Part shown: positions 1-64,000 of the stretch, piece after piece
Numbering within the stretch: the stretch's first letter is position 1
How the letters are laid out: each line of letters opens with the position of its first letter
NCBI GenBank assembly: GCA_019873625.1
Contig: JAIOAW010000015.1
Location: forward strand, 1-64,000
Length of the DNA stretch: 64,000 nucleotides
Direction: 5' to 3'
From: Chloroflexota bacterium
GTDB taxonomy: Bacteria > Chloroflexota > Anaerolineae > UBA1429
Notes under the pieces: model-generated
The model's input: only the letters and a program-made list of their open reading frames with translations
Told to the model about the DNA's origin: nothing
Databases searched by the model: none
Program-made: the position numbers and the translations under genes

Positions 1-1
1 G

Positions 2-1237
2 CACCGTTGGCCCTCCCTCTATGCGCTCGATGCGGAACGCCTCGTCGCCACCTGGGTAGAGCGTTGGCAAGGCGCCCTCGACGCCTGGCGCCGCCCGGTG
101 AGCCGCCTCTCGCGCGATGGCGAGCACTGGGGGATGGAACTCTCCCTAGCCGACCCCGCGCAGACGGATCGGCGTATGGCGCTCGTGTACGATTCGATTG
201 GCAAAGTGCTCTACGCCGCCAACGCCGAACGGGTGATGGCCGCCCAGGTGTATGATCCCTTTTTGAACCGCCTTTCGCACGTGGGGCCGCTCGAGGTGCT
301 CGCCTACCGCGCCCTCGGGCAGCCCCACCTGCCGGGGAGCCTGCGCGCTGTGGTGCTCGATGCGGAGGGAGCGTTGAGCGCCATCGGCCAAGAAGGGAGC
401 GCGGCCCAGGCGCTGCGCCCTCTCAGCCGGGTTATCCTTGCGCGCGACTACATCACCCCTGAGGGCGCTGAGGAGGCGCCCTTGGCGCCCCACTATTTGG
501 TGCGGGCGCGGCGCACGGTGGGCCTGGGCGGGGGCCACGTCGAGGTGGAGGCCGTGGATGCGTTCGGCCTCCTCAACCTCTGGACCCCGCCTGAACCCTT
601 GGAATGGGAGGGGCGCACGCTCCGGTGGCTCGCCGCAGAAACTTGTGCCCAAGTGGGCCTGCCCTATGTGGATGACGGCCGGCCCGAGATGAACGCGCTC
701 TTGGATCGCTTTACTTGGGGTCCAGGGCAGACGGCGCGAGGCGCCCTGAGCGCCATCTTGAGGTTGGCCGGCTATGCCGCGCGGCCCAGCGCAGACGGCG
801 GCATCGAGGCCTTCCACCTGCCGAGCCATCAGCCGACCACCGTGCCGACGCTGGGCGAGGTGGGGGAGATCCTTCACGGCGCATACGGCGTGGGCTGGCC
901 AGGGGCGACCGCCGTGCGCGTGGTGGGGAAAGAGGTTTGGGCCGCCGGCGATGACCTGGCCCTGGGCGGCTGGCTGGGGATGCGGCGGCATCGCATCATC
1001 GAGGATGGGCGCATCCAGAGCGCGGAGATGGCCGAGGCCGTGCGCGATGGCCTGCTCCTCGTAGAGGGCCTTGGCGCCTGCGCCGACGAGGCGACCCTTT
1101 TCCTCCGGCCTGACCTCGAACTGTGGGACGTGGTCGAGATTTCGGGCCTGGGCCAGCGCATCATCACCGCCCTCACCGAGCGCTACGACGCACCCCGCGG
1201 CCTTTACGAGACGCACATCGAACTGGGCGCCTGGTGA
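2..1237 (+). CDS. Unrecognised protein, 5' end outside the window (possibly phage-tail-hub-like)
   Basis: The frame is open from base 2, so the true start lies to the left; the GTG at 98 is only an internal codon. The visible 411 residues look like a mostly beta-strand soluble protein with no signal peptide or membrane segment. A segment reading VEVEAVDAFGLLNLW is followed by an alternation of strands and a C-terminal part with LELWDVVEISGLGQRI. Phage tail-hub and baseplate proteins often have a similar 'position at which a property is defined' sheet pattern, but I cannot assign a family. The gene ends 39 bases before a strong promoter. No phage genes follow, so a prophage is not supported by the visible context. 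Confidence 0.75.
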   Translation, partial: HRWPSLYALDAERLVATWVERWQGALDAWRRPVSRLSRDGEHWGMELSLADPAQTDRRMALVYDSIGKVLYAANAERVMAAQVYDPFLNRLSHVGPLEVLAYRALGQPHLPGSLRAVVLDAEGALSAIGQEGSAAQALRPLSRVILARDYITPEGAEEAPLAPHYLVRARRTVGLGGGHVEVEAVDAFGLLNLWTPPEPLEWEGRTLRWLAAETCAQVGLPYVDDGRPEMNALLDRFTWGPGQTARGALSAILRLAGYAARPSADGGIEAFHLPSHQPTTVPTLGEVGEILHGAYGVGWPGATAVRVVGKEVWAAGDDLALGGWLGMRRHRIIEDGRIQSAEMAEAVRDGLLLVEGLGACADEATLFLRPDLELWDVVEISGLGQRIITALTERYDAPRGLYETHIELGAW

Positions 1238-1276
1238 GATGGCCATAAAAAGAGAAGACAAAGCGGCCCTGACCCC

Positions 1277-1305
1277 TTGACTTTGGCGCCGATGAGATGT
1301 ATAAT
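1277..1305 (+). promoter_or_regulatory. Strong sigma70-type promoter of the binding-protein gene
   Basis: TTGACT at 1277-1282 and a perfect TATAAT at 1300-1305 are separated by 17 bases. The predicted start near 1312 gives a leader of about 120 bases before the ATG at 1432. Confidence 0.85.
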
Positions 1306-1312
1306 ATTATGT

Positions 1313-1329
1313 GAAGACGAAAGGTCTTC
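1313..1329 (+). promoter_or_regulatory. Hairpin at the extreme 5' end of the leader RNA
   Basis: GAAGAC at 1313-1318 pairs with GTCTTC at 1324-1329 around a five-base loop. It begins within one or two bases of the predicted transcription start. There is no U-run after it, so it is not a terminator; 5'-terminal hairpins of this kind are known to protect mRNA from decay. Confidence 0.55.
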
Positions 1330-1344
1330 TATAAGTTTCGTCCG

Positions 1345-1355
1345 TAAGGAGGTGA
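1345..1355 (+). promoter_or_regulatory. Extended Shine-Dalgarno sequence with no start codon after it
   Basis: TAAGGAGGTGA is fully complementary to the usual 3' end of 16S rRNA, yet no ATG, GTG or TTG lies at a usable distance downstream. The ordinary ribosome site of the gene is AAGGAGG at 1418-1424. This upstream site may act as a ribosome standby site. Confidence 0.45.
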
Positions 1356-1431
1356 ACCACTTAAAAATACGCGTCCGTGCCGTGATCGAAGGAATCCATC
1401 GGATGAATGGTTGCGACAAGGAGGTCCTATC

Positions 1432-3558
1432 ATGATCCCTCGGATGAATCGTCGGCAATTCCTGTTCACTTCGGCAGTGGCCGCAGCGGGCGTTGTGCTC
1501 GCTGCCTGCGCGAAAAAGCCCGAAGTCGCCGTCCAGCCCACCGTAGCACCCACCACCGCACCACCGACGGCGGCGCCCACTCCCACCCCGGCACCGAAGC
1601 CTACGAATACGCCCATTCCCACCAAACCGCCGGCCACACCCGTACCCACGGCTGTACCTGCCAAAGAAGCGCCTATGCTGCAAGAACTGGTCAAGGCGGG
1701 GAAACTACCCCCCTTGCAAGACCGTTTGCCCAAGAACCCGCTCACTCTCAAGCCGATTCACAAGATTGGCAAGTACGGCGGTACGCTGCGCCTTTTCGAT
1801 GACAACTTTGACCGCAGCGTGGAACAGGCCCAATATGGTCACTCGCCGCTCCGCTGGATTGACGACGGCCTGAACATCGCCCCGGGGATGTGCGACACCT
1901 GGGAGACGAACGCGGATAACTCGGAATGGCTCTTGCATATCCGCGAGGGGTTAAGGTGGTCAGACGGCCAGCCTTGCACGGCGGATGACGTCATCTTTGC
2001 CTACCAAGACCTCATTATGAACCCGGATTTCCCCGACCGGCCTACCGAGTTCTACACCCCTGGTCCGGTGAAGATGCTCAAGGTAGACGATTACACCGTC
2101 AAGATGGTGTATCCCGTGCCGGCCCCCCTTACGGCCAAGCGCTTGGCAATGCGCGTCAAGGCGGATTCGGTGTGCCGGTGGATCGCCCCCAAGCATTACT
2201 GCATCCAGTTCCATCCGCTCTACAACTCAGCCGTCAAGGAGTATCAGACGCTAAACGTCAACATCACCTGGCGCACCAATCCGGATTGCCCCGTCTTGAA
2301 CGCCTGGCGTTGCGAGAGTTACGAGCCGGGTAAACGCTTGGTCTGGGTACGCAACCCGTATTACTATGGCGTGGATACGGAGGGGAACCAACTGCCCTAC
2401 ATTGACCGGTGGGATCATGCCTGCATCGAGAACAAAGAGGTGCAGATGCTCACCATTATGCAGGGCGGGGTGGATTACCTGGCCTCTTGCCATCATAAGG
2501 GCGGCCTAGAGGATATCGCCCCGCTCAAGGCCAGCGAAAAGGAGGGCAAGTACCGCCTCATCCTGCTCGATTCGGGCGGCGGCTCGGGCCATTACTACTT
2601 CTGGAACTGGGATGCGCCGGAGGAGAACTACCGCTGGCTCTACCGCAACCCCAAGTTCAAGATGGCCTTCAACTATCTGCGCGACCGCGAGCGCATCACC
2701 AAGACGCTTTATTATGGCCTGGGCGAACTGACCACGGGCACGATGAGCCCCAAGGCCATCGAGTTCAACTACAACGACGAGGCCCGCGCTTGGTACCGCA
2801 AGTGGCGCGATTGCTACATCGAGTATGATCCGGAGAAGGCCAAGCGCTTGTTGGACGAGATCGGCGTGGTAGATAAGGATGGCGACGGCTGGCGCGAGTT
2901 CCCCGACGGCACCAAACTCGAACTGCGCGCGGATTTCAACGCGACGGCCTCCAAGACCTGGATGGACGGCCACGAGATCACCATTGCCGACTTTGCCAAG
3001 GTGGGCCTGAAGATGATCACCAACCAGATGCCGGATGCCGAATTCGGCCAGTTCTGGCCGAGCGGCAAGGGGCACATCCGCGGCAACTGGGGCGTGGGCG
3101 ACGGGCCGGACTGCTTGGTGTATCCTTCTTGGGTGGTGCCCAACGAGCCGGCCCGTTGGGCGCCGCTCTGCGGGAACTATTACCTAGCCCGCAATACGGA
3201 GAAAGAGAACTCGGAGAAGGATAAAAGCCCCTGGGATCGTCAACCGCCGCGCTGGATTGCCGACGAGAAGGAGCAGATCGGCGAGGTGGTGTTGAAACTC
3301 CAGGAGTTGTTGGATACAGCCCTGGCCGAGCCGGATGCGATGAAGCGGATGGAACTGGTCTGGCAGATGATCCAGATTCACATTGATCAGGGCACCTTCG
3401 GCTCCGGCACCACGGCAAACACGCCGACCATCTTTATCTACGGGAATAACCTCATCAACGCACCCGCCCGCGAAGAGTTGGCCACCGGCGGATTTACCGG
3501 CCCGTGGATCGTGCCGCATCCGGCCATTCACAACCCAGAGACGTTCTCTTACGCCTAG
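1432..3558 (+). CDS. ABC transporter substrate-binding lipoprotein, family 5 (oligopeptide/nickel type)
   Basis: The protein should bind an oligopeptide or similar solute outside the membrane and deliver it to an ABC permease. The start is the ATG with AAGGAGG seven bases upstream. The N-terminus MNRRQFLF is a twin-arginine signal and LAAC a lipobox, with lipidated Cys at about residue 26. A Pro/Thr/Ala spacer covers about residues 30-75, then a single SBP_bac_5 fold fills the rest of 708 residues, with EYDPEKAKRLLDEIGV typical of the family's second lobe. The gene stands alone between its own promoter and a terminator; no permease or ATPase gene is in the window, so its partner must lie elsewhere. 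The substrate cannot be read from sequence. Confidence 0.9.
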   Translation: MIPRMNRRQFLFTSAVAAAGVVLAACAKKPEVAVQPTVAPTTAPPTAAPTPTPAPKPTNTPIPTKPPATPVPTAVPAKEAPMLQELVKAGKLPPLQDRLPKNPLTLKPIHKIGKYGGTLRLFDDNFDRSVEQAQYGHSPLRWIDDGLNIAPGMCDTWETNADNSEWLLHIREGLRWSDGQPCTADDVIFAYQDLIMNPDFPDRPTEFYTPGPVKMLKVDDYTVKMVYPVPAPLTAKRLAMRVKADSVCRWIAPKHYCIQFHPLYNSAVKEYQTLNVNITWRTNPDCPVLNAWRCESYEPGKRLVWVRNPYYYGVDTEGNQLPYIDRWDHACIENKEVQMLTIMQGGVDYLASCHHKGGLEDIAPLKASEKEGKYRLILLDSGGGSGHYYFWNWDAPEENYRWLYRNPKFKMAFNYLRDRERITKTLYYGLGELTTGTMSPKAIEFNYNDEARAWYRKWRDCYIEYDPEKAKRLLDEIGVVDKDGDGWREFPDGTKLELRADFNATASKTWMDGHEITIADFAKVGLKMITNQMPDAEFGQFWPSGKGHIRGNWGVGDGPDCLVYPSWVVPNEPARWAPLCGNYYLARNTEKENSEKDKSPWDRQPPRWIADEKEQIGEVVLKLQELLDTALAEPDAMKRMELVWQMIQIHIDQGTFGSGTTANTPTIFIYGNNLINAPAREELATGGFTGPWIVPHPAIHNPETFSYA

Positions 3559-3572
3559 AAGGTATGGCCAAA

Positions 3573-3607
3573 CCTCCCGCAGGGGTTCCCCCTGCGGGAG
3601 GTTTTTT
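3573..3607 (+). terminator. Rho-independent terminator of the binding-protein gene
   Basis: A 12-13 bp GC-rich stem (CCTCCCGCAGGGG with CCCTGCGGGAGG, short TTCC-type loop) is followed directly by six T at 3602-3607. Confidence 0.92.
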
Positions 3608-3746
3608 GTGGTTAGCCCAAGGGCCAGGGTGCATTGCCTACGGCCTCACGCTTCGAGGGTATGACACGAACCACGGCCTTCCAGTGGGCAAGGCGGGCGA
3701 AAACGGTTATACTTTGGGGGCATATCCCATCTACCGAGGACCCCCT

Positions 3747-5915
3747 ATGCCCGAACTCTATGAACAGGTCCCGCCGGCCTCCTGCCACCGCTTCGAGGCC
3801 GTGCCCGATGACCTCTACGCCGTGCCGGTGGAGAACCTCGCGCGCCTCTATTGGCTCATCGCGCTCATCCGCGCCTTTGAAACGGCCGTCCTCGCCCTGA
3901 AAGACGAGAACCTAGTGCACGGGCCGGCCCATACAAGCATTGGCCAGGAGGCCGTGGCCGCGGCGGTGGCCGTTTCGCTCAGGCCAAGCGATCTCATCGC
4001 CTCGACGCACCGCGCCCACGGTCATTTTCTAAGCAAAGCCATCCTTTACTATGCGCCGGAGGGTTACTCGCCCCTGCGCGATGCGCCCACACCGCCTATG
4101 CGCGAGGCCGTTTACCGCACGTTGGCCGAAATTATGGGCCTGAAAGACGGCTGGTGCGGTGGGCGCGGCGGCTCGATGCACCTGTATGACCGCGCTTCCG
4201 GCAACTTGGGGTCGAACGCCATCGTAGGCGGGGGCATTCCCCTCGCCACGGGCGCGGCCTGGGGAGAACGCCTCCAAGGGCGCGATACGGTGGTCATCTC
4301 CTTTTTTGGCGATGGCGCCATCAACCAAGGGTGCTTCCACGAGGTGGCCAATATGGCCGCCCTGTGGCGAATTCCCATCCTCTATCTGGTGGAAAATAAC
4401 CTTTACGCCGTGGGCACCTCCACGCGCGAATCCTCCTTTGTAGAGGATTTGGCCCTGCGGGCCATCGGCTACGGCATCGAAAGCCTCATCGTGGATGGGA
4501 TGGACCCCGTGGCCCTCTATCTCGCCTTGCAGACCATCGTGCCCACCTTGCGCCGCCAGCCCAGGCCCTTCCTCCTGGAGGCCAAAACCTATCGGCACGT
4601 CCACCATGCCGGGAGCCTCCCCGGCAGCGCCTTCGGCTACCGTTCCAAAGAGGAGGAGGCCTTTTGGAAGGCGCGCGACCCGTTGATCACCTTCCCCCAA
4701 CGCCTGCAAGAGGCCCACCTCTTGAGCGATGGCGCACTCAAGAGGGTGCAAGAGGGCGCTGAGGCCCTGGTGAACGAGGCCCTGGTGCGCTGCACTGAGG
4801 TGGTCGAGGGCAAGCGCACCATCCCGGCCGCGCTTTGGCCGGACCCCAAAACGGCCGCTGAAGGCCTGCGCGGGCCAGATCCACAGGGCGTGCGCTATAT
4901 CGAGCGCGAAGAGATCGCCCTGCGCCCGATGACACTCGTCGAGGGGATTGCCCTGGCCATCCGCCGGGCGATGGAACGGGACGCGCGCGTCATCGTCTTG
5001 GGAGAGGAGGTGGCCAACCTGCGGGGCGGCGCCTACGGCGCCACGCGCGCCGTGGTGGAGGACTTTCGCAGCCGTTTGTTCAACACGCCCATCTCCGAGG
5101 CGGGCTTCTGCGGCATAGCCGGCGGGGCCGCCGCCGTGGGGATGCGCCCCATCGTCGAGGTGATGTACCCCGATTTCGCACTGATGGCCTCGGACCAACT
5201 GTTCAACCAAATCGGCAAACTCCGCCATATGTACGGGGGCAAGGCGCGCTTCCCCGTCATCTTGCGCACGCGGGTGGGCATCGGCTTTGGCTACGGTGGC
5301 CAACATTCGATGGACCCCTGCGGCTATTTCGCCCAATTCCCGGGGTGGCGGGTGGTGGCCCCTTCGAATGCCTTCGATTACATCGGCCTCTTTAACACGG
5401 CGCTGAGGATGGAGGACCCCATCCTTTTCGTCGAGCACGGGCAGTTGTACAACGAACCGGGCGAAGGCCCCGCCGAGGACCTCGATTATTGCGTGGCCTA
5501 CGGCAGAGCGCGCATCGTGCGGCCGGGGAACGATCTCACCGTGCTCACCTATATGACGGGCGTGCGCCTATGCCTACAAGCCGCAGAACACCTCGCTCAG
5601 GAGGGGATCAAGGTCGAGGTGCTCGATTTGCGCACCGTGGACTATTGGGGGATGGATTACGCCGCCATCGGCGAGAGCCTGAAAAAGACGGGCGCCGTGC
5701 TCATCGTCGAGCAGGCCCCGCGCAGTATGGGCATCGGCGCGCGCCTGGCAGAAGAGATTCAGGCTCGCTGGTTTGACTGGTTGGATGCCCCGGTGGCCCG
5801 CCTCACCGCGCTCGACGTGCCTCCGCCCGTCTCGCGTGTGCTCGAAGCGGCCGTCTTGCCGGATTTAGCGCGCGCGGAAGAGGCGATGCGCCGGGCGGCG
5901 CGAAGGGAACGCTGA
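3747..5915 (+). CDS. 2-oxoacid dehydrogenase E1, fused alpha and beta subunits (thiamine diphosphate-dependent)
   Basis: The protein should decarboxylate a 2-oxoacid (pyruvate, branched-chain oxoacid) or acetoin and pass the acyl group to a lipoyl E2. Residues about 25-370 are the E1 alpha fold: GDGAINQG near residue 188 followed some 25 residues later by ENN is the thiamine diphosphate motif. Residues about 390-715 are the transketolase-like beta fold, with EISEAGFCGIAGGAAAVGMRP and a C-terminal domain. Normally these are two chains; here they form one 722-residue chain. The ATG at 3747 has GAGGA six bases before it; longer upstream readings would cross the terminator. No E2, E3 or lipoyl gene is nearby, so the substrate is open. 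It is followed 28 bases later by an Fe-S flavoprotein gene. Confidence 0.9.
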   Translation: MPELYEQVPPASCHRFEAVPDDLYAVPVENLARLYWLIALIRAFETAVLALKDENLVHGPAHTSIGQEAVAAAVAVSLRPSDLIASTHRAHGHFLSKAILYYAPEGYSPLRDAPTPPMREAVYRTLAEIMGLKDGWCGGRGGSMHLYDRASGNLGSNAIVGGGIPLATGAAWGERLQGRDTVVISFFGDGAINQGCFHEVANMAALWRIPILYLVENNLYAVGTSTRESSFVEDLALRAIGYGIESLIVDGMDPVALYLALQTIVPTLRRQPRPFLLEAKTYRHVHHAGSLPGSAFGYRSKEEEAFWKARDPLITFPQRLQEAHLLSDGALKRVQEGAEALVNEALVRCTEVVEGKRTIPAALWPDPKTAAEGLRGPDPQGVRYIEREEIALRPMTLVEGIALAIRRAMERDARVIVLGEEVANLRGGAYGATRAVVEDFRSRLFNTPISEAGFCGIAGGAAAVGMRPIVEVMYPDFALMASDQLFNQIGKLRHMYGGKARFPVILRTRVGIGFGYGGQHSMDPCGYFAQFPGWRVVAPSNAFDYIGLFNTALRMEDPILFVEHGQLYNEPGEGPAEDLDYCVAYGRARIVRPGNDLTVLTYMTGVRLCLQAAEHLAQEGIKVEVLDLRTVDYWGMDYAAIGESLKKTGAVLIVEQAPRSMGIGARLAEEIQARWFDWLDAPVARLTALDVPPPVSRVLEAAVLPDLARAEEAMRRAARRER

Positions 5916-5943
5916 CGCATTCCACTCATTTTCGGAGGTTTCA

Positions 5944-6555
5944 ATGCCCAACTCGCTCTCGCTCCTCTGTCTTCTCGCCAGCCCTCGGCGCGGCGGGAAT
6001 TCGGATATTTTAGCCGCCGAGGCCTGCCGCGCCTTTGAGGAGGCCGGCGGCCTCACGAAGCAGATCGTCCTCAACCGCCTAAACTTGCACGACTGCCGCG
6101 GCTGCGATTGGTGCAAAACGCCACACGAGGTGCCCCACCCCTGCGCCCAACAGGACGATATGCAGGCCCTGTATGTGGAGATGACCCAAGCCGATGCCAT
6201 CCTTTGGGCCACGCCCATTTACTACTGGTCGCCGGCGGTGCCCCTCAAAATGGTCATTGATCGCCTCTTTTGCTGGGGGGAGTGGCAACCCACGCGCCAC
6301 GCCAAGGCCCTTCAAGGCAGGCCGGTGGGCCTGGTGCTCGCCTTCGCCGATGAAGACCCCGCTTCCGCGGGGTACATCCACGCCTATTCCATCTGCAAGG
6401 CGGCCGTCGAGAGCAGCGGCGGCACCTGGGCCGGCTGTGCTTGGGGCGTGGCCACGGATAAGGGGGAAATCCAACAGCACCCCGAGGCGCTGGCGCGCGC
6501 TCGCGCCCTGGGCGCCAAACTCTATACCTTGGCCCAGACCCGCAAGGGCCTCTAA
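5944..6555 (+). CDS. NADPH-dependent FMN reductase / iron-sulfur flavoprotein family
   Basis: A 203-residue flavodoxin-fold protein. SPRRGGNS near the N-terminus is the FMN phosphate loop of the FMN_red family, and ATPIYYWSPAVPLKMVIDRL is the conserved dimer/flavin segment. Cysteines 51, 54 and 57 (CRGCDWC) plus Cys67 resemble the compact cluster motif of Isf-type iron-sulfur flavoproteins, which carry a [4Fe-4S] centre passing electrons to FMN. The start has GGAGG six bases upstream. It probably moves electrons from ferredoxin or NAD(P)H to an unknown acceptor. Its TAA overlaps the stop codon of the opposing degV-family gene. Confidence 0.85.
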   Translation: MPNSLSLLCLLASPRRGGNSDILAAEACRAFEEAGGLTKQIVLNRLNLHDCRGCDWCKTPHEVPHPCAQQDDMQALYVEMTQADAILWATPIYYWSPAVPLKMVIDRLFCWGEWQPTRHAKALQGRPVGLVLAFADEDPASAGYIHAYSICKAAVESSGGTWAGCAWGVATDKGEIQQHPEALARARALGAKLYTLAQTRKGL

Positions 6556-7421
6556 GCGGGGCGCACCCCTGCGACGCCCACCATCCCAGCGCCCGAATGG
6601 ACCGAGAGGCCCGCGCCGAGTTCGACGATGAGCCTTTCCGGCGGGCAGGGGAGGCGCGCGCAGAGTTGCTCGGCGAAGGCTTGGGCCGCCTCCGGCACGG
6701 CCACGTGCAGAATGGCCAGCCGCTCCGGCGGCACGCCGTTGAGCGCCTGCGTTGTCAGTTCGATGACGCGCTCCCAAGCGCGGCGTTCGGTGCGCACCCG
6801 TTCCAGCATATCGAGTTTGCCCTCGCGCACGGTGAGGATGGGTTTGACGTTGAGAAGGGTGGCCATCCCCGCGGCCAGGTAGCCCACCCGGCCGCTCATC
6901 GCCAGGTATTTGAGCGTGGCCAGCGAGGCATAGAGGAACGAACGCTCCCCCACATCGCGGGCGCGCGCTTCGGCCTCTTCCAAGGTGGCACCCGCTTGGG
7001 CGGCCTCCGCGGCGGCCAGGGCCATAAACCCTTGGGCCATCGAGAGCGTGCGTGAGTCGAGCACGCGGATGGGACGGCCGCGCCAAGGCCCTTCTTCCAA
7101 GGCTTGCGCGGCCACCAGGGCGGCATTATATGTGCCGCTGATGACGCTGCTCACGCAAATGCAGAGGATGGCCTCGGCCCCCTTGGCAAAAGTCTCTTCA
7201 AAGGCGCGTTGAAAATCGCCGGGCGAGGGGGCGGCGGTGGTGGGCAGTTTGCCCTCGCGATCCACGCGGGCGAACACTTCGCCATCGCCGATTTCGATGC
7301 CGGAGCGCAGAGTCTCTTCGCCAAAGTTCACGAGGATCGGCACGAGGCCGATGCCGTACCGCGCGGCGAGGTCAAGGGGCAGGCTGGAATCCGTATCCGT
7401 GATGACGGCGAGGCGAGGCAT
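6552..7421 (-). CDS. DegV family fatty-acid-binding protein
   Basis: DegV/FakB proteins bind a fatty acid and, in FakAB systems, present it to a kinase for phosphorylation. The N-terminus LAVITDTDSSLP and the segment LPTTAAPSPGDF are the two ligand-binding signatures; the GRVGYL segment near residue 190 is also typical. Length 289 matches the family. The ATG at 7421 was chosen because AAGGAGG precedes it; the longer reading from 7472 lacks one. No FakA kinase gene is visible. The gene ends in a four-base overlap with the convergent flavoprotein gene. Confidence 0.92.
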   Translation of the reverse strand: MPRLAVITDTDSSLPLDLAARYGIGLVPILVNFGEETLRSGIEIGDGEVFARVDREGKLPTTAAPSPGDFQRAFEETFAKGAEAILCICVSSVISGTYNAALVAAQALEEGPWRGRPIRVLDSRTLSMAQGFMALAAAEAAQAGATLEEAEARARDVGERSFLYASLATLKYLAMSGRVGYLAAGMATLLNVKPILTVREGKLDMLERVRTERRAWERVIELTTQALNGVPPERLAILHVAVPEAAQAFAEQLCARLPCPPERLIVELGAGLSVHSGAGMVGVAGVRPA

Positions 7422-7550
7422 CGTCAGGCCCTCCTTTTTCGTGGGTTTTATCTTTTTTGGATAACCCCACACCGCGCTATACGTTGTGCGCGTTTCTTTC
7501 CCTGCCCGCCTTGGGAGAAGATGCCCTTCCGTGGTAAGATGGGGTTACCT

Positions 7551-8843
7551 ATGCGCATCTATTTCGAGGTCATTGGCTGCAAACTGAACCAGGCGGAAGT
7601 CGAGGCCCTCGTGCGCCAGGCCTTAGCGGCCGGCCACCGCGTGGTGCAGGATCCTGCGGAGGCCGATTGGGCCGTGGTGCACACCTGCACCGTAACCCAC
7701 GTGGCAGCGCGCAAGTCTCGCCAGGCCATTCGGCATCTCCATCGCCTGAACCCCGCTCTGCGGATCGCCGTCATCGGCTGTTTTGCCGAGATTTCGCCCG
7801 CCGAGGCCGCCCGCCTAGAGGGCGTGGCCTTGGTCCTCCCCAACGCCCGCAAAGAGGAGGCCTTGTCGGAGATCGCCCTGCGCTCTGGGGAGGCGCCGCC
7901 CCAGCGGCGCATCGAGGTGAGCGCGCCCCTTGTGGGCGGGCACACCCGCGCCCTGGTCAAAGTGCAGGATGGCTGCGATAACGCCTGCACCTATTGCATC
8001 GTCTCCACGGCGCGCGGCCCCTCGCGCAGCCGCCCTCCGGGAGAGGTCCTGGCCGAGGTGCGGGCGCGCCTTCAAGAGGGCTATCGCGAGGTGGTGCTCA
8101 CGGGCGTCAATCTCGGCGCTTATGGGCGAGATATCGCCTCCCCCACCCCGCCGAACGAGGGCCATTGGAGCCTGGCCAGGCTCGTGAGCACCCTCCTAGA
8201 CCTGCCGGGAGATTGGCGTTTGCGCCTTTCGTCCATCGAGCCATGGGATGTCACCCCGGAACTCCTCGCCTTGTGGCCGCACCCTCGGCTGTGCCGCCAT
8301 ATGCACCTCCCTTTGCAGAGCGGAAGCGACGCGATTTTGCGGCGTATGGGGCGGGGCTATACCGCGCGAGATTACTGCGACCTCGTGGCCACCCTGCGGG
8401 CGCGCGTGCCCGAGGTGGGCCTTTCGACGGATGTCATCGTGGGGTTCCCCGGCGAGGGCGAGGCGGAATTTGCCGAGACGTGGGCCGTGGTCGAGCAGTG
8501 CGCCTTCTCGCGCCTGCATATCTTCCGCTATTCGCCGCGCCCCGGCACTCTCGCCGCGCAAATGGACGGGGCCGTGCCGGCCACGGTGGCCCAGAAGCGC
8601 AGCGAGGCCTTGGCAGCCCTCGGCCGGCGTTTGGCGGAACGCTTCCACTGTCAGTTCGTAGGCCGCGAGGTGAGCGTACTTTTCGAGGCCTCCAAAAGGC
8701 GCGGCCCCGACCTCGTGTGGGATGGTTTGACGGATCATTACATCCGGGTGGGGGCGGTCTGTCCCCGCCCCTTGGCCAACCAGATGCTCACCGTACGCAT
8801 CTTAGCGGCAGACGCTTCGGGCCTAGAAGGGGTCTTGGCCTAG
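7551..8843 (+). CDS. mtaB: tRNA t6A37 methylthiotransferase MtaB
   Basis: A radical SAM enzyme that adds a methylthio group to N6-threonylcarbamoyladenosine at position 37 of tRNA. The N-terminal methylthiotransferase domain has Cys10, Cys46 and Cys77 for the auxiliary cluster (GCKLN, HTCTV, GCFAE). The radical SAM cluster is CDNACTYC near residues 142-149, and a TRAM-like RNA-binding domain ends the 430-residue chain. HTCTVTH and the short length separate it from MiaB and RimO. An in-frame ATG at 7539 is an alternative start; neither has a clear ribosome site. The last four bases overlap the opposing gene's stop. Confidence 0.93.
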   Translation: MRIYFEVIGCKLNQAEVEALVRQALAAGHRVVQDPAEADWAVVHTCTVTHVAARKSRQAIRHLHRLNPALRIAVIGCFAEISPAEAARLEGVALVLPNARKEEALSEIALRSGEAPPQRRIEVSAPLVGGHTRALVKVQDGCDNACTYCIVSTARGPSRSRPPGEVLAEVRARLQEGYREVVLTGVNLGAYGRDIASPTPPNEGHWSLARLVSTLLDLPGDWRLRLSSIEPWDVTPELLALWPHPRLCRHMHLPLQSGSDAILRRMGRGYTARDYCDLVATLRARVPEVGLSTDVIVGFPGEGEAEFAETWAVVEQCAFSRLHIFRYSPRPGTLAAQMDGAVPATVAQKRSEALAALGRRLAERFHCQFVGREVSVLFEASKRRGPDLVWDGLTDHYIRVGAVCPRPLANQMLTVRILAADASGLEGVLA

Positions 8844-9640
8844 CCCTCGGAAGGTACGGGTGGCAGGATGAAACGCGGGTCCAACCCCTCCACGGCGCGG
8901 AGGTTGCCGTGTTCGTCGGCGCGGAATTCGTAGGTGCGCCCCTCCACGCTGAGCACGAGGCGGTACCCCCGCGTGAGCACCTGCGCGCAAAAGACGCCCT
9001 CCCTATGCAGCCCAAGGCACGCGTCTGGCCAGGTTACGGCGCGCACCTCCACAATGTGGATGGCGTCCATCGCCACGCCAAGCCGCAGAGCGAGTTCGCG
9101 CCGCGCTGCGGCAAGGATGTCGGCGCGCTTTTCCTCTTCCATCAAGCGATCATAGACCCCCGCCGCCCAACGGGCCACCTCGGCCTGCTCCTCAACGCCG
9201 GCGGCGCGCTGCCCTCGCCCTTCGAAATGGAGGCGCACCGTAGCGCGCGCCCATTCGGTCAGGGGCTCCTGCACGGCGTAATCAAACGGCGCATAGCGCG
9301 CCACGAACGTCAGATAGGCCGCCAATTCCTCCGGCGTGAGGTAAGCCAAGCGCGTGCCCTCGTCGCAGGGGCCATAGTGGGCCTGATGCTCGGCGTCTAT
9401 CTCCAAGCGGCCGCATTGGCCGGCGAGTTCGCCCTGGCGCAACCAACTCAGCCCCGGCGCTTTGATAGGCGCGGCCGTAGGCGTGACCACGGAGAGTGGC
9501 TCCTCAGGGGCCATCGTTGGCGTGGGGCTAGGCAGGGGCCGCGCCAAGGCGCCCCCGCGCAAGGCCGCCCCCACCAAAAAGGCCGCGATGAGCAAAAAGG
9601 CAACGGCGAACCCCAAGATAAACCAAACCCCCTTAGGCAT
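8840..9640 (-). CDS. Membrane-anchored extracytoplasmic protein of unknown function
   Basis: Residues about 4-26 form one membrane segment, followed by a Pro/Thr-rich stretch (PLPSPTPTMAPEEP) that suggests an exported domain on a linker. The middle is helical and charged. The C-terminal about 70 residues, with VRAVTWPDACLGLHREGVFCAQVL and GRTYEFRADEHGNL, match a small domain I recall from other Chloroflexota secreted proteins: a Trp-Pro-Asp-x-Cys-Leu-Gly signature and a final beta hairpin. No enzyme motif is present. The start at 9640 has GGGAGG upstream and is preferred over the GTG at 9655. Length 266. Confidence 0.75.
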   Translation of the reverse strand: MPKGVWFILGFAVAFLLIAAFLVGAALRGGALARPLPSPTPTMAPEEPLSVVTPTAAPIKAPGLSWLRQGELAGQCGRLEIDAEHQAHYGPCDEGTRLAYLTPEELAAYLTFVARYAPFDYAVQEPLTEWARATVRLHFEGRGQRAAGVEEQAEVARWAAGVYDRLMEEEKRADILAAARRELALRLGVAMDAIHIVEVRAVTWPDACLGLHREGVFCAQVLTRGYRLVLSVEGRTYEFRADEHGNLRAVEGLDPRFILPPVPSEG

Positions 9641-9775
9641 CAGGCTCCCTCCCACCGTGGGCTTGAAGTGAGGCGCTGCTTTTAGAACGCTTTATAGGCA
9701 GAAAAGGTTCCCTTGGGCGCAACACGGCGCCACCTCGTGCGTATATCCAGTGAACGGAACTCGAGGAGGTACGCT

Positions 9776-10027
9776 ATGGGCGAGGAGATCAAACGCGAGG
9801 AATTCAAGGTATCTGGCTCGGAGTTGGTGGAAAAGATCAAGTCCCTCATCCACGAGGGGAACATCCGCCGCATCGTCATCAAACAGGATGGCAACACGGT
9901 GATGGAACTGCCCCTCACCATCGCCGCTGTAGGCGTGGTTCTCGCGCCGGTGCTGGCAGCGGTCGGGGCCTTTGCGGCGCTCGCCACCAATTGCAGCATC
10001 ATCGTCGAGCGGATCGTCGAAGAGTAA
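9776..10027 (+). CDS. DUF4342-like small protein
   Basis: An 83-residue protein: a charged amphipathic N-terminus (VSGSELVEKIKSLIHEGN), a short beta segment (RRIVIKQDG), then LPLTIAAVGVVLAPVLAAVGAFAALA, a hydrophobic glycine/alanine stretch that could insert in or lie on the membrane. This layout is that of DUF4342, whose function is not known. GAGGAGGT precedes the ATG. A strong terminator follows. Confidence 0.75.
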   Translation: MGEEIKREEFKVSGSELVEKIKSLIHEGNIRRIVIKQDGNTVMELPLTIAAVGVVLAPVLAAVGAFAALATNCSIIVERIVEE

Positions 10028-10051
10028 CAGGCACCCCACCGCCACCCCTTA

Positions 10052-10087
10052 CCCCGAGGCTCAGCGAACCTGGGCCTCGGGGATTTT
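10052..10087 (+). terminator. Rho-independent terminator after the DUF4342-like gene
   Basis: CCCCGAGGC at 10052-10060 and its partner ending at 10082 form a stem of about 13 bp around a five-base loop, followed by ATTTTCT. Confidence 0.85.
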
Positions 10088-10092
10088 CTGTA

Positions 10093-10122
10093 TTGACAGC
10101 ATTCTTTTTTATGAAGTAAACT
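10093..10122 (+). promoter_or_regulatory. Promoter of the zinc-ribbon/TM2 gene
   Basis: A perfect TTGACA at 10093-10098 is followed after 18 bases by TAAACT (four of six to consensus), inside an AT-rich stretch directly after the preceding terminator. Confidence 0.65.
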
Positions 10123-10187
10123 TAATACCAAGAGTTCAAAGTGCGTTTAGCCAGATGATGCATTTTGGGGAAGGAGGAAAGGGAACC

Positions 10188-10607
10188 ATGTATTGCATGA
10201 ATTGTGGCCAGAGCATAGCGGATGCCGCCGTAATTTGTCCTAAGTGCGGTGTTCCGCCACGTAAAGAACGGCACTTTTGCTATAATTGCGGAGTGCCAAT
10301 TCAGCCTAATCAAGCCATATGTGTACAATGTGGAGTAAGCCTTGCGGCAAAACCATCAAAGAGTCGCGTAACAGCAGGTGTTTTGGCTATTCTTCTTGGT
10401 AGCCTAGGAATCCACAAGTTCTACTTGGGTTACAACAAAGAGGGTGTCATTATGCTGTTACTGAGTCTTATTGGTGGTGCAATAACACTTGGTATCATTT
10501 CAGGGATAATGGGTTTAATTGCCCTTATTGAAGGAATTATATACTTGACAAAATCTGATGATGATTTTGAGGAAATCTACATTCTTTCGACGAAAGGATG
10601 GTTCTAG
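10188..10607 (+). CDS. Double zinc-ribbon, TM2-domain membrane protein
   Basis: A 139-residue protein. Two zinc ribbons come first (CMNCGQ...CPKCG and CYNCGV...CVQCG), then a TM2 domain of two membrane helices with the hallmark LGIHKFYLGYNKEGV between them, and a short cytoplasmic tail. Proteins of this build are common but their function is not established. AAGGAGG lies upstream of the ATG. The gene is clearly richer in A+T than all its neighbours, with codons such as ATA, TTA and AAA, which suggests recent acquisition. It has its own promoter. Confidence 0.88.
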   Translation: MYCMNCGQSIADAAVICPKCGVPPRKERHFCYNCGVPIQPNQAICVQCGVSLAAKPSKSRVTAGVLAILLGSLGIHKFYLGYNKEGVIMLLLSLIGGAITLGIISGIMGLIALIEGIIYLTKSDDDFEEIYILSTKGWF

Positions 10608-10620
10608 GGCATATATTTCT

Positions 10621-11889
10621 TTAGCTTTTTACTAAATACGGGATGGTCTGCGGCCCTTCGGGGAGGACGCAGACGCGCGCCTCCGGGCCGTGCTTCTTGA
10701 GGAGGGCCGCAAGGGTGGCCTGGAGATCGGTGCACGGCTCAAAGAGCATACCGCGCGTCTGGTCGGGGGTTAGGCCGTCGGCATAGACGTATACCTCGGC
10801 CTTTTGTTGAATGCGCACCTGCAAGAACGCCTCCCACATATCGTGGCGGCGATAGCCGGGCTGGCTGACTAGGTCGAGCACCCCTTGCACCGACCCGCCC
10901 TCGTGGATGATCTTTTTATATTCCCCATATTCGGGGATGCCCTCGGCGCATTCGGCGGCGATGAGGATGCTCCCGCCGGGTTTGACGATCTGCGCCGCGG
11001 CGGACATCCCCTTGGCGGCCTGGTAGAGGTTGATATCGAGCGGGTAGCCGTTGTTCGTAGTGATGACGATATCGAATGGCTCCTTCACGCCCACCATCGC
11101 TACCTCACGCCCAAAGGCCACCCCTTGGGCGTGGGCGGCCTCCATCTCCCCGGCGAATACGCCGGTGATCTCGCGGCGGCGATTGATGGTCACATTGAGG
11201 AGAAAACTCGGCCGCGCCATGCGGGCCACCTCCAGCATCTCCTCCCATACCGGGTTCCCCTCGGTGATGCCCCAGGTGGCCCTCGGGTGGTTCAGCATCG
11301 GGTAACTGTGGTTATCCATAATGGTCTCTAGCCCCGCCACGCCGGGCAAGATGGCCTTTGGCCCCCCGCTGAACCCCGCGAAAATGTGCGGCTCGATGAA
11401 CCCCGTGAGGATGCGCACCGTGGCCGAGAGGTAAAGGCGGTTGATGAAGACACGGTGGCCAAAAGAGGTGAGGCCGATCTCCACCATATGGGCCTCATCG
11501 AAGGCGTTATGTTGGGCGATGCGATAGCCCTCGACGATCTCTTCGCCGAGCATCTCGACGAGTTCCTCACGCGTTTGCGCGCGGTGCGTGCCCGTGGCGT
11601 TGAGGAGAAGGATATGCTCACGCGGGATGTGGCCGAGTTCCTCCAAAAGGACGGGCAGCACACGCCGGTTAGGCATAGGCCGCGTGAGGTCTGAGAAGAC
11701 GATGACCACCGTATCCTCCGGGCGCACGCGGTCGCGCAAGGGGGCGCTCCCGATGGGGGCGCGCAGGGCGGAACGGATCGCCTCCGCCTCATTGGGCACT
11801 CCGGGCACCTCTTTGGGCCTCAGCACGGTGGCTCCATCGGGCACTTCGATCGTCAAACCTCGGCGGCCATAGGCTAGTTCAACTTGCAT
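10621..11889 (-). CDS. Nickel-pincer-dependent racemase, LarA family
   Basis: LarA enzymes interconvert stereoisomers of 2-hydroxyacids by hydride transfer to a nickel-pincer nucleotide cofactor. Visible signatures are NATGTHRAQT (catalytic His), then EPHIFAGFSGGPKAILPG, where the His and the cofactor-bearing Lys are ten residues apart as in lactate racemase, and NHSYPMLNHP with the metal-binding His. Length 422 agrees with the family. The ATG at 11889 has GAGGAG upstream. The LarB, LarC and LarE genes that make the cofactor are not in the window. LarA homologues differ in substrate, so lactate is not certain. Confidence 0.9.
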   Translation of the reverse strand: MQVELAYGRRGLTIEVPDGATVLRPKEVPGVPNEAEAIRSALRAPIGSAPLRDRVRPEDTVVIVFSDLTRPMPNRRVLPVLLEELGHIPREHILLLNATGTHRAQTREELVEMLGEEIVEGYRIAQHNAFDEAHMVEIGLTSFGHRVFINRLYLSATVRILTGFIEPHIFAGFSGGPKAILPGVAGLETIMDNHSYPMLNHPRATWGITEGNPVWEEMLEVARMARPSFLLNVTINRRREITGVFAGEMEAAHAQGVAFGREVAMVGVKEPFDIVITTNNGYPLDINLYQAAKGMSAAAQIVKPGGSILIAAECAEGIPEYGEYKKIIHEGGSVQGVLDLVSQPGYRRHDMWEAFLQVRIQQKAEVYVYADGLTPDQTRGMLFEPCTDLQATLAALLKKHGPEARVCVLPEGPQTIPYLVKS

Positions 11890-11917
11890 CGGGCAACTCC
11901 TCTGTGGGGTTATGCCG

Positions 11918-11946
11918 ATTCTACCGAAACCCCCTTCGCTTGCCAA
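11918..11946 (-). promoter_or_regulatory. Promoter of the LarA-family gene
   Basis: On the minus strand TTGGCA (11941-11946) and TAGAAT (11918-11923) are 17 bases apart, some 30 bases before the start codon. Confidence 0.75.
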
Positions 11947-11984
11947 ACGGCCTATATAACCCAACAAGGCACACCCCCCAGGCC

Positions 11985-12024
11985 CCACAAAAAACTTCTC
12001 CCGCACCGTTTGGTGCGGGAGAAG
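11985..12024 (-). terminator. Rho-independent terminator of the giant DUF11 gene
   Basis: On the minus strand a 13-bp stem (CTTCTCCCGCACC with GGTGCGGGAGAAG, four-base loop) is followed by six T at 11989-11994. It lies 60 bases after the stop codon. Confidence 0.92.
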
Positions 12025-12083
12025 CAAACCATCTCGTTGAGCCTAGGGGGCAGGCTCACGCCTACCCCCTAGGAGGAACCGCG

Positions 12084-15000
12084 TTACGGCCGAGGTGGCA
12101 GGTCGTCAAACGAGACGCCTTGCCCCGCGATGGCCGCGTGCCCGGCCCCTTCAGACAGGCGATAGAGGACGCGCGTCGCCCAACGGATATTGTCATACGG
12201 CCCGCCGTAGGCCTCGTGGGTCTCGATGACCGTACCATAGTTGGTCTCGGGGTTCCACGAGTCCACTTGGGCGAAGACGATATCCCCTGCATTGAGCGGC
12301 CAGGCGATCTTCGGGTAGGAATCATCCACCCGCAGGATCAGGAGGTCGCCCGGGTTGAGCGGCAGCCAGTTGCCCGTCACCCCCCAAGCCAACCCTTGGC
12401 AGATCGGGAAGTCGCAGTAGGTGCCATCACCCTCTGGATCGTTCCAGATCTGGTTCACGCGGGTCGGCGTGGCGGGCGGGTTGACGTACAGGTCTACCCA
12501 GAAGCCCTGGTAGGCCGGGGCATCGCCGATATTCCGCACGTCCACCTGGATGCCCGTCTGCGTAGCCACGATGCGCTCCACCACGAGGTTCGGCAGGTCA
12601 ACGACCTTGCTCGCCTTCTTCATCAGGATCGGCAAGAAGTTGAGTTTCGGCGCGTTGACATCCGTCGCGCTGTTGTCCTCCTCGCACGGATCCCACACGT
12701 TCTCGGCCGTCATCACCTCGACGGTGTTGGTCACCGGCCAGTACGTATCCAGCATCCCGTGCACGGTGTAGACCACCTTGCTACCCGCGGGCAAGTTCAC
12801 CACCTCATCGATGGCCCAGTTGCCCGAGGCCTTGCCGGTGGCCCCGCCGGAGAACTCTGCCGACCAGATCACGCCGCTGACCTCGCTGGGGATGATATCG
12901 CGCACCATAGTGCCCGGCGCATCGCTTGGCCCGAGGTTCTCTACGGTAATCACGTAGGCGATCTCTTGCCAAGGCAGCGCCGTCTCGGGCACGCTGATCT
13001 TATCCACCGCGATGTCGGCGACCGCATGGACCACGGTTAGGTTGTTGGCCGTGTCGTTGGCGTTGTTGTGATCATAGATGTCGCTAAAGACGCGCGCCGT
13101 GTTCCAGAGTTCGGTGCCCTCCGGCATCCACGACGGCACCTCGAGCGCGATCCAGATCTCCACGCCCTCGCCGGCGGGCAGGCTGCCGAGGTTGCAAGTT
13201 ACGCGGTCCAGAGTCTGGTTGACGGTGCAATCGGCTTCGTACCAACCATCGTCACCGTCTTCCTCGACATAGTACCAGGCGCCACGGTAGACGAGGCCGA
13301 GCGGCAGGTAATCCACCGCCACCACGTTCTCCGCCGTGGACGGCCCTTCGTTCTCAACCCACAACCCGTACCACAGCCAACTGCCGGCGGCTACTTCGTT
13401 CTCGTACCAAGGGCCACCCTGGTTCGCGCGTGGCAAGTGGCCACTCGGCGCCACACTTCCCTCAAAGTCCCACTCGCACCCTTCGGGGATGTAGCCTTCC
13501 GCATACTTGTAGATGGCCAGATCCGCGCGATCCGTAATGGCGTGCCCGGCACAAGATTCGTTATTGGCCGTATCCGGATCCATATAGTCGCTGACGACCG
13601 TGACACAGTTGTTGATATCCTGCGTCTCGTCGGCCTCGACCACGATCTCGACCAACCAGCGGCCGCCCACCTCTAGCGGATCCTCAAGGATGATCTCGAA
13701 CTCAAAGTCGCCCGAGAAGGTGCCGCTCCAAGCGGTGGAGTCAATATCCCGATCCGAAGAGACCGAGACGAGGTTGAACTCGCCGCTCGAGCGCATCAGT
13801 TCCTTGAGGGTCACGCCTTGGGCGTCACCGGGGCCGAGGTTATCCACGATGATCGTGTAGGTTAGCGGAGTGCCCGCCCACACGTCGCCTTCCGGCTTGC
13901 CGAACTTGAGCACCTTGAGATCGGCCTTGCCCTTCACCTCAACCTGCGCCGTGGCGGTGTTATTCTCCAGGTTAGGATCCTGAGACCCGCCTTGCGGCAT
14001 CACCTCGACGACGTTGGTGTAGATGCCCGGTTCAGCATCGGGGTCCACCTTCGCGTAGATGACGAAGGTCAGGCTCTGGCCAACGGCCACGTTCCCAAGG
14101 TTGCACACGAACGGCGTGCCACCCGGCGTCGGCGGCAGGAGCGTCCCGCCCGCGGCAAAGTCGCACAGGCCGCTCGCCACGACGAAGGACATCCCGCTCG
14201 GCAGGGTATCCGTCACCACCACGCCAAACGCAGTGCCGGGGCCGAGGTTCGTCACCGTCACCTCATAGGCGACCCCCTCGCCCGTGTAGGCCACCGGAGC
14301 GGGGCTGACGGACTTGGTCACCTGGAGATCGGCGACGTTCTCGATGGTCGTCTCTTCGTCGAGATCGGATGTCTCCTCGTCGATTTCATAGTAAGAATCG
14401 GCGTTCATCTCGATCTCATCGAAGATCACCGTGCCATTCGGCGCATCGGGGCTGACTTCGAACGTGAGGTAAATCTCTCGCCAACTGCCCGCCGCGATGT
14501 CGCCGAGGTAGCAATCCACGGTCGCATACGTCTGGTTGGAGAGGCAGTAACCGCTGCCGTTGCCGATCTTGTACTCTTTCAGCGTAAGCCACTCGGCGCC
14601 CGAAATCCAGTCAAACACCTTGACGTTCCGCGCCGCCGAAGGCCCAAGGTTCTGTACGCCGATAAAGTACTCGACCGTGGTGCCCGCCATCACCGGGTCT
14701 GGCGTATCCCACTTGAGGACGTACAGGTCCGACCACTCCTCCACCATAAAGACGGCGGAAGCGCGGTTGTTGCTGTTGTTCGGGTCAAAGATGTCGCTCG
14801 AAATCTCGACATCGTTGGCCATAAGGTTCGGCCCGTACGCCTGGTCAATCGCCAGTTCGAGGGTGATGGTGTACCGATCGCCCGGAGCGAGCGTGCCCAG
14901 GTTCAGGATGGCCGGGTCCGTCGGGTTGCCGGGGGTGCCCAGCGTGTACTGCGCGCCAGCCGGCAAGCCTTGCGGCTCGCCCAGCGGCACCGTGCCGCCA

Positions 15001-18000
15001 GGCAGCCAATCCTTCGCCACGACGTTCTCGGCGGTAGACGGCCCATCGTTCCAGACCACGATCTCATAGATCACGTTCGTGCCAGCGATCAGGTCGCCGC
15101 CCACGATTTCCTTCGTGATCCCGAGGTCGGAGACGTCGGTGATGGCCGTCATCACGATGGCCTGGTTGTTCGAGTAATCGGGATCGGGCGTCGTCGCATA
15201 GACGCTGACGATGTTGTTCACATCCTGCGTCTCATCGGCCGTCACGATCATCGTCATCGTGGCGCGCGCCCCGGCGGGCAAGATGCCCAACTCGAAGTAG
15301 AGCACGCCATCTTCCGTGCGCGTGATGCCTTGCGACGCCGTGATGTCCGTTACGCGGAACTCCAGGTTGGAGAGGATGTTATCCGTGACGACCACATCCC
15401 GCGCGTCTGACGGGCCAAGGTTATCCACATAGATGGTGTAGTACAGCGGTTCGCCCGCGCGCACTTCGCCATCCGGCTTGCCCACCTTGGTGATGCGCAG
15501 GTCGGCGAGGTCGTTCACGAACGTCTCTTCGACGTAGGTGTTGTTCGCCGCATCCGGGTCATCCTCGGCGCCCATCACCACGACGGTATTGGCCAAAGGC
15601 CCTTCCATCACGATGCGGGCATCCGTATTGACCTGGACGTGCACCTCCACGGTCTTGCTGGTGCCCACGGGCATATCGCCCAAGGACCAGGTTACCGTAT
15701 GGGTATTGGCGTCATACGAACCGCCTTCCGTGGCATCCACAAAGGTGACCTCAGCGGGCAACGTATCCGTCAGCACGACGCCGGTCGCATTGCTCGGGCC
15801 GTTGTTCGTGGCCACGATGGTGTAGTACAGCATCTCCCCAGCGATGGCCGGGTCGGGCCGATCCATCTTGACCACTTGCAAATCGGCCAGCGGGCTGACG
15901 ACCGTCTCTTGGTAATCGCCGTTGTTCGCGGGGTACGGATCCAGCGTGCCGCCCATAGACCCGGTCTCGGCTGTGTTGGTGATGACCCCGCTGAAACCCG
16001 GATCCACCAACCCCGTGATGGCAATGGCAACCGCCTGACCAGGCGCCATATCGCCAAGCTCACAGATGATCATCCCATCGGCCACACCACAGGAGGCACT
16101 GCCATAGAGGACGCGATGCGAGAGATACGAGACCTCGTCGGGCAACTCGTCACCCAGCACAACGTCTTGCGCTGTGGAGACGCCATCGTTGATCGCGCTG
16201 ACGATGTACTCGATCACCTCGCCCGCATTGATGGCCGACGGCCCCTCTTTGTAAGCCTCAAGGTCCGCATAGGCCCAGACGGTGGTCAGGTTCGTATCCA
16301 GGTTGTCGCTGTTATCCGGGTCAAAGATGTCACTGTAGACCAGGGCATCGTTCTCCAGGATGGTACCCTCCGTCACCCAGTGCGGCACATAGCCGTACAC
16401 GGTCACGGTCACCACACCGCCCGGCACGATGGTGCCCAGGCCACAGGTCATCTTATCCAGAGCAGAACCCGGCGTGCCCGTGTTGCAATCACCTTGCGTG
16501 GTCTCATAGCCGGTTACGGTGACCCAAGCCGGCAGCCGGTCTTGGAGCACGACGTTCTCGGCCGTCGAAGGCCCATCGTTGCGGATGACCATCGTATAGG
16601 TCAGCCCGCCTTCATAGCCCGCGATGACCGCATCGGGCTCCGGCACCACCGCGAACCCGTCATCCCCACTGTAGGCGTATCCCATCTCCGTCTTGACGAC
16701 GCTGAGATCCGCCACATCGGTGATGTCATGCTCGACCACCGCTTGGTTATTGGAGGGATCCGGGTCTTCGCTCTCCTCGGCGAACACAGTGGCCACGTTG
16801 TTGATATCCTGCGTCTCGTCCGCCGTGACGACGACCGTTACGATCCATCGCCCAGCGCCCTCCTCGGTCATCGGCTCCATCGGGTCTTCGAGTTCGCACG
16901 TAAAGTCAATAGCCCCGTCCACCGACGCTTGCGGCGCGGTGATGATCGGGCAATCGGCATCGCGGCTCGACTCGACCGATACGAGCCAGAATTGACCGCT
17001 CGAACGCAGGACCTCCTCGAGCGTGACGCCCCAGGCGTAACTCGGCCCGAGGTTATCCACGATGATGGTGTACGTCAGGTATTCGCCCGCGCGCACTTCG
17101 CCATCCGGCTTGCCGAACTTGACGATGCGCAAGTCCGCCTTGCTCATCACATAGTTGCCCACCGTGACGGCGTTGTTCCCCTCATCGGGATCGTCCGTCT
17201 CGCTCGCCACCGAGGCCGTGTTCTCAATCGTCGTCCCCGGCTCAACGTCCGCATCCACCCGCACCCACACGTAGAACGACTTGCTCGCCCCAGCGGCCAT
17301 ATAGCCGCAATCGGCCTCGCCCGTCTCCGCATCGTAAGCGCAGTCGCCGTTGGTCAGTTCGAAGGCCACCTGGTCATCCAGCACATCCGTTACGACCACG
17401 CCCCGAGCATCGGAAGACCCGTTGTTCGTCACCGTGATCTCGTAGCGGATCTGCTCGCCGGCATAGACCTTCTCCGGCAAGCCTACCTTCTGGATCGCCA
17501 AGTCCGCCTCGTTCACCACCATCGTGCTCGTGGAATCGGCATTGTTCTCCTCATCCGGGTCCGGCGTCGGCATCCCCCAGCCCATCGGGTCAGAGGCCAC
17601 CGCCACGGAGTTGGTGATGTATCCCTCCTCCGCGCTCGACTTCACCCGCGTGCGGATCAGCACCACCGCCGTCTCCCCGGCGCCCAACGTGCCCAGGTCG
17701 CACGTCACCAAATGCCAGGCCGCCGAATACGTGCAGTTCGCACCGCCCATCGCCACGCTCGCGCTCAGGAATTCCACCTCAGCCGGCAGCGTGTCTACGG
17801 CCACGACGCTCACCGCATCCGATGGCCCGTTGTTCGTCACCCGGAACGCCCAATCTACGATCTCACCCGCCACCACCGGGTCCGGCTCCTCGTCCTTCTC
17901 CACCACGAGGTCCGCCAGAGCCCCAACCGTGGTCAGGTTCGTCGCATAGTTGTTCGCGTTCAGCGGGTCAAAGATGTCGCTGTACACCAGCGCATCGTTC

Positions 18001-21000
18001 TCCAGGATCGTCCCCGCCGCCACCCACGAGGGCACGGAAACAGTGATGACCACCGTCGCCAAGCCATCCGGCGCCAGCGTCCCTAGGCCGCAGGTGAACG
18101 GATCCATCGCCGAACCCGGCGTGCCCGTGTTGCAATCTCCCTGCGAGGCCTCATAGCCGAGCACCGTCACCCAAGCCGGCAGGCGATCCACCAAGACGAC
18201 GTTCTCAGCCGTCGAAGGCCCGAGGTTCGCCACCGTCAAGGTGTAGGTCAGGTTCAGGCCAGCCACCACTTGGTTCGCTTCTTGCCCTGTGAACACATCG
18301 CCCAGGGCCGACTTGCTCACCACAAGATCGGAGACGTCTGTGATGTCATGCTCGACGAAGGCATAGTTGTTGGACGTGTCAGGATCCACACCGTACGCGC
18401 TCGCAACACGCACCGTGTTGTTGATATCCTGCGTCTCGTCCGCCGTGACGACCACGGTTAGCACCCAACGCTCGAGATACCTCAGGGGCGCAGGCTCAGT
18501 GCCAGCTACTAGGGTGCAGATAAAGTCAATCGCCCCGTCGGTGGAACTGACCGGCGGCGTCACGCTGCAAACCGTGTTGTTCGGCTGGCTGGAGGTGATG
18601 CTCACCAACGTAAAGTTGCCATCCGAGCGGAGCATATCCTGCACAGCAGGCGCCCAGGCGTCGCTCGGCCCGAGGTTATCCACGATGATGGTGTACGTCA
18701 GGTATTCGCCCGCGCGCACCTCGCCATCCGGCTTGCCGAACTTTTGCACCTTCAAATCCACCGCGTTGAGGATATACACCTCATCGCTCACCCACAGCGG
18801 ATTATCCGGCTCGTACACATACGGCGGCGTATCGCTGCGCACGGCCACGCGGTTGGTGATCACCGTACCGGGGAACACCGAGGGGTTCACGCGGCCCCAG
18901 ATATCCGCCGTCCACGTGGCCCCAGCGGGCAACGTGCCTACCTGGCAAGAGACGTGTCCGTTTACATCCAACTGGCAACTCGGATCAGAAGAGACCTCGA
19001 AGGTCAGTTCGTCCGGCCAATCGCCAAAATGATCCACCACGGACACGTTCTGGGCATCCGAAGGCCCGTTGTTCGTCACCGTGAGGACGTACTTGACCTG
19101 CTCGCCCGCCACCACCTTTTGCGGCACGCTGGCCTTTTCGGCCACCAGGTTGGCCACCGCCTGCACGGTAATACCCGCCGTCGCCGAGTTGTTAGCCAGG
19201 TTTGGATCCGCCGTGTCCATCAGGAGGTCCGCCGTGTTGGTCAAGATGCTTCCAGCGGCCGCGGCGGGGTCAATCATCACGTTGATGAACACAAGGATCG
19301 GCATCGTGCCCGTCGGCTCGACATCGCCCAAGGGGCAGAAGAGGGCGTTGCTGCCCTGCGTCAGGTTGCAGGCCAAGGGCACTTCGCCGAGCATCCCCGG
19401 CATCAACACCGAAGCGCTCAAGAAGTGCACTTTGGGCGGCAACCAATCCCGCAGGATAACGCTTTCCGCCACCGACGGCCCATCGTTGGAGACTTGGATC
19501 TCGTAGTGGATGATCTGCCCAGCGACCGGCTTGCCGATGGCGAATTTCTGCACGCCCAAGTCGGCCTCGGCGTCCACCTCGACAAAATCTGTGGCGATAT
19601 TGTTGCTGTTGTCGGCGTCAAAGGTATCGCTGTCAACCATCACATTGTTGTCAATGTAGAGGCTAGACGACGTCTTGGGTTGCTTGGCCACAAAGGCCGG
19701 GTCCACATCGCCATACAAGGTGAGCGTGATGACCTGATTGGGCGTCATCGTGCCCAGGTTGCAAGTGAGCGGGTTCATAGGGTCGCCCGGCGTGCCGTAG
19801 GTGCAGCCGCCCGGCGCGCCAATCACCACAATGGAGCCATTCACCAGGGCGCCCGGCAGCCAATCCGTCAAGACGACGTTCTCCGCCGTGCTCGGGCCAT
19901 TGTTGGTGACTGTGATGGTCCAACTGGCCGAATCACCTGCGTTCACCGAACTAGCATCCGCCGTTTTGGTGACCGCCAAATCCGCCACCGCCATAACCGA
20001 GATGGCATCCCAGGCCTCGTTATTGGCCATATCGGGGTCGGGCGTCTCGGCCACCACGGTGGCAAAGTTGTCTACGTCAATCTCCTCATCGGCCACCAAG
20101 CGGAAACTCGCCCGCAACCTGCCCTGCGAGGTGGGGCTGCGCGCATCGAGATAGTTCGTCGCAAAGGTGCCCACGTCGGAGCCAAACTGCGTCGAGACGA
20201 CAGGCCCCGTGGTGCAAGTGAATTGCGTGATGATGCCACCCCCCTGACTGACGCTGAAAGCACAACTCTGGATGGACACCAACCCGCTATTCAACAGCGT
20301 GTCTGTGATGACGACGTTCCGCGCCACCGAGGGGCCATAGTTATCCACATAGATGGTGTAGGTGAATATCTCGCCCGCGCGCACCACATCATCCGGCTTA
20401 GAGATCTTGGTCAGGCGCAGGTCGGCCAGTTCATCCAGGAAGGTGTACTGCGTGGCGCAGTTATTGTCGTGATCGGGGTCAATGTACACTGGCTCGTTCC
20501 CGATCCAGATTTCCTGAATAGCCGCGCAGGCCTGGTTCGTCAGCCGAGGCTCCTCGCCCGGAGGAGGTGGCAGTTGGTTGTAGTAGGCTGCCGGGTCCAC
20601 ATAGCCCTCGATGACAAAGGTCGCGCTTTCGCCCGCCTCGAGCGAAGCGACCGTGCAGACCACCTGCTGTTCGCCGTTCGGCCCTGGTACGGCCGAGAGG
20701 ACGCAGGCGTCATCGTTGGCGATGTAGGTTACATCCACCGGCAGCGTATCCGTCACCGTGACGGTTGAGGCATCACTCGGGCCGTTGTTCGTCACGGTAA
20801 CCTGGTACCACACCTTCTGCCCGGCGATGACCGGGTCGGGCCAACCCGTCTTGGTGACGGAGATATCCGCCTCGGCCCAGACGTTCGTATCCGCCGTGGC
20901 CGCCATATTATCCCACGCGTTCGTGCGCACTTGGGCCAAGCTCAAAGGCCAGGTGAAAGGCGGCACATCGGGGTCGGGCGTGGCCAGGTCGCCAGGGTTG

Positions 21001-21938
21001 ATGGGGAGCAACTTGTTCGTAGAGAGGACTTGGGCAAAGTTGACGATGTCGTTGCTCGCCACACTCATCCCCGAGGGCACGCGGTAGAGGAACTGATAGG
21101 TTCGCTCCTCATCGGCGCCGATGGTGCCCAACGGGCAGGCATAGACGTCCTCTCCGCCGGAGCCGGCAGGCAGCCCCGTAACCTGGAAGCGGCCGCTCCC
21201 CCCAGCGCCCACCAGGGTCTGGCAGGCCACGGAGGAACTGACGAGTTCCAGGTCATAGTTCGGGTCGCCCTCCACGGCCCAGTCATACAGGACGACGCTG
21301 CGCGCCGCCGAGGGGCCGGTGTTGCGCACGGTCACCTCGTAGAGGATCGTCTGCCCCGCGATGATAAAGTTGGGGATGAGATCCGGCACGCGCACCTTGA
21401 CCACCTGCAGGTCGGCCCGTTCGGTCACTGTGGTGACGACCGTCGCCTGATCTGGCCCGGAGTTCATACGGTTCTCGTTATCCGAGGTGACCCAGGCCGT
21501 CGTGACCAGGTCGAACGGCCCGCCCACTTGGGCTACGGCGTCATCCGCCACGCGAACGTCGAACTGGCAGGTCGCCCCTCCCCCTCCGATGCCGCTCCCG
21601 ACGGGATAGGACCCTAGGTCAAACAGGACGCTCCCATCGGGCAAAATGGAGAAGGGGCGGTTGCTCGCGCCCGTCGGCGTGACCCACGGCGGCAGATAGA
21701 CGTACAGGCGCACGTCCTCTAGGAAAGCGGCTACGCCCACCGTGTTCCCGTTTACCACGAACGTATAGGTGAGCACGTTCCCAGCCCGCACCGGGTCAGG
21801 GCTATCGGTGGCGCTGCTAATCCACAAATCCACCGCGCCGCCGGCAAAGACGGGCATAGTGGCTAAAAGAGGCGCAATGAAAAGCGAAAGGGTTACCAGA
21901 AACTGTATAAGGGGGTGAATGAGCCGTTTACGAGACAC
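12084..21938 (-). CDS. Giant secreted DUF11-repeat surface protein (3,284 residues)
   Basis: An exported stalk or adhesin-like protein. The start is GTG at 21938 with AAGGAAGG upstream; a signal peptide (SRKRLIHPLIQFLVTLSL...VFAGG) follows. I count 22 DUF11 immunoglobulin-like domains, each opening with (A/S)DLxVxK, then AG, YTIxVxNxGPS, a VVVTDxLP strand, an LGTLxxG strand and DPDxxNN at the end. They follow a period of four types (ABCD): types resembling FGKPDGEVRAGEYLTYTI with ADETQDINN recur as domains 4, 8, 12, 16 and 20, and STAENVV/SDIFDPxNxNN types as domains 1, 5, 9, 13, 17 and 21. A spacer (LNFLPILMKK) and one CARDB-like domain end the protein. There is no LPXTG or obvious anchor. 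The role is inferred from architecture only. Confidence 0.92.
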   Translation of the reverse strand: MSRKRLIHPLIQFLVTLSLFIAPLLATMPVFAGGAVDLWISSATDSPDPVRAGNVLTYTFVVNGNTVGVAAFLEDVRLYVYLPPWVTPTGASNRPFSILPDGSVLFDLGSYPVGSGIGGGGATCQFDVRVADDAVAQVGGPFDLVTTAWVTSDNENRMNSGPDQATVVTTVTERADLQVVKVRVPDLIPNFIIAGQTILYEVTVRNTGPSAARSVVLYDWAVEGDPNYDLELVSSSVACQTLVGAGGSGRFQVTGLPAGSGGEDVYACPLGTIGADEERTYQFLYRVPSGMSVASNDIVNFAQVLSTNKLLPINPGDLATPDPDVPPFTWPLSLAQVRTNAWDNMAATADTNVWAEADISVTKTGWPDPVIAGQKVWYQVTVTNNGPSDASTVTVTDTLPVDVTYIANDDACVLSAVPGPNGEQQVVCTVASLEAGESATFVIEGYVDPAAYYNQLPPPPGEEPRLTNQACAAIQEIWIGNEPVYIDPDHDNNCATQYTFLDELADLRLTKISKPDDVVRAGEIFTYTIYVDNYGPSVARNVVITDTLLNSGLVSIQSCAFSVSQGGGIITQFTCTTGPVVSTQFGSDVGTFATNYLDARSPTSQGRLRASFRLVADEEIDVDNFATVVAETPDPDMANNEAWDAISVMAVADLAVTKTADASSVNAGDSASWTITVTNNGPSTAENVVLTDWLPGALVNGSIVVIGAPGGCTYGTPGDPMNPLTCNLGTMTPNQVITLTLYGDVDPAFVAKQPKTSSSLYIDNNVMVDSDTFDADNSNNIATDFVEVDAEADLGVQKFAIGKPVAGQIIHYEIQVSNDGPSVAESVILRDWLPPKVHFLSASVLMPGMLGEVPLACNLTQGSNALFCPLGDVEPTGTMPILVFINVMIDPAAAAGSILTNTADLLMDTADPNLANNSATAGITVQAVANLVAEKASVPQKVVAGEQVKYVLTVTNNGPSDAQNVSVVDHFGDWPDELTFEVSSDPSCQLDVNGHVSCQVGTLPAGATWTADIWGRVNPSVFPGTVITNRVAVRSDTPPYVYEPDNPLWVSDEVYILNAVDLKVQKFGKPDGEVRAGEYLTYTIIVDNLGPSDAWAPAVQDMLRSDGNFTLVSITSSQPNNTVCSVTPPVSSTDGAIDFICTLVAGTEPAPLRYLERWVLTVVVTADETQDINNTVRVASAYGVDPDTSNNYAFVEHDITDVSDLVVSKSALGDVFTGQEANQVVAGLNLTYTLTVANLGPSTAENVVLVDRLPAWVTVLGYEASQGDCNTGTPGSAMDPFTCGLGTLAPDGLATVVITVSVPSWVAAGTILENDALVYSDIFDPLNANNYATNLTTVGALADLVVEKDEEPDPVVAGEIVDWAFRVTNNGPSDAVSVVAVDTLPAEVEFLSASVAMGGANCTYSAAWHLVTCDLGTLGAGETAVVLIRTRVKSSAEEGYITNSVAVASDPMGWGMPTPDPDEENNADSTSTMVVNEADLAIQKVGLPEKVYAGEQIRYEITVTNNGSSDARGVVVTDVLDDQVAFELTNGDCAYDAETGEADCGYMAAGASKSFYVWVRVDADVEPGTTIENTASVASETDDPDEGNNAVTVGNYVMSKADLRIVKFGKPDGEVRAGEYLTYTIIVDNLGPSYAWGVTLEEVLRSSGQFWLVSVESSRDADCPIITAPQASVDGAIDFTCELEDPMEPMTEEGAGRWIVTVVVTADETQDINNVATVFAEESEDPDPSNNQAVVEHDITDVADLSVVKTEMGYAYSGDDGFAVVPEPDAVIAGYEGGLTYTMVIRNDGPSTAENVVLQDRLPAWVTVTGYETTQGDCNTGTPGSALDKMTCGLGTIVPGGVVTVTVYGYVPHWVTEGTILENDALVYSDIFDPDNSDNLDTNLTTVWAYADLEAYKEGPSAINAGEVIEYIVSAINDGVSTAQDVVLGDELPDEVSYLSHRVLYGSASCGVADGMIICELGDMAPGQAVAIAITGLVDPGFSGVITNTAETGSMGGTLDPYPANNGDYQETVVSPLADLQVVKMDRPDPAIAGEMLYYTIVATNNGPSNATGVVLTDTLPAEVTFVDATEGGSYDANTHTVTWSLGDMPVGTSKTVEVHVQVNTDARIVMEGPLANTVVVMGAEDDPDAANNTYVEETFVNDLADLRITKVGKPDGEVRAGEPLYYTIYVDNLGPSDARDVVVTDNILSNLEFRVTDITASQGITRTEDGVLYFELGILPAGARATMTMIVTADETQDVNNIVSVYATTPDPDYSNNQAIVMTAITDVSDLGITKEIVGGDLIAGTNVIYEIVVWNDGPSTAENVVAKDWLPGGTVPLGEPQGLPAGAQYTLGTPGNPTDPAILNLGTLAPGDRYTITLELAIDQAYGPNLMANDVEISSDIFDPNNSNNRASAVFMVEEWSDLYVLKWDTPDPVMAGTTVEYFIGVQNLGPSAARNVKVFDWISGAEWLTLKEYKIGNGSGYCLSNQTYATVDCYLGDIAAGSWREIYLTFEVSPDAPNGTVIFDEIEMNADSYYEIDEETSDLDEETTIENVADLQVTKSVSPAPVAYTGEGVAYEVTVTNLGPGTAFGVVVTDTLPSGMSFVVASGLCDFAAGGTLLPPTPGGTPFVCNLGNVAVGQSLTFVIYAKVDPDAEPGIYTNVVEVMPQGGSQDPNLENNTATAQVEVKGKADLKVLKFGKPEGDVWAGTPLTYTIIVDNLGPGDAQGVTLKELMRSSGEFNLVSVSSDRDIDSTAWSGTFSGDFEFEIILEDPLEVGGRWLVEIVVEADETQDINNCVTVVSDYMDPDTANNESCAGHAITDRADLAIYKYAEGYIPEGCEWDFEGSVAPSGHLPRANQGGPWYENEVAAGSWLWYGLWVENEGPSTAENVVAVDYLPLGLVYRGAWYYVEEDGDDGWYEADCTVNQTLDRVTCNLGSLPAGEGVEIWIALEVPSWMPEGTELWNTARVFSDIYDHNNANDTANNLTVVHAVADIAVDKISVPETALPWQEIAYVITVENLGPSDAPGTMVRDIIPSEVSGVIWSAEFSGGATGKASGNWAIDEVVNLPAGSKVVYTVHGMLDTYWPVTNTVEVMTAENVWDPCEEDNSATDVNAPKLNFLPILMKKASKVVDLPNLVVERIVATQTGIQVDVRNIGDAPAYQGFWVDLYVNPPATPTRVNQIWNDPEGDGTYCDFPICQGLAWGVTGNWLPLNPGDLLILRVDDSYPKIAWPLNAGDIVFAQVDSWNPETNYGTVIETHEAYGGPYDNIRWATRVLYRLSEGAGHAAIAGQGVSFDDLPPRP
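13840..20348 (-). repeat. Four-domain higher-order repeat within the giant gene, period about 1.6 kb
   Basis: The same TTATCCAC motif (codons for Val-Asp-Asn in the type-A domain) occurs at 13840, 15421, 17053, 18676 and 20341, so the spacing is 1,581, 1,632, 1,623 and 1,665 bases. Neighbouring domain types keep the same order between these marks. The DNA around 17041-17110 and 18664-18735 is almost identical. Confidence 0.85.
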
Positions 21939-22151
21939 GTTGCACCTTCCTTTCGCAGAGAGATGCGCAAGTTCGATGAATTTCAATCCTGGGTGCGCAT
22001 CTCAACGTGTTCCAAACCTCGTCACCGTTTCATCCGATAGGCATCACCTCCCTTTCCCTCCGAGCCATTCTTATTCAACGCCCTGCGGCCGTTTGCTCTC
22101 GTTCGGCCTCGATTCTCCTCCTTCCCATAGCCCACCCAAGGGGCACGGGTG

Positions 22152-22166
22152 TACACACCGTGTGTA
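22152..22166 (-). promoter_or_regulatory. Inverted repeat overlapping the proximal promoter (candidate operator)
   Basis: TACACA-CCG-TGTGTA is a perfect six-base inverted repeat that overlaps the -10 box at 22163-22168 and the predicted start near 22156. The position suits a repressor site; no regulator is identified. Confidence 0.4.
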
Positions 22167-22191
22167 TAACCTTTTCGCACAGCCCTGTCAA
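22163..22191 (-). promoter_or_regulatory. Proximal promoter of the giant gene
   Basis: On the minus strand a perfect TTGACA (22186-22191) and TATACA (22163-22168) are 17 bases apart. Confidence 0.75.
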
Positions 22192-22267
22192 GCACAAACG
22201 AGCCAAGTTCGCGCTTTCTGCCCGGGGCTTGGCCGAGAGAATAGGCTTATCTGGCTAGATCACAAGT

Positions 22268-22296
22268 ATTATAACATATCCTGCGCAAGACGTCAA
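22268..22296 (-). promoter_or_regulatory. Distal promoter of the giant gene
   Basis: On the minus strand TTGACG (22291-22296) and a perfect TATAAT (22268-22273) are 17 bases apart, about 105 bases upstream of the proximal promoter. Confidence 0.8.
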
Positions 22297-22333
22297 GGGT
22301 TTTTTCGCCCTTTTTCAGAATTTTTTTGCGAGT

Positions 22334-23461
22334 TCACCGATGCGCCGCGAAATCTCCTCCCCGGATCACTGCCGCTGCGCGCAAGAGGCGCCTTCCCACC
22401 TCGCGGAGGCCCAGGGTATCCATCAGGGGGAAGGCCCCCTCCTCCAAACGGAGGAGCGTCGCATCGCCCTCGGCGCCCTCGGCCAACGTGCCGATCCGCC
22501 CTTCCATCCCCAGGATCCTCGCGGGGATGGCCGTCGCCCGTTCGATGACCTCGCTCAGCCCCATCCCCAGGTGGAGGAATTTGCTCATCGTGGTGGGCAA
22601 ATCGAAGGCCGGCCCGGGCAGGCTGTAGGTGTGCAGGTCGCTGGAGATGACATCCGGCGCGAACCCCTGTGCTAGCGCCCGCCGCGCCACCTCAAAGGCG
22701 AAACTGCCCATCCCGTGGCCCACGTCAAAGAGCACGCCGCGCCTCCGCGCCGCCCACACGCCGGGGCGCACCCTCCCCTCCTCATCCAAGATGCCGCCGT
22801 CTTTGCCGTGGTAGGTGTGCGTGACGATATCCCCCGGCCCGAGGCGCGCGAGGATCTCCTCCAAGGGCACACGCATCCGTTCGGCGCTGCCGATGTGGAT
22901 CATCGCCGGCTTGCCCAAGGCTCGCGCCACATCCAAGGCGTGTTCGAGTGGCTCGGTGGCCAAGAGCGCCCCCACCCGATCCATCCGCGCCTTGATGCCC
23001 ACGATGCCGGCATCCTCCCCCACCCGCAGGGCCAGGTCGCGGTTGATGAACCGCCGATCCTCCAACTCGCCCACCTCATCGCCGATCATCCCCAGATACG
23101 AGATGTTCAAAAAGGCCCGCACCCGCGAGCGCGCCCCCTCGATGACGTAACGCTTGAAACTGGGGTAAGCATACCCGCCCGCCGAGCCAGCATCCACGGC
23201 GGTGGTAGCCCCCTGTGCGAGGCACCCCAAATCAGCATCAATGCCATAGTGAGAAACGCCCCAGTGCACGTGGACGTGCAGGTCAATCAACCCCGGCGCC
23301 ACGATCAGCCCCTGCGCGTCATACACCGCGCGCGCTCGGTCGGGAGCGATCTCCGGCGCCAGGCGCGCCACGCGGCCTCGTTCAAAGGCGATATCCATCA
23401 CCCCGTCCAGCCCCTGCGCGGGGTCAATTACCCTTCCCCGGCGGATGAGCAAATCGTACAT
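22334..23461 (-). CDS. Amidohydrolase/deacetylase-family metallohydrolase
   Basis: A dihydroorotase-like TIM-barrel hydrolase of 375 residues. The metal-site motifs are visible in order: DLHVHVHWG (first two His), VGIKARMDRVG (candidate carboxylated Lys), MIHIGSA and THTYHGKDGG (two further His), and SSDLHTYS (catalytic Asp). The small beta domain is formed by both ends (MYDLLIRRGRVIDP and DATLLRLEEG). This pattern fits the EF_0837/AHA_3915 branch of amidohydrolases, some of which deacetylate N-acetyl amino acids or work on amides. The substrate here is unknown. AAGGAGG precedes the ATG; the longer reading has no ribosome site. It is divergent from the UroD-like gene. Confidence 0.88.
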   Translation of the reverse strand: MYDLLIRRGRVIDPAQGLDGVMDIAFERGRVARLAPEIAPDRARAVYDAQGLIVAPGLIDLHVHVHWGVSHYGIDADLGCLAQGATTAVDAGSAGGYAYPSFKRYVIEGARSRVRAFLNISYLGMIGDEVGELEDRRFINRDLALRVGEDAGIVGIKARMDRVGALLATEPLEHALDVARALGKPAMIHIGSAERMRVPLEEILARLGPGDIVTHTYHGKDGGILDEEGRVRPGVWAARRRGVLFDVGHGMGSFAFEVARRALAQGFAPDVISSDLHTYSLPGPAFDLPTTMSKFLHLGMGLSEVIERATAIPARILGMEGRIGTLAEGAEGDATLLRLEEGAFPLMDTLGLREVGRRLLRAAAVIRGGDFAAHR

Positions 23462-23498
23462 CGCCCCTCCTTCCACCCGTATTGACGCCTCGAGGCGC

Positions 23499-23526
23499 AT
23501 TGTAAGGCGGCGCGGGGCCGCGTCAA
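23499..23526 (-). promoter_or_regulatory. Promoter of the amidohydrolase gene
   Basis: On the minus strand TTGACG (23521-23526) and TACAAT (23499-23504) are 16 bases apart. Confidence 0.75.
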
Positions 23527-23539
23527 CCCTAAGGGTCAG

Positions 23540-23568
23540 TTGCTGAGCCAGCCCTCCTGCGCTACAAT
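23540..23568 (+). promoter_or_regulatory. Promoter of the UroD-like gene
   Basis: TTGCTG (23540-23545) and TACAAT (23563-23568) are 17 bases apart. Its -35 box lies 13 bases from that of the divergent amidohydrolase promoter, so the two may share regulation. Confidence 0.75.
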
Positions 23569-23597
23569 GGCCACAAACGGCGTGAGGAGGTGCACCG

Positions 23598-24857
23598 ATG
23601 ATGACATCGCGAGAACGGGTGGAGGCCGCCCTCAACCATCGTCCACCAGACCGCGTGCCGCTCGATCTCGGCTCCACGGCGGTAACGGGCATCGCGGCCT
23701 CGGCGCTCTACCGCCTGCGCAAGGCGCTGGGGTTGGAGGATCGGCCCGTGTACGTTTATGAGCCGTACCAGATGCTCGGCCTGGTCGAGGAGGACGTCTT
23801 GAACGCCCTTGAGGTAGATTGGGTGGGCCTGACGGATAAGGGGACCTTTTTCGGCTTCCCCCAAGAGGATTGGAAGCCCTTCACCCTGTTCGACGGCACG
23901 CCCGTTTGGGTGCCGGGCAAGTTCAACACGGAGCCTGCCCCCAACGGCGATCTCTACCAATATCCCCTAGGAGACCGTTCCCTGCCCCCTTCGGGGCGTA
24001 TGCCGGCCGGCGGATACTATTTTGACGCCATCGAGCGCCAAGAGCCGTACACCGAAGAGACCCTGGACCCCGAAGAGTGGGTGCGGGATATGTACCACGT
24101 CTTTACGGATGAGGAACTGGCCTATCTGGAGAAGCGGGCGCGGTATCTCTATGAGAACACCTCGCGGGCCATCATCGGGAACTTTCCCGGTGCGGGTTTT
24201 GGCGATATCGCCTTTGTGCCGGGCACGGCCGTGCCCAAGCCGAAGGGCATCCGCAGCGTGGCCGATTGGTATATGGCCACGGTGCTCTACCCCAACTATA
24301 TCCGTGGCATTTTTGACTTGCAGTGCGAAATCGCCCTCCAGAACCTGGAACTCTACCGCCAGGCCGTGGGAGACCGCATTCAGGCCATCTTCCTGAGCGG
24401 CACCGATTTTGGCTCCCAGAGAGGTTCTTTCATCTCGCCAGATGCCTACCGCACCCTGTTCAAGCCCTACCACAAGAAACTGAACGACTGGGTGCACGCC
24501 CACACCCCATGGAAGACCTTCTACCACACCTGCGGCTCGATGGTGGCCCTGTACGACGATATGGTGGAGGCCGGAGTGGATATCGTGAACCCCGTGCAGA
24601 TTTCGGCGGCGGGGATGGATCCGCGCACCCTCAAGGCGCGCTGGGGAGATAAACTCGTCTTTTGGGGAGGCGGGGTAGATACGCAGCGCGTGCTCCCCTT
24701 CGGCACGCCGGAGGAGATTGATGCGCACGTCAAAGAGAATATCGCCATCTTTGGCCAGGGCGGCGGGTTCGTGTTCAACACGGTGCACAACATCCAGGCC
24801 ACCGTGCCCACCGAAAACCTCATCGCCCTATTTGAGGCCTTCAAGCGCTACCGCTAA
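23598..24857 (+). CDS. Uroporphyrinogen decarboxylase-like protein (methyltransferase-type branch)
   Basis: A 419-residue UroD-fold protein. TSRERVEAALNHRPPDRVP is the family's usual opening; FHTCGS-like FYHTCGSMVALYDDMVEAGVDIVNP, WGGGVDTQRVLPFGTPEEI and FNTVHNIQATVPTENLIALFEA are the conserved C-terminal parts. True HemE is near 350 residues and has a different N-terminus, so this is one of the many family members that act as corrinoid-type methyltransferases or on unknown substrates. No corrinoid protein is adjacent. GAGGAGGT precedes the ATG; the next codon is also ATG. Confidence 0.85.
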   Translation: MMTSRERVEAALNHRPPDRVPLDLGSTAVTGIAASALYRLRKALGLEDRPVYVYEPYQMLGLVEEDVLNALEVDWVGLTDKGTFFGFPQEDWKPFTLFDGTPVWVPGKFNTEPAPNGDLYQYPLGDRSLPPSGRMPAGGYYFDAIERQEPYTEETLDPEEWVRDMYHVFTDEELAYLEKRARYLYENTSRAIIGNFPGAGFGDIAFVPGTAVPKPKGIRSVADWYMATVLYPNYIRGIFDLQCEIALQNLELYRQAVGDRIQAIFLSGTDFGSQRGSFISPDAYRTLFKPYHKKLNDWVHAHTPWKTFYHTCGSMVALYDDMVEAGVDIVNPVQISAAGMDPRTLKARWGDKLVFWGGGVDTQRVLPFGTPEEIDAHVKENIAIFGQGGGFVFNTVHNIQATVPTENLIALFEAFKRYR

Positions 24858-24873
24858 AAGGGGGCAAACACCA

Positions 24874-24905
24874 AAGGCGGCCATCCCTTGTGAGATGGCC
24901 GCCTT
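24874..24905. terminator. Hairpin between convergent genes, probable bidirectional terminator
   Basis: A 12-bp perfect stem (AAGGCGGCCATC with GATGGCCGCCTT) around an eight-base loop lies between the UroD-like gene and the bS22-like gene. It lacks a clean T-run on either strand, so termination may be weak. Confidence 0.6.
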
Positions 24906-24956
24906 CCAAAATCCATCGGAATCGGCCCATACGGCCCAACGGGAAACGAGGCGATC

Positions 24957-25049
24957 CTAGCGCCTCCGCTGGAAACGCATCGCCTTGCGCATCTTTCGGT
25001 ACTTGTGCCGAGCAATCTTCTTGCGGCGCTTTTTGATGACGCTGCCCAT
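24957..25049 (-). CDS. AURKAIP1/COX24-domain small ribosomal protein (bS22-like), 30 residues
   Basis: A 30-residue, extremely basic peptide opening MGSVIKKRRKKIARHKY and ending RFQRRR. The MGSVIKKRRK start and the spaced K/R/H pattern match the AURKAIP1/COX24 domain of bS22, the tiny extra protein of the small ribosomal subunit known from actinobacteria and related to a mitochondrial ribosomal protein. The start is fixed by AAGGGGTGA before the ATG and a promoter 34 bases farther up. It ends before the hairpin shared with the UroD-like gene. It should sit in rRNA of the 30S subunit; this is inferred from the family. Confidence 0.85.
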   Translation of the reverse strand: MGSVIKKRRKKIARHKYRKMRKAMRFQRRR

Positions 25050-25086
25050 GCAATCACCCCTTTCCCGTAGTATGTTCAACAAAACG

Positions 25087-25115
25087 ATTATACCGCAAAA
25101 TGGCCCATTTTCCAA
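25087..25115 (-). promoter_or_regulatory. Promoter of the bS22-like gene
   Basis: On the minus strand TTGGAA (25110-25115) and a perfect TATAAT (25087-25092) are 17 bases apart. The -35 box overlaps the ribosome site of the divergent flavin reductase gene. Confidence 0.75.
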
Positions 25116-25129
25116 AGGAGGTTATCGCG

Positions 25130-25654
25130 ATGGCGACCACCCCTGAACGCCTCCCCGTGCCCTGGGAACAGTGCGCCGGTGAGATCCTCTACCGTTTGGC
25201 CCATGGCGGCGTGCTCTGCACGGTGATAGACCAGGCGGGCCGCCCAAACGTTTTGACCTTGGGCTGGGGGCTGTTCGGCCCCTCGTACCACGGGCACCCC
25301 ATCTGCGTCATCGCCATCACGCCGCTTCGCTACTCGTGGCGCTTTATCGAGGAGGTGCCCGAGTTCGTGCTGGCCATCCCCGATGACTCCCTGGCGCCCG
25401 CCGTAGACCTCTGCGGCACGCGCTCTGGCCGCGAGATGGATAAATTCGCCGCCTCCGGCCTGACGCCCGTGCCCAGCCTTCACGTGCGGCCGCCCTCCAT
25501 CTTGCAGTGCCCGCTAAACGTGGAGTGCCGCGTCTACACACGGGTTCAGCCGCCGCACTTTCTCCTCACCCCGGAGCACCGCCAGCGCCCCGTAGGTGAA
25601 CAGCATACCATCTACTTTGCCGAGGTGCTCGGCCTCTACCGATGGGCGCGCTGA
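25130..25654 (+). CDS. Flavin reductase-like, FMN-binding split-barrel protein
   Basis: A 174-residue protein of the flavin reductase domain family, which binds FMN and often reduces free flavin or a partner protein with NAD(P)H. Visible features: VLCTVIDQAGRPNVLTLGW (first strands), PSYHGHPICVIAITPLRYSWRFIEE (flavin-binding loop with the typical Pro-Leu-Arg-Tyr-Ser), FVLAIPDD and LQCPLNVECRVY. The ATG at 25130 has AAAGGAGG upstream. Its last 13 bases overlap the next gene, so the two are probably translated together. Confidence 0.85.
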   Translation: MATTPERLPVPWEQCAGEILYRLAHGGVLCTVIDQAGRPNVLTLGWGLFGPSYHGHPICVIAITPLRYSWRFIEEVPEFVLAIPDDSLAPAVDLCGTRSGREMDKFAASGLTPVPSLHVRPPSILQCPLNVECRVYTRVQPPHFLLTPEHRQRPVGEQHTIYFAEVLGLYRWAR

Positions 25655-26112
25655 CCCTCCCACTAGGGGGCGATGCGGCCCTGCGCGCCCCGGGCACGTA
25701 CATCCTCATCGCACACCTCGCGGGGGCGCGCTCCATCCGAGTGGGTCGTTGGGGCGAGTTCTCTTTTGCGGCAGGATATTACCTCTACGTCGGGAGCGCC
25801 CTTGGAGGCCTTTGGGGGCGCTTGAGCCGCCACCTGCGGGCGGCCAAGCGCCTGCATTGGCACATTGATGCGCTCCTGGAACACGCGCGCATCGCCGAGA
25901 TATGGTATCTCCCCTCGCCTGAGCGCTTGGAATGCGCCTGGGCGCAAGCCCTGGCCGGGGTTGAGGGGCTGATCCCCTTCGAGGCGCCTTTTGGCGCGAC
26001 GGATTGCCATTGCCGCACGCATCTCTACTACGCGCCCCAGGTGCCGCGCCTTGCCGCGTGCCGTACGGCCTTGCCCTATGGCGAGGCTCTACGCGTCTTT
26101 CGCGTGGAATAG
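25642..26112 (+). CDS. GIY-YIG-like DUF123 protein
   Basis: A 156-residue DUF123 protein. TYILIAHLAG and AAGYYLYVGSALGG are the GIY-YIG-type strands, followed by RLSRHLRAAKRLHWHIDALLEHARI, the conserved basic helix, and GATDCHCRTHLYY, a Cys/His-rich segment characteristic of the family. DUF123 is found alone or fused to endonuclease III and is presumed to act on DNA, but its role is not established. The start overlaps the flavin reductase gene by 13 bases. Confidence 0.85.
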   Translation: MGALTLPLGGDAALRAPGTYILIAHLAGARSIRVGRWGEFSFAAGYYLYVGSALGGLWGRLSRHLRAAKRLHWHIDALLEHARIAEIWYLPSPERLECAWAQALAGVEGLIPFEAPFGATDCHCRTHLYYAPQVPRLAACRTALPYGEALRVFRVE

Positions 26113-26128
26113 CGGGTTTGGCCCTCTC

Positions 26129-27859
26129 CTAGGGGCGAGGGGGTTCCCCAAAACGCTCCATAAGCCAGGCCTGCACGGCCTCTTCCACCGGCCCAGCGAG
26201 GACCTTGCCCGATGGGCCTTGTAGGCCTTTTAACCCGTCGAATTCGCGGTAGGTTACCGGCGCCCCGGCCGCCGTGGCCTGTTCCGCCGCCGCGCGTGCG
26301 CCTTCGGCGGGGGTCCAGGCGTCCTCCGCGGCCTGGATGATGAGCACCGGCCAGCGCGCGGCGGCGAGCGCCGTGCCCAAATCGGCATCGGCCAGGTCGC
26401 GCAGGGCGCGCAGAGAGGCCCGCCGGCGTAAGAGGCTCACCTCGCTTTCGCGCGCAAAGAGCCATTGTTCCCACTGGCGCACGCTCACCTGCAGGTAGGC
26501 CCCCAGCGTCAGCGCATCCCAGGCATAATACGGAGCGAGGGCACGGCGAACCTGGTATTCGGGGAGCGCGGGGAACAATTTGCCCCCCATCACGCCGCCC
26601 AGCACGGCCCCTTGGTAGAGCGCCTCTCCCCGTTCGGCCTGCAGGCCCAAGGCCAAGGCCCCGGCGCGACCGCCGTTCCCCAGGCCGAGGAAGACGATCC
26701 TTTGGCCATCCACCTCGGGACGCTGCCTCAGGGCCTGCGCCGCGAGGAGCGCATCCTCCGCGAGGATGCGCAGGGCATCCCGCTCAAAGGTGCCGCCGCT
26801 GGGGCTTACGCCGCGCTTGTCATAGGTGAACACGGCCCAGCCGGGCAGTTCGATGGCCGCCGTGGGATCATACCGGGCCGAGGCCCCGTCGGCGCTGTGC
26901 ACCACCACGCAGGGGAAAGGCCCTTCCCCTGCCGGCAGGGCCAACATCCCTTGGCGTTCGGCGCCATCCTCCCCCCGAAAGGAGAGCGACACCACCCGCA
27001 AGCCGCTCGGCGCCGTGGGGGTAACCGGCGGAGGTTCGGGCAGTTTGCCCACGCGTTGAATGACGAGCCTCCCGCCCTTGGCCAAGGCGGGGTTAGCCCT
27101 CTCTGCCCATAGGCCAAAGCGATAGTCGGGCACCTCCACGCTGAATAGGACGCGGCTCTTGGGGTGAACCCATAGCGTGAAACGCGGCGTCTCCTCGCCG
27201 GGCATAACGCCCTCCAGCGCCACCGTGCCGATGACGGCGCCCTTTCTTTCGGGCGCGAGCGTCACCGTGATGGGCCGGGAGGCGGGGTAATCCTCCAACA
27301 CGTCCAGCACGTGGAAGGCGATGCTTTCTTGCCCGGAGGCGGCATATTTGATGGCCATCAGGGCATAAGGCAAGGCCGAGGGAGAACTCTCCAGCGGGAG
27401 GTGCGGCGCGGGCGAAATCCCCCGGATGTACACCGGGGCTAGCCAATCCTGGTTGTTGCTGAGGTAATCCGCCGCCCCCTCGCCAACGCGCTCAAAGACC
27501 CAAGCCGAGCGCACCCCAAACGTCGTGCGTTCGAGGTCGTAACGCAGGGCGTTCAGCCCCTGAGAAAGGACCACCGTCCTGCGTTCCACGGCGGGCGCTG
27601 GCTCGAACCAACGCACCTCGCTCGCCACGATCATCTGCTCGCCACTTTCGCTTGCGGTGAGGTGTTCGGCGGCGAGCACCTGGCCATCGAGCGAAATCGT
27701 GTAATTTTGGTCTTCGAGCACCTGCCTGACCGTGGGCGTGGGCGTAGGGGGAGGGGTAGGCGTGGGCGGCGGCAAGGGAGTAGCCTTCTTGCCGCACCCC
27801 AGGAGCAGGGCTGCCACGAGGAACCCCAAGATTGCGCGCCCCCGCCTGCCGGCGACCAT
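26129..27859 (-). CDS. Lipoprotein with an alpha/beta-hydrolase domain that seems to lack catalytic Ser and His
   Basis: MVAGRRGRAILGFLVAALLLGC is a lipoprotein signal (lipidated Cys at 22), followed by a Pro/Thr spacer. Residues about 45-300 are an unrecognised beta-rich domain; residues about 315-576 are an alpha/beta-hydrolase fold of the dienelactone hydrolase/acyl-peptidase type (RQGMLALPAGEGPFPCVVVHSADG, FTYDKRGVSPSGG). At the nucleophile elbow, where the family has Gly-x-Ser-x-Gly, this protein has GLGNGG. The acid site looks normal (IIQAAEDAWTP), but the region where the final His belongs reads FDGLKGLQGP. It follows the AlbA-domain gene by 26 bases on the same strand. Likely a pseudoenzyme. 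Confidence 0.82.
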   Translation of the reverse strand: MVAGRRGRAILGFLVAALLLGCGKKATPLPPPTPTPPPTPTPTVRQVLEDQNYTISLDGQVLAAEHLTASESGEQMIVASEVRWFEPAPAVERRTVVLSQGLNALRYDLERTTFGVRSAWVFERVGEGAADYLSNNQDWLAPVYIRGISPAPHLPLESSPSALPYALMAIKYAASGQESIAFHVLDVLEDYPASRPITVTLAPERKGAVIGTVALEGVMPGEETPRFTLWVHPKSRVLFSVEVPDYRFGLWAERANPALAKGGRLVIQRVGKLPEPPPVTPTAPSGLRVVSLSFRGEDGAERQGMLALPAGEGPFPCVVVHSADGASARYDPTAAIELPGWAVFTYDKRGVSPSGGTFERDALRILAEDALLAAQALRQRPEVDGQRIVFLGLGNGGRAGALALGLQAERGEALYQGAVLGGVMGGKLFPALPEYQVRRALAPYYAWDALTLGAYLQVSVRQWEQWLFARESEVSLLRRRASLRALRDLADADLGTALAAARWPVLIIQAAEDAWTPAEGARAAAEQATAAGAPVTYREFDGLKGLQGPSGKVLAGPVEEAVQAWLMERFGEPPRP

Positions 27860-27885
27860 CCCTTTCTTCTCCTCCAAGCCACCGC

Positions 27886-29259
27886 TCACTTGAGCACGTA
27901 ATACGTGCCGCGCTTGTCGCCGATCTTGAGCAAGATACCCTCTTCCACCAAGTGCCGCAGGTCGAGGCGCAACGTCTCGGGCGAGACGTCTGGGCACAGT
28001 TCGCGGAACTGGCTGTTCGTGATCCGCTCGTTCGTGCTCAAAAACTGCAGAACGCGAATCTGCCGAGGGTTGAGCATATCCCCGTAACGCTGGGCAATCT
28101 GATCCACCGTGCTGTAAAGGGTTACCGTGAAACTGCGCCCCGAATCGCGGAACTCGGGGGGCGGGTGATGGTCTCGGCGCATCGCCTCATACATAATATC
28201 AATGCCTTGGCCGAGTTCCTCGATATACCCCCAGTAATAAAGCCCCCTCACCAGGCGCGGGTTGCGCGAATAGTGCTCATCCAGGATATTCTCCAAGGTG
28301 ATGTGCCCCGGCAGGCCCCCCGGCGAGATGATATCCATATGATCATCGAACAGGCGCACCTCCACCCGTTGGCCCGTGATGCGATAGTCTCGGTGGCAGA
28401 TGGCGTTCACCACGGCCTCGCGCACCGCCTCCGGCGGATAGTCATAATGCTCCTCGCGCGCCAGGCCGTTCGTCGTAGATTCGCCGTGAATCTCGCTAAA
28501 AAGGGCCTCCCAGGTCTTTTCGACCAAACGGGCCGCCGGGCCTACGATCTCCACCCGCCGCGCATACCGCTCGCCGGAGAGGGCCGTCTCGTGCAGGCTC
28601 GTCCCCCGAAAGCGCACCAACACCACGCCCACCTGCGGGAGGTAATGGTGGGGGTTCTTGCCAAAGAGGAGCATCCCCGCCACCGTAGGCGCGCCAGAGG
28701 GCGTGATCGCGCCGGCATCGCGCAAAAGTTCCAGCCGGGTAAAAGCCTCGCCGCGCGGCCCCCGCTTGACGCGGTTGCGCTGGTATTCCTCGATGACGGC
28801 CTCGTCGAAATCATCCAAACTCGCGCCGGCGACGATCTCATCCTCATAGCTCACGCCGGCCTCGCGGCGGGTGATATCCAGCCGATCGGGGCTGACGGGT
28901 ACGTTGATCTTGCCCGATCGCACAAAGGCGCGCTTGCCCTCCACGGTGATCTGATATGGCGTGGGCCGCACGATGATGGTTACCACCTGGCCGCGCGGCG
29001 TCTCTTCCCAGTGCCATTCGGGCAAATCGGCCGCCCGGAATGGCGGTTCGCACATCGCGAGGGCCTTGGCCAAGACGGGATCGAACAGCTCCGCCGCGTT
29101 GGGGTAGACCCGCCCCCGCTCATCCACCCCTACGAGGATGGTGCCCCCTACCCCGTTGGCAAAGGCCGAGAGGAGTTCCGCCAGGGCCTCGGCGTTCGGC
29201 TCCGGCATAAATTCGAGCATGGCACCACGCCCGCGGGCGATCAGCGTGCGGAGGTTCAT
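27886..29259 (-). CDS. AlbA_2/Schlafen-domain ATP-binding transcriptional regulator
   Basis: A 457-residue protein in three parts. An N-terminal AlbA_2 (Slfn) domain spans about residues 10-125 (ALAELLSAFANGVGGTILVGVDERG). The middle has the C-terminal ATPase-like HATPase_c_4 segment with REAVVNAICHRDY and NPRLVRGLYYWGYIEELGQGI. A winged helix-turn-helix ends the protein (NSQFRELCPDVSPETLRLDLRHLVEEGILLKIG). This is the build of COG2865 regulators, which are widespread but of largely unknown target. GAGGAGGT precedes the ATG at 29259. It lies between an NTF2-like gene and the hydrolase lipoprotein on one strand. Confidence 0.88.
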   Translation of the reverse strand: MNLRTLIARGRGAMLEFMPEPNAEALAELLSAFANGVGGTILVGVDERGRVYPNAAELFDPVLAKALAMCEPPFRAADLPEWHWEETPRGQVVTIIVRPTPYQITVEGKRAFVRSGKINVPVSPDRLDITRREAGVSYEDEIVAGASLDDFDEAVIEEYQRNRVKRGPRGEAFTRLELLRDAGAITPSGAPTVAGMLLFGKNPHHYLPQVGVVLVRFRGTSLHETALSGERYARRVEIVGPAARLVEKTWEALFSEIHGESTTNGLAREEHYDYPPEAVREAVVNAICHRDYRITGQRVEVRLFDDHMDIISPGGLPGHITLENILDEHYSRNPRLVRGLYYWGYIEELGQGIDIMYEAMRRDHHPPPEFRDSGRSFTVTLYSTVDQIAQRYGDMLNPRQIRVLQFLSTNERITNSQFRELCPDVSPETLRLDLRHLVEEGILLKIGDKRGTYYVLK

Positions 29260-29278
29260 CGCCCACCTCCTCAACCCC

Positions 29279-29743
29279 TTACAAAAAGATGCCAAAGGGA
29301 TAGCAAACCACCCAATCTTTTCCCTCGCGCCGCACTTCCACGAGCAGGCGGCTTTGCCCACTCGTGCCCCCCATATTCGATTGGAGCGTTACGGCGTACA
29401 CGCGCGACTCTTTGTGCTCGGCGAGTTTGATCATCTGCCCCACGCGCAGGGGGAGTTGCCGCCCCCCGGTGAGGCGGCGCAACTGTTCGATGAACTCGTC
29501 TTTCGTGATGGGGCGACCATAAATATCCGTGAGGTCGCTCTTGGCTGTGAGCCGGTAGACCTCTTCGTAGTTGCCGGCCACAAGGGCCTCGAAATAGGTT
29601 TGCACCGCCTTTTCAGCCGTGGTGCCCACGCGGTCGCGGTAAAAGTCATACACCTGGTAGGCCGCCATCCCGATGACGACAAAGAGGATGAGGGCGGCTA
29701 CCCAACGAATGGTATTGGAAATCCGGCGCCAGTTATCGCGCAT
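29279..29743 (-). CDS. Membrane-anchored NTF2-like protein
   Basis: A 154-residue protein. Residues about 13-33 form one membrane segment (TIRWVAALILFVVIGMAAYQVY). The rest has an NTF2/SnoaL-like order: TAEKAVQTYFEALVAGNYEEVYRLTAKS opening helices, then a curved sheet ending SRLLVEVRREGKDWVV. Such domains bind small ligands or proteins; no catalytic residue is recognised. The chosen ATG gives a clean short N-terminus; TTG at 29761 is also possible. It starts a probable operon with the AlbA-domain regulator, 19 bases on. Confidence 0.78.
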   Translation of the reverse strand: MRDNWRRISNTIRWVAALILFVVIGMAAYQVYDFYRDRVGTTAEKAVQTYFEALVAGNYEEVYRLTAKSDLTDIYGRPITKDEFIEQLRRLTGGRQLPLRVGQMIKLAEHKESRVYAVTLQSNMGGTSGQSRLLVEVRREGKDWVVCYPFGIFL

Positions 29744-29806
29744 ATTCACCCATTCTCGCAACTTTTTTTGGCTTCATCTTCCAGACGACCCACGAATAGT
29801 AAATGT

Positions 29807-29835
29807 ATTATGTAAAATATATTCCGAATGCGAAA
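29807..29835 (-). promoter_or_regulatory. Candidate promoter of the NTF2-like/AlbA/hydrolase operon
   Basis: In an AT-rich gap, minus-strand TTTCGC (29830-29835) and CATAAT (29807-29812) are 17 bases apart. The -10 box is good (five of six), the -35 box poor. Confidence 0.4.
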
Positions 29836-29896
29836 TTTCTGACCCCATACTATATGGAAAGGGGAACCCGAGCAAACCTCCTGGGCGTAAAAACCC

Positions 29897-32638
29897 TTAG
29901 CCCTCCTTTGAACCGCGTTGGGAGCGGCGAGCGGGCGGCTTGGGGGCCGGCTCAGCAGGCGCCTCCTCCGCGCGGCGGCGCGTGCGGCGTTTGGCCGGGG
30001 CAGGCTCAGGCGCCTGAGGAGCGCGCGTTCGTTTCTTGGTGGTTTCGAGGGGCGCCGGTTCCGCCTTGCGCGCGCGGCCCTTTGGGGCGGGGGCCGGCTC
30101 CTTGGCTATGGGAGATGGTGCGGCCTCCTTTTTGCCCGCAGGGGCCTTGCGTCCCCCTTGGGCTGGCGCCGAAGGCCCTGTGGAACGTTCCATCGCCTCT
30201 GCCGCCGCACTCACCACAACCGCCGAGGCGATGCGCTCATCCCCCTCGAGCGGCACCAGGGCACCGCGGCGCGTGCGGGTAACCAACCGCCCCCAACTCG
30301 CCTTGGGCAAGTGCGGAACGGCTTTCACATCGAGCACGTACCCCCGCCCGGCCGTCGTGCTCACGAGGAGGCGCCCCTCCTGCGGGGCCACTCGAGCCGC
30401 CACGAGCGCCCCGGCCGCCTCGCGCTTGCTTGCATCCACCGTAACGCCCCCCTGGCCTCCCCGCCCTTGGGTCGAATATTCCTCCAACGCGGTGCGTTTG
30501 GCGAACCCCCATTCCGTAACGAGGAGAAGGTCCTCGCCGTTTTGCGCGCGCTCCAGGGCCACCAGCCGATCGCCCTCCTGTAGCGCCATCCCGCGCATCC
30601 CCGTGGCCGCTAGCCCTTGCGAGCGCACCTCGCCCTCCGCAAAGCGGATGGCCTTGCCCTCCGCGCTCACCAGGATGAGATCCTCCTCGCCAGAGGTGAT
30701 CACGGCCCCGATGACGCGATCCTCCTCGGCCAGGCCGATGACCGGCACCCCCTCGCGCCCCGCCGAGGAGATTTCTTGCAACGCCACGCGTTTGACCCTC
30801 CCCTGCCTCGTGGCCAGGGCGAGAAACGCGCCCTCGTTGAACCCCTCGCAGTGCAAAGCCGCGACGACCTCTTCCTCTCCTAGCCGCACCAAGTGTTCAA
30901 GCGGCAAGCCCTGGGGCGCATCGGGCAACTGGTGCACCGGCAAGGCGTAGGCTCGGCCGCGATCCGTTACAAAAAGGGCCATCTCACGGGCGTTGGCCGC
31001 ATAGGCCGCCAAGAGCGGTTCGCAGGCCCCTGCCGGCTCCTCCAAAGGGGCCAGGAGATAGGGGGGCACATCGGAGGCGCGCCGCACGGCGCCGCTTGCC
31101 TGAAGGAGCACCCAGGTCTCCTCATCGGGCGTCAGGTCATGGGCGGCCAACTCCGCCGAGGCCTCTCCCTCGACGATGCGTGTGCGCCGCGCGTCCCCAT
31201 AGGCCTGTTTGAGGGCCAAAACCTCCTCTTTGACCACGGCGAGCGCCTTATCTCGATGCGCCAACAGGTCCCTCAGGGCGACGATGTGCGCCTGGAGTTC
31301 CCGATATTCCTCTTCGAGTTTGTGGCGCTCCAGCGCGGCCAGGCGGCGCAGTTGCGTATCGAGGATGGCCTGCGCCTGCACCTCGGTGAACTTGAATTGC
31401 GCCATCAGGTTGCGTTGAGCCGTCTCGGCGGTGCGCGAGCGGCGGATAATGCGAATCACCTCGTCGAGGTGGTCCAGCGCGAGGAGCAGCCCCTCGAGGA
31501 TATGAGAGCGCGCCAAGGCGCGCTCCAGGTCAAACCGCGCTCGCCTTTCCACCACCTGGGCGCGGTGCTCAATGTAGTGGAGCAAGATGCGCTTGAGCGA
31601 GAGCGTGCGCGGCTCGCCCTCTACCAAGGCGAGCATATTCACCCCGAAGGCGGCCTGCATCTGGGTGTATTTCAACAACCCGTTCAGGACGGGCGCCGGC
31701 TCCACGCCGCGTTTGAGTTCGATGACGATGCGCATCCCCACCCGATCCGATTCATCGCGCAAATCGGCGATGCCCTCCAACCGCCCTTCGCGCGCCAAGA
31801 GGGCGATGCGCTCCACGAGGGCGGCCTTGTTGACCTGATAGGGCAGTTCCGAGACGATGATCGCCACCCGCCCCCCGCCGATTTCCTCGACGTGCGCCTG
31901 GGCGCGCATAATAATGCGCCCCTTGCCCGTAGCATAGGCCTGGCGGATGCCTTCCGTGCCCAAGATGGTGCCCCCCGTGGGGAAATCGGGCCCGCGGATG
32001 AAGCGCATCAGGTCATCCAAGGTAACATCTTCGGCCTGGTGGTAATGATCAATGAGATAGGCGATGGCCTCGGCCACCTCGCCCAGGTTATGCGGTGGGA
32101 TGTTCGTCGCCATCCCTACGGCGATGCCCCCGACGCCGTTCACCAAGAGGTTGGGCAGTTTGGCGGGGAGCACGGTCGGCTCTTTGAGCGATCCGTCAAA
32201 GTTATCGGTGAAATCCACCGTGTTCTTGTCGAGGTCGGCGAGCATCTCCTCGCCCAGGCGCGAGAGGCGCGCCTCCGTATAGCGGATGGCCGCCGCGCTA
32301 TCGCCATCCACCGAGCCAAAGTTCCCCTGCCCTTCGACGAGGACGTAGCGCATCGTGAAATCCTGCGCCATGCGCACCATCGCCTCGTACACGGCCGATT
32401 CGCCATGCGGGTGATATTTGCCCAACACTTCTCCCACGATGCGCGCGCTCTTGCGCGTGGGCTGGTTGTGGCGCAAGCCCATATCGTGCATCGCATAGAG
32501 GATGCGCCGCTGGACCGGCTTGAGGCCGTCGCGCACATCGGGCAGGGCGCGCGCCGTGATGACGCTCATCGCGTAACTCAGATACGCCGAGCGCATCTTT
32601 TCTTCGATATCTACGCGCTCCACCAAACCAACTTCCAT
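29897..32638 (-). CDS. gyrA: DNA gyrase subunit A with a long basic C-terminal tail
   Basis: Subunit A of the type II topoisomerase that supercoils DNA with GyrB. The breakage-reunion core opens [32 protein letters not shown] is the quinolone-determining region, and [11 protein letters not shown] holds the active-site Tyr. The C-terminal six-bladed wrapping domain carries a variant GyrA box, QGRGGQG (usual QRRGGKG), which points to gyrase rather than ParC. From about residue 812 the protein adds some 100 residues rich in Lys, Arg, Ala and Pro ([17 protein letters not shown]). Total 913 residues. It is the last gene of the eIF2B-like/cinA/gyrA group, 34 bases after cinA; gyrB is not in the window. 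Confidence 0.95.
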
Positions 32639-32672
32639 CTCGCCTCCGCTCTTTTCTCGGCGGCCAAGGCCA

Positions 32673-33506
32673 TTATGGGCCGCCGGCAGGCACTTCCAAC
32701 CAAGCGTTCAGGCCGGCGCGATCCAAAGAGGCGCTTAGGTCTTCCCAGGCTGAGCGCACCAGGGCCTCGGCCCGAGCAGGCGTCTCGCCCCGCGCCGAAA
32801 GGGTGATCGTAAAGCGCCCATAAGATTCGCCAAAGGCGCGGGCGCGCGACTTGATGTACACCTCGGGGTGCGCCTCCGCCGCGCGCTTGAGGAGCGGCGC
32901 CAGCACCGATTCGTCATTGCAGGCCGCCACGGCCGTCCACTCGACAAAGGCGCCCTGGCCGAGCCATTCGGCTAACCAAGGGAGCAACGCCTCTTGGAAG
33001 ATGTTTTTCAACTCCGCCGGCACCCCCGGCAAACAGACGACGGCCTGCCCCACCAACTGGCACAGGACGCCCGGCGCCGCCCCCACCGCGTTGAAGAGCG
33101 GCTCACAGCCGGCGGGGAGGCGGGCCATCTTGATGCGCTGGGGGGTCATCTCCGCCGAGGGCACCCGCCCCTCCTGGGCCAAGCGGCGGTACATCTCCGC
33201 CACCCAGGCCAGGGCTTGAGTATGCTCTTGGAGAGACACCCCCAGGGCTTGCGCCACAGCCTCCAACGTCAGGTCATCGGCCGTCGGCCCCAAGCCCCCC
33301 GTGAGGATGATAAGGCGGTTCCCCCGGCGCAAGGCGAGGCGCAGGGCCTCCGCAATGGCCGGGCAATCATCGCGCACCTGCGTCACCTGGCGCACCACGG
33401 CCCCCAACGCCGTCAACTGGGCGCAGAGCCAGTGGCTGTTCGTATCGAGCACATCCCCTTGGAGGATTTCGTTGCCCACGACGATGATCTCGACGGTGGC
33501 CGCCAT
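32673..33506 (-). CDS. CinA-family molybdopterin-binding-domain protein (N-terminal domain only)
   Basis: A 277-residue COG1058 protein. [23 protein letters not shown] and the signature [20 protein letters not shown] define the MoCF-like domain of CinA, which in characterised homologues is an ADP-ribose or NAD-related pyrophosphatase. The C-terminal nicotinamide mononucleotide amidohydrolase domain of full-length CinA is absent, and there is no remnant of it. It starts 10 bases after the eIF2B-like gene ends and is followed by gyrA, so the three are probably transcribed together. Confidence 0.88.
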
Positions 33507-33516
33507 ATTACCCGCC

Positions 33517-34440
33517 TCACCCCTGGCCCCGCAGGCCAGGGTAAACCTGGATGCTCGCCAAGGCCCGCAAAAGGTCTTCGCGCCCGAGGACGCCCCTTTC
33601 CGAGATGACGAAAGAAATCTCTTCCAGAGGCGTCACATCGAAATAGACGTTGCGCACGGTGATGCGCCGGTCGCTCACGGGCATAATCTCCTCAGGCGGC
33701 CCGGCAGATAGGCGCTGCTCGAGGAGATACCCCTCGGGCAGGAATTTGTTCGTCGTGCAGAGGATGACGCGGGGGATATCCCGCTCGGCGGCGGCGTGCA
33801 CCAAGGCGGCCGTGCCGATCTTGTTCACCACGCCCGTGTTCGAGAGGCTATCGCTCCCCAACACCAGGGCGTTCGCCTCCTCGAGCCAACCAAAGAGGGC
33901 CATATCAATCCCCACCACCACCTCGATGCCCGCCCAGGCCAATTCGCTCGCCAGAGTTTGCCCCTCGTACATTGGGCGCGCCTCGCTGCACAGAACGCGA
34001 AAGGCCACCTTGCGTTCGGCCATCAGCCGGCAGGCGCGCAAGAGCGTGGAACTGCGCGAATAGGTCATCATCACGGGGTACTGCGCCAGGAACTCGGCCG
34101 CCTGGTGGGCCAGTTGCTCCAGAGCATCCTGCATCGCGGTGCGGTAGGCATCGAGGAAGGCCAAGGCCTTCTCGCGCATCTCTTGGGCACCCATCGCCTT
34201 ATGGCAGGCCCAGAGCATATCGTTCACCAAGCGAAAGAGGCTCGCCATAGAGGGCTGAGCGGCCACCAGGTCTCGGCTGAGGCGCACCAACCATTGCCGA
34301 TAACTCACCGCCCCACCGGGGATGGATTCGGCGATCACATCCATCAAGAGTTCGAGCGCCCGTTCGGTGATCTCTTGCGCGCCCGAACGGTTATCTTTGC
34401 GCAATGCGGCGACTTCTGCTTGCCAGTTGATGCGCGGCAT
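33517..34440 (-). CDS. eIF2B alpha/beta/delta-like (translation initiation factor 2B / sugar-phosphate isomerase family)
   Basis: A 307-residue protein of the family that contains MtnA (methylthioribose-phosphate isomerase), ribose-1,5-bisphosphate isomerase and eukaryotic/archaeal eIF2B subunits. The helical N-terminal half is followed by the Rossmann-like half with MTYSRSSTLLRACRLM, VLCSEARPMYEGQTLASELAWAGI, LVLGSDSLSNTGVVNKIGTAALVHAAAERDIP and a Pro/Asp end motif (VYFDVTPLEEISFVISERG). GSDS...NKIGT is the active-site segment. In bacteria, such proteins act on sugar phosphates; the substrate is unclear. It is preceded by a good promoter. Confidence 0.85.
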   Translation of the reverse strand: MPRINWQAEVAALRKDNRSGAQEITERALELLMDVIAESIPGGAVSYRQWLVRLSRDLVAAQPSMASLFRLVNDMLWACHKAMGAQEMREKALAFLDAYRTAMQDALEQLAHQAAEFLAQYPVMMTYSRSSTLLRACRLMAERKVAFRVLCSEARPMYEGQTLASELAWAGIEVVVGIDMALFGWLEEANALVLGSDSLSNTGVVNKIGTAALVHAAAERDIPRVILCTTNKFLPEGYLLEQRLSAGPPEEIMPVSDRRITVRNVYFDVTPLEEISFVISERGVLGREDLLRALASIQVYPGLRGQG

Positions 34441-34484
34441 CGGAGCGCCCCTTTATGGAGGGTTCGGCTTCCCGCCTTGAAGGC

Positions 34485-34513
34485 ATTATACCTGCGCCCC
34501 CAGCCAGCGCCAA
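34485..34513 (-). promoter_or_regulatory. Promoter of the eIF2B-like/cinA/gyrA group
   Basis: On the minus strand TTGGCG (34508-34513) and a perfect TATAAT (34485-34490) are 17 bases apart, between the mutM stop and the next start. Confidence 0.8.
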
Positions 34514-34514
34514 C

Positions 34515-35342
34515 TCATAGGCCGCCGCGCAAGAGCGTGCCCGGCTGGCAGTGGCGGCAAAAGTTCGTGGCGCGCTGCCCCTGTTTGATTTCGGAGATGG
34601 GGCGCCCACAGCGCGGGCAAGGCTGGCCGGCCTTGCCGTGCACCTGGAGAAAATCGCGCACCTTTACATCCGTCACCTCGCCCATACGCTCACGGAGCAC
34701 CGAGATGGCCTCCGAGAGCACCTGGCGCATCGCGCGGTAAAGCGCCCGCTGCTCCTCGGCGGAGAGGCTAGCCCTCTTGCGGAAGGGATAAATGCCCGCG
34801 GCAAAGAGGATTTCATCGGCATAGGCGTTCCCAATGCCCGCTACCAAGGCCCCCCGCGTGAGGATGCCCTTGATCTCCCCCTGAAAAGGGCGCAGGCGTT
34901 CGAGAAAAGATTCCTCCGTCAAGGCCGGGTCCAGCGCATCGGGGCCCATCTCGCTCAAGCCGGGCACCAGGCCGAGGGCATCCGTCAGATAGACCTTGCC
35001 CATAGCGCGCGGGTCGTGATAGCGCAGATCCTCCCCGCCCCGCAGGTGAAAGAGGAGATAATCTCTGGCGCGCACGCGCTCTGGGGTTGGGCAGAGGCGC
35101 AGTTCTCCGGCGAGCATCAGGTTGACGGCCGCCCAAGTGCCGCCGCTCAAGCCGAACAGGAGAAACTTGCCCCGGCGCTCGATGCACTCAAAGGCGCGGC
35201 CCTCGACGAGGTCCTCCGCTGCGCGGGGCACGAGGACGCGCAGCACGATGGGGCGCACCACCTCCAGCCGCTCCACCGTTTGCCCCACCAAACGCCGCCC
35301 CAAAACCTCGCGGATCACCTCCAAATCGGGGAGTTCGGGCAT
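34515..35342 (-). CDS. mutM: Formamidopyrimidine-DNA glycosylase family (MutM/Nei)
   Basis: A bifunctional base-excision glycosylase/lyase for oxidised purines. The N-terminus PELPDLEVIREVLGRRL supplies the catalytic Pro and Glu (usual form PELPEVE). ERRGKFLLF carries the conserved DNA-binding Lys; GIGNAYADEILFAAGIYP is the helix-two-turn-helix; and the C-terminal zinc finger is CPRCGRPI...FCRHC. Length 275 is usual. MutM rather than Nei is likely but not certain because of the PELPD opening. AAAGGAGG precedes the ATG. It follows the exonuclease gene by 18 bases. Confidence 0.92.
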   Translation of the reverse strand: MPELPDLEVIREVLGRRLVGQTVERLEVVRPIVLRVLVPRAAEDLVEGRAFECIERRGKFLLFGLSGGTWAAVNLMLAGELRLCPTPERVRARDYLLFHLRGGEDLRYHDPRAMGKVYLTDALGLVPGLSEMGPDALDPALTEESFLERLRPFQGEIKGILTRGALVAGIGNAYADEILFAAGIYPFRKRASLSAEEQRALYRAMRQVLSEAISVLRERMGEVTDVKVRDFLQVHGKAGQPCPRCGRPISEIKQGQRATNFCRHCQPGTLLRGGL

Positions 35343-35360
35343 TGGGCCTCCTTTTGGGGG

Positions 35361-36197
35361 TCATTCCAGGCTTTCTACCAGGTCCAGCCGCAGGATGCGG
35401 TCTAGGCGAAAGGTGCGCTGCGCATCTCGGAGCAGGCAGTGCGCCACGAGCACGATGACGTCTCCCCGACGCGCCACCTCCAACGGGCGCACCAGGCGCT
35501 CCGTAACCTGGCCCGATTCCGACCGGTACAAAAGGTGCAAATGCCAGCGGTTGCGCAGCGCCTCCCGAATCGGCTCGGGGATATCGAGCGGCTCGGGGCG
35601 CTCATAGCGGATGGCGCCCCCCTGCAAAAGGAGCGCCTCTCCCAACGTGCGCACCCCCCGCCGCCAAAGGGCGTCCGTCAACCGCTGAAAGAGTTGCCAG
35701 GTGAGGAAGGTATCGGCCAAGGCGCGGTGCTCACCGGCCTCTAGGTCAATCCCCAAATAGCGGCACAGGTTGCCGAGAGAATGGCTCCCAAAGGGATACA
35801 GGGCTTGGGCCAGGCGCAGCGTATCCAGCGCGATGAGCTGGAGCATCGGCAAGCCGATGTGCGCGAGTTCAGAGGCCAAAAAGCCCAGGTCAAAGGGGGC
35901 GTTGTGCGCCACGAAAATGGCCCCTTCCAGGCGCGCCAGCACCTCATCCGCCACTTCGGCAAAGAGGGGGGCGCGCATCAGTTCGTCATCGGGGATGTGA
36001 TGCACGCCAAAGGCCCCACGGCTTACGGAGCGCTGGGGGTTTACCAGGGTCTGATAGGCCTCCAAAATCGCATCCCCTTGGCACCGCAAGATGCCTACCT
36101 CGCAAACGCGGTCTCCCCAATTGGGGTGCAGGCCCGTGGTCTCCACGTCGAACACGGCCAGGGTGAGGTCATCCAAGCGGGTGTGGAGATCGGTCAT
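35361..36197 (-). CDS. DEDDh 3'-5' exonuclease (DnaQ-like) fused to a WYL domain
   Basis: A 278-residue two-domain protein. Residues about 8-175 are a DnaQ/RNase T-type exonuclease with all four acidic/His motifs: VFDVETTGL (Asp, Glu), [10 protein letters not shown] (Asp), and HRALADTFL (His, Asp). Residues about 205-278 look like a WYL domain: [37 protein letters not shown] and [14 protein letters not shown] domains are ligand sensors usually found in transcription regulators and in CRISPR or phage-defence proteins. The start overlaps the 3' end of rnhB by 29 bases, so the two are coupled. MTDLHTRL was chosen as the start; longer readings would run through rnhB. Confidence 0.88.
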
Positions 36198-36825
36198 TAG
36201 CAAGCAACCTCGAGCGCAAAGGCGCAAACGAACGCCGATGCTCCGGCGAAGGCCCCCAGGTCCGCAGGGCCGCGCGATGTTGGGGCGTGCCATAGCCCTT
36301 GTGTTGGGCGAACCCATACTGGGGCAGGGCAGCATCGAGGGCCACCATCTCGCGGTCTCGCGTGACCTTGGCCAAAATAGAGGCCGCCGCGATGGTGAGG
36401 CACTGCCGATCGCCCTTGATGAGGGAACGTTGAGGGATATTCAGCATCTCTAAGCGCATCGCGTCAATCAACAGAAAGCGGGGTGATACAGAAAGGCCGG
36501 CCACGGCGCGCATCATCGCCAAACGCGTGGCCGGCGCAATGCCATACTGGTCAATCTCCTGGGGCGATGATCGCCCCACAGCCCAGGCCAGCGCATACCT
36601 CAAAATGGCCTCGTAGCAGTGTTCGCGCTGGTGAGGGGAGAGAAGTTTCGAATCGCGCACGTCATAAAGGGCGGGCGGGATCTCCTCAAATCGCGGGAAA
36701 ATGACAGCGGCCGCGACCACAGGCCCCGCCCATGCGCCGCGGCCGGCCTCATCCAAGCCTGCGACCAACCCATAGCCGAGATCCCTCAGAGTCCGTTCCT
36801 CTGCAAGATTCGGCTTGTACAGCAT
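36169..36825 (-). CDS. rnhB: Ribonuclease HII
   Basis: Cleaves the RNA strand of RNA:DNA hybrids and misincorporated ribonucleotides. [24 protein letters not shown] has the Asp-Glu pair and GRG metal/ligand loop; [16 protein letters not shown] and [12 protein letters not shown] supply the further acidic residues. Length 218. It lies 38 bases downstream of rplS, a common bacterial order. The C-terminal 29 bases overlap the exonuclease-WYL gene. GGGGAG lies before the ATG. Confidence 0.94.
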
Positions 36826-36863
36826 CTTGCACGCTCCCCTAGGGGCGTTCCCCCCAAAGCGGG

Positions 36864-37229
36864 CTATTTATCCTCAAAAAGCGATCGGTCTTCCTTGAGG
36901 CGCGCGGCTTTGCCACGATATTTGCGCAGGAAATAGAGTTGCGCTCGGCGTACTTTGGCCCGCCGCAGAACCTCCACGCGCTCGATGCGCGGCGAATTGA
37001 ACAAGAAGGTGCGCTCCACGCCGATGCCGTGGGCGGCAATGCGCCTCACGGTAAAGTTGGCATTGGCGCCGCCCCCTCGAATGCGCATTACCACGCCCTG
37101 GAACACCTGAATGCGCTCGCGGTCGCCCTCGACGATGCGCGCGTGCACGCGGACCGTATCGCCGGGGTGCAGTTCGGGAATATTCGGGTTGGGCTGAGGA
37201 TCCCACACTTTGAGTAATTCTTGCGTCAT
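36864..37229 (-). CDS. rplS: 50S ribosomal protein L19 (bL19)
   Basis: A 121-residue ribosomal protein at the subunit interface. [59 protein letters not shown] and [25 protein letters not shown] are diagnostic throughout. The ATG at 37229 has AAAGGTGG upstream; a GTG 12 bases further up is less likely. It heads the rplS-rnhB-exonuclease-mutM group, with its own promoter at 37268-37296. The usual trmD and rpsP neighbours are not upstream here. Confidence 0.97.
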
Positions 37230-37267
37230 TGGCGGCACCACCTTTCATCTCAGGTTCACAAACGCCC

Positions 37268-37296
37268 AGTATAACACGAATTGTCGCCAATCCCAA
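37268..37296 (-). promoter_or_regulatory. Promoter of rplS
   Basis: On the minus strand TTGGGA (37291-37296) and TATACT (37268-37273) are 17 bases apart, 39 bases before the ATG. Confidence 0.7.
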
Positions 37297-37353
37297 AACT
37301 GCCCACAGAGCCTTGCTCTGGCACGCCGCCCCCTCGCCCTCTCCCACAAAACA

Positions 37354-37495
37354 CCCTCCCGCAGGTTTTGAACCTGCGGGAGGGTTGGCTTCCGCATTCC
37401 ATATATGGAGCGCGGGCCTCCCGGCCCGCAGGCGCGAGGCAGGTGCCTCGCGCACCCCCTCACCCCAACCCTCTCCCACTCAACGTGGGAGAGGG
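37354..37495. repeat. Dispersed palindromic repeat, copy 1
   Basis: This 392-base gap between rplS and the ATPase gene (37230-37621) has no protein gene besides the two promoters. It holds a 14-bp inverted repeat at 37354-37384, an ATGGAGCGCGGGCCTCCC module at 37405-37429, and an inverted repeat CCCTCTCCCAC/GTGGGAGAGGG at 37469-37495. The last two recur at 40.98-41.11 kb and 56.69-56.74 kb; the middle module is in opposite orientation here. Confidence 0.75.
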
Positions 37496-37567
37496 CAAAC
37501 TATATGGAGTGCTTCGCTTCCGCACACGCGCCCGCACGGAAGGGGCCAGGGTGAGGGCCTTTGGCGC

Positions 37568-37596
37568 TTGCCTTCCCTTCCACCTCGCATTACAAT
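37568..37596 (+). promoter_or_regulatory. Promoter of the HerA-like ATPase gene
   Basis: TTGCCT (37568-37573) and TACAAT (37591-37596) are 17 bases apart, 26 bases before the start codon. Confidence 0.7.
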
Positions 37597-37621
37597 CCCT
37601 TCAGAAAGGGGGGAACGGGCG

Positions 37622-40171
37622 ATGGAGCGACAGGCGACCTTTTACCTCGGCAAGGAGTACGATCCTCAAACCCAGCGCGTGCTGGATGATAAACCCGTGA
37701 TGTATGACAGCCGCGACCTGACCACTCACGCCGTCTGCATCGGTATGACCGGCAGCGGTAAGACGGGCCTGGGCATCACCCTCTTGGAAGAGGCCACGCT
37801 GGATGGCATCCCCTCGCTCATCATTGACCCCAAGGGGGATGTAACCAACCTCCTCCTGACCTTCCCCGATTTGAGGCCGAGCGACTTTGAGCCTTGGGTC
37901 AACCTCGACGATGCCCGCCGCAAAGATCAGACGGTGCCCGAATACGCCGCCGCCATCGCCCAGACGTGGGCCAAGGGCCTGGCCGATTGGGGCCAGAGCG
38001 GCGAACGTATCCGCCGCTTGAAGGAATCCGCCGAGTTCCTCATCTACACGCCGGGGAGCGATGCGGGGCTGCCTTTGAGCGTCTTGCGCAATTTCCAGGC
38101 CCCGGCCCTCTCGTGGGATGAGGATGAGGAGACCCTGCGGGAGATGATCTCGGGCACCGTCTCCGGGCTGCTCGCGCTGGTAGGCATCCAGGCCGACCCC
38201 ATCCAAAGCCGCGAGCACATCCTCCTCTCGCGCCTGTTCGAAGAGTTCTGGCGCCGTGGGCGCGACCTTGACCTCCCGCAACTCATCGAGGCCATCCAGC
38301 GGCCGCCCATCGCCAAACTCGGCGTGTTCGATATCGAGACTTTTTACCCCGAAAAGGAGCGTTTTCAACTCGCCATGGCGCTGAACCGCCTGGTGGCTGC
38401 GCCGAGTTTCGCCGCCTGGCTCAAGGGCGAGCCGCTCGATATCGAAAGGCTCCTGTGGGCGCCGAGCGGCAAGCCGCGCGTCTCCATCTTTTACATCGCC
38501 CACCTGGAGGACGCCGAGCGGATGTTCTTCGTCACGCTCCTTTTGGAGCAGGTCATCGGCTGGATGCGCCGCCAACCCGGCACCACTTCCCTACGCGCCA
38601 TCCTGTATTTCGATGAATTGTTCGGCTACTTTCCGCCCCACCCGGCCAACCCGGCCTCCAAGCGGCCACTTTTGACGCTCCTCAAGATGGCTCGCGCCTT
38701 CGGCTTGGGGCTGATGCTCACCACCCAGAACCCCGTGGACCTCGATTACAAGGGCCTGACGAACGCCGGCACGTGGTTCATCGGCAAATTACAAACCGAC
38801 CGCGACAAGGCGCGCGTCCTCGAGGGGATGGAGGGCGTCATCACCGAATCGAACACCCTCCTCGATCGCACCTATCTGGATCGCCTCATCTCTTCGCTTG
38901 GGCCGCGCGTGTTCGTCCTGCACAATGTGCACGCGCCGCGCCCCATCCTGTATCAAACGCGCTGGGCGCTCTCTTACCTGCGTGGGCCGCTCACCCGCGC
39001 CCAAGTGCGTGATCTGATGCGCTCCTACAAATCAGCCGCCGAGCCGGCCCCCATTCCCCAGGCTGACGCCACCCCCAAGGCGGCCCCTCAAACGGCGGCC
39101 TATGCCGCGGCCCCGACGCCCGCGCCCGCCCCATCCATCCCAGAGGGGTTTTTGCCTATGGCGCCGCGCGTGAATGCGCGGGTGCCGCAATACTATTTCC
39201 CCGTCGAGGTCTCTCAAGAGCACGCCCGCCGCGCCCTCGGGGTGGAGGGGACCTCCGCTTCAGCGCACCTCGTCTATCTTCCCTACCTCGCGGCCTCGGG
39301 CACGGCGCTCCTGAGCGACCCGCGCAGCGGCCAGACGCAGGAGGAGACGGTCTCTTGCTTCCTGCCCCTGCCCGGCCCGCACGGCCTCGTGCCGTGGGAG
39401 GAGCACCGCATCTCCTCGCTCGACGCGGAACGCCTGGGGAACATCGCCGAACCGGGGGCGCTCTACGGCCCCCTGCCGGAGGGGATGGGAGACTTGGCCC
39501 CATACACCCCCCTGCGCACCGCCTTTGCCGATTACATCTATCGCGCGTGCGCCGTGCCCCGCTGGGTGCACCGCACGCTCAAGATGGAATCGCGCATCGG
39601 CGAAAGCCGCGAGGAATTCCTCAAGCGCTGCCAAGCCGCCGCCGAAACGGCCCGTGAACAGGCCCTGGCCAAGGTGCGCCAACGCTACCAGGCCACGCTG
39701 GACCGCCTGGAACAGCAACTCACCCGCGCCGAAAGGGCCTTGGAGGATCAAAAGATCCTCTACAAGGGCCGCCAGCAGGAGGAACTCCTCTCCGCCGGCG
39801 AGACGATCGTGGGGATGTTCCTGGGGCGGCGCCGCACCAGCCCCTTGAGCACGGCCAGCCGTCGGCGGCGGATGACCTCTCAGGCCCGCGCGAATTTGGA
39901 GCAAGCCGAGGCCGAGGTGGCGCGCCTGAAGCGCGAGGTCGCCGCCTATCAAGAGGAGCAAGAGGCCGCCCTGGCGCAGGAACGGCGCGCCTGGGAGGGT
40001 GTGGAGGCGCAGGTCGAAGAGGCCGTCATCCGCCCGCGTAAGACGGATATCCGTGTAACCATATTGGGCATCGCCTGGGTGCCCCACTGGCTTTTCGCCC
40101 AAGAAGCGGGCTATGGCGCGCCGCTTCAGCGCCTCACCCCAGCCTGCCGGCTGCCCCAAGGGATGCAATAA
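37622..40171 (+). CDS. HerA/VirB4-like ATPase with a C-terminal coiled coil
   Basis: An 849-residue ATPase. GMTGSGKTGL at residues 41-50 is the Walker A loop and AILYFDELFGYFP near residue 328 the Walker B segment; LIIDPKGDVTNLL and MLTTQNPVDLDYKGLTNAGTWFIGKLQTDRD are typical of HerA, VirB4 and FtsK-type motors. Residues about 480-510 form a Pro/Ala linker, after which an unrecognised domain follows. Residues about 690-805 contain long charged helices (ETAREQALAKVRQRYQ, LEQQLTRAERALEDQ) predicted as coiled coil. It resembles DUF87/DUF853 ATPases, whose substrate (DNA or protein) is unproven. No NurA-like nuclease is adjacent, so resection with a partner is not supported. Confidence 0.83.
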   Translation: MERQATFYLGKEYDPQTQRVLDDKPVMYDSRDLTTHAVCIGMTGSGKTGLGITLLEEATLDGIPSLIIDPKGDVTNLLLTFPDLRPSDFEPWVNLDDARRKDQTVPEYAAAIAQTWAKGLADWGQSGERIRRLKESAEFLIYTPGSDAGLPLSVLRNFQAPALSWDEDEETLREMISGTVSGLLALVGIQADPIQSREHILLSRLFEEFWRRGRDLDLPQLIEAIQRPPIAKLGVFDIETFYPEKERFQLAMALNRLVAAPSFAAWLKGEPLDIERLLWAPSGKPRVSIFYIAHLEDAERMFFVTLLLEQVIGWMRRQPGTTSLRAILYFDELFGYFPPHPANPASKRPLLTLLKMARAFGLGLMLTTQNPVDLDYKGLTNAGTWFIGKLQTDRDKARVLEGMEGVITESNTLLDRTYLDRLISSLGPRVFVLHNVHAPRPILYQTRWALSYLRGPLTRAQVRDLMRSYKSAAEPAPIPQADATPKAAPQTAAYAAAPTPAPAPSIPEGFLPMAPRVNARVPQYYFPVEVSQEHARRALGVEGTSASAHLVYLPYLAASGTALLSDPRSGQTQEETVSCFLPLPGPHGLVPWEEHRISSLDAERLGNIAEPGALYGPLPEGMGDLAPYTPLRTAFADYIYRACAVPRWVHRTLKMESRIGESREEFLKRCQAAAETAREQALAKVRQRYQATLDRLEQQLTRAERALEDQKILYKGRQQEELLSAGETIVGMFLGRRRTSPLSTASRRRRMTSQARANLEQAEAEVARLKREVAAYQEEQEAALAQERRAWEGVEAQVEEAVIRPRKTDIRVTILGIAWVPHWLFAQEAGYGAPLQRLTPACRLPQGMQ

Positions 40172-40232
40172 GCGTTTTCAACGGTGGGCCTTCCCGCACC
40201 GCGCGGGCTCGGAATACAAAAAGGAGGAGAAA

Positions 40233-40910
40233 ATGCGTTACGAAATCTATGGAACGGTTCTGCCCTCTGTGGACGTCTGGCTCGAGCCGGGGGAAGCGGT
40301 GTTTACCGAAAGCGGCGGCATGGCCTGGATGAAGGGCGATATCGAGATGAGCACGGGCACCCGGGGCGGCTTTATGGCCGGCCTGGGGCGCAAACTGGCC
40401 GGCGAATCGTTCTTTATGACCACCTACACCTGCCGTAGTGGCACGGGCTTGGTGACCTTTACGCCGGAGGCCCCCGGCCGCATTATGGTGTTCGATCTTC
40501 AGCCCGGCCAGAGCCTCATCTGCCAAAAGGATGCCTTTATGGCCGCCCAAGAAGGCGTCTCGGTGGAGATGTACTTCCGCAAGCGCTTGGGGGCCAGCCT
40601 CTTTGGCGGGGAGGGATTCATCTTGCAAAAGATCAGCGGCCCCGGCCTCGTCTTTCTCGAGATCGCCGGCGACGTACGCGATTATCTCCTCCAGCCCGGC
40701 GAGGTGATGAAGGTGGATCCCGGCCACATTGCCCTCTACGAACCCACGGTGGATTACGACATCACCACCGTCAAGGGGATTACGAACGTGCTCTTTGCCG
40801 GGGAGAGCCTCTTCTTGGCCACGTTGACGGGGCCAGGGCGCGTATGGCTGCAGAGTATGCCCATCAGCAACCTCGCCGCCAAAATTCGCCAGTATATCCC
40901 CAGCAAATAA
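40233..40910 (+). CDS. AIM24 / TIGR00266 family protein
   Basis: A 225-residue protein with the double-stranded beta-helix-like AIM24 fold. Conserved pieces are EPGEAVFTESGGMAWM near the N-terminus, ESFFMTTYTC, FTPEAPGRIMVFDL and FLEIAGDVRDYLLQPGEVMKVDPGHI. The family is widespread; a mitochondrial relative is linked to respiratory-chain maintenance, but the bacterial role is unknown. AAGGAGGA precedes the ATG. It is 61 bases downstream of the ATPase gene and probably transcribed with it. A gap with repeats follows. Confidence 0.9.
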   Translation: MRYEIYGTVLPSVDVWLEPGEAVFTESGGMAWMKGDIEMSTGTRGGFMAGLGRKLAGESFFMTTYTCRSGTGLVTFTPEAPGRIMVFDLQPGQSLICQKDAFMAAQEGVSVEMYFRKRLGASLFGGEGFILQKISGPGLVFLEIAGDVRDYLLQPGEVMKVDPGHIALYEPTVDYDITTVKGITNVLFAGESLFLATLTGPGRVWLQSMPISNLAAKIRQYIPSK

Positions 40911-40982
40911 GGGGCATTCCGTAGGGGCACATTACAACGCACCCCTACGGGAGCGCGGGCTGGAAGGCCCACGCTTTATGTG

Positions 40983-41107
40983 CCCTCTCCCACGTTGAGT
41001 GGGAGAGGGCCGGGGTGAGGGGGAGCGCGAGGCTCCCGCCTCGCGGCGCGGGCCGGGAGGCCCGCGCTCCATACATTTGGCCCTCTCCCACGTCGAGTGG
41101 GAAAGGG
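40983..41107. repeat. Dispersed palindromic repeat, copy 2
   Basis: Between the AIM24 and DUF554 genes. Two inverted repeats of the CCCTCTCCCAC/GTGGGAGAGGG type lie at 40983-41009 and 41081-41107, flanking a GCGGGCCGGGAGGCCCGC module at 41048-41072. The same modules occur near 37.4 and 56.7 kb. No protein gene is supported in this gap. Confidence 0.75.
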
Positions 41108-41133
41108 TTAGGGCGAGAGCGAGAGCCTTCTTC

Positions 41134-41850
41134 TTATGGCGCCAGGGGAATGCCCAATGCCTGCAAGGCCGCCACGATGAGCGGCGCCACGACGAGCGCA
41201 GGCAAAAGGTTCGCCACGCGGATGCGCTTCAGTTCGAGGAGGAGGAGGCCAATGCCCAAGATGAGCACGCCCCCCGTGGCTGTCATCTCGGCGATCATCG
41301 GGGCCGTGAGGGCATTTTGCGCCAGCCCCGCCAAGAGCGATAGCCCCCCTTGATAGACGAATATCGTGAGGATGGAAAAGAGCACCCCCACCCCCAGGCT
41401 AGAGGCGAAGGCAAAGGCCGTAAACCCATCCAAGAGCGACTTGATGGCCAAAAGCGAGTAATCTCCCACCAACCCATCTTGGATGGCCCCCAAAATCGTC
41501 ATCGGCCCCACACAAAAGACCAGGCTCGCCGTGATGAACCCTTCTGTGAAATGCTGAACATTCCGCGCCGAAAGGCGCTTGGCCATCCGATCTCGCAGGC
41601 GGTTACTGAACCTCTCCAGGTGCGCCTCCAGGCGCCACCACTCTCCTAATAGCCCCCCTACGAGCACGCTCCCCAGCACGATGAGCGTATTTTGCGTCTT
41701 GAGCGTGAGGTGAATGCCCACCATCAGCGTAACCAGGCCTATGCCGTGCAACACCGTCTCGCGGATGCGTTCTGGCAAGCGGTTGCCCAAAAGGGTGCCC
41801 AGCCCCCCGCCGAGGAGCACGGCGGCGATATTGATCCACGTCCCCGTCAA
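41134..41850 (-). CDS. DUF554 membrane protein
   Basis: A 238-residue integral membrane protein with about six to seven hydrophobic segments. TGTWINIAAVLLGGGLGTLLGNRLPERIR at the N-terminus, FCVGPMTILGAIQDGLVGD in the middle and TATGGVLILGIGLLLLELKRIRVANLLPALV at the end are the signatures of DUF554. The family is suspected to be a transporter but has no proven substrate. The likely start is a TTG at 41850 with GGGAGG upstream. The terminator of the ferritin-type operon lies just before it, so it has separate transcription. Confidence 0.9.
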   Translation of the reverse strand: MTGTWINIAAVLLGGGLGTLLGNRLPERIRETVLHGIGLVTLMVGIHLTLKTQNTLIVLGSVLVGGLLGEWWRLEAHLERFSNRLRDRMAKRLSARNVQHFTEGFITASLVFCVGPMTILGAIQDGLVGDYSLLAIKSLLDGFTAFAFASSLGVGVLFSILTIFVYQGGLSLLAGLAQNALTAPMIAEMTATGGVLILGIGLLLLELKRIRVANLLPALVVAPLIVAALQALGIPLAP

Positions 41851-41875
41851 AGGTTCTCTCCCTCCCAAAAAGGTT

Positions 41876-41918
41876 CAAACAAAAAGGCGTTGCCGGCGGA
41901 TTCCGCCCACAACGCCTT
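41876..41918 (-). terminator. Terminator of the encapsulin/ferritin operon
   Basis: On the minus strand AAGGCGTTG pairs with CAACGCCTT (41884-41918), with GGCGGA/TCCGCC pairing inside, followed by a T-rich run (TTTTTGTTT at 41876-41885). Confidence 0.85.
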
Positions 41919-41939
41919 CTTTGGCCAGTGGGTTGAGAT

Positions 41940-42458
41940 CTAGCCCTCGAAGAAAGGCAGTTCCTTCTCGTCAAAATACCAGACGCCGTTCGTCTCTAGG
42001 AACTCGAGCGTCTTTTGGAGAAAAGCATAATGCTTATCCTCCGCTTTGGCAAGAAAGGTCCACATCTCCTTCTCGTGGGGCGTGGCCGCCTCGTTGGCCG
42101 CTTGGGTGTAGGCCTCAAACCCCCGCACTTCGAAATCCATGGCCATTTTGAGGGCCTGCTCATCCGTAAAATCGGGCGGGATGAGTTGCTCCGCGGCCTT
42201 GGCCTCCGGGAAGATCGTCGTGGGGTCTACCGTCCCGGCCAGGGCGCGCGCCTCATCCAACGTGACGCAGCCCTTCCCCTGCGTAACGGCGGCATACTCC
42301 CCACAGAGGATCTCGAGGTGCGTTTGCTCCTCTTTCACCAGGCTCTCGAACACGCGTTTGCCGTCTTCCGCCTGGGTGCGCGCGGCAGCCTGCTCATAAA
42401 AGCGCATCCCCCAAAGTTCGGTGCTCATCCCCTTTTTCAAAACGTCTAGAACGCTCAT
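41940..42458 (-). CDS. Ferritin-like (rubrerythrin-type) protein
   Basis: A 172-residue four-helix-bundle protein. TELWGMRFYEQAAARTQ, FESLVKEEQTHLEILCGEY, MAMDFEVRGFEAYTQAANEA and WTFLAKAEDKHYAFLQKTLEFL give the paired helices with Glu and ExxH metal ligands of ferritin-like/rubrerythrin proteins. It lacks a rubredoxin domain, so electrons must come from elsewhere. It likely reduces peroxide or oxidises iron. It has no encapsulin targeting peptide. It is the last gene of the block before the terminator. AAAGGAG precedes the ATG. Confidence 0.85.
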   Translation of the reverse strand: MSVLDVLKKGMSTELWGMRFYEQAAARTQAEDGKRVFESLVKEEQTHLEILCGEYAAVTQGKGCVTLDEARALAGTVDPTTIFPEAKAAEQLIPPDFTDEQALKMAMDFEVRGFEAYTQAANEAATPHEKEMWTFLAKAEDKHYAFLQKTLEFLETNGVWYFDEKELPFFEG

Positions 42459-42483
42459 CGTCTCTCCTTTCTGAGGTATCCGA

Positions 42484-42981
42484 CTAAACCCAGCCGCTCT
42501 CGCGCGCGATGGCCTCATAGTTGGCCATCAGCAGGTTAAAATGCGTCATTTCCGCGCCGGCTAGCCAGGTGTACATCCGCTTGCCGGCCTCGTCCTCCGT
42601 CTCGATTGCGGCGTGTCGGTACAGGTCGTAACTCCTGATCTCATTTTCCAGCGCGATGTGCAGGGCATCCAACTCGCTCCTCGAGGTCCTCACCTGCTCG
42701 GCCGCCTTGCCCAAATCTGGCGGAAAGATCTTGGCTTGCAGGTCAATCGCCGGCGCTTCGAGATCGGGCAAAAGGACGTAGCGCCCCGAGCCTTCCATCG
42801 TATGGAGTTGCCGCACGATCATCTCCTCGTGCATCCGCTCATTATCCGCCAGCGAAAGGAACGTCTTGCGGCAGCGCGCATCCCGCACCTCTTCGGCAGC
42901 CTTGAGGTAAAAGGCACGCCCCTCGCGTTCCAGTTTCAGCGCCTGGCTCAAGGCGGTCAAGGCTTTGTCTCTATCCGTCAT
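42484..42981 (-). CDS. Ferritin-like (rubrerythrin-type) protein
   Basis: A 165-residue ferritin-like protein related to, but distinct from, the next gene downstream. ALSQALKLEREGRAFYLKAAEEV and FLSLADNERMHEEMIVRQL form the first pair of metal-binding helices, and ALENEIRSYDLYRHAA with LAGAEMTHFNLLMANYEAI the second. No rubredoxin domain or cargo peptide is present. AAGGAGGG precedes the ATG at 42981. It follows the glutaredoxin-PDZ gene by 84 bases and ends 25 bases before the next ferritin-like gene. Confidence 0.85.
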   Translation of the reverse strand: MTDRDKALTALSQALKLEREGRAFYLKAAEEVRDARCRKTFLSLADNERMHEEMIVRQLHTMEGSGRYVLLPDLEAPAIDLQAKIFPPDLGKAAEQVRTSRSELDALHIALENEIRSYDLYRHAAIETEDEAGKRMYTWLAGAEMTHFNLLMANYEAIARESGWV

Positions 42982-43065
42982 AAGGCCCTCCTTCATCCAT
43001 TGGAAAGACATTCTTTTTCTACTTTACCGCACTGGGCAGCGAGTGGCTAGGACAAAAGTCGCACC

Positions 43066-43578
43066 TCAGAATTCGAGCACCCCCAAACGGCTCTCGGTGC
43101 CACGCACATATTCCACGGGCACCCTCTGCCCCGGCTTGAGCCGCGCCAAAAGGCCCTCCAGATGGGCCGCATCGCGCACGCCCTGCCCGGCCAGGCTTGT
43201 GATGACATCGCCTACCCGCAGCCCGGCGCGTTCGGCCACGCCGCCCGGCGTAACGCGCCCAATATACGCCCCCGTATGCACCGCACAGCGGCCCTGGGCC
43301 GCCATCTCGGCGGCATCGGCCACAGCCGCGCCCAGGCGCGGGCGCGCCTTTTGGGCCAAGAGGGCGTCCAGCCGGGCGCGATCGAACCCGATGACGGCCT
43401 GGCCATCAATCACCGTCACCGGCACCCCATATTGGCCCGTCAGGCGCACCATCTGCGCCGCCGCCTCGGCATCGGCCGACACGTCGTACTCCCGAAAGGC
43501 AATCCCCCGGCGTGAAAGATACTCTTTCACCTGATGGCAGTAAGGTCAAGTGGGCGTCGTATAGACGATCACCTCCAT
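43066..43578 (-). CDS. Selenocysteine-containing glutaredoxin fused to a PDZ domain
   Basis: Reading from the ATG at 43578 gives MEVIVYTTPT, then TGA at 43546-43548, then PYCHQVKEYLSRRG. The TGA sits exactly at the first Cys of the glutaredoxin CPYC motif, so it most likely encodes selenocysteine (U11, with Cys14). The glutaredoxin fold covers about residues 1-78, with the cis-Pro loop YGVPVTVIDGQAVIGFD. Residues about 85-170 are a PDZ domain (GRVTPGGVAERAGLRVGDVITSL). Total 170 residues. It begins 10 bases after the 2-oxoacid:ferredoxin oxidoreductase beta gene and should be cotranscribed. It probably reduces thiols or selenyl-sulfides of partner proteins held by the PDZ domain. A frameshifted or dead gene is the alternative; the intact downstream frame and the hairpin after the UGA argue against it. 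Confidence 0.88.
43512..43530 (-). promoter_or_regulatory. Candidate bacterial SECIS hairpin of the glutaredoxin gene
   Basis: On the minus strand GTGAAAGA pairs perfectly with TCTTTCAC, with GTA at the apex, or AGTAT if the last pair opens. It begins 15 bases after the UGA, and the apical GU lies about 24 bases downstream, within the range known for bacterial SECIS elements. Confidence 0.7.
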
Positions 43579-43588
43579 CGCACACCCC

Positions 43589-44464
43589 TCACACGTTTTC
43601 TCGCACCAATTCGCGGTATTCCTCGAGCGGCCGCACCCACAAAGGCTGATTCACCAGCGGCCCCGCCAGGAGAGAGGCCACTTGCTCTTCGTAAGAGGGC
43701 ACCTCTTCCGTGCGATAGATGATCCCCGTGGGGATGCGCTCCCCGCCGGGGAACTCGAGCGCCCGTCGCAGAGCCGCCTCCCGATCCGTCGGGTCGTGCC
43801 CTTCGTCTTCCACTTTGTAGATGCGTTCGCGGTACCAGTCGTAATCCATTTGGCGGTTGAAACTCACGCAGGGCTGCATCACGTCTATGAGCGCATAGCC
43901 CCGGTGGTGCATCGCCTCGGCGATGATATCGGCCAAGCCGTTCACATCGAGCGAGAACCCTCGCGCCACAAAGGTCGCCCCTTGGCTGATGGCCAGCGCC
44001 AGCGGCGAGAGGGGCCGCTCCAGCGCGCCGCGGGGAGATGTCTTCGTGATGAACCCCAGGCGGCTGGTGGGGGAATATTGCCCCTTGGTGAGACCGTACA
44101 CATGGTTATTCTCCACGAGGTCCACCAGCCCGATGTTGCGCCGCGCCGCGTGGAGAAAATGGTTGCCCCCCTCGCCATAGCCATCGCCATCCCCATGGAC
44201 GACGATGACCTTCATCGCCGGGTTGGCCAGTTTGAACCCCGTGGCCACGGCGAGCGCCCGGCCGTGCAGGGTGTTCAAACCGTTGATATGCATATAGTCG
44301 TTCATCTTGCTGCCGCAGCCGATGCCCGTCACCATCATAATCTCTTGCGGCGTGAGGCCGGCCTTGACGAACCCCCGTTTGAGGGCGTTCCAAATGCCAT
44401 AATCGCCGCAGCCCGGGCACCAGGTGGGGCGAATCTCATTGGTAAAATCAGCAACGGTAACCAT
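43589..44464 (-). CDS. korB: 2-oxoacid:ferredoxin oxidoreductase, beta subunit
   Basis: The thiamine-diphosphate subunit that oxidatively decarboxylates a 2-oxoacid with CoA and reduces ferredoxin. RPTWCPGCGDYGIWNALKRG, TGIGCGSKM and VIVVHGDGDGYGEGGNHFLHAARRNI with NNHVYGLTKGQ (thiamine diphosphate motif) are diagnostic; Cys pairs bind the [4Fe-4S] cluster. Length 291. The gene begins four bases after the alpha subunit stop. It could use 2-oxoglutarate, pyruvate or another oxoacid. Confidence 0.94.
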   Translation of the reverse strand: MVTVADFTNEIRPTWCPGCGDYGIWNALKRGFVKAGLTPQEIMMVTGIGCGSKMNDYMHINGLNTLHGRALAVATGFKLANPAMKVIVVHGDGDGYGEGGNHFLHAARRNIGLVDLVENNHVYGLTKGQYSPTSRLGFITKTSPRGALERPLSPLALAISQGATFVARGFSLDVNGLADIIAEAMHHRGYALIDVMQPCVSFNRQMDYDWYRERIYKVEDEGHDPTDREAALRRALEFPGGERIPTGIIYRTEEVPSYEEQVASLLAGPLVNQPLWVRPLEEYRELVRENV

Positions 44465-44468
44465 CTCT

Positions 44469-46208
44469 CTATGACCTTTCCAAATGCGCCAGGACGTAAT
44501 CCGGCGTAAAGCCGCGCCCGTCGAACTTTAAAATCTGCTCTTGCACCTCGATGCCCCCATAGGCGTGGAGCATAAAGGCGAACTGCCCCGTGGCGTTATT
44601 TTCCACCGAGACGATGCGCTTCGCTCCCCCCAGGGCCTCCTGCGCGGCCTCATGGGGGAAGGGCCACACATCCACAAAGTGTACCATATTCGTGGGGTAA
44701 CCCTGCGCGTTGAGCGTCTCCATCGCCTCATACACGGAGCCAAAGGGCGAACCCCAACTCACCAAGGTGCATTCGGCCTCCGCAGGCCCGAAGCGAAACG
44801 GCGGGCGCATCTTGCCCCGCGCGCCATCCAATTTGCGCAAGCGCTTGCGCGCCATCATCGTGGCCACCTGGGGGTCCTCGGTGATGTGCCCATTTTCCAG
44901 ATGCTCATCGCTCGTGGAGAGGTACACGGCCTTGGGGCTGGAGCCAGGCAAGGCCCTGGGGGAGATGCCATCGGGCGTGTTGGCATAGCGATGATAGACC
45001 TCCATCGCCTCCAAGGCCTCGGCGGTGAGCAACTTGCCGCGGTCTATCTCCACGCGCGCAGGGTCGAACGAGGCCGGGTCGCAGGTAAAGAGCGAAGTCG
45101 CGTTATAGTGATCGGAAATCACGATCACCAGGCATTGGTACATCTCGGCCAGGTTGAAGGCGCGGTAGCCGCAGACGAAGGCCTCTTCGGGCGTGTGCGG
45201 CGCGAGCACGATGCGCGGGAACTCGCCGTGCCCCGCGTGGAGCGCCATCAGGAGGTCGCTCTGCGCCGTGCGCGTGGCCATCCCCGTAGAAGGGCCAGGG
45301 CGCTGAGCCAAGTAGATGACGAGAGGAACCTCGATCATCGCCGCCAGGCTGATGCCCTCCACCATCAGGTCGAACCCGCCGCCGGAGGTCGCCGTCATCG
45401 CCCGCACCCCCGCGTGCGCCGCGCCGATGCACATATTCACGGCGGCGATCTCGTCCTCGGCATGTTTGACCACCAGCCCCCAGCGATCCGCATGGCCCGC
45501 CATATACTCGAGGATGGAGGTAGCCGGCGTCATCGGGTAGCCGGCCATAAACTTGCAGCCGCCCATTATGGCGCCCATCGCAAAGGCGCGGTTCGCATCG
45601 AGCGTTAGGCGTGGTGGCGCGGGGCGCGCTGGAACGCGCCAGGGCAAAGCGAGGTTGTAGCGTTCGCGCAGGGCATCGGCCGTCGCCAGGGCCACGCGTC
45701 GGTTGGCCTCTACGATGGCGCCCCCTTTGGCGCCAAAGTTATCGGCGATGACGCTCAAGATGTGCTCCAAATCGAACCCCATCGCCGTCGCAGCGGCGGC
45801 CAACGCGCCCGTGTTGACCATCACGCGGCTGCCCAATTCCTCGGCAATCTTGATGAGGGGGAGCGAAAAGAGGCGCACATCCTTGCCCTCCAAAAGCGCC
45901 GGATCAAAAGCCAGGCCCTCGTCGGCGATGATCACGCCTCCCGGCACAAGGCGATCCACATGGCGGCGCACGGTTTCGCCGTCGAGGGCGATGAGAAGGT
46001 GCACCGCCTCGCGCGTAGCGCGGACGGGTTCATCGCTCACGCGGATGGTAAAAAAGTTGTGCCCGCCGCGAATGCGCGAGTAATAATCGGGCACGGCAGC
46101 AACAAAAAGGCCGCCCCGCGTGAGGGCCGTGGCAAACCCCGCGCCGCTCGACTCCACGCCCTGGCCGGCCTCTCCGCCAATGCGCAGGCTGATATCAATA
46201 TTCGGCAT
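44469..46208 (-). CDS. korA: 2-oxoacid:ferredoxin oxidoreductase, fused gamma-alpha subunit
   Basis: The partner of the beta subunit. Residues about 1-190 are the gamma domain (SLRIGGEAGQGVESSG, YYSRIRGGHNFFTIRVSDEPV), and residues about 205-579 the alpha pyrimidine-binding domain (MGGCKFMAGYPMTPATSILEYM) and the C-terminal swivel region. Length 579 is normal for the fused KorA form. The ATG at 46208 has AAAGGAG six bases upstream. A gap of 137 bases separates it from the cupin gene; no delta ferredoxin subunit is adjacent, so the electron acceptor is a separate ferredoxin. Confidence 0.93.
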   Translation of the reverse strand: MPNIDISLRIGGEAGQGVESSGAGFATALTRGGLFVAAVPDYYSRIRGGHNFFTIRVSDEPVRATREAVHLLIALDGETVRRHVDRLVPGGVIIADEGLAFDPALLEGKDVRLFSLPLIKIAEELGSRVMVNTGALAAAATAMGFDLEHILSVIADNFGAKGGAIVEANRRVALATADALRERYNLALPWRVPARPAPPRLTLDANRAFAMGAIMGGCKFMAGYPMTPATSILEYMAGHADRWGLVVKHAEDEIAAVNMCIGAAHAGVRAMTATSGGGFDLMVEGISLAAMIEVPLVIYLAQRPGPSTGMATRTAQSDLLMALHAGHGEFPRIVLAPHTPEEAFVCGYRAFNLAEMYQCLVIVISDHYNATSLFTCDPASFDPARVEIDRGKLLTAEALEAMEVYHRYANTPDGISPRALPGSSPKAVYLSTSDEHLENGHITEDPQVATMMARKRLRKLDGARGKMRPPFRFGPAEAECTLVSWGSPFGSVYEAMETLNAQGYPTNMVHFVDVWPFPHEAAQEALGGAKRIVSVENNATGQFAFMLHAYGGIEVQEQILKFDGRGFTPDYVLAHLERS

Positions 46209-46345
46209 CGTCATCTCCTTTAGTACGGTCGCCCGCAGAATACGATAATCCTCACCCAACGTACACCTCGGCGCCGCGCCGGTCGAGGAGGCACAATCCC
46301 CATCCCCCACCGGCGAGGCGCCGCATAAATCCCCTAAGCGCTCGG

Positions 46346-46741
46346 TCAGCGGCGATACTCCTCATCGCTGACCTTTTCCATCCACTCGGCCGTCTGGCCC
46401 TCCATCGCCTCTTGGATGGCGATATGCGTCAAGGCTGTGGTGGGTGTAGCCCCATGCCAGTGCTTTTCTCCCGGCGCGATGCGGACGACGTCCCCCGGGC
46501 GGATTTCCTCGATGGGGCCGCCCCAGCGCTGCACCCAGCCGCACCCATCCAAGACGATGAGAACCTGCCCTAACGGGTGAGCATGCCAGGCCGTACGCGC
46601 CCCCGGTTCGAAGGTTACCTTGGCGCCGCTTGCGCGCGCCGGAGAAACCGCTTGGAACAAGGGGTCTATGCGCACCGTCCCCGTAAAGTGTTCGGGCGGC
46701 CCATAGCGAGAAGGTTGCGAACCGCCGCGTATAATCTCCAT
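46346..46741 (-). CDS. Cupin-domain protein
   Basis: A 131-residue single-domain cupin. [31 protein letters not shown] is motif 1 with two His and a downstream Glu position replaced, and [22 protein letters not shown] is motif 2 with the metal-binding His. This arrangement resembles small cupins annotated as carboxymuconolactone decarboxylase- or mandelonitrile lyase-like. The catalytic role is unknown. It lies 27 bases after the encapsulin gene on the same strand and is likely cotranscribed with it. Confidence 0.85.
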
Positions 46742-46768
46742 CTTGCGCAGGCCTTTCTCGCTGCCCGC

Positions 46769-47542
46769 TCACCCGAGGATGCAGATGGCCCCCGCCCGCT
46801 TGACGCGCAGGGCCAACGTCTCAAAGATGCGGAAGCGATGATCCAAGCCCTCGTTGCCCAGGTAGGCTGTTACCACATCTTGGCCGACCACGAGGTCCAT
46901 ATTCCAGGCCTGCGGGCTGAGCACCAAGGCCCGACCTTCCGGAAGGCCCGTGGCTTGGAAGATGCCCACCTTGACCAACCTTTCCACCATCTCGATTTCG
47001 CGGCGGCCGGCGCTCATCAAACTGGCCAAACGGGCATACATCCCCGGGCTGAGGACGAGGGCATACGGCCCGTCGTACCCCGCTTCGAGCATCTTGGCGG
47101 TGGCCGCGGCTATTGCCGCAAAGGGGCCGCCCAGGGTATCCCAATCTCCCAAGGGGGCCGAGCAAGTCGCGGCCTGCATCAGGCCCTCCAAGATGAGCGC
47201 ATCCTCCGCCTTGGCCAGTTTGGTAGCCGCGATGGCCACCGCGCCCAGGTCGAGCGCCCAGGGGCTGGCGCTCTCCATGGCCAAATGCCGGGCCTTGAGC
47301 ATAAACTCGGCGGCCAGTTCTTTGAGGGGGAGATAGATGGCCTCTTTGGCCACGGCGGCGCCCTCCGCTTCCTCAAACCCAAAGACGGGCGCCTGCTCCA
47401 CGCCCCAACCGAGCGGCCCCACGAGCGTCAGAAAGCGGCGCCCCACCAAGTTCTTGCTAACCACGGTAACGACCATTTCATCAATGCGTGCCCATACCTC
47501 GGCGCTCAAAGGCGCCGCCTCGCGCATCAAGTAACTACTCAT
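46769..47542 (-). CDS. Encapsulin shell protein (family 1)
   Basis: Forms an icosahedral protein nanocompartment with the HK97 phage-capsid fold. The N-terminus REAAPLSAEVWARIDEMVVTV, followed by LVGRRFLTLVGPLGWGVEQAP, then EAIYLPLKELAAEFMLKARHL, matches the family 1 shell protein. EDALILEGLMQAATC, GPYALVLSPGMYARLASL, LVVGQDVVTAYLG and the C-terminus ALRVKRAGAICILG complete the fold. Length 257 is close to other encapsulins. It is immediately downstream of a tandem ferritin gene that ends in a cargo peptide, which strongly supports the assignment. Confidence 0.94.
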   Translation of the reverse strand: MSSYLMREAAPLSAEVWARIDEMVVTVVSKNLVGRRFLTLVGPLGWGVEQAPVFGFEEAEGAAVAKEAIYLPLKELAAEFMLKARHLAMESASPWALDLGAVAIAATKLAKAEDALILEGLMQAATCSAPLGDWDTLGGPFAAIAAATAKMLEAGYDGPYALVLSPGMYARLASLMSAGRREIEMVERLVKVGIFQATGLPEGRALVLSPQAWNMDLVVGQDVVTAYLGNEGLDHRFRIFETLALRVKRAGAICILG

Positions 47543-47577
47543 CGTGCCTCCTTATAAAATCTGTGGATCAAGTTGAC

Positions 47578-48522
47578 TTACGGCTTACCCAACAGGCTCC
47601 CCACCGAGGGAATCTCGGGCGGGGGCTGGGGCTTATCCTCCTCCGGCGAGGCCGCTTCCTGTGCCTCGCGCACCTCCTTGAGGAGGTAGGAAAACTCGCC
47701 ATCGTGAAAGATCTCGTGGTCGCGGATGCGCTCCACGAGCGCACGCACATCCTCCTCTTCGATTTCGGGGAGTTGTGTGCTGTAGGCCTTGGTCACCTCG
47801 CGTTCCACGGCGATATCCGCCTCGAGGTTTTGCACGGGGTCCCGGCTCAAAAAGAGTTCCGTGTGGCTCATATCGGGCTGTGCGCCCTTGCCAGCCACCT
47901 CCTCCGAGAGCCAGCCCATATGCTGCATCTCGTTGATGGCCGCGTTCTGCAGGCCCTCGGCCAGCTCCATATCCTCCGCCACGAAAGAGTGGTACAGGTA
48001 TTGCAGAATCACCGTGTACTCGTGGCGCACCCCTTGGTTGAGGATCTCCATCAGCCGCGCGGGCGGCCCAGCGGGCGCCGAAGGCGCCCCCGCGCCGGCC
48101 TCCACGGCCTCCCCTTGGCCGGCGGCCTCGACCAGCCCCTCAAAAATGCCCTTGTGGGCCTGCTCATCATGCAGAATGCGCGAGAGGACGAGCCGCACGT
48201 GTTCATCCTCAATCGCCTCAATATGCGCACGATATTGGGCGATGGCCGTCTCTTCCAAGCCCACATCTTTGCCCATCTGCTCGGCCGGCGCGGCGCGGGA
48301 GAAATCCACGGGGTCGCGCTTGAGGCTCGGCTCCCCGCCCAACTCCACGATGAGGTCGGCCAGCCAGTCGAAGTGGCGCATCTCATCGCGGGCGATGGCC
48401 TCGATTTCCGGGGCCAAATCCTCACGGCCCATCGTGTAGGCATGGTAGAGATATTGGATAATGGCCTGATGCTCGCCCTCCATATCCCTCTGTAGCAGCG
48501 CGATGATCTGTGCTCTATCCAT
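47578..48522 (-). CDS. Tandem ferritin-like encapsulin cargo protein
   Basis: A 314-residue protein with two ferritin-like domains in one chain. Domain 1, residues about 5-140: GEHQAIIQYLYHAYTMGRED, IARDEMRHFDWLADLIVELGG and ILHDEQAHKGIFE. Domain 2, about 155-285: RHEYTVILQYLYHSFVAED, INEMQHMGWLSEE and IRDHEIFHDGEFSYLL. Each domain keeps Glu/His ligand sets for a di-iron site. After a Pro/Glu-rich linker the chain ends PSVGSLLGKP, which matches the encapsulin cargo-loading peptide (hydrophobic-Gly-Ser-Leu). The shell gene is 35 bases downstream. It should store iron or remove peroxide inside the compartment. Confidence 0.93.
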   Translation of the reverse strand: MDRAQIIALLQRDMEGEHQAIIQYLYHAYTMGREDLAPEIEAIARDEMRHFDWLADLIVELGGEPSLKRDPVDFSRAAPAEQMGKDVGLEETAIAQYRAHIEAIEDEHVRLVLSRILHDEQAHKGIFEGLVEAAGQGEAVEAGAGAPSAPAGPPARLMEILNQGVRHEYTVILQYLYHSFVAEDMELAEGLQNAAINEMQHMGWLSEEVAGKGAQPDMSHTELFLSRDPVQNLEADIAVEREVTKAYSTQLPEIEEEDVRALVERIRDHEIFHDGEFSYLLKEVREAQEAASPEEDKPQPPPEIPSVGSLLGKP

Positions 48523-48557
48523 ATCGAACCCCTTTCTCTGGTAAACCCGAACGCCCT

Positions 48558-49766
48558 CTACGTGCGCGCCAGGGCCATCAGGTCAAACCCTGGCCGAAAA
48601 AGATCCTCCGCATAGGGTGAAACGTCCACCCCTTTGGCGATGAGTTGGTTGATGGCGCGCACATCCGCCCGATCTCCCAAGAGGATGGCCCCTACGAGGC
48701 GCCCCTCGCGCAGCACGGCCTTTTTGTAGACGCCGTTTTGGCTGAAGCGCACTTCCGTGTACCCCGGCGCTTGGGGGTTCACTTCGCCGATGGAGGTCAA
48801 GTCAATCCCGCTCACTTTGAGCGTCGTGCTGGGGACGATCTCCTCGTAGCGCACCTCCGCCTCACCAATGATTTGCGAGGCGGCCACGCGCGCCTGCGCC
48901 AGGGCAGCCGGGATAATCCCCCACGTGACGCCGCGAAACTCGGCCGCATCGCCCACGGCATAGATGCCCTCCGCCGAGGTTTGCATCCGATCATCCACCA
49001 CCACGCCGCGCCCGCAGGCCAGGCCCGCCGCCTGGGCCAAGGCGATGTTCGAACGAACCCCCGCCGAGATGATGACCATCTCCGCCGGCAATATCCGGCC
49101 GCTTTGGAGGACGACCTGCTTCACGTGGCCATCCCCCTCGATGGCCGCACAGCCCTCGCCGATGATAAACCGCAACCCTCGCGCCTCTAGCCTCGCTTGG
49201 AGCACGGCGGCGCCCTCGGCATCCAATTGGCGCGGCAACAGGCGCGGCATCACCTCGATGACGGTGATCTCCAAGGCGTGCGCGAGAAGCGCCGAAGAGG
49301 TATCCAATCCCAAGAGGCCCCCGCCGAGCACGACCGCCCGTTTCGCTTGGTGCGCCGCTTGGCACAGGGCCAGCCCATCGGCCAGGGTGCGCAGGGTATA
49401 GACGCCGGCCAAGTTTGCCCCAGGGATGGGCGGCACCCAAGCATGCGCCCCGGTGGCGAGCACCAAACGGTCATAGGCCATCACGTCGCCATTTTGAAAG
49501 AGGACCTGCCGCTTCTCTGGGTAAACCGCCTCGACGCGGCAGTTTAGCCGTAAGGTAATGCCCCGTTGGGCATACCATTCGGCGGGGAATTGGGGCATCT
49601 GTTCGGGGTTGACCTGGCAACCCACCAGGTCAATGAGCCGAGGGCGGGGATAGTATAGATATGGCTCGTCCGAACACAGGACGATCTCCACACCCTGGCC
49701 GTGTTCCGCGATGAGGCGAGCCGCCGTGGTGCCGGCTACGCCATTCCCTACGATGATGACCCTCAT
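48558..49766 (-). CDS. FAD-dependent NAD(P)H:rubredoxin oxidoreductase-like protein
   Basis: A 402-residue pyridine nucleotide-disulfide-type oxidoreductase. RVIIVGNGVAGTTAARLIAE is the FAD-binding Rossmann motif; VVLGGGLLGLDTSSALL is the NAD(P)H-binding motif; GIYAVGDAAEF is the second FAD motif. There is no CxxC redox pair, as in rubredoxin reductases and the nitrite reductase FAD domain. A rubredoxin gene is just upstream on the same strand, so it likely reduces that rubredoxin. GGAGG lies before the ATG at 49766. It is followed 35 bases later by the encapsulin cargo gene. Confidence 0.9.
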   Translation of the reverse strand: MRVIIVGNGVAGTTAARLIAEHGQGVEIVLCSDEPYLYYPRPRLIDLVGCQVNPEQMPQFPAEWYAQRGITLRLNCRVEAVYPEKRQVLFQNGDVMAYDRLVLATGAHAWVPPIPGANLAGVYTLRTLADGLALCQAAHQAKRAVVLGGGLLGLDTSSALLAHALEITVIEVMPRLLPRQLDAEGAAVLQARLEARGLRFIIGEGCAAIEGDGHVKQVVLQSGRILPAEMVIISAGVRSNIALAQAAGLACGRGVVVDDRMQTSAEGIYAVGDAAEFRGVTWGIIPAALAQARVAASQIIGEAEVRYEEIVPSTTLKVSGIDLTSIGEVNPQAPGYTEVRFSQNGVYKKAVLREGRLVGAILLGDRADVRAINQLIAKGVDVSPYAEDLFRPGFDLMALART

Positions 49767-49853
49767 CCGGCCTCCGAGATGGGAGAGCGAAGCGGCCAAG
49801 CCGACCCCTGGGCCGCTTCCAAACACGATGAACTGCCTTGACCAATCAGATGG

Positions 49854-50015
49854 CTATTCCATCTTTTCGAACATATCTTTGCCCGCGCCGCACTCGGGGC
49901 AAACCCAGGTATCGGGCAAATCCTCAAATGCCGTGCCAGGGGGGATGTTCCCATCCGGATCGCCCACTTCAGGGTCATAGATGTAACCGCACACGAGGCA
50001 TTCCCACTTGGCCAT
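49854..50015 (-). CDS. Rubredoxin
   Basis: A 53-residue electron carrier with one iron held by four Cys: [18 protein letters not shown] and [13 protein letters not shown]. The [12 protein letters not shown] segment is the family signature. The ATG at 50015 has AAGGAG seven bases upstream; another ATG directly precedes it. Its place between a ferritin-like protein and a rubredoxin-reductase-like flavoprotein indicates that it carries electrons from NAD(P)H to the ferritin-like proteins for peroxide or oxygen reduction. Confidence 0.97.
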
Positions 50016-50065
50016 CATAATGCTCCTTCTTGTTGGTATGATGCTCACCCTATGGGCGGACGGCT

Positions 50066-50536
50066 CTAATTTTCGGCATAAAAGAGTTGCTCGTACAGGG
50101 CCTCGATGCGCTGTTTGTGCACCAGTTCCTCAGCGGCCAAGAACTCAAAAAGGCGCCGCGCTTCGACCTCTTCGGCCACTTGGGCCAGGCTATGGTAGAG
50201 GGCATAACTCGCGGCCTCGCGTTTGCCAGCCACGATGAGGATATCCTGAATGCCGGCCTCTGGCGTGAGCGGCACTTCGATGAGGTAATCTGTAATCTTG
50301 AGATCTTGGACCTTGCGGGCCTGCGCCTCCGAAAGGGCGCCCAACGCGTTCCCCTCGAGGAGGGCTTGTAGACGGTTGCGGTGCCCCAATTCCTGCAAGG
50401 CGAGGTCATGCAAAAGGTCTCGCGCCTCGGGTGCGGTTACGATGTCTGCCGCGCGGCGATACAAGGCGTTCGCCTCGATCTCCCGCTGGATGGCGGTGTG
50501 AAGGATGTGCTGGAGCGAGTCGGGCGATGGATTCAT
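50066..50536 (-). CDS. Ferritin-like (rubrerythrin-type) protein
   Basis: A 156-residue ferritin-like protein. [22 protein letters not shown] and [22 protein letters not shown] form the first half with Glu and ExxH ligands, and [20 protein letters not shown] with [21 protein letters not shown] the second. It has no rubredoxin domain; the separate rubredoxin gene follows 50 bases later. It is the first gene after the operon promoter at 50574-50602. No encapsulin cargo peptide is seen at its C-terminus (QLFYAEN). Confidence 0.87.
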
Positions 50537-50573
50537 ACCTCTCCTTCAACGGTCTATCTCGGCGCGCATAGGC

Positions 50574-50602
50574 ATTGTAAGAGAAGGGGCCAGCCTTGTC
50601 AA
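50574..50602 (-). promoter_or_regulatory. Promoter of the ferritin/rubredoxin/encapsulin operon
   Basis: On the minus strand a perfect TTGACA (50597-50602) and TACAAT (50574-50579) are 17 bases apart. The start near 50567 lies 30 bases before the ATG of the first ferritin-like gene. Confidence 0.88.
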
Positions 50603-50611
50603 CCGAAAAAC

Positions 50612-52069
50612 CTAGGACGCAAGGCGCATCCGCCCGTCTTCGCCCGGCGCGTAGCGCACTTCCCCTTGGGGGATGCGTGAGGAAACCTGAAGATATCCTG
50701 CGTCCATATACTCCCACATCACCTGGAATGGCTCTTTGCCGGGAACCCATTTTTCGGCGAGGACGACCCCATGCCCCGGCAGGAGGGTAAACACCACTTG
50801 GCGGCTATCCGCCGGGTTTTGCAGGCACACCGCTCGCCCAAAGGCTTCGCGGATCGCCTCAGCCTGGGCGCGCGTGCCGCAGGAGACGGGGTAGGCGTAA
50901 TACGCCGGCGCAAGGGGCGCGAATTCGACATAGCGCGGGTCATAAGCCGAGACGCCTCGATGCCCGTGCAGTTTGGAGCGCACCACCGGCACGAAAAGGG
51001 GCTTGCCGTTATGGCAAAACGGGATGCGCGGCAGGGGTCCATCCATCCAGAACATCTCCACGGCCTCGCTGGAGGGCGGCGTGTTCGGCAGGCCCTCGAT
51101 GGGGCGCACCAGCGCCCCGCGCCCTGAAGGGGCCACCCCCACGATGAGCGCCAAATCCCCTTCGGTGATTTGGTCTTTGCTCACTGGGCGGGCGCTCCCC
51201 GTCACCGTGGCCACCAGCGCGTTGAGCGCCGGGTCCCACGAACTGAAACAGCCCTCGCTATATTGGCTGGCAATGGCCTCCGACACGGCAGGCACCGCCG
51301 TGAGATCGGCCACTTGGATGAGGGGCGTAAAGAAATCCCGCTTGCCCAGTTCGCGCGCGGCGCGCTGCATCGCGGCGGGCACCGTGGCCTTGAGCCATTC
51401 CGGGCGTGGGAGGGGCGGCCCCACGAACTCGTGTTCGGTTACCTCGAAAGTGCTCGCGATGGTCGCCATCCGCAGGGCGATATCCTCATAGAAAACTGCC
51501 GGGGTATGCGCCTCGAGGCGCGGATGCGCCCCGACCAAATCAAAAAGATAGGCGAACTCTGGCCGCTCCTCCCCCACCAAAAGGAGGACGCGAATGCACT
51601 TGCTCTGCGCCTGGATGATGCGCTCCAACGCCAAGATCGGCCCGCCGCGCCGCCCCTGCTCCCAAAGGACTCGCCAGGCCCCCTCCCTCAAGCCGGGGAA
51701 GGCCCAATCGGCGGGGTCAGGCGCCGATTTATCCAGGGCGGCGGCCAGGCGCGCCAAAAGATCCTGAAACGCGCCCGGGGCCATCTCCACCAGGGTGTAC
51801 AGATGGGGGAGACGGCTCAGGCCAAAGCGCCGCCGCGCCGTAAAGAGGAGCGCCCGCCGCCAGTTAAGCGGTTCACCATAACGCCAGGTGGTGAGAAGGA
51901 TATCCGTCTCCTCGCTCGGGGCAGATTGCACGCGGTGCCCCAGCCGGCCAAAGGCCGCGAGGAGTTCCGTTGAAACTTGGCCCAAGAGGGGGCTTTCTTC
52001 CCCCCGTACGAGGCAGATGGCGATGGGCCGCAACCAAGCGTGAATGGGCCGATATACCGATGCCGTCAT
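50612..52069 (-). CDS. Unrecognised 485-residue protein
   Basis: I do not recognise this protein. It has no signal peptide or membrane segments and looks cytoplasmic and globular. The first third contains a nucleotide- or ligand-binding-like alternation (AICLVRGEESPLLGQVSTELLAAFGRLGH, DILLTTWRYGE), the middle RVLLLVGEERPEFAYLFDLVGAHP, and the end a beta-rich domain with GDLALIVGVAPSGRGALVRP and HGHRGVSAYDPRYVEFAPLAP. It begins with ATG overlapping the last four bases of the SDR gene, so the two are translationally coupled, which suggests a shared pathway. It ends just before the ferritin operon promoter. Confidence 0.8.
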   Translation of the reverse strand: MTASVYRPIHAWLRPIAICLVRGEESPLLGQVSTELLAAFGRLGHRVQSAPSEETDILLTTWRYGEPLNWRRALLFTARRRFGLSRLPHLYTLVEMAPGAFQDLLARLAAALDKSAPDPADWAFPGLREGAWRVLWEQGRRGGPILALERIIQAQSKCIRVLLLVGEERPEFAYLFDLVGAHPRLEAHTPAVFYEDIALRMATIASTFEVTEHEFVGPPLPRPEWLKATVPAAMQRAARELGKRDFFTPLIQVADLTAVPAVSEAIASQYSEGCFSSWDPALNALVATVTGSARPVSKDQITEGDLALIVGVAPSGRGALVRPIEGLPNTPPSSEAVEMFWMDGPLPRIPFCHNGKPLFVPVVRSKLHGHRGVSAYDPRYVEFAPLAPAYYAYPVSCGTRAQAEAIREAFGRAVCLQNPADSRQVVFTLLPGHGVVLAEKWVPGKEPFQVMWEYMDAGYLQVSSRIPQGEVRYAPGEDGRMRLAS

Positions 52070-52887
52070 ACCCTTCCCTCAGATGTCTGTTGGGCCTGAA
52101 TCGCCTCCGGCCAACCCGTCAGGCGCAAACGGTCGGCCAGCCAATCGGCCGCGTTCGGCGCCAAGAGGCGCACCGCGTAAAAAAGGCGCCCCGCCGCCGG
52201 CATAATAACGCGCCCACGCCCCCTTTCCACCGCGCGCACCACGGCCCGGGCCACGCGCTCCGCCGGGATCTTGGCCGAAATGCGCGGCACGGCCCATCCC
52301 TCGAGCATCGGCGTATCAATGCGGCCGGGGTACACCACGGTGACCCCAATGCCCTCGCGGCGCAACTCCTGCCGTAAGACGTCTCCTAACCCCGCCAGAG
52401 CCGCCTTCGAGGCCACGTACGGGGCGTCCAAGGGAAGGGGCGTGAGGGCATCCAGCGAACTGATGAGCACCAAGTGCCCCCCTTTCTGGCGGCGCAAATG
52501 CGGCAAGGCGGCGAGGAGAACCCGCGCTGCGCCGAAATAGTTGACGGACATCGCCTCTTCGAGGCGCGGCATCGTCAATTCGGCCACGGGCGCGCGGACG
52601 TACACCCCCGCGTTGGCCACCACCACATCCAGCCGGCCCCATTGCTGGAGCACCTGCGCCACAGCCCTTTCCACCTGCCCCGTATCCCGTACATCGGCCG
52701 GCACCACGAGCGCCTCAGCGCCGCAAGCGGCGGCCTCCGCCGCCACAGCCTCGAGCGCCTCCCGCCGCCGGGCCACGAGGGCCACGCGCGCCCCTTTCTG
52801 TGCCAAAGCGAGCGCAATGGCCCGCCCCAGCCCACTGGAGGCCCCTGTAACGAGAGCCACGCGCTCCGGCCAAGCCCATCCTTTCAT
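52066..52887 (-). CDS. Short-chain dehydrogenase/reductase
   Basis: A classical SDR of 273 residues. TGASSGLGRA (residues about 15-24) binds the NAD(P) cofactor; VANAGVYVRAP is the NAG motif; ISSLDALTPLPLDAPYVASKAAL has the catalytic Ser, Tyr and Lys. RRREAL after the second strand suggests NADP(H). The C-terminal extension (RLFYAVRLLAPNAADWLADRLRL) is typical of the DHRS7-like/COG0300 branch. The substrate is unknown. The stop overlaps the start of the unrecognised 485-residue protein gene by four bases. It is divergent from the selenoprotein lipoprotein gene. Confidence 0.9.
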   Translation of the reverse strand: MKGWAWPERVALVTGASSGLGRAIALALAQKGARVALVARRREALEAVAAEAAACGAEALVVPADVRDTGQVERAVAQVLQQWGRLDVVVANAGVYVRAPVAELTMPRLEEAMSVNYFGAARVLLAALPHLRRQKGGHLVLISSLDALTPLPLDAPYVASKAALAGLGDVLRQELRREGIGVTVVYPGRIDTPMLEGWAVPRISAKIPAERVARAVVRAVERGRGRVIMPAAGRLFYAVRLLAPNAADWLADRLRLTGWPEAIQAQQTSEGRV

Positions 52888-52963
52888 CTCACCCTCCCAG
52901 CGGATCGTTTTCCAATCGGCGATAAGAGAATGCGCCCTTGTAAACCCACATCAAGAGGAAACG

Positions 52964-52992
52964 TTGCCGCCATCCGCAGGCTGTGGTATGAT
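52964..52992 (+). promoter_or_regulatory. Promoter of the selenoprotein lipoprotein gene
   Basis: TTGCCG (52964-52969) and TATGAT (52987-52992) are 17 bases apart, 38 bases before the ATG. Confidence 0.72.
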
Positions 52993-53030
52993 GCGCTCCA
53001 GTTCCCTACCTTCCCAGAAAGGATCGTGCT

Positions 53031-54170
53031 ATGCCTGCCCATCGGGCCACCTGGCGGTGGTGGATCATCTCTCTTGCCCTTTCGGCGGCCATTCTCAGCG
53101 CCTGCGCCCGACCTCAAACGGGCCAAGCAACCGGCTCCGCCACATCAGCGGCTGTGTCCTCTCCCACGGCGCCGGCCGCTACGGCGGCCTTGCCTAGCCC
53201 TACCCCCGCGCAGACGCCTACCCTTGCCCAGCCAACCCTTTACCCCACGGGCGCCACGGCGACGCGCGAACCCCCTCGCCCCACGCCCCAAAGCACCCGC
53301 GCACCGCTCACGCTCCTCATCCTCCACACCAATGACGTCAACGGCAAGGTGGACCCCTGCGGTTGAGGGGTGCCCGCGGGTGGGCTGGCCCGGCGGGCTA
53401 CAGCCATCAGGTCGCTCATCGCTAAAGAAGAGGGCCTCCCCCTCGTGCTCGATGCCGGCAGTTCTCTGATGGGCGAATGGGTTTCTCTGGCGAGCCAAGG
53501 GCGCATTACCGTGGAGGCGATGAACCAAATGGGCTACGATGCCATGGTCATCGGGCGGATGGACCTCCTCAAAGGCCTTGCCGTGGCCCAGGAGCGCGCC
53601 AAAGAGGCCACCTTCGCCGTCCTTTCGGCTAACTTGGTCTCCAAAAGCGAGGGCAAGCCCCTCTTTGACCCCTACGCCATCATCATCAAGAGGGGGGTGC
53701 GCGTCGGCGTCATTGGCCTGAGCGATGAGATGGCCCTGCGTATGCCCGGCGTCTCTGAGGTGGCCAAACTGCTCGACCCTCAGGAGACGGCGCGGCGGTA
53801 CGTTGCCGAATTGAGTGGCTATGTAGATGCCATCATCGTCCTCTCGCGGCTGGGGCTAGAGGAAGATCGAGCGCTGGCCTATGCCGTGCCGGGCATTCAG
53901 GTGATCGTGGGCGGCAAGACGCGCCAATTGATGACCGAACCCGAACGGGTGGGCAATACGATCATCGTCCAACAAGGGTACGATGGCGAATGGCTGGGCT
54001 ACCTCAAGGTAACCTTTGACGCCCAGGGCACGCCCATTTCGGCCCGCGCTATGCCCATCACGCTCACCGAAGGCTTTCCGGATGATCCGCAGGTGGCTGC
54101 CATCGTGGAGCGTTACAAGGCCCAATATCCCACGCCCACGGCGCAGCCCGCTCCCACGCCCAAGAAATAG
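53031..54170 (+). CDS. Selenocysteine-containing lipoprotein with a degenerate 5'-nucleotidase/metallophosphatase fold
   Basis: The ATG at 53031 starts a lipoprotein signal (lipidated Cys25 in ILSAC) and a long Pro/Thr/Ala linker to about residue 92. The frame then meets TGA at 53364-53366 and continues unbroken to 54170. The sequence LTLLILHTNDVNGKVDPCG-U-GVPAGGLARRATAI aligns with 5'-nucleotidase-type metallophosphatases that have Cys-Gly-Cys here, so U112 is probably selenocysteine, paired with Cys110. The parent family's metal ligands look lost: DxH reads DVN, the GNHE motif reads GRMD, SHLG reads SRLG and GHTH reads GGKTR. Total 379 residues. It is probably a redox or binding protein at the cell surface, not a phosphatase. 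A pseudogene with one nonsense codon is the alternative. Confidence 0.85.
53372..53398 (+). promoter_or_regulatory. Candidate bacterial SECIS hairpin of the lipoprotein gene
   Basis: GCCCGC (53372-53377) pairs with GCGGGC (53393-53398), and inside it GGG (53382-53384) with CCC (53389-53391) around a CTGG loop, leaving a bulge on the 5' side. It starts five bases after the UGA. The region is G-rich, so some pairing would be expected by chance. Confidence 0.5.
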
Positions 54171-54184
54171 CGCTCCGGCAGGGC

Positions 54185-54454
54185 CTAGCGGTACATCCTC
54201 CCGCGCAGGCGGTCGAGTTCCTCCTCGATGGGCCACCGCCCGAAGGCGAGGATGAGGAGGACGATGATGTTCGCAATGGGCACGAACATCAAGAGGCCCA
54301 GCGCGCCGCTGTAGCCGGCCTTGGCAAAGATCTTCCACCATATGATGATGGAAAGGATGAACACCGCCAGGCCAATGGCTATGCTGACGATCATCGCCGC
54401 CCCAAACATCCGTGGCGGCAATCCGGGGGGCAAAAGCGGATACGTCGGTCGCAT
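54185..54454 (-). CDS. Small membrane protein, DUF5684-like
   Basis: An 89-residue protein with a Pro-rich N-terminus (PTYPLLPPGLPPRM), then two hydrophobic helices (AAMIVSIAIGLAVFILSIIIWW and LGLLMFVPIANIIVLLILAF) joined by KIFAKAGYSGALG. The KAGYSG...PIANII pattern resembles DUF5684 and related small membrane proteins; the function is unknown. The ATG at 54454 has AAGGAGG upstream; an in-frame ATG at 54499 overlaps the preceding stop but lacks a ribosome site. It follows the DUF4015 lipoprotein gene on the same strand. Confidence 0.75.
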   Translation of the reverse strand: MRPTYPLLPPGLPPRMFGAAMIVSIAIGLAVFILSIIIWWKIFAKAGYSGALGLLMFVPIANIIVLLILAFGRWPIEEELDRLRGRMYR

Positions 54455-54495
54455 AGGTTGCCTCCTTCTCAAAAGCATATCGGGGCCAAATTCCG

Positions 54496-56565
54496 TCATT
54501 CTTTCGGCGGGGGCGGCGTAGGCAAACCGGGCACGAGGTCGAAGGGCTTTTCGCCAAAGATCGCCTCTTCATACTTGCCGCCGGCGTTCCAAAAGAGCCA
54601 GCCATGGCTCCCCGCGTCCTCCGCGGCTTTCATTTGCTCCAGCAACTTGCGCCTATCATAGGTCACGCCGAGCGCCGAGTAATGCTGAAGCCACGGGCGC
54701 ACAGGTGTCGTCGTGCGCCCCAGAACCTTGGCCATACTCAGGTACACCACCTCGTAGGGGTGGGCTACCGGCTGGCTGTACCCCAGGCTCCCTGGCGCGA
54801 AGGTGGCCGGGTAGAGCATAGGCGAGAGGTAATCCACATGGGCGGCGATATCCTCCACCCATTGGCCAATGCCCAAATCGCACAGGGGCTGGCGTGGGCA
54901 GTTGGGATCCGTAACCCACACCGTGAGACCATAAATATCCGCCGAGAAAAAGGCCGGCGTCTTTTGGAGCGCCGTATGGGCCGCCTCCAGGAACCCCGAG
55001 ATCGCCCCAACGCGCGACTCGAATGTGCTCTCTTGGGGGTATACGAGGTCGCGAATGCGCCCATCGGAGGGGAAGCGGATGTAATCGAATTGCACCTCGT
55101 CGAACCCCATCTCGGCCACCTCCACGGCCAGGGAGATGTTGTAATCCCACACCTCTTGGCGGAAGGGGTCCATCCATTTGGTATTTTGCCCATCCGTATA
55201 AAACGTACCATCCTGCCGCACGATGGCCCATTGGGGGCGGATCTTGACGAGGTTATCGTCTTTGAAGATGACCATCCGCGCGATGGTATAGATGCCCTTC
55301 TCGTGGCAAAGGCGCAGAACCTCCTCGAGGGGCATCACCCCATCGAAATAGGCGTCTGCCTCCTGGGCGAGGGGGTTCTTGCTCCGCCAGGCGAGGTAAG
55401 AGGCATCCCCTTTGACATCCACCACCACGGTATTCAAGAGGGGCGAGCGATCCACCAGGTCAATCAGGCCATAGACGTATTCGGGGCGCGTGAGGAGGCC
55501 AAAGGGGATATAAATCCCCCTGCTGATGAACGGCTCCAGCGTCACCTCCACCACGCCCAGTTGGGTGATGGGCACCGTCGCGCGCACATAGTTGGCGGCT
55601 TTGATGAACAGGCGTTCCGCCTCCGCCGCATCGGGCAGGTCAAGTTGGCCGGCCTCATCGGTGCGGCCCAGGCGGGGGGAGGATTCGCCCTTCTCAAAGA
55701 TCTGCACGAGGGCATTGGGCACGGGTTCCTGCGTGGCGGCATCTTTCAGCCGCACGATGAGCCGCGAGGGGCGCAAGGCCACCTGCAAAGACGGCTCTCC
55801 TTGGTAAGTGAGCGTGGCCGTGCAATACCCCGTGAGGCTGACGGCAATCCCCTCGCTGAGGCGAGGCATCAACACGGCTTGGCCGGAGGGGTCGGTCTCT
55901 GCTTCTTGGGTAGCGCTGGCCACCCGCGCGCCTGAAAGGGGCTGGCCGGTCGCCTGATCCGTTACCGAGACCGTTACGCGCCACGGTTCGAGCGTGAGGG
56001 TCAGGCTCTCTTGACCCTCTAGAGGGATAGGCGCTAAAGGCCGATGGGCCGCACTCTCGACGGTGAGCAGGTCCCCCACCTCGACGCGGCGAAGCACAAA
56101 GCGCCCTTCGGCATCTGTGGTGGCCTGGGCTGGGCCGGCGCGCAGGGGAACCCCTTCAATAGGGCGCCCACTGCCCGTCTCGAGCACCTGGCCAGAAAGC
56201 GTGCGCGGGTGAAGCGCGATGCGCAGGGCTTCTCCCTCTTGGCCCTCCTCGCGCAGGGCTGCGGCAACCTCTTCCAGGGGCAGGGTCTTGGGCAGATACC
56301 CCCGGCAGGAAACCTCCAGCGGCGCGACCTGGGCGCCCTGTATGGTGAAGGCACCCTCAGCATCCGTTTGGGCGGTGCGCTCGCCCAGGCGGACCTGAGC
56401 ATTTGCAATCGGCTCCCCCGACGGATTTTCGACCACCACCCCCGAAAGGGTCAACGCCCTCGTCAGGCGTTCGGGCTGGGCGGCCTGCTGGGGGGCCTCG
56501 GCACAGGCAGATAAGGCCATCAATAGGCCAAGTAGGGCGGCCCAGCGCGCTGCTACGCCTCTCAT
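54496..56565 (-). CDS. Lipoprotein with carboxypeptidase-regulatory repeats and a DUF4015 glycoside hydrolase-like domain
   Basis: A lipoprotein signal comes first (lipidated Cys21 in ALSAC). Residues about 38-335 carry four CarboxypepD_reg-like beta domains with repeats such as GEPIANAQVRLGERTAQTD AEGAF and GQPLSGARV. Residues about 345-675 are a DUF4015 (putative glycoside hydrolase) TIM barrel: TVVVDVKGDASYLAW, MVIFKDDNLVKIRPQWAI, MGFDEVQFDYIRFPSDG and VDYLSPMLYPATFAPG. The FDYIRFPSDG acid pair is the likely catalytic site. Length 689. It is a surface enzyme for an unknown polysaccharide. GAGGAGGGG precedes the ATG. Confidence 0.87.
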   Translation of the reverse strand: MRGVAARWAALLGLLMALSACAEAPQQAAQPERLTRALTLSGVVVENPSGEPIANAQVRLGERTAQTDAEGAFTIQGAQVAPLEVSCRGYLPKTLPLEEVAAALREEGQEGEALRIALHPRTLSGQVLETGSGRPIEGVPLRAGPAQATTDAEGRFVLRRVEVGDLLTVESAAHRPLAPIPLEGQESLTLTLEPWRVTVSVTDQATGQPLSGARVASATQEAETDPSGQAVLMPRLSEGIAVSLTGYCTATLTYQGEPSLQVALRPSRLIVRLKDAATQEPVPNALVQIFEKGESSPRLGRTDEAGQLDLPDAAEAERLFIKAANYVRATVPITQLGVVEVTLEPFISRGIYIPFGLLTRPEYVYGLIDLVDRSPLLNTVVVDVKGDASYLAWRSKNPLAQEADAYFDGVMPLEEVLRLCHEKGIYTIARMVIFKDDNLVKIRPQWAIVRQDGTFYTDGQNTKWMDPFRQEVWDYNISLAVEVAEMGFDEVQFDYIRFPSDGRIRDLVYPQESTFESRVGAISGFLEAAHTALQKTPAFFSADIYGLTVWVTDPNCPRQPLCDLGIGQWVEDIAAHVDYLSPMLYPATFAPGSLGYSQPVAHPYEVVYLSMAKVLGRTTTPVRPWLQHYSALGVTYDRRKLLEQMKAAEDAGSHGWLFWNAGGKYEEAIFGEKPFDLVPGLPTPPPPKE

Positions 56566-56601
56566 CGTCGTTTGCCCCTCCTCGAATACGGTGTGGGTGC
56601 C

Positions 56602-56630
56602 ATTATATCACGCGAAGGGCGCACGACCAA
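56602..56630 (-). promoter_or_regulatory. Promoter of the DUF4015 lipoprotein gene
   Basis: On the minus strand TTGGTC (56625-56630) and a perfect TATAAT (56602-56607) are 17 bases apart. Confidence 0.65.
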
Positions 56631-56684
56631 GGCAATTAGAGCGCGAATCGCCAACCCTCCCTTGGGATGAGGGTGGAGCGCGAG

Positions 56685-56740
56685 GCGGGCCGGGAGGCCC
56701 GCGCTCCATTCGGCCCTCTCCCGCATTGAGTGGGAGAGGG
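56685..56740. repeat. Dispersed palindromic repeat, copy 3
   Basis: In the gap between the divergent DUF4015 and M50 genes, GCGGGCCGGGAGGCCCGC with its GCTCCAT extension lies at 56685-56709, and the inverted repeat CCCTCTCCC/GGGAGAGGG at 56714-56740. These match copies 1 and 2. Confidence 0.75.
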
Positions 56741-56777
56741 TCAGGGTGAGGGTGGGGTGCGCGATGGGCGCAGGGCA

Positions 56778-56806
56778 TTGCCAAGCGAGGCCACCTGTGC
56801 TATAGT
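56778..56806 (+). promoter_or_regulatory. Promoter of the M50 protease operon
   Basis: TTGCCA (56778-56783) and TATAGT (56801-56806) are 17 bases apart. The predicted start near 56813 excludes the ATG at 56807 and supports the one at 56828. Confidence 0.78.
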
Positions 56807-56827
56807 ATGCCCGCGAAAGGAACGCGA

Positions 56828-57952
56828 ATGGGCGATCTAACCGAATCCTTTTGGGCCTCGCTCATTGAACCCAGCCTACAGTGGATCCTTCCTCTCCTCC
56901 ACGGCGTTTTTGCCGTGGAAGATGTTACCGTTAGCCCAGGCCCCAGGCGCGGCCTCCGCCTGAGGGGGCGCTTCCTTATCGATACGGAAGAGGCCTTTAC
57001 CCGGCTGTGGCCCATCGTCCGCGCGAGGGGATTCACCCTGCGCTTTCGCCCGGAAGGAGATCGGGCGGCCATCCTCCTCACCGAGGGGATCATCCAGCCC
57101 ACGCCGAACAATCGCTGGCTGCCGCCTCTGCTCGCCGTGCTGACGGTCCTCAGCATCCTGGGCACTTCCATCTACTTCTGGCACGGCGAGGATCTCAGCC
57201 GCGAGACCTTTCCCGCTCATCTTTGGGAAGGCGTGGAATTCACAGTGAGCCTGCTCGCGATCCTCTTGGCACACGAACTCGGCCACTATTTTATGGCGCG
57301 GCACTTTGGCGTGGCCGTCACGCTGCCCTACCTGATTCCCTTCCCGCTGAGCCTTTTTGGCACGATGGGCGCCATCATCCGCATCAAAGACATCCCGCCC
57401 AACCGGCGCGCCCTCCTGATGATCGGTGCGGCGGGGCCGTTGGCCGGGGTCATCGTGGGCATTCCCATCCTCCTCTTGGGCATCAGCCTCTCCAAGGTGC
57501 AGCCCCTGCCGCCTGGGGGCGGATACCTCCTGGAGGGGAACTCGATTCTGTACGGCATGCTCAAATACCTCGTCCATGGGCAATGGCTGCCCTCCGCCGG
57601 CGTGGATATGGATATGCACCCCATCGCCTTCGCGGGGTGGGCAGGGCTATTCGTCACCTCGCTCAACCTCATCCCCGCCGGCCAGTTGGATGGCGGCCAT
57701 GCCGCCAGGGCGCTCTTGGGAGATAAGGCGCGCTTCCTCACCTGGGGCCTCATCCTCGTGCTGGCCCTTTTGGGGTTCCTTTGGCAGGGTTGGTGGCTAT
57801 GGGCTATGCTCATCTTTCTCTTTTCCTTGCGCCAGGTGGAACCTCTGGACGCCCTTTCTCCCCTCAAACGCCGAGAGTTGGCCATCGCGGCGATCCTGCT
57901 CGTCCTGTTCGTGCTCACCTTTACACCCATCCCCTTGCGCGTCGTGCTCTAG
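56828..57952 (+). CDS. Site-2 protease family (M50) membrane metallopeptidase
   Basis: An intramembrane zinc protease of 374 residues. HELGH at about residues 149-153 is the zinc motif, in the helix TVSLLAILLAHELGHYF, and LIPAGQLDGGHAARALLG is the second ligand motif (Asp). Eight or so hydrophobic segments follow a soluble N-terminal domain with no recognised homology (about residues 1-90). The build resembles EGY/site-2 protease types without a PDZ domain. AAAGGA precedes the ATG. It is the first gene of a plus-strand run of five closely spaced genes. Substrates are unknown. Confidence 0.9.
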   Translation: MGDLTESFWASLIEPSLQWILPLLHGVFAVEDVTVSPGPRRGLRLRGRFLIDTEEAFTRLWPIVRARGFTLRFRPEGDRAAILLTEGIIQPTPNNRWLPPLLAVLTVLSILGTSIYFWHGEDLSRETFPAHLWEGVEFTVSLLAILLAHELGHYFMARHFGVAVTLPYLIPFPLSLFGTMGAIIRIKDIPPNRRALLMIGAAGPLAGVIVGIPILLLGISLSKVQPLPPGGGYLLEGNSILYGMLKYLVHGQWLPSAGVDMDMHPIAFAGWAGLFVTSLNLIPAGQLDGGHAARALLGDKARFLTWGLILVLALLGFLWQGWWLWAMLIFLFSLRQVEPLDALSPLKRRELAIAAILLVLFVLTFTPIPLRVVL

Positions 57953-57978
57953 AGGGCGCCAAGGCGAGGAGTCAAGGC

Positions 57979-59838
57979 ATGTTTGAACGAGGCTTTACCT
58001 GGAAGAACGCGCTCATCGCCCTTGGCGCTTCGGCGTTGGTCATCATCGGGATGGCCCTTATCGTGTATGTGGCCGTGGCGCGCAACCGCATCACCCCGCC
58101 GCGCACCCCCACGCCCACGCGCCCCCATACCGCCGTGAGTTCACTCCCCACCACCCAGATCATCGCCGTGACGGAAACGCCCGTCCCCCTTGATACGGCC
58201 CTGGGTACCGTGCGCGAATATTCGCCCGGCGCGCTCATCATCGTCATCACGCCCTCCGAGGGGAACGTCGAGCAGATCATCGTGCCGGAGAACATCGAGG
58301 TCGTTTGGTCGAACGGCCAGCGCGCTTCCCCCCGCGAGATCGCGCCCGGTCAGGTGATCTTTGCCGAGGGGGATCTCGACGCGTTGGGGCGCCTGGTGGC
58401 GAAACGCATCACCATCGTACAGGCCGCCCCCAAGATCACGGTTACGGCCTCCCCCTCTCCTACCGAAACGCAGGTGCCCGTCGTGCCCAAACAGGCCTGG
58501 GTGGGCGAGTACTTTGCCAACAAGGCCCTGGCCGGGGAGCCGGCGCTCATTCGCCAAGATGCGGCCATTGATTTCCAATGGGGCCTCGGCTCGCCGGCGC
58601 CCGAAGTGCCCGCAGACAACTTTTCGGTGCGCTGGCGGAGTCGCTGGCCGCTCGAAAAGGGCCTGTATGACTTTTTCTCCTATTCCGATGATGGCGTGCG
58701 CCTGTGGGTGGATGGCGTCTTGGTCATTGACCAGTGGCGAGACCAGCCCCCCACCCTGGCCACCGGCCAAATCTCCCTCGATACCGGCGAGCATATAATC
58801 CAGGTCGAATACTATGAGAGCGGCGAGGGGGCGGAGGTGCGCGTCTGGTGGGAGATGAAGGCTGCCTACCCCCATTGGCGCGGAGAGTATTTCAATAACC
58901 CCAACCTAGAGGGCCAGCCCGCCCTGGTGCGCGGCGATGAGACGCTTTCCCTCGATTGGGGCGCGGCCGCCCCTGCACCTGGCGTCAACGCCGATCACTT
59001 TTCGGCGCGGTGGACCCGCACCCTCACCCTCGAAGAGGGCGCCTACCGCTTCAAGGCCCGCGCCGATGATGGCGTGCGCGTGTGGGTGGGCAACCGCTTG
59101 CTCATTGATGAATGGCACCCCTGCCAGCCCGAGACGTACGAAGGCTACATTTGGCTCGACGGCACCCCCCATGAGGTGCGCGTGGAGTATTTCGAATTGA
59201 CGGGAGACGCCCGATTGCACGTCTGGTGGGAACGTTTGACCGCCTTTAGCGGTTGGCGCGGCGAGTATTTCCCCAACACCGAACTGAAGGGGCCCCCGAT
59301 GTTCGTGCGCGACGACCGCGAGATCTTGTTCGATTGGCAAAAGGGTTCGCCGGGCTACGGTATGCCCAACGACAATTTCTCGGTGCGGTGGGTCCGAACC
59401 GTTTCGTTCGAAGCGGGCGACTATCTCTTTTGGGCCTTGGCCGATGACGGCATTCGCATCTATCTCGATAACACCCTCATCGTAGATGCCTGGAGAGATT
59501 CGCCCGTGGAACGCTACGAGGGCACGGCCACCCTCTCTCGTGGGGAGCACCGCATCACGGTGGAATATTACGAGCGCGGCGGAGATGCCTCCGTACAGGT
59601 GGCCTGGGAACGGCGCGGTACGCCGACGCCTTCCCCCAGCCCCTCGCCCAGCGCCACGGCCTCACCTTCGGCAACGGCAACTCTGGCGCCGCCCACGCCG
59701 ACGCCCACCGCAACCGCTACGCTCGCGCCTACGGTGCCGCCTTCACCCACACCCACCGAGGCGCCGACGCCTACAGAAACGCCCTCGCCCACCGAGGCCC
59801 CGACGGAGACACCCACCCCCACGCCTAGCGGGGGATGA
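57979..59838 (+). CDS. Membrane-anchored protein with three PA14 domains
   Basis: A 619-residue surface protein. A membrane segment spans about residues 13-33 (LIALGASALVIIGMALIVYV), then a Pro/Thr linker and a small beta domain. Three PA14-like domains follow at about residues 170-300, 303-440 and 440-575, each opening W(R/V)GEY and containing FSxRW, YxFxxxxDDGxRxWVDxxLxIDxW and HxxxVEYYE. PA14 domains bind carbohydrate or other ligands. The last about 70 residues are a Thr/Ser/Pro-rich tail. Spacing to the protease gene is 26 bases, and to the formamidase gene 18. Confidence 0.9.
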   Translation: MFERGFTWKNALIALGASALVIIGMALIVYVAVARNRITPPRTPTPTRPHTAVSSLPTTQIIAVTETPVPLDTALGTVREYSPGALIIVITPSEGNVEQIIVPENIEVVWSNGQRASPREIAPGQVIFAEGDLDALGRLVAKRITIVQAAPKITVTASPSPTETQVPVVPKQAWVGEYFANKALAGEPALIRQDAAIDFQWGLGSPAPEVPADNFSVRWRSRWPLEKGLYDFFSYSDDGVRLWVDGVLVIDQWRDQPPTLATGQISLDTGEHIIQVEYYESGEGAEVRVWWEMKAAYPHWRGEYFNNPNLEGQPALVRGDETLSLDWGAAAPAPGVNADHFSARWTRTLTLEEGAYRFKARADDGVRVWVGNRLLIDEWHPCQPETYEGYIWLDGTPHEVRVEYFELTGDARLHVWWERLTAFSGWRGEYFPNTELKGPPMFVRDDREILFDWQKGSPGYGMPNDNFSVRWVRTVSFEAGDYLFWALADDGIRIYLDNTLIVDAWRDSPVERYEGTATLSRGEHRITVEYYERGGDASVQVAWERRGTPTPSPSPSPSATASPSATATLAPPTPTPTATATLAPTVPPSPTPTEAPTPTETPSPTEAPTETPTPTPSGG

Positions 59839-59856
59839 CGTCTGAGGAGGTGGCAG

Positions 59857-60768
59857 ATGCTCCATCGTTTCGAGCCAACCCATTTTTACAATTCGTTCGG
59901 CCCTCACCCGCCTGCTTTCGAGGTGAGCGATGGCGATACCCTCCTCACCTGGACGCTTGATGCCCGTGGGAAAGACGCCCAAGGCCACCAACGCGCCCAG
60001 CGCGGCAACCCGCTCACCGGGCCAATCTTTGTGCGAGGGGCATCCCCGGGGGATGTACTCGAGGTGACCCTCGAAGAGATTCGCCCCAACCGCCGTTACG
60101 GGTTCTGCGGCCGCTACGTCGCCCCGCACACGGTCAACCCTTATTACGTGCCGAGATTGCCCATCACGGAAGAACTCGCCGAGTGGGACGTGGATGCCTC
60201 ACAAGGGGTGGCTCGGCTCATCTCGCCGGAGGGTCGCCTGGCGGCCAAGGTTTGGCCGCTTGACCCGATGCTTGGCTGCATCGGCGTGGCGCCCCCCTAT
60301 AAGCAGGCCATCGCCACGAGCACATCGGGCACATATGGAGGGAATATGGATTACCGCGGCCTGCGTGCGGGGGCAGTGGTCTATTTTCCCGTCTATGAGC
60401 CGGGGGCGCTCCTCTTTATCGGCGATGGGCACGCCTTGCAGGGCGATGGCGAACTCGTGGGGATGGGCATCGAGATTTCGATGGATGTGCGGCTGACGGT
60501 GCGCGTCCTCAAAGGGAAGCGCATCGGCTGGCCGCGTGGCCAGGATGCCGAGAGCATCTTTACCCTCGGCAACGCCCGCCCTTTGGAGGAAGCCCTCCAA
60601 TACGCCACTACCGAGATGCTCCACTGGCTGCAGGAGGATTACGGCCTGAACGCCGTCGAGGCGAGCATCCTCCTGGGGCAGTGCGGGCGTTACGAGGTGG
60701 GCAACGTGTTTGACCCGGCCTATACTATGGTCTGCAAGGTCGCCAAGAGAGACCTCCCGCATGGCTGA
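59857..60768 (+). CDS. Acetamidase/formamidase family protein
   Basis: A 303-residue FmdA/AmdA-type hydrolase. The N-terminus (DGDTLLTWTLDARG), GPIFVRGASPGDVLEVTLEEI, GCIGVAPP, TSTSGTYGGNMDYRGLRAGAVVYFPVYEPGALLFIGDGHALQGDGE and ATTEMLHWL are the family's metal- and substrate-site segments. Such enzymes cleave formamide or acetamide to ammonia and the acid; some homologues act on other amides. It lies between the PA14 gene and a glycosyltransferase, whose ATG overlaps its stop by eight bases. Confidence 0.92.
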   Translation: MLHRFEPTHFYNSFGPHPPAFEVSDGDTLLTWTLDARGKDAQGHQRAQRGNPLTGPIFVRGASPGDVLEVTLEEIRPNRRYGFCGRYVAPHTVNPYYVPRLPITEELAEWDVDASQGVARLISPEGRLAAKVWPLDPMLGCIGVAPPYKQAIATSTSGTYGGNMDYRGLRAGAVVYFPVYEPGALLFIGDGHALQGDGELVGMGIEISMDVRLTVRVLKGKRIGWPRGQDAESIFTLGNARPLEEALQYATTEMLHWLQEDYGLNAVEASILLGQCGRYEVGNVFDPAYTMVCKVAKRDLPHG

Positions 60769-61957
60769 AGCCTTCCCAATCGCGATGATCGGCCCCTTTG
60801 GCCTTTCTCCCAAGGGGACGATGCGCCGCCGTGCTTTGCCGCTTGGGCAGGCCCTGGCCGAACGGGGGTACCCTGTGAGCGTGTGGATGCCCCCCTGGCA
60901 CACCCCCTCGGAGGCGGGGCGCACGTGGCAAGAAGGGGGCGTGGCTGTGCACTATGTGCCTGTACGGCCATCGCGCCCCCCGTTGATCTATCCGTTGGCC
61001 ACTTGGCGCTTGGTGCGGGGCGCCCTCTCCAAACGGCCCAGGGTCATCCACTGCTTCAAGCCCAAGGCCTATGCCGGCTGGGCGGAATGGCTTATTTGGC
61101 ACCTACGGAGGCTCGGCGGGCCAAAGGTGCGCCTGGTGGTGGATGAGGACGATTGGGAAGGCCCAGGGGGTTGGAATACGCTGGAGCCTTATCCCCTTTG
61201 GCTGCAAAAGACCTTTGCCTGGCAGGAGCGCTGGGGCCTGCGCCATGCCGATGCGATCACCGTGGCCAGCCGTACGCTGCAAACTCTCGTTTGGGCATTG
61301 GGCGTGCCGCCGCGTCGCGTGCACTACATCCCCAACGGCGTTTGGCCCACCCCCCTGGGGGATGGGCGGCGCATCCGCGACCTTTACGGGTTGGGCGAAG
61401 CGCCGGTAATCCTCCTTTACACGCGGTTTTTCGAGTATGACGCCGCGCGCGCCATAGAGGTCTTGGCGCGCATTCGGCAAGAGGTGCTTGGGGCGCGCTT
61501 GCTCGTAGTGGGCGAGGCGCTCGTCGCCGCCGAGGGCGAACGCTTCCGCCGGCTAGCCCAGCAGGCCGGGCTGGCGAACGGCCTCATCGAGGCCGGCTGG
61601 GTGGCCCTAGAAGACCTACCCGATTACTTTGCCGCCGCCGATGTGGCCATCTTCCCCTTTGACGATACGCTGGTCAACCGCGCCAAGTGTTCGGGGAAAC
61701 TGGCCGATTTGCTCGCGGCGGGCGTGCCCGTGGTGGCCGATGCGGTTGGCCAAAACGCGGAATACATCCGCCACGGCGAGACGGGCCTCTTGGTGCCCAG
61801 CGGCGATATCGAGGCGATGGCCCAAGCGGCCCTCGCCCTCCTCAGAGATCGCCCTTGGGCGCGCGCCCTGGGCGAACGGGCTGCTCAACGTATGCTCGCC
61901 GAGTACCACTGGGGGGCGCTCGTTGAGCGCCTGCTAGAAGCCTACGAGATAGCATAA
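60761..61957 (+). CDS. Glycosyltransferase family 4-like
   Basis: A 398-residue GT-B-fold glycosyltransferase. The N-terminal half has IAMIGPFGLSPKGTMRRRALPLGQALAERGY and the acceptor domain; the C-terminal half has RVHYIPNGVWPTPLGDGRRI, LLYTRFFEYDAARAIEVLARI, and the nucleotide-sugar motif with DVAIFPFDDTLVNRAKCSGKLADLLAAGVPVVAD, where the Glu of the usual EX7E motif is not obvious. The sugar donor and acceptor are not known. The start overlaps the formamidase stop by eight bases, and the nucleoside hydrolase gene starts nine bases after its end, so the three are coupled. Confidence 0.87.
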   Translation: MAEAFPIAMIGPFGLSPKGTMRRRALPLGQALAERGYPVSVWMPPWHTPSEAGRTWQEGGVAVHYVPVRPSRPPLIYPLATWRLVRGALSKRPRVIHCFKPKAYAGWAEWLIWHLRRLGGPKVRLVVDEDDWEGPGGWNTLEPYPLWLQKTFAWQERWGLRHADAITVASRTLQTLVWALGVPPRRVHYIPNGVWPTPLGDGRRIRDLYGLGEAPVILLYTRFFEYDAARAIEVLARIRQEVLGARLLVVGEALVAAEGERFRRLAQQAGLANGLIEAGWVALEDLPDYFAAADVAIFPFDDTLVNRAKCSGKLADLLAAGVPVVADAVGQNAEYIRHGETGLLVPSGDIEAMAQAALALLRDRPWARALGERAAQRMLAEYHWGALVERLLEAYEIA

Positions 61958-61966
61958 GGAGGTATG

Positions 61967-62902
61967 ATGCACAGATTCCCTCAATTGACGGAAGCAGAAC
62001 GCCTCGCGCTTTTGGAGCCGCCGACCGAAGGCCCCATCTCCATCGTGCTCGATACGGATACGTACAACGAGATTGACGATCAGTTCGCCCTGGTCTATGC
62101 CCTCCTCTCGCCCAAGGTTCGCGTCGAGGCCGTCTATGCGGCGCCGTTCTTCAACGTGCGTTCTTCCGGCCCGGCTGACGGCATGGAAAAGAGTTACGAG
62201 GAGATCCTCCGCATCCTGGATCGGATGGGCATCTCGCCGGAGGGGCTAGCCTTTCGTGGGTCGCCGCGCTACCTCCCCTCGCGCGAGGAGCCTGTCGTCA
62301 GCCCGGCGGCCGAGGACCTTATCGCCAAGGCCAGGGCGCCGCGCGAAAGGCCGCTTTATGTCCTCGCCATCGGCGCCATCACGAACGTCGCCTCCGCGCT
62401 GCTCCTCGCGCCGGATATCATTCGGCGAATCGTCATCGTGTGGCTGGGCGGGCACCCTTATTATTGGCCCAAGACGGACGAGTTCAACCTCCGCCAGGAT
62501 GTGCCTGCCTCGCAGGTCGTCTTCGATTGCGGGGTGCCCTTGGTGCACATCCCCTGTATCAACGTGGCCGAACACTTGCGCACGACCTTGCCCGAAATGC
62601 GCGAGTACGTCCTAGGGCGCGGGGCCATTGGAGATTACCTCTATCACATCTTTGAGACCTATCACGAGGACCATTACGCCTATTCGAAGGTCATCTGGGA
62701 TATCAGCACGGTGGCCTGGGTCAACGAACCCCTGTGGGTGCCCACGGAACTCGCCCCCTCGCCCATCTTGCGGGAGGACCTGACCTGGGGGCCACGAGAT
62801 TCCTCGCGGCACACCATCCGCGTGGCCCAAACCGTGAACCGAGACGCGATCTTTGGCGATCTCTTTCGCAAACTCGAGGCTTACGCTTCGAGAGGGAAAT
62901 GA
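61967..62902 (+). CDS. Nucleoside hydrolase family protein
   Basis: A 311-residue inosine-uridine nucleoside N-ribohydrolase-like protein. SIVLDTDTYNEIDDQFALVYALLSP is the calcium-binding DTDxxxDDxxAL signature near residue 28. Further family segments are LAIGAITNVASALLLAP and IVIVWLGGHPYYWPKTDEFNL. The sequence departs from true nucleosidases in several places, so the ribosyl substrate is uncertain. AAGGAGG lies before two successive ATG codons; the second, at 61967, has the better distance. It ends the plus-strand operon. Confidence 0.88.
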   Translation: MHRFPQLTEAERLALLEPPTEGPISIVLDTDTYNEIDDQFALVYALLSPKVRVEAVYAAPFFNVRSSGPADGMEKSYEEILRILDRMGISPEGLAFRGSPRYLPSREEPVVSPAAEDLIAKARAPRERPLYVLAIGAITNVASALLLAPDIIRRIVIVWLGGHPYYWPKTDEFNLRQDVPASQVVFDCGVPLVHIPCINVAEHLRTTLPEMREYVLGRGAIGDYLYHIFETYHEDHYAYSKVIWDISTVAWVNEPLWVPTELAPSPILREDLTWGPRDSSRHTIRVAQTVNRDAIFGDLFRKLEAYASRGK

Positions 62903-63016
62903 CCCGACCCGTTTTCGCCGCCCTTGGCCCACGAAAGCATAACAACGCCGAAAGCGCGCCGCCCGTGAGGCCCGACGGGCCCAGAGAACCAGAGGGTCTA
63001 AGGGAGTGAGGATGAT

Positions 63017-63706
63017 ATGGCCGCTATACAGCGCAAACAAGAAGCGAACGTACCCAAATTGGGTACGATCGTACCCAATTTGGGTACAATGGACGAGACT
63101 GCCTCGCTGGCCGAGGCGCTCTTCGGCAGGACGCGCCGCTTGATCTTGGGGTTGCTCTATTGCCATCCAGAAGAACGGTTTTACCTTCGCCAAATGGCCC
63201 GAACCCTGGGCGTGGGGCACGGTGCTCTTCAGAGGGAATTGCGCAAACTTGCCACGGCCGGCCTGATCCTGCGTGAAGCAACGGGGAAACAAGTGTATTA
63301 TCGTGCGAATGAGGCATGCCCCATCTATGCTGACCTACAGGGGGTGATCCTCAAGACGGTTGGCCTAGCCGATGTACTGCGTAATGCCTTAGCGGCCTTG
63401 GCTGAGCGCATTCAAGTGGCCTTTGTGTATGGCTCAATCGCCAAAGGGATGGCCAAAGCAAGTAGCGATGTAGATTTGATGATTATTGGCTCGGTAACTT
63501 TTGGCGAGGTGGCTAAAGCCCTGAACCCTGCGCAAGATATCCTGCGGCGCGAGGTGAACCCGTCCGTCTATCCGGCCGATGAAGTACACTGCAAAATAAA
63601 AGCGGGGCATCACTTCCTCAGGAGCGTCTTTGATGGACCCAAGATCTATCTCATCGGAGGGGAAGAGGATCTTAAGCGAGTGGTTGAGACTGGGGTGGCT
63701 GACTGA
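63017..63706 (+). CDS. Winged-helix / nucleotidyltransferase protein (MNT-type, putative antitoxin)
   Basis: A 229-residue protein. A winged-helix DNA-binding domain at about residues 30-105 (RTRRLILGLLYCHPEERFYLRQMARTLGVGHGALQREL) is followed by a small nucleotidyltransferase with the signature VYGSIAKGMAKASSDVDLMIIG (Gly-Ser...Asp-x-Asp). The partner HEPN gene overlaps its 3' end. MNT enzymes in such pairs inactivate the HEPN toxin by AMPylating it. The ATG at 63017 has GAGG upstream; with it, the N-terminus repeats V-P-x-L-G-T twice, encoded by a palindrome. The ATG at 63089 would instead leave the palindrome in the leader. Confidence 0.85.
   Translation: MAAIQRKQEANVPKLGTIVPNLGTMDETASLAEALFGRTRRLILGLLYCHPEERFYLRQMARTLGVGHGALQRELRKLATAGLILREATGKQVYYRANEACPIYADLQGVILKTVGLADVLRNALAALAERIQVAFVYGSIAKGMAKASSDVDLMIIGSVTFGEVAKALNPAQDILRREVNPSVYPADEVHCKIKAGHHFLRSVFDGPKIYLIGGEEDLKRVVETGVAD
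63050..63087. repeat. Perfect 38-bp palindrome at the 5' end of the nucleotidyltransferase gene
   Basis: GTACCCAAATTGGGTAC (63050-63066), GATC, then GTACCCAATTTGGGTAC (63071-63087): the second arm is the exact reverse complement of the first, and each arm is itself nearly palindromic. It encodes part of two V-P-x-L-G-T repeats. It may be an operator for the winged-helix protein it precedes. Confidence 0.8.
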
Positions 63707-64000
63707 GCATCAAACGAGCGCGCAGGGAATCGCCGATTTACTGGCCCTAGCCGCACGCGATTTAGCAGCAAGCCGCACGGCGGCTTGGATGTCGATTGGC
63801 GGTTGCACATCGCCTATAACGCGGCCTTACAACTGGCTACAGCGGCCCTTGCCGCATGCGGCTACCGCGCAACGCGCGAATCGCATCACTATCGGGTCAT
63901 ACAGAGCCTGGCGCACACCTTGGGAGCGGATAACGACCTGGTGCAAGAACTCGACCAGTTTCGGCGCAAACGCAACCTGGGGGCCTATGAACGCGCTGAG
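63633..64000 (+). pseudogene. HEPN-domain protein (putative toxin) with an apparent frameshift, runs off the window
   Basis: The first frame gives SEWLRLGWLTEHQTSAQ and GIADLLALAARDLAASRTA, the usual opening of HEPN-domain proteins of MNT-HEPN pairs. The expected continuation, GLDVDWRLHIAYNAALQLATAALAACGY and on to FRRKRNLGAYERAE, lies in another frame from about 63782. One base, apparently a G, is missing in ACGGCGGCTTGG compared with what would join the frames. The RxxxxH-type active site region near RRKRN/YERAE is at the window end. It overlaps the nucleotidyltransferase gene; ATG at 63633 or TTG at 63684 could be the start. It could be a true frameshift mutation or a sequencing/assembly error. 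Confidence 0.75.

Follow-up and report, generated by a model that had tools for sequence, protein, structure and literature searches.

Bacteria decode an in-frame UGA codon as selenocysteine (Sec) when SelB-GTP carrying Sec-tRNA(Sec) binds the GU apex of an mRNA hairpin, the SECIS element, while the ribosome is positioned at the UGA, so that Sec is inserted into the growing protein. In seleno-redoxins of the type considered here, the selenolate acts as the nucleophile and a cysteine as the resolving residue. Sec-containing glutaredoxins are already known from published selenoprotein lists (PMC13188914, PMC9312934) and are also covered by the Uxx-star families of NCBIfam. One example with a crystal structure is Grx1 of Clostridium oremlandii (PDB 7c10), a native selenoprotein of glutaredoxin fold with catalytic Sec in a U(or C)PXC site that has been proposed to reduce the selenoprotein MsrA (PMC7642778). 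At the level of sequence families, the Uxx-star model NF041212 accepts both Sec and Cys as the first residue of the active site and spans only the 70-residue redoxin, and the YruB family TIGR02196 was defined on CxxC proteins without a PDZ domain. The sole PDZ-containing redoxin in the selenoprotein lists is the Trx7/PDZ (seleno)protein (NF041199), a family with the motif CxxU in which a PDZ domain is combined with a domain of thioredoxin fold (PMC13188914, PMC9312934).

Here, we analyzed a stretch of 64,000 nucleotides from a Chloroflexota bacterium (contig JAIOAW010000015.1; hereafter the window) that belongs to a genome of 2.76 Mb with 97.6% completeness. It contains a gene in which a glutaredoxin is fused to a PDZ domain (Grx-PDZ) and UGA takes the first position of the redoxin active site. 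Judging from sequence, we consider it very probable that this gene encodes a selenoprotein with a SECIS element inside its coding region, composed of a YruB/Uxx-star glutaredoxin and an HtrA-type PDZ domain, because Sec and Cys codons exchange at this position, the hairpin is kept together with the UGA and shows compensatory changes, and Sec/Cys switches track its presence. As far as we have checked, this Sec-Grx-PDZ architecture is new and widespread in Chloroflexota; a literature search with poor coverage of subscription journals found no published description of such a fusion. Since the genes pass the cut-off of NF041212, the NCBI pipeline may already label them as Uxx-star.

The Sec-Grx-PDZ gene and its product

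The Sec-Grx-PDZ gene extends over positions 43066..43578 on the minus strand and comprises 170 codons plus a TGA stop codon (43068-43066), beginning with an ATG at 43578 that is preceded at 6 nt by a probable ribosome-binding site, GAGGGG (43585..43590, minus strand), assigned from its sequence. With the in-frame UGA at residue 11 (43546..43548, minus strand) read as Sec, the product starts with MEVIVYTTPTUPYCHQVKEYLSRRGIAF... and has 170 amino acids and a computed mass of 18.1 kDa. The codon of the resolving Cys14 (43537..43539, minus strand) is an invariant alignment column. The sequence-only reading, which named no strand, had seen the UGA in the place of the first Cys of a CPYC motif and had described the segment before it as a proper first glutaredoxin strand with a ribosome site; both observations are borne out, as residue 11 and the coordinates are right, the strand is conserved, and GAGGGG is present at 43590-43585. 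The same reading had warned that ordinary gene calling would lose the active site, and mechanical ORF finding indeed starts at a GTG at 43530 and yields 154 amino acids that lack it.

The glutaredoxin domain covers residues 3-74 (43357..43572, minus strand) and reaches 71.5 bits with PF00462 in a profile search. It scores above the curated cut-offs of TIGR02196 (YruB family; 93.8 vs 88.55) and of NF041212 (Uxx-star (seleno)protein; 70.7 vs 66) and below that of TIGR02181 (glutaredoxin 3; 53.7 vs 90). Approximately residues 78-164 (43087..43347, minus strand) form the HtrA-type PDZ domain, for which the Pfam scores all exceed the gathering thresholds (PF17820, 43.2 vs 27; PF13180, 42.9 vs 27; PF00595, 38.7 vs 23.2). 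TIGR02196, NF041212, and the PDZ models were matched by all 59 Grx-PDZ homologues tested, the PDZ residues G83 and G103 are invariant across 59 members, and the PDZ domain is retained in nearly all members of the family.

An AlphaFold2 model computed from aligned proteins of the window and the loci reached a mean pLDDT of 95.9 and a pTM of 0.68, and because of the latter value the placement of the glutaredoxin relative to the PDZ domain is less sure. Foldseek matched the model to HtrA/DegP PDZ domains and to C. oremlandii Grx1, whose crystal structure agrees with it to 0.8 Å over 73 columns at 45% identity. Unlike the fusion protein, Grx1 is a single-domain protein without PDZ that comes from another phylum and has a selenoprotein, MsrA, as its proposed client. 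Similarly, the PDZ part lies outside the NF041212 model, and HtrA/DegP/DegQ proteins share the sequence and fold of the PDZ domain but not the absence of a protease domain. Trx7/PDZ proteins, in turn, are built from a Thioredoxin_7 redoxin with CxxU where our protein has UxxC, and their model extends over 390 positions; with a score of 28.8 against a cut-off of 300 that comes from the PDZ part alone, the Sec-Grx-PDZ protein falls outside this family. No obvious export signal is present because the N-terminus is the first redoxin strand, and the protein is probably cytosolic.

Codon exchange and the hairpin behind the UGA

We searched for homologues in 396 genomes of the class, 400 genomes of the phylum, and one named collection and read 77 Grx-PDZ genes in detail. 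The sequence-only reading had called the fusion unusual, but it is not a one-off: It recurs across Chloroflexota, in roughly 37/396 class genomes and roughly 40/400 phylum genomes. Codon 11 is TGA in 52 of the 77 genes, TGC in 16, TGT in 8, and GAT in 1 divergent paralogue, and neither TAA nor TAG was found at this position in any of them. Alignment with Cys-containing homologues therefore reveals an exchange of Sec and Cys at exactly codon 11 (52 TGA vs 24 TGC/TGT, n = 76), and since TGA recurs there in 52 homologues, the UGA is not a sequencing error. On a maximum-likelihood tree from which codon 11 and the hairpin residues had been left out, 10 Sec/Cys changes are required. Supported branches force at least 7 of them, and the count does not give their direction. 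One Cys-type gene (L083 in genome G095, near 7012) carries a fossil hairpin with 7/8 pairs in which the loop reads TTT instead of GTT and the GU apex is lost, suggesting that at least 1 switch went from Sec to Cys. Such replacement has been described for other families (PMC1794560).

The divergent paralogue (L068 in genome G002, 5004-5450) has Asp (GAT) at the Sec/Cys position in the context TRTDPTC and is perhaps a redox-dead copy. Genome G649 contains two Grx-PDZ copies (L143 and L144), one with UGA and one with Cys, the latter of which has a TAG in the linker between the two domains and may be split or decayed. In genome G091, a UGA redoxin (L080) is very similar to that of the window (MDVTVYTTRT-U-PYC) in a match that spans the glutaredoxin part only. 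A second subfamily of UGA glutaredoxins is unfused and has the motif YTQPG-U-xFC (L074, L075, L076, L077, L078, L057 from Deltaproteobacteria, and L091 at 1860-2072 on the minus strand); its members have a GUGAAAGAGUUUCUUUCAC-type hairpin with a spacing equal to that of Grx-PDZ genes. In genome G005, one member of this subfamily lies ~5.6 kb from a Cys-type Grx-PDZ gene. Across 297 genomes from the phylum of a deltaproteobacterial record, a search without positive control found no Grx-PDZ at E <= 1e-22.

In the window gene, the UGA is followed after 15 nt by the hairpin GUGAAAGA-GUA-UCUUUCAC (43512..43530, minus strand) with 8 perfect pairs; its apical loop lies 23 nt from this codon. The sequence-only reading had likewise described a perfect 8-bp hairpin with a GU apex at SECIS distance. 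The published model of bacterial SECIS elements specifies a loop of 3-9 nt that is located 16-37 nt from the UGA, a stem of 4-16 bp, a G within the first two loop positions that is followed by G or U, and a minimum free energy of at most -7.5 kcal/mol (PMC13188914). With a 3-nt loop (GUA), a stem of 8 bp, a conforming apex, and a spacing of 23 nt, our hairpin lies within these structural limits. Its energy narrowly misses -7.5 kcal/mol in isolation (-7.1 kcal/mol) and passes this value only with flanks (-8.7 kcal/mol for the centroid and -12.5 kcal/mol for the minimum free energy structure). An Rfam scan of the window gave no match. The hairpin is not a chance feature: The two strands of the window contain 1530 TGA triplets, and the UGA of the Sec-Grx-PDZ gene alone precedes a perfect 8-bp hairpin with G[T/G] apex at such spacing. 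A genome-wide hunt through the 2.76 Mb for a TGA with a comparable hairpin likewise found the Sec-Grx-PDZ gene and no other.

Among the homologues, the hairpin is present at its fixed position in 52/52 UGA genes vs 1/24 Cys genes (Fisher p 1.4e-18 with kinship ignored), where a UGA gene was counted if it showed at least 7 pairs in the 8-bp/3-nt form (44 genes) or at least 6 in a 7-bp/4-nt register (8 genes). Across the 44 aligned UGA genes, 96.9% of hairpin cells are paired as compared to 39-68% for slid partners, and the GU apex is invariant despite its G falling on a third codon position. Compensatory changes are evident from 31 cells in three pairs in which both sides have changed, vs 9.1 +/- 4.2 in shuffles (0/500 as high), and an unguided RNAalifold prediction arrives at precisely the same structure. 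The encoded amino acid motif KE(F/Y)LS does not account for the pairing because draws of synonymous codons pair less in UGA genes (7.7 pairs observed vs 4.9 expected on average in 29 genes); the corresponding values for 16 Cys genes are 4.4 and 4.0. For the window gene alone, 8/8 pairs are reached by random synonymous codons with p = 0.009. The UGA sisters L096 and L097 differ at 66/510 nt and at 0/19 hairpin nt, and among the 37 nt that distinguish the Cys sister L095 from L096, 6 are found within these 19. Tree-independent Sec/Cys pairs agree with the presence of the hairpin in 6 cases, oppose it in 0, and tie in 1 (p = 0.03). UGA and Cys genes are told apart by the fixed-position test but not by how strongly the 48 nt behind codon 11 fold (Mann-Whitney p = 0.26), since GC-rich sequence will fold in either case. 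Taken together, these comparisons of aligned genes indicate that the hairpin is held under RNA-level selection, and in UGA genes only.

The sequence-only reading had named the absence of all Sec-decoding genes as grounds against itself. All of them are present in the genome, that is, tRNA-Sec (78.4 bits, anticodon TCA), SelA (565 bits), SelB (337.5 bits), and SelD (335.8 bits; L019, G000:C14:34872-35810), and the selD gene carries its own in-frame TGA at the usual Sec position (LAKAAG-U-GGK). Since SelA is common in the class (318/396 genomes, 80%), the machinery is a necessary but not a decisive finding, and for the same reason we dropped the idea that Grx-PDZ is specifically linked to SelA (rough Fisher p = 0.14). 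No full SelA was seen in 2 genomes with a UGA-bearing Grx-PDZ gene, G215 and G169, which are 82 and 87% complete, respectively.

Two alternatives to Sec insertion at this codon have to be weighed. The UGA could be a true stop or have arisen by pseudogene mutation or as a sequencing error, in which case a restart at GTG 43530 would produce a PDZ protein whose redoxin is broken. TGA does work as an ordinary stop in the window, where it ends KorB, the encapsulin gene, the cupin gene, and the Sec-Grx-PDZ gene itself, and the mechanical 154-amino-acid ORF corresponds to such a restart. However, a stop would hardly recur as TGA, and never as TAA or TAG, at codon 11 in 52 genomes behind a conserved first glutaredoxin strand and ahead of a hairpin that is selected at the RNA level in UGA genes only, which makes this explanation extremely unlikely. 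Alternatively, code reassignment or a suppressor tRNA could have the UGA translated as Trp, as happens in some bacteria, or as Cys, the homologous residue here. The use of TGA as the stop codon of several genes in the window, among them KorB and the Sec-Grx-PDZ gene, argues against such reassignment, as do the canonical tRNA-Sec, SelA, SelB, and SelD, and a codon-specific downstream hairpin would be needless; we thus give it hardly any credence. The selenoprotein reading is supported by the Sec machinery, the Sec/Cys exchange in 76 homologues, and the covarying SECIS hairpin.

Gene neighborhood and possible clients

In the order of transcription, genes for an FAD/NAD(P) oxidoreductase, a ferritin-like protein, an encapsulin, a cupin, KorA, and KorB precede the Sec-Grx-PDZ gene, and two rubrerythrin-like genes and a DUF554 gene follow it. 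The beta subunit of a 2-oxoacid:ferredoxin oxidoreductase (KorB/PorB; 43589..44464, minus strand; TIGR02177, 349.8 bits) is encoded 10 nt upstream by a gene that ends in TGA, next to the alpha subunit with fused gamma domain (KorA; 44469..46208, minus strand; TIGR03710, 625.5 bits). Of the two rubrerythrin-like proteins (both PF02915, minus strand), one is encoded directly downstream (42484..42981) and the other at 41940..42458. Farther upstream are a family 1 encapsulin shell protein (46769..47542, minus strand; NF041155, 198.8 bits), a weakly conserved neighbor, and the FAD/NAD(P) oxidoreductase with a rubredoxin-reductase C-terminal domain (48558..49766, minus strand; PF07992, PF18267), a candidate reductant. 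The encapsulin adjoins a 314-amino-acid ferritin-like protein with two matching ferritin-like stretches (46769-48522 for both, minus strand) that is a possible encapsulin cargo.

Within the class, KorB is found upstream of Grx-PDZ in 18/34 loci (within 60 nt in 14/34), KorA in 15/29, and the FAD oxidoreductase in 13/29, while a rubrerythrin-like gene lies downstream in 21/32 loci and encapsulin is nearby in 5/29. None of these neighbors was seen in the loci from other classes, in counts where absences may be too many because ORFs were called mechanically. The setting of the Grx-PDZ gene is therefore preferred, not obligatory, and the KorB/rubrerythrin-like setting in the class accompanies Sec and Cys forms alike. 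The redox block that the sequence-only reading had seen around this gene holds up only in part: The association with KorB (14/34) and rubrerythrin-like genes (21/32) holds within the class but does not extend to the other classes, and a firm link to encapsulin was dropped in view of its low frequency.

At the molecular level, SelB-GTP with Sec-tRNA(Sec) would recognize the GU apex when the ribosome has reached the UGA, and would thereby allow insertion of Sec11. By analogy to characterized seleno-glutaredoxins, the Sec11 selenolate would attack an oxidized client in a mixed bond that Cys14 would resolve, and the selenenyl-sulfide would be re-reduced by a small thiol or by a flavoprotein that uses NAD(P)H. 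Candidate reductants are the nine Pyr_redox_2 proteins in the genome, and the literature held nothing useful on how YruB-type redoxins are reduced. The PDZ domain might dock the redoxin on partners via their C-terminus or an exposed strand, the likeliest of which in the window's class would be the oxidant-sensitive 2-oxoacid:ferredoxin oxidoreductase and the adjacent rubrerythrin-like proteins; that KorAB or the rubrerythrin-like proteins are clients in this class is possible but doubtful. We accordingly put forward as a tentative idea a Chloroflexota-wide family of PDZ-targeted selenoredoxins whose PDZ domain could deliver the selenium center to specific clients and that, in one class, may help to protect or repair an oxygen-sensitive 2-oxoacid:ferredoxin oxidoreductase along with proteins of the rubrerythrin type.

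There is about an even chance that the protein is a selenoprotein for which neither the PDZ domain nor the gene block has a special role, i.e., a general seleno-redoxin that serves as a reductant for peroxiredoxin or MsrA or as a metal ligand and whose neighbors are an accident of class-level synteny. The lack of KorB and rubrerythrin-like neighbors in the loci from other classes (0/38) fits this possibility, and so do the role proposed for C. oremlandii Grx1 in MsrA reduction (PMC7642778) and a 2026 review that allows metal ligation by the Uxx-star family (PMC13188914). A mere accident would less readily explain KorB at 60 nt or less upstream and a rubrerythrin-like gene downstream in so many class loci of Sec and Cys forms alike, or the retention of a PDZ domain with invariant glycines in nearly all members.

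The Sec-Grx-PDZ gene adds a phylum-wide selenoprotein architecture whose active site is cut off from annotation by gene callers. With around ten Sec/Cys switches on one tree, the family constitutes a natural experiment on the fate of the SECIS hairpin and on what Sec gains a redoxin, and, as its PDZ module suggests, a seleno-redoxin of this small size may be directed to chosen clients.
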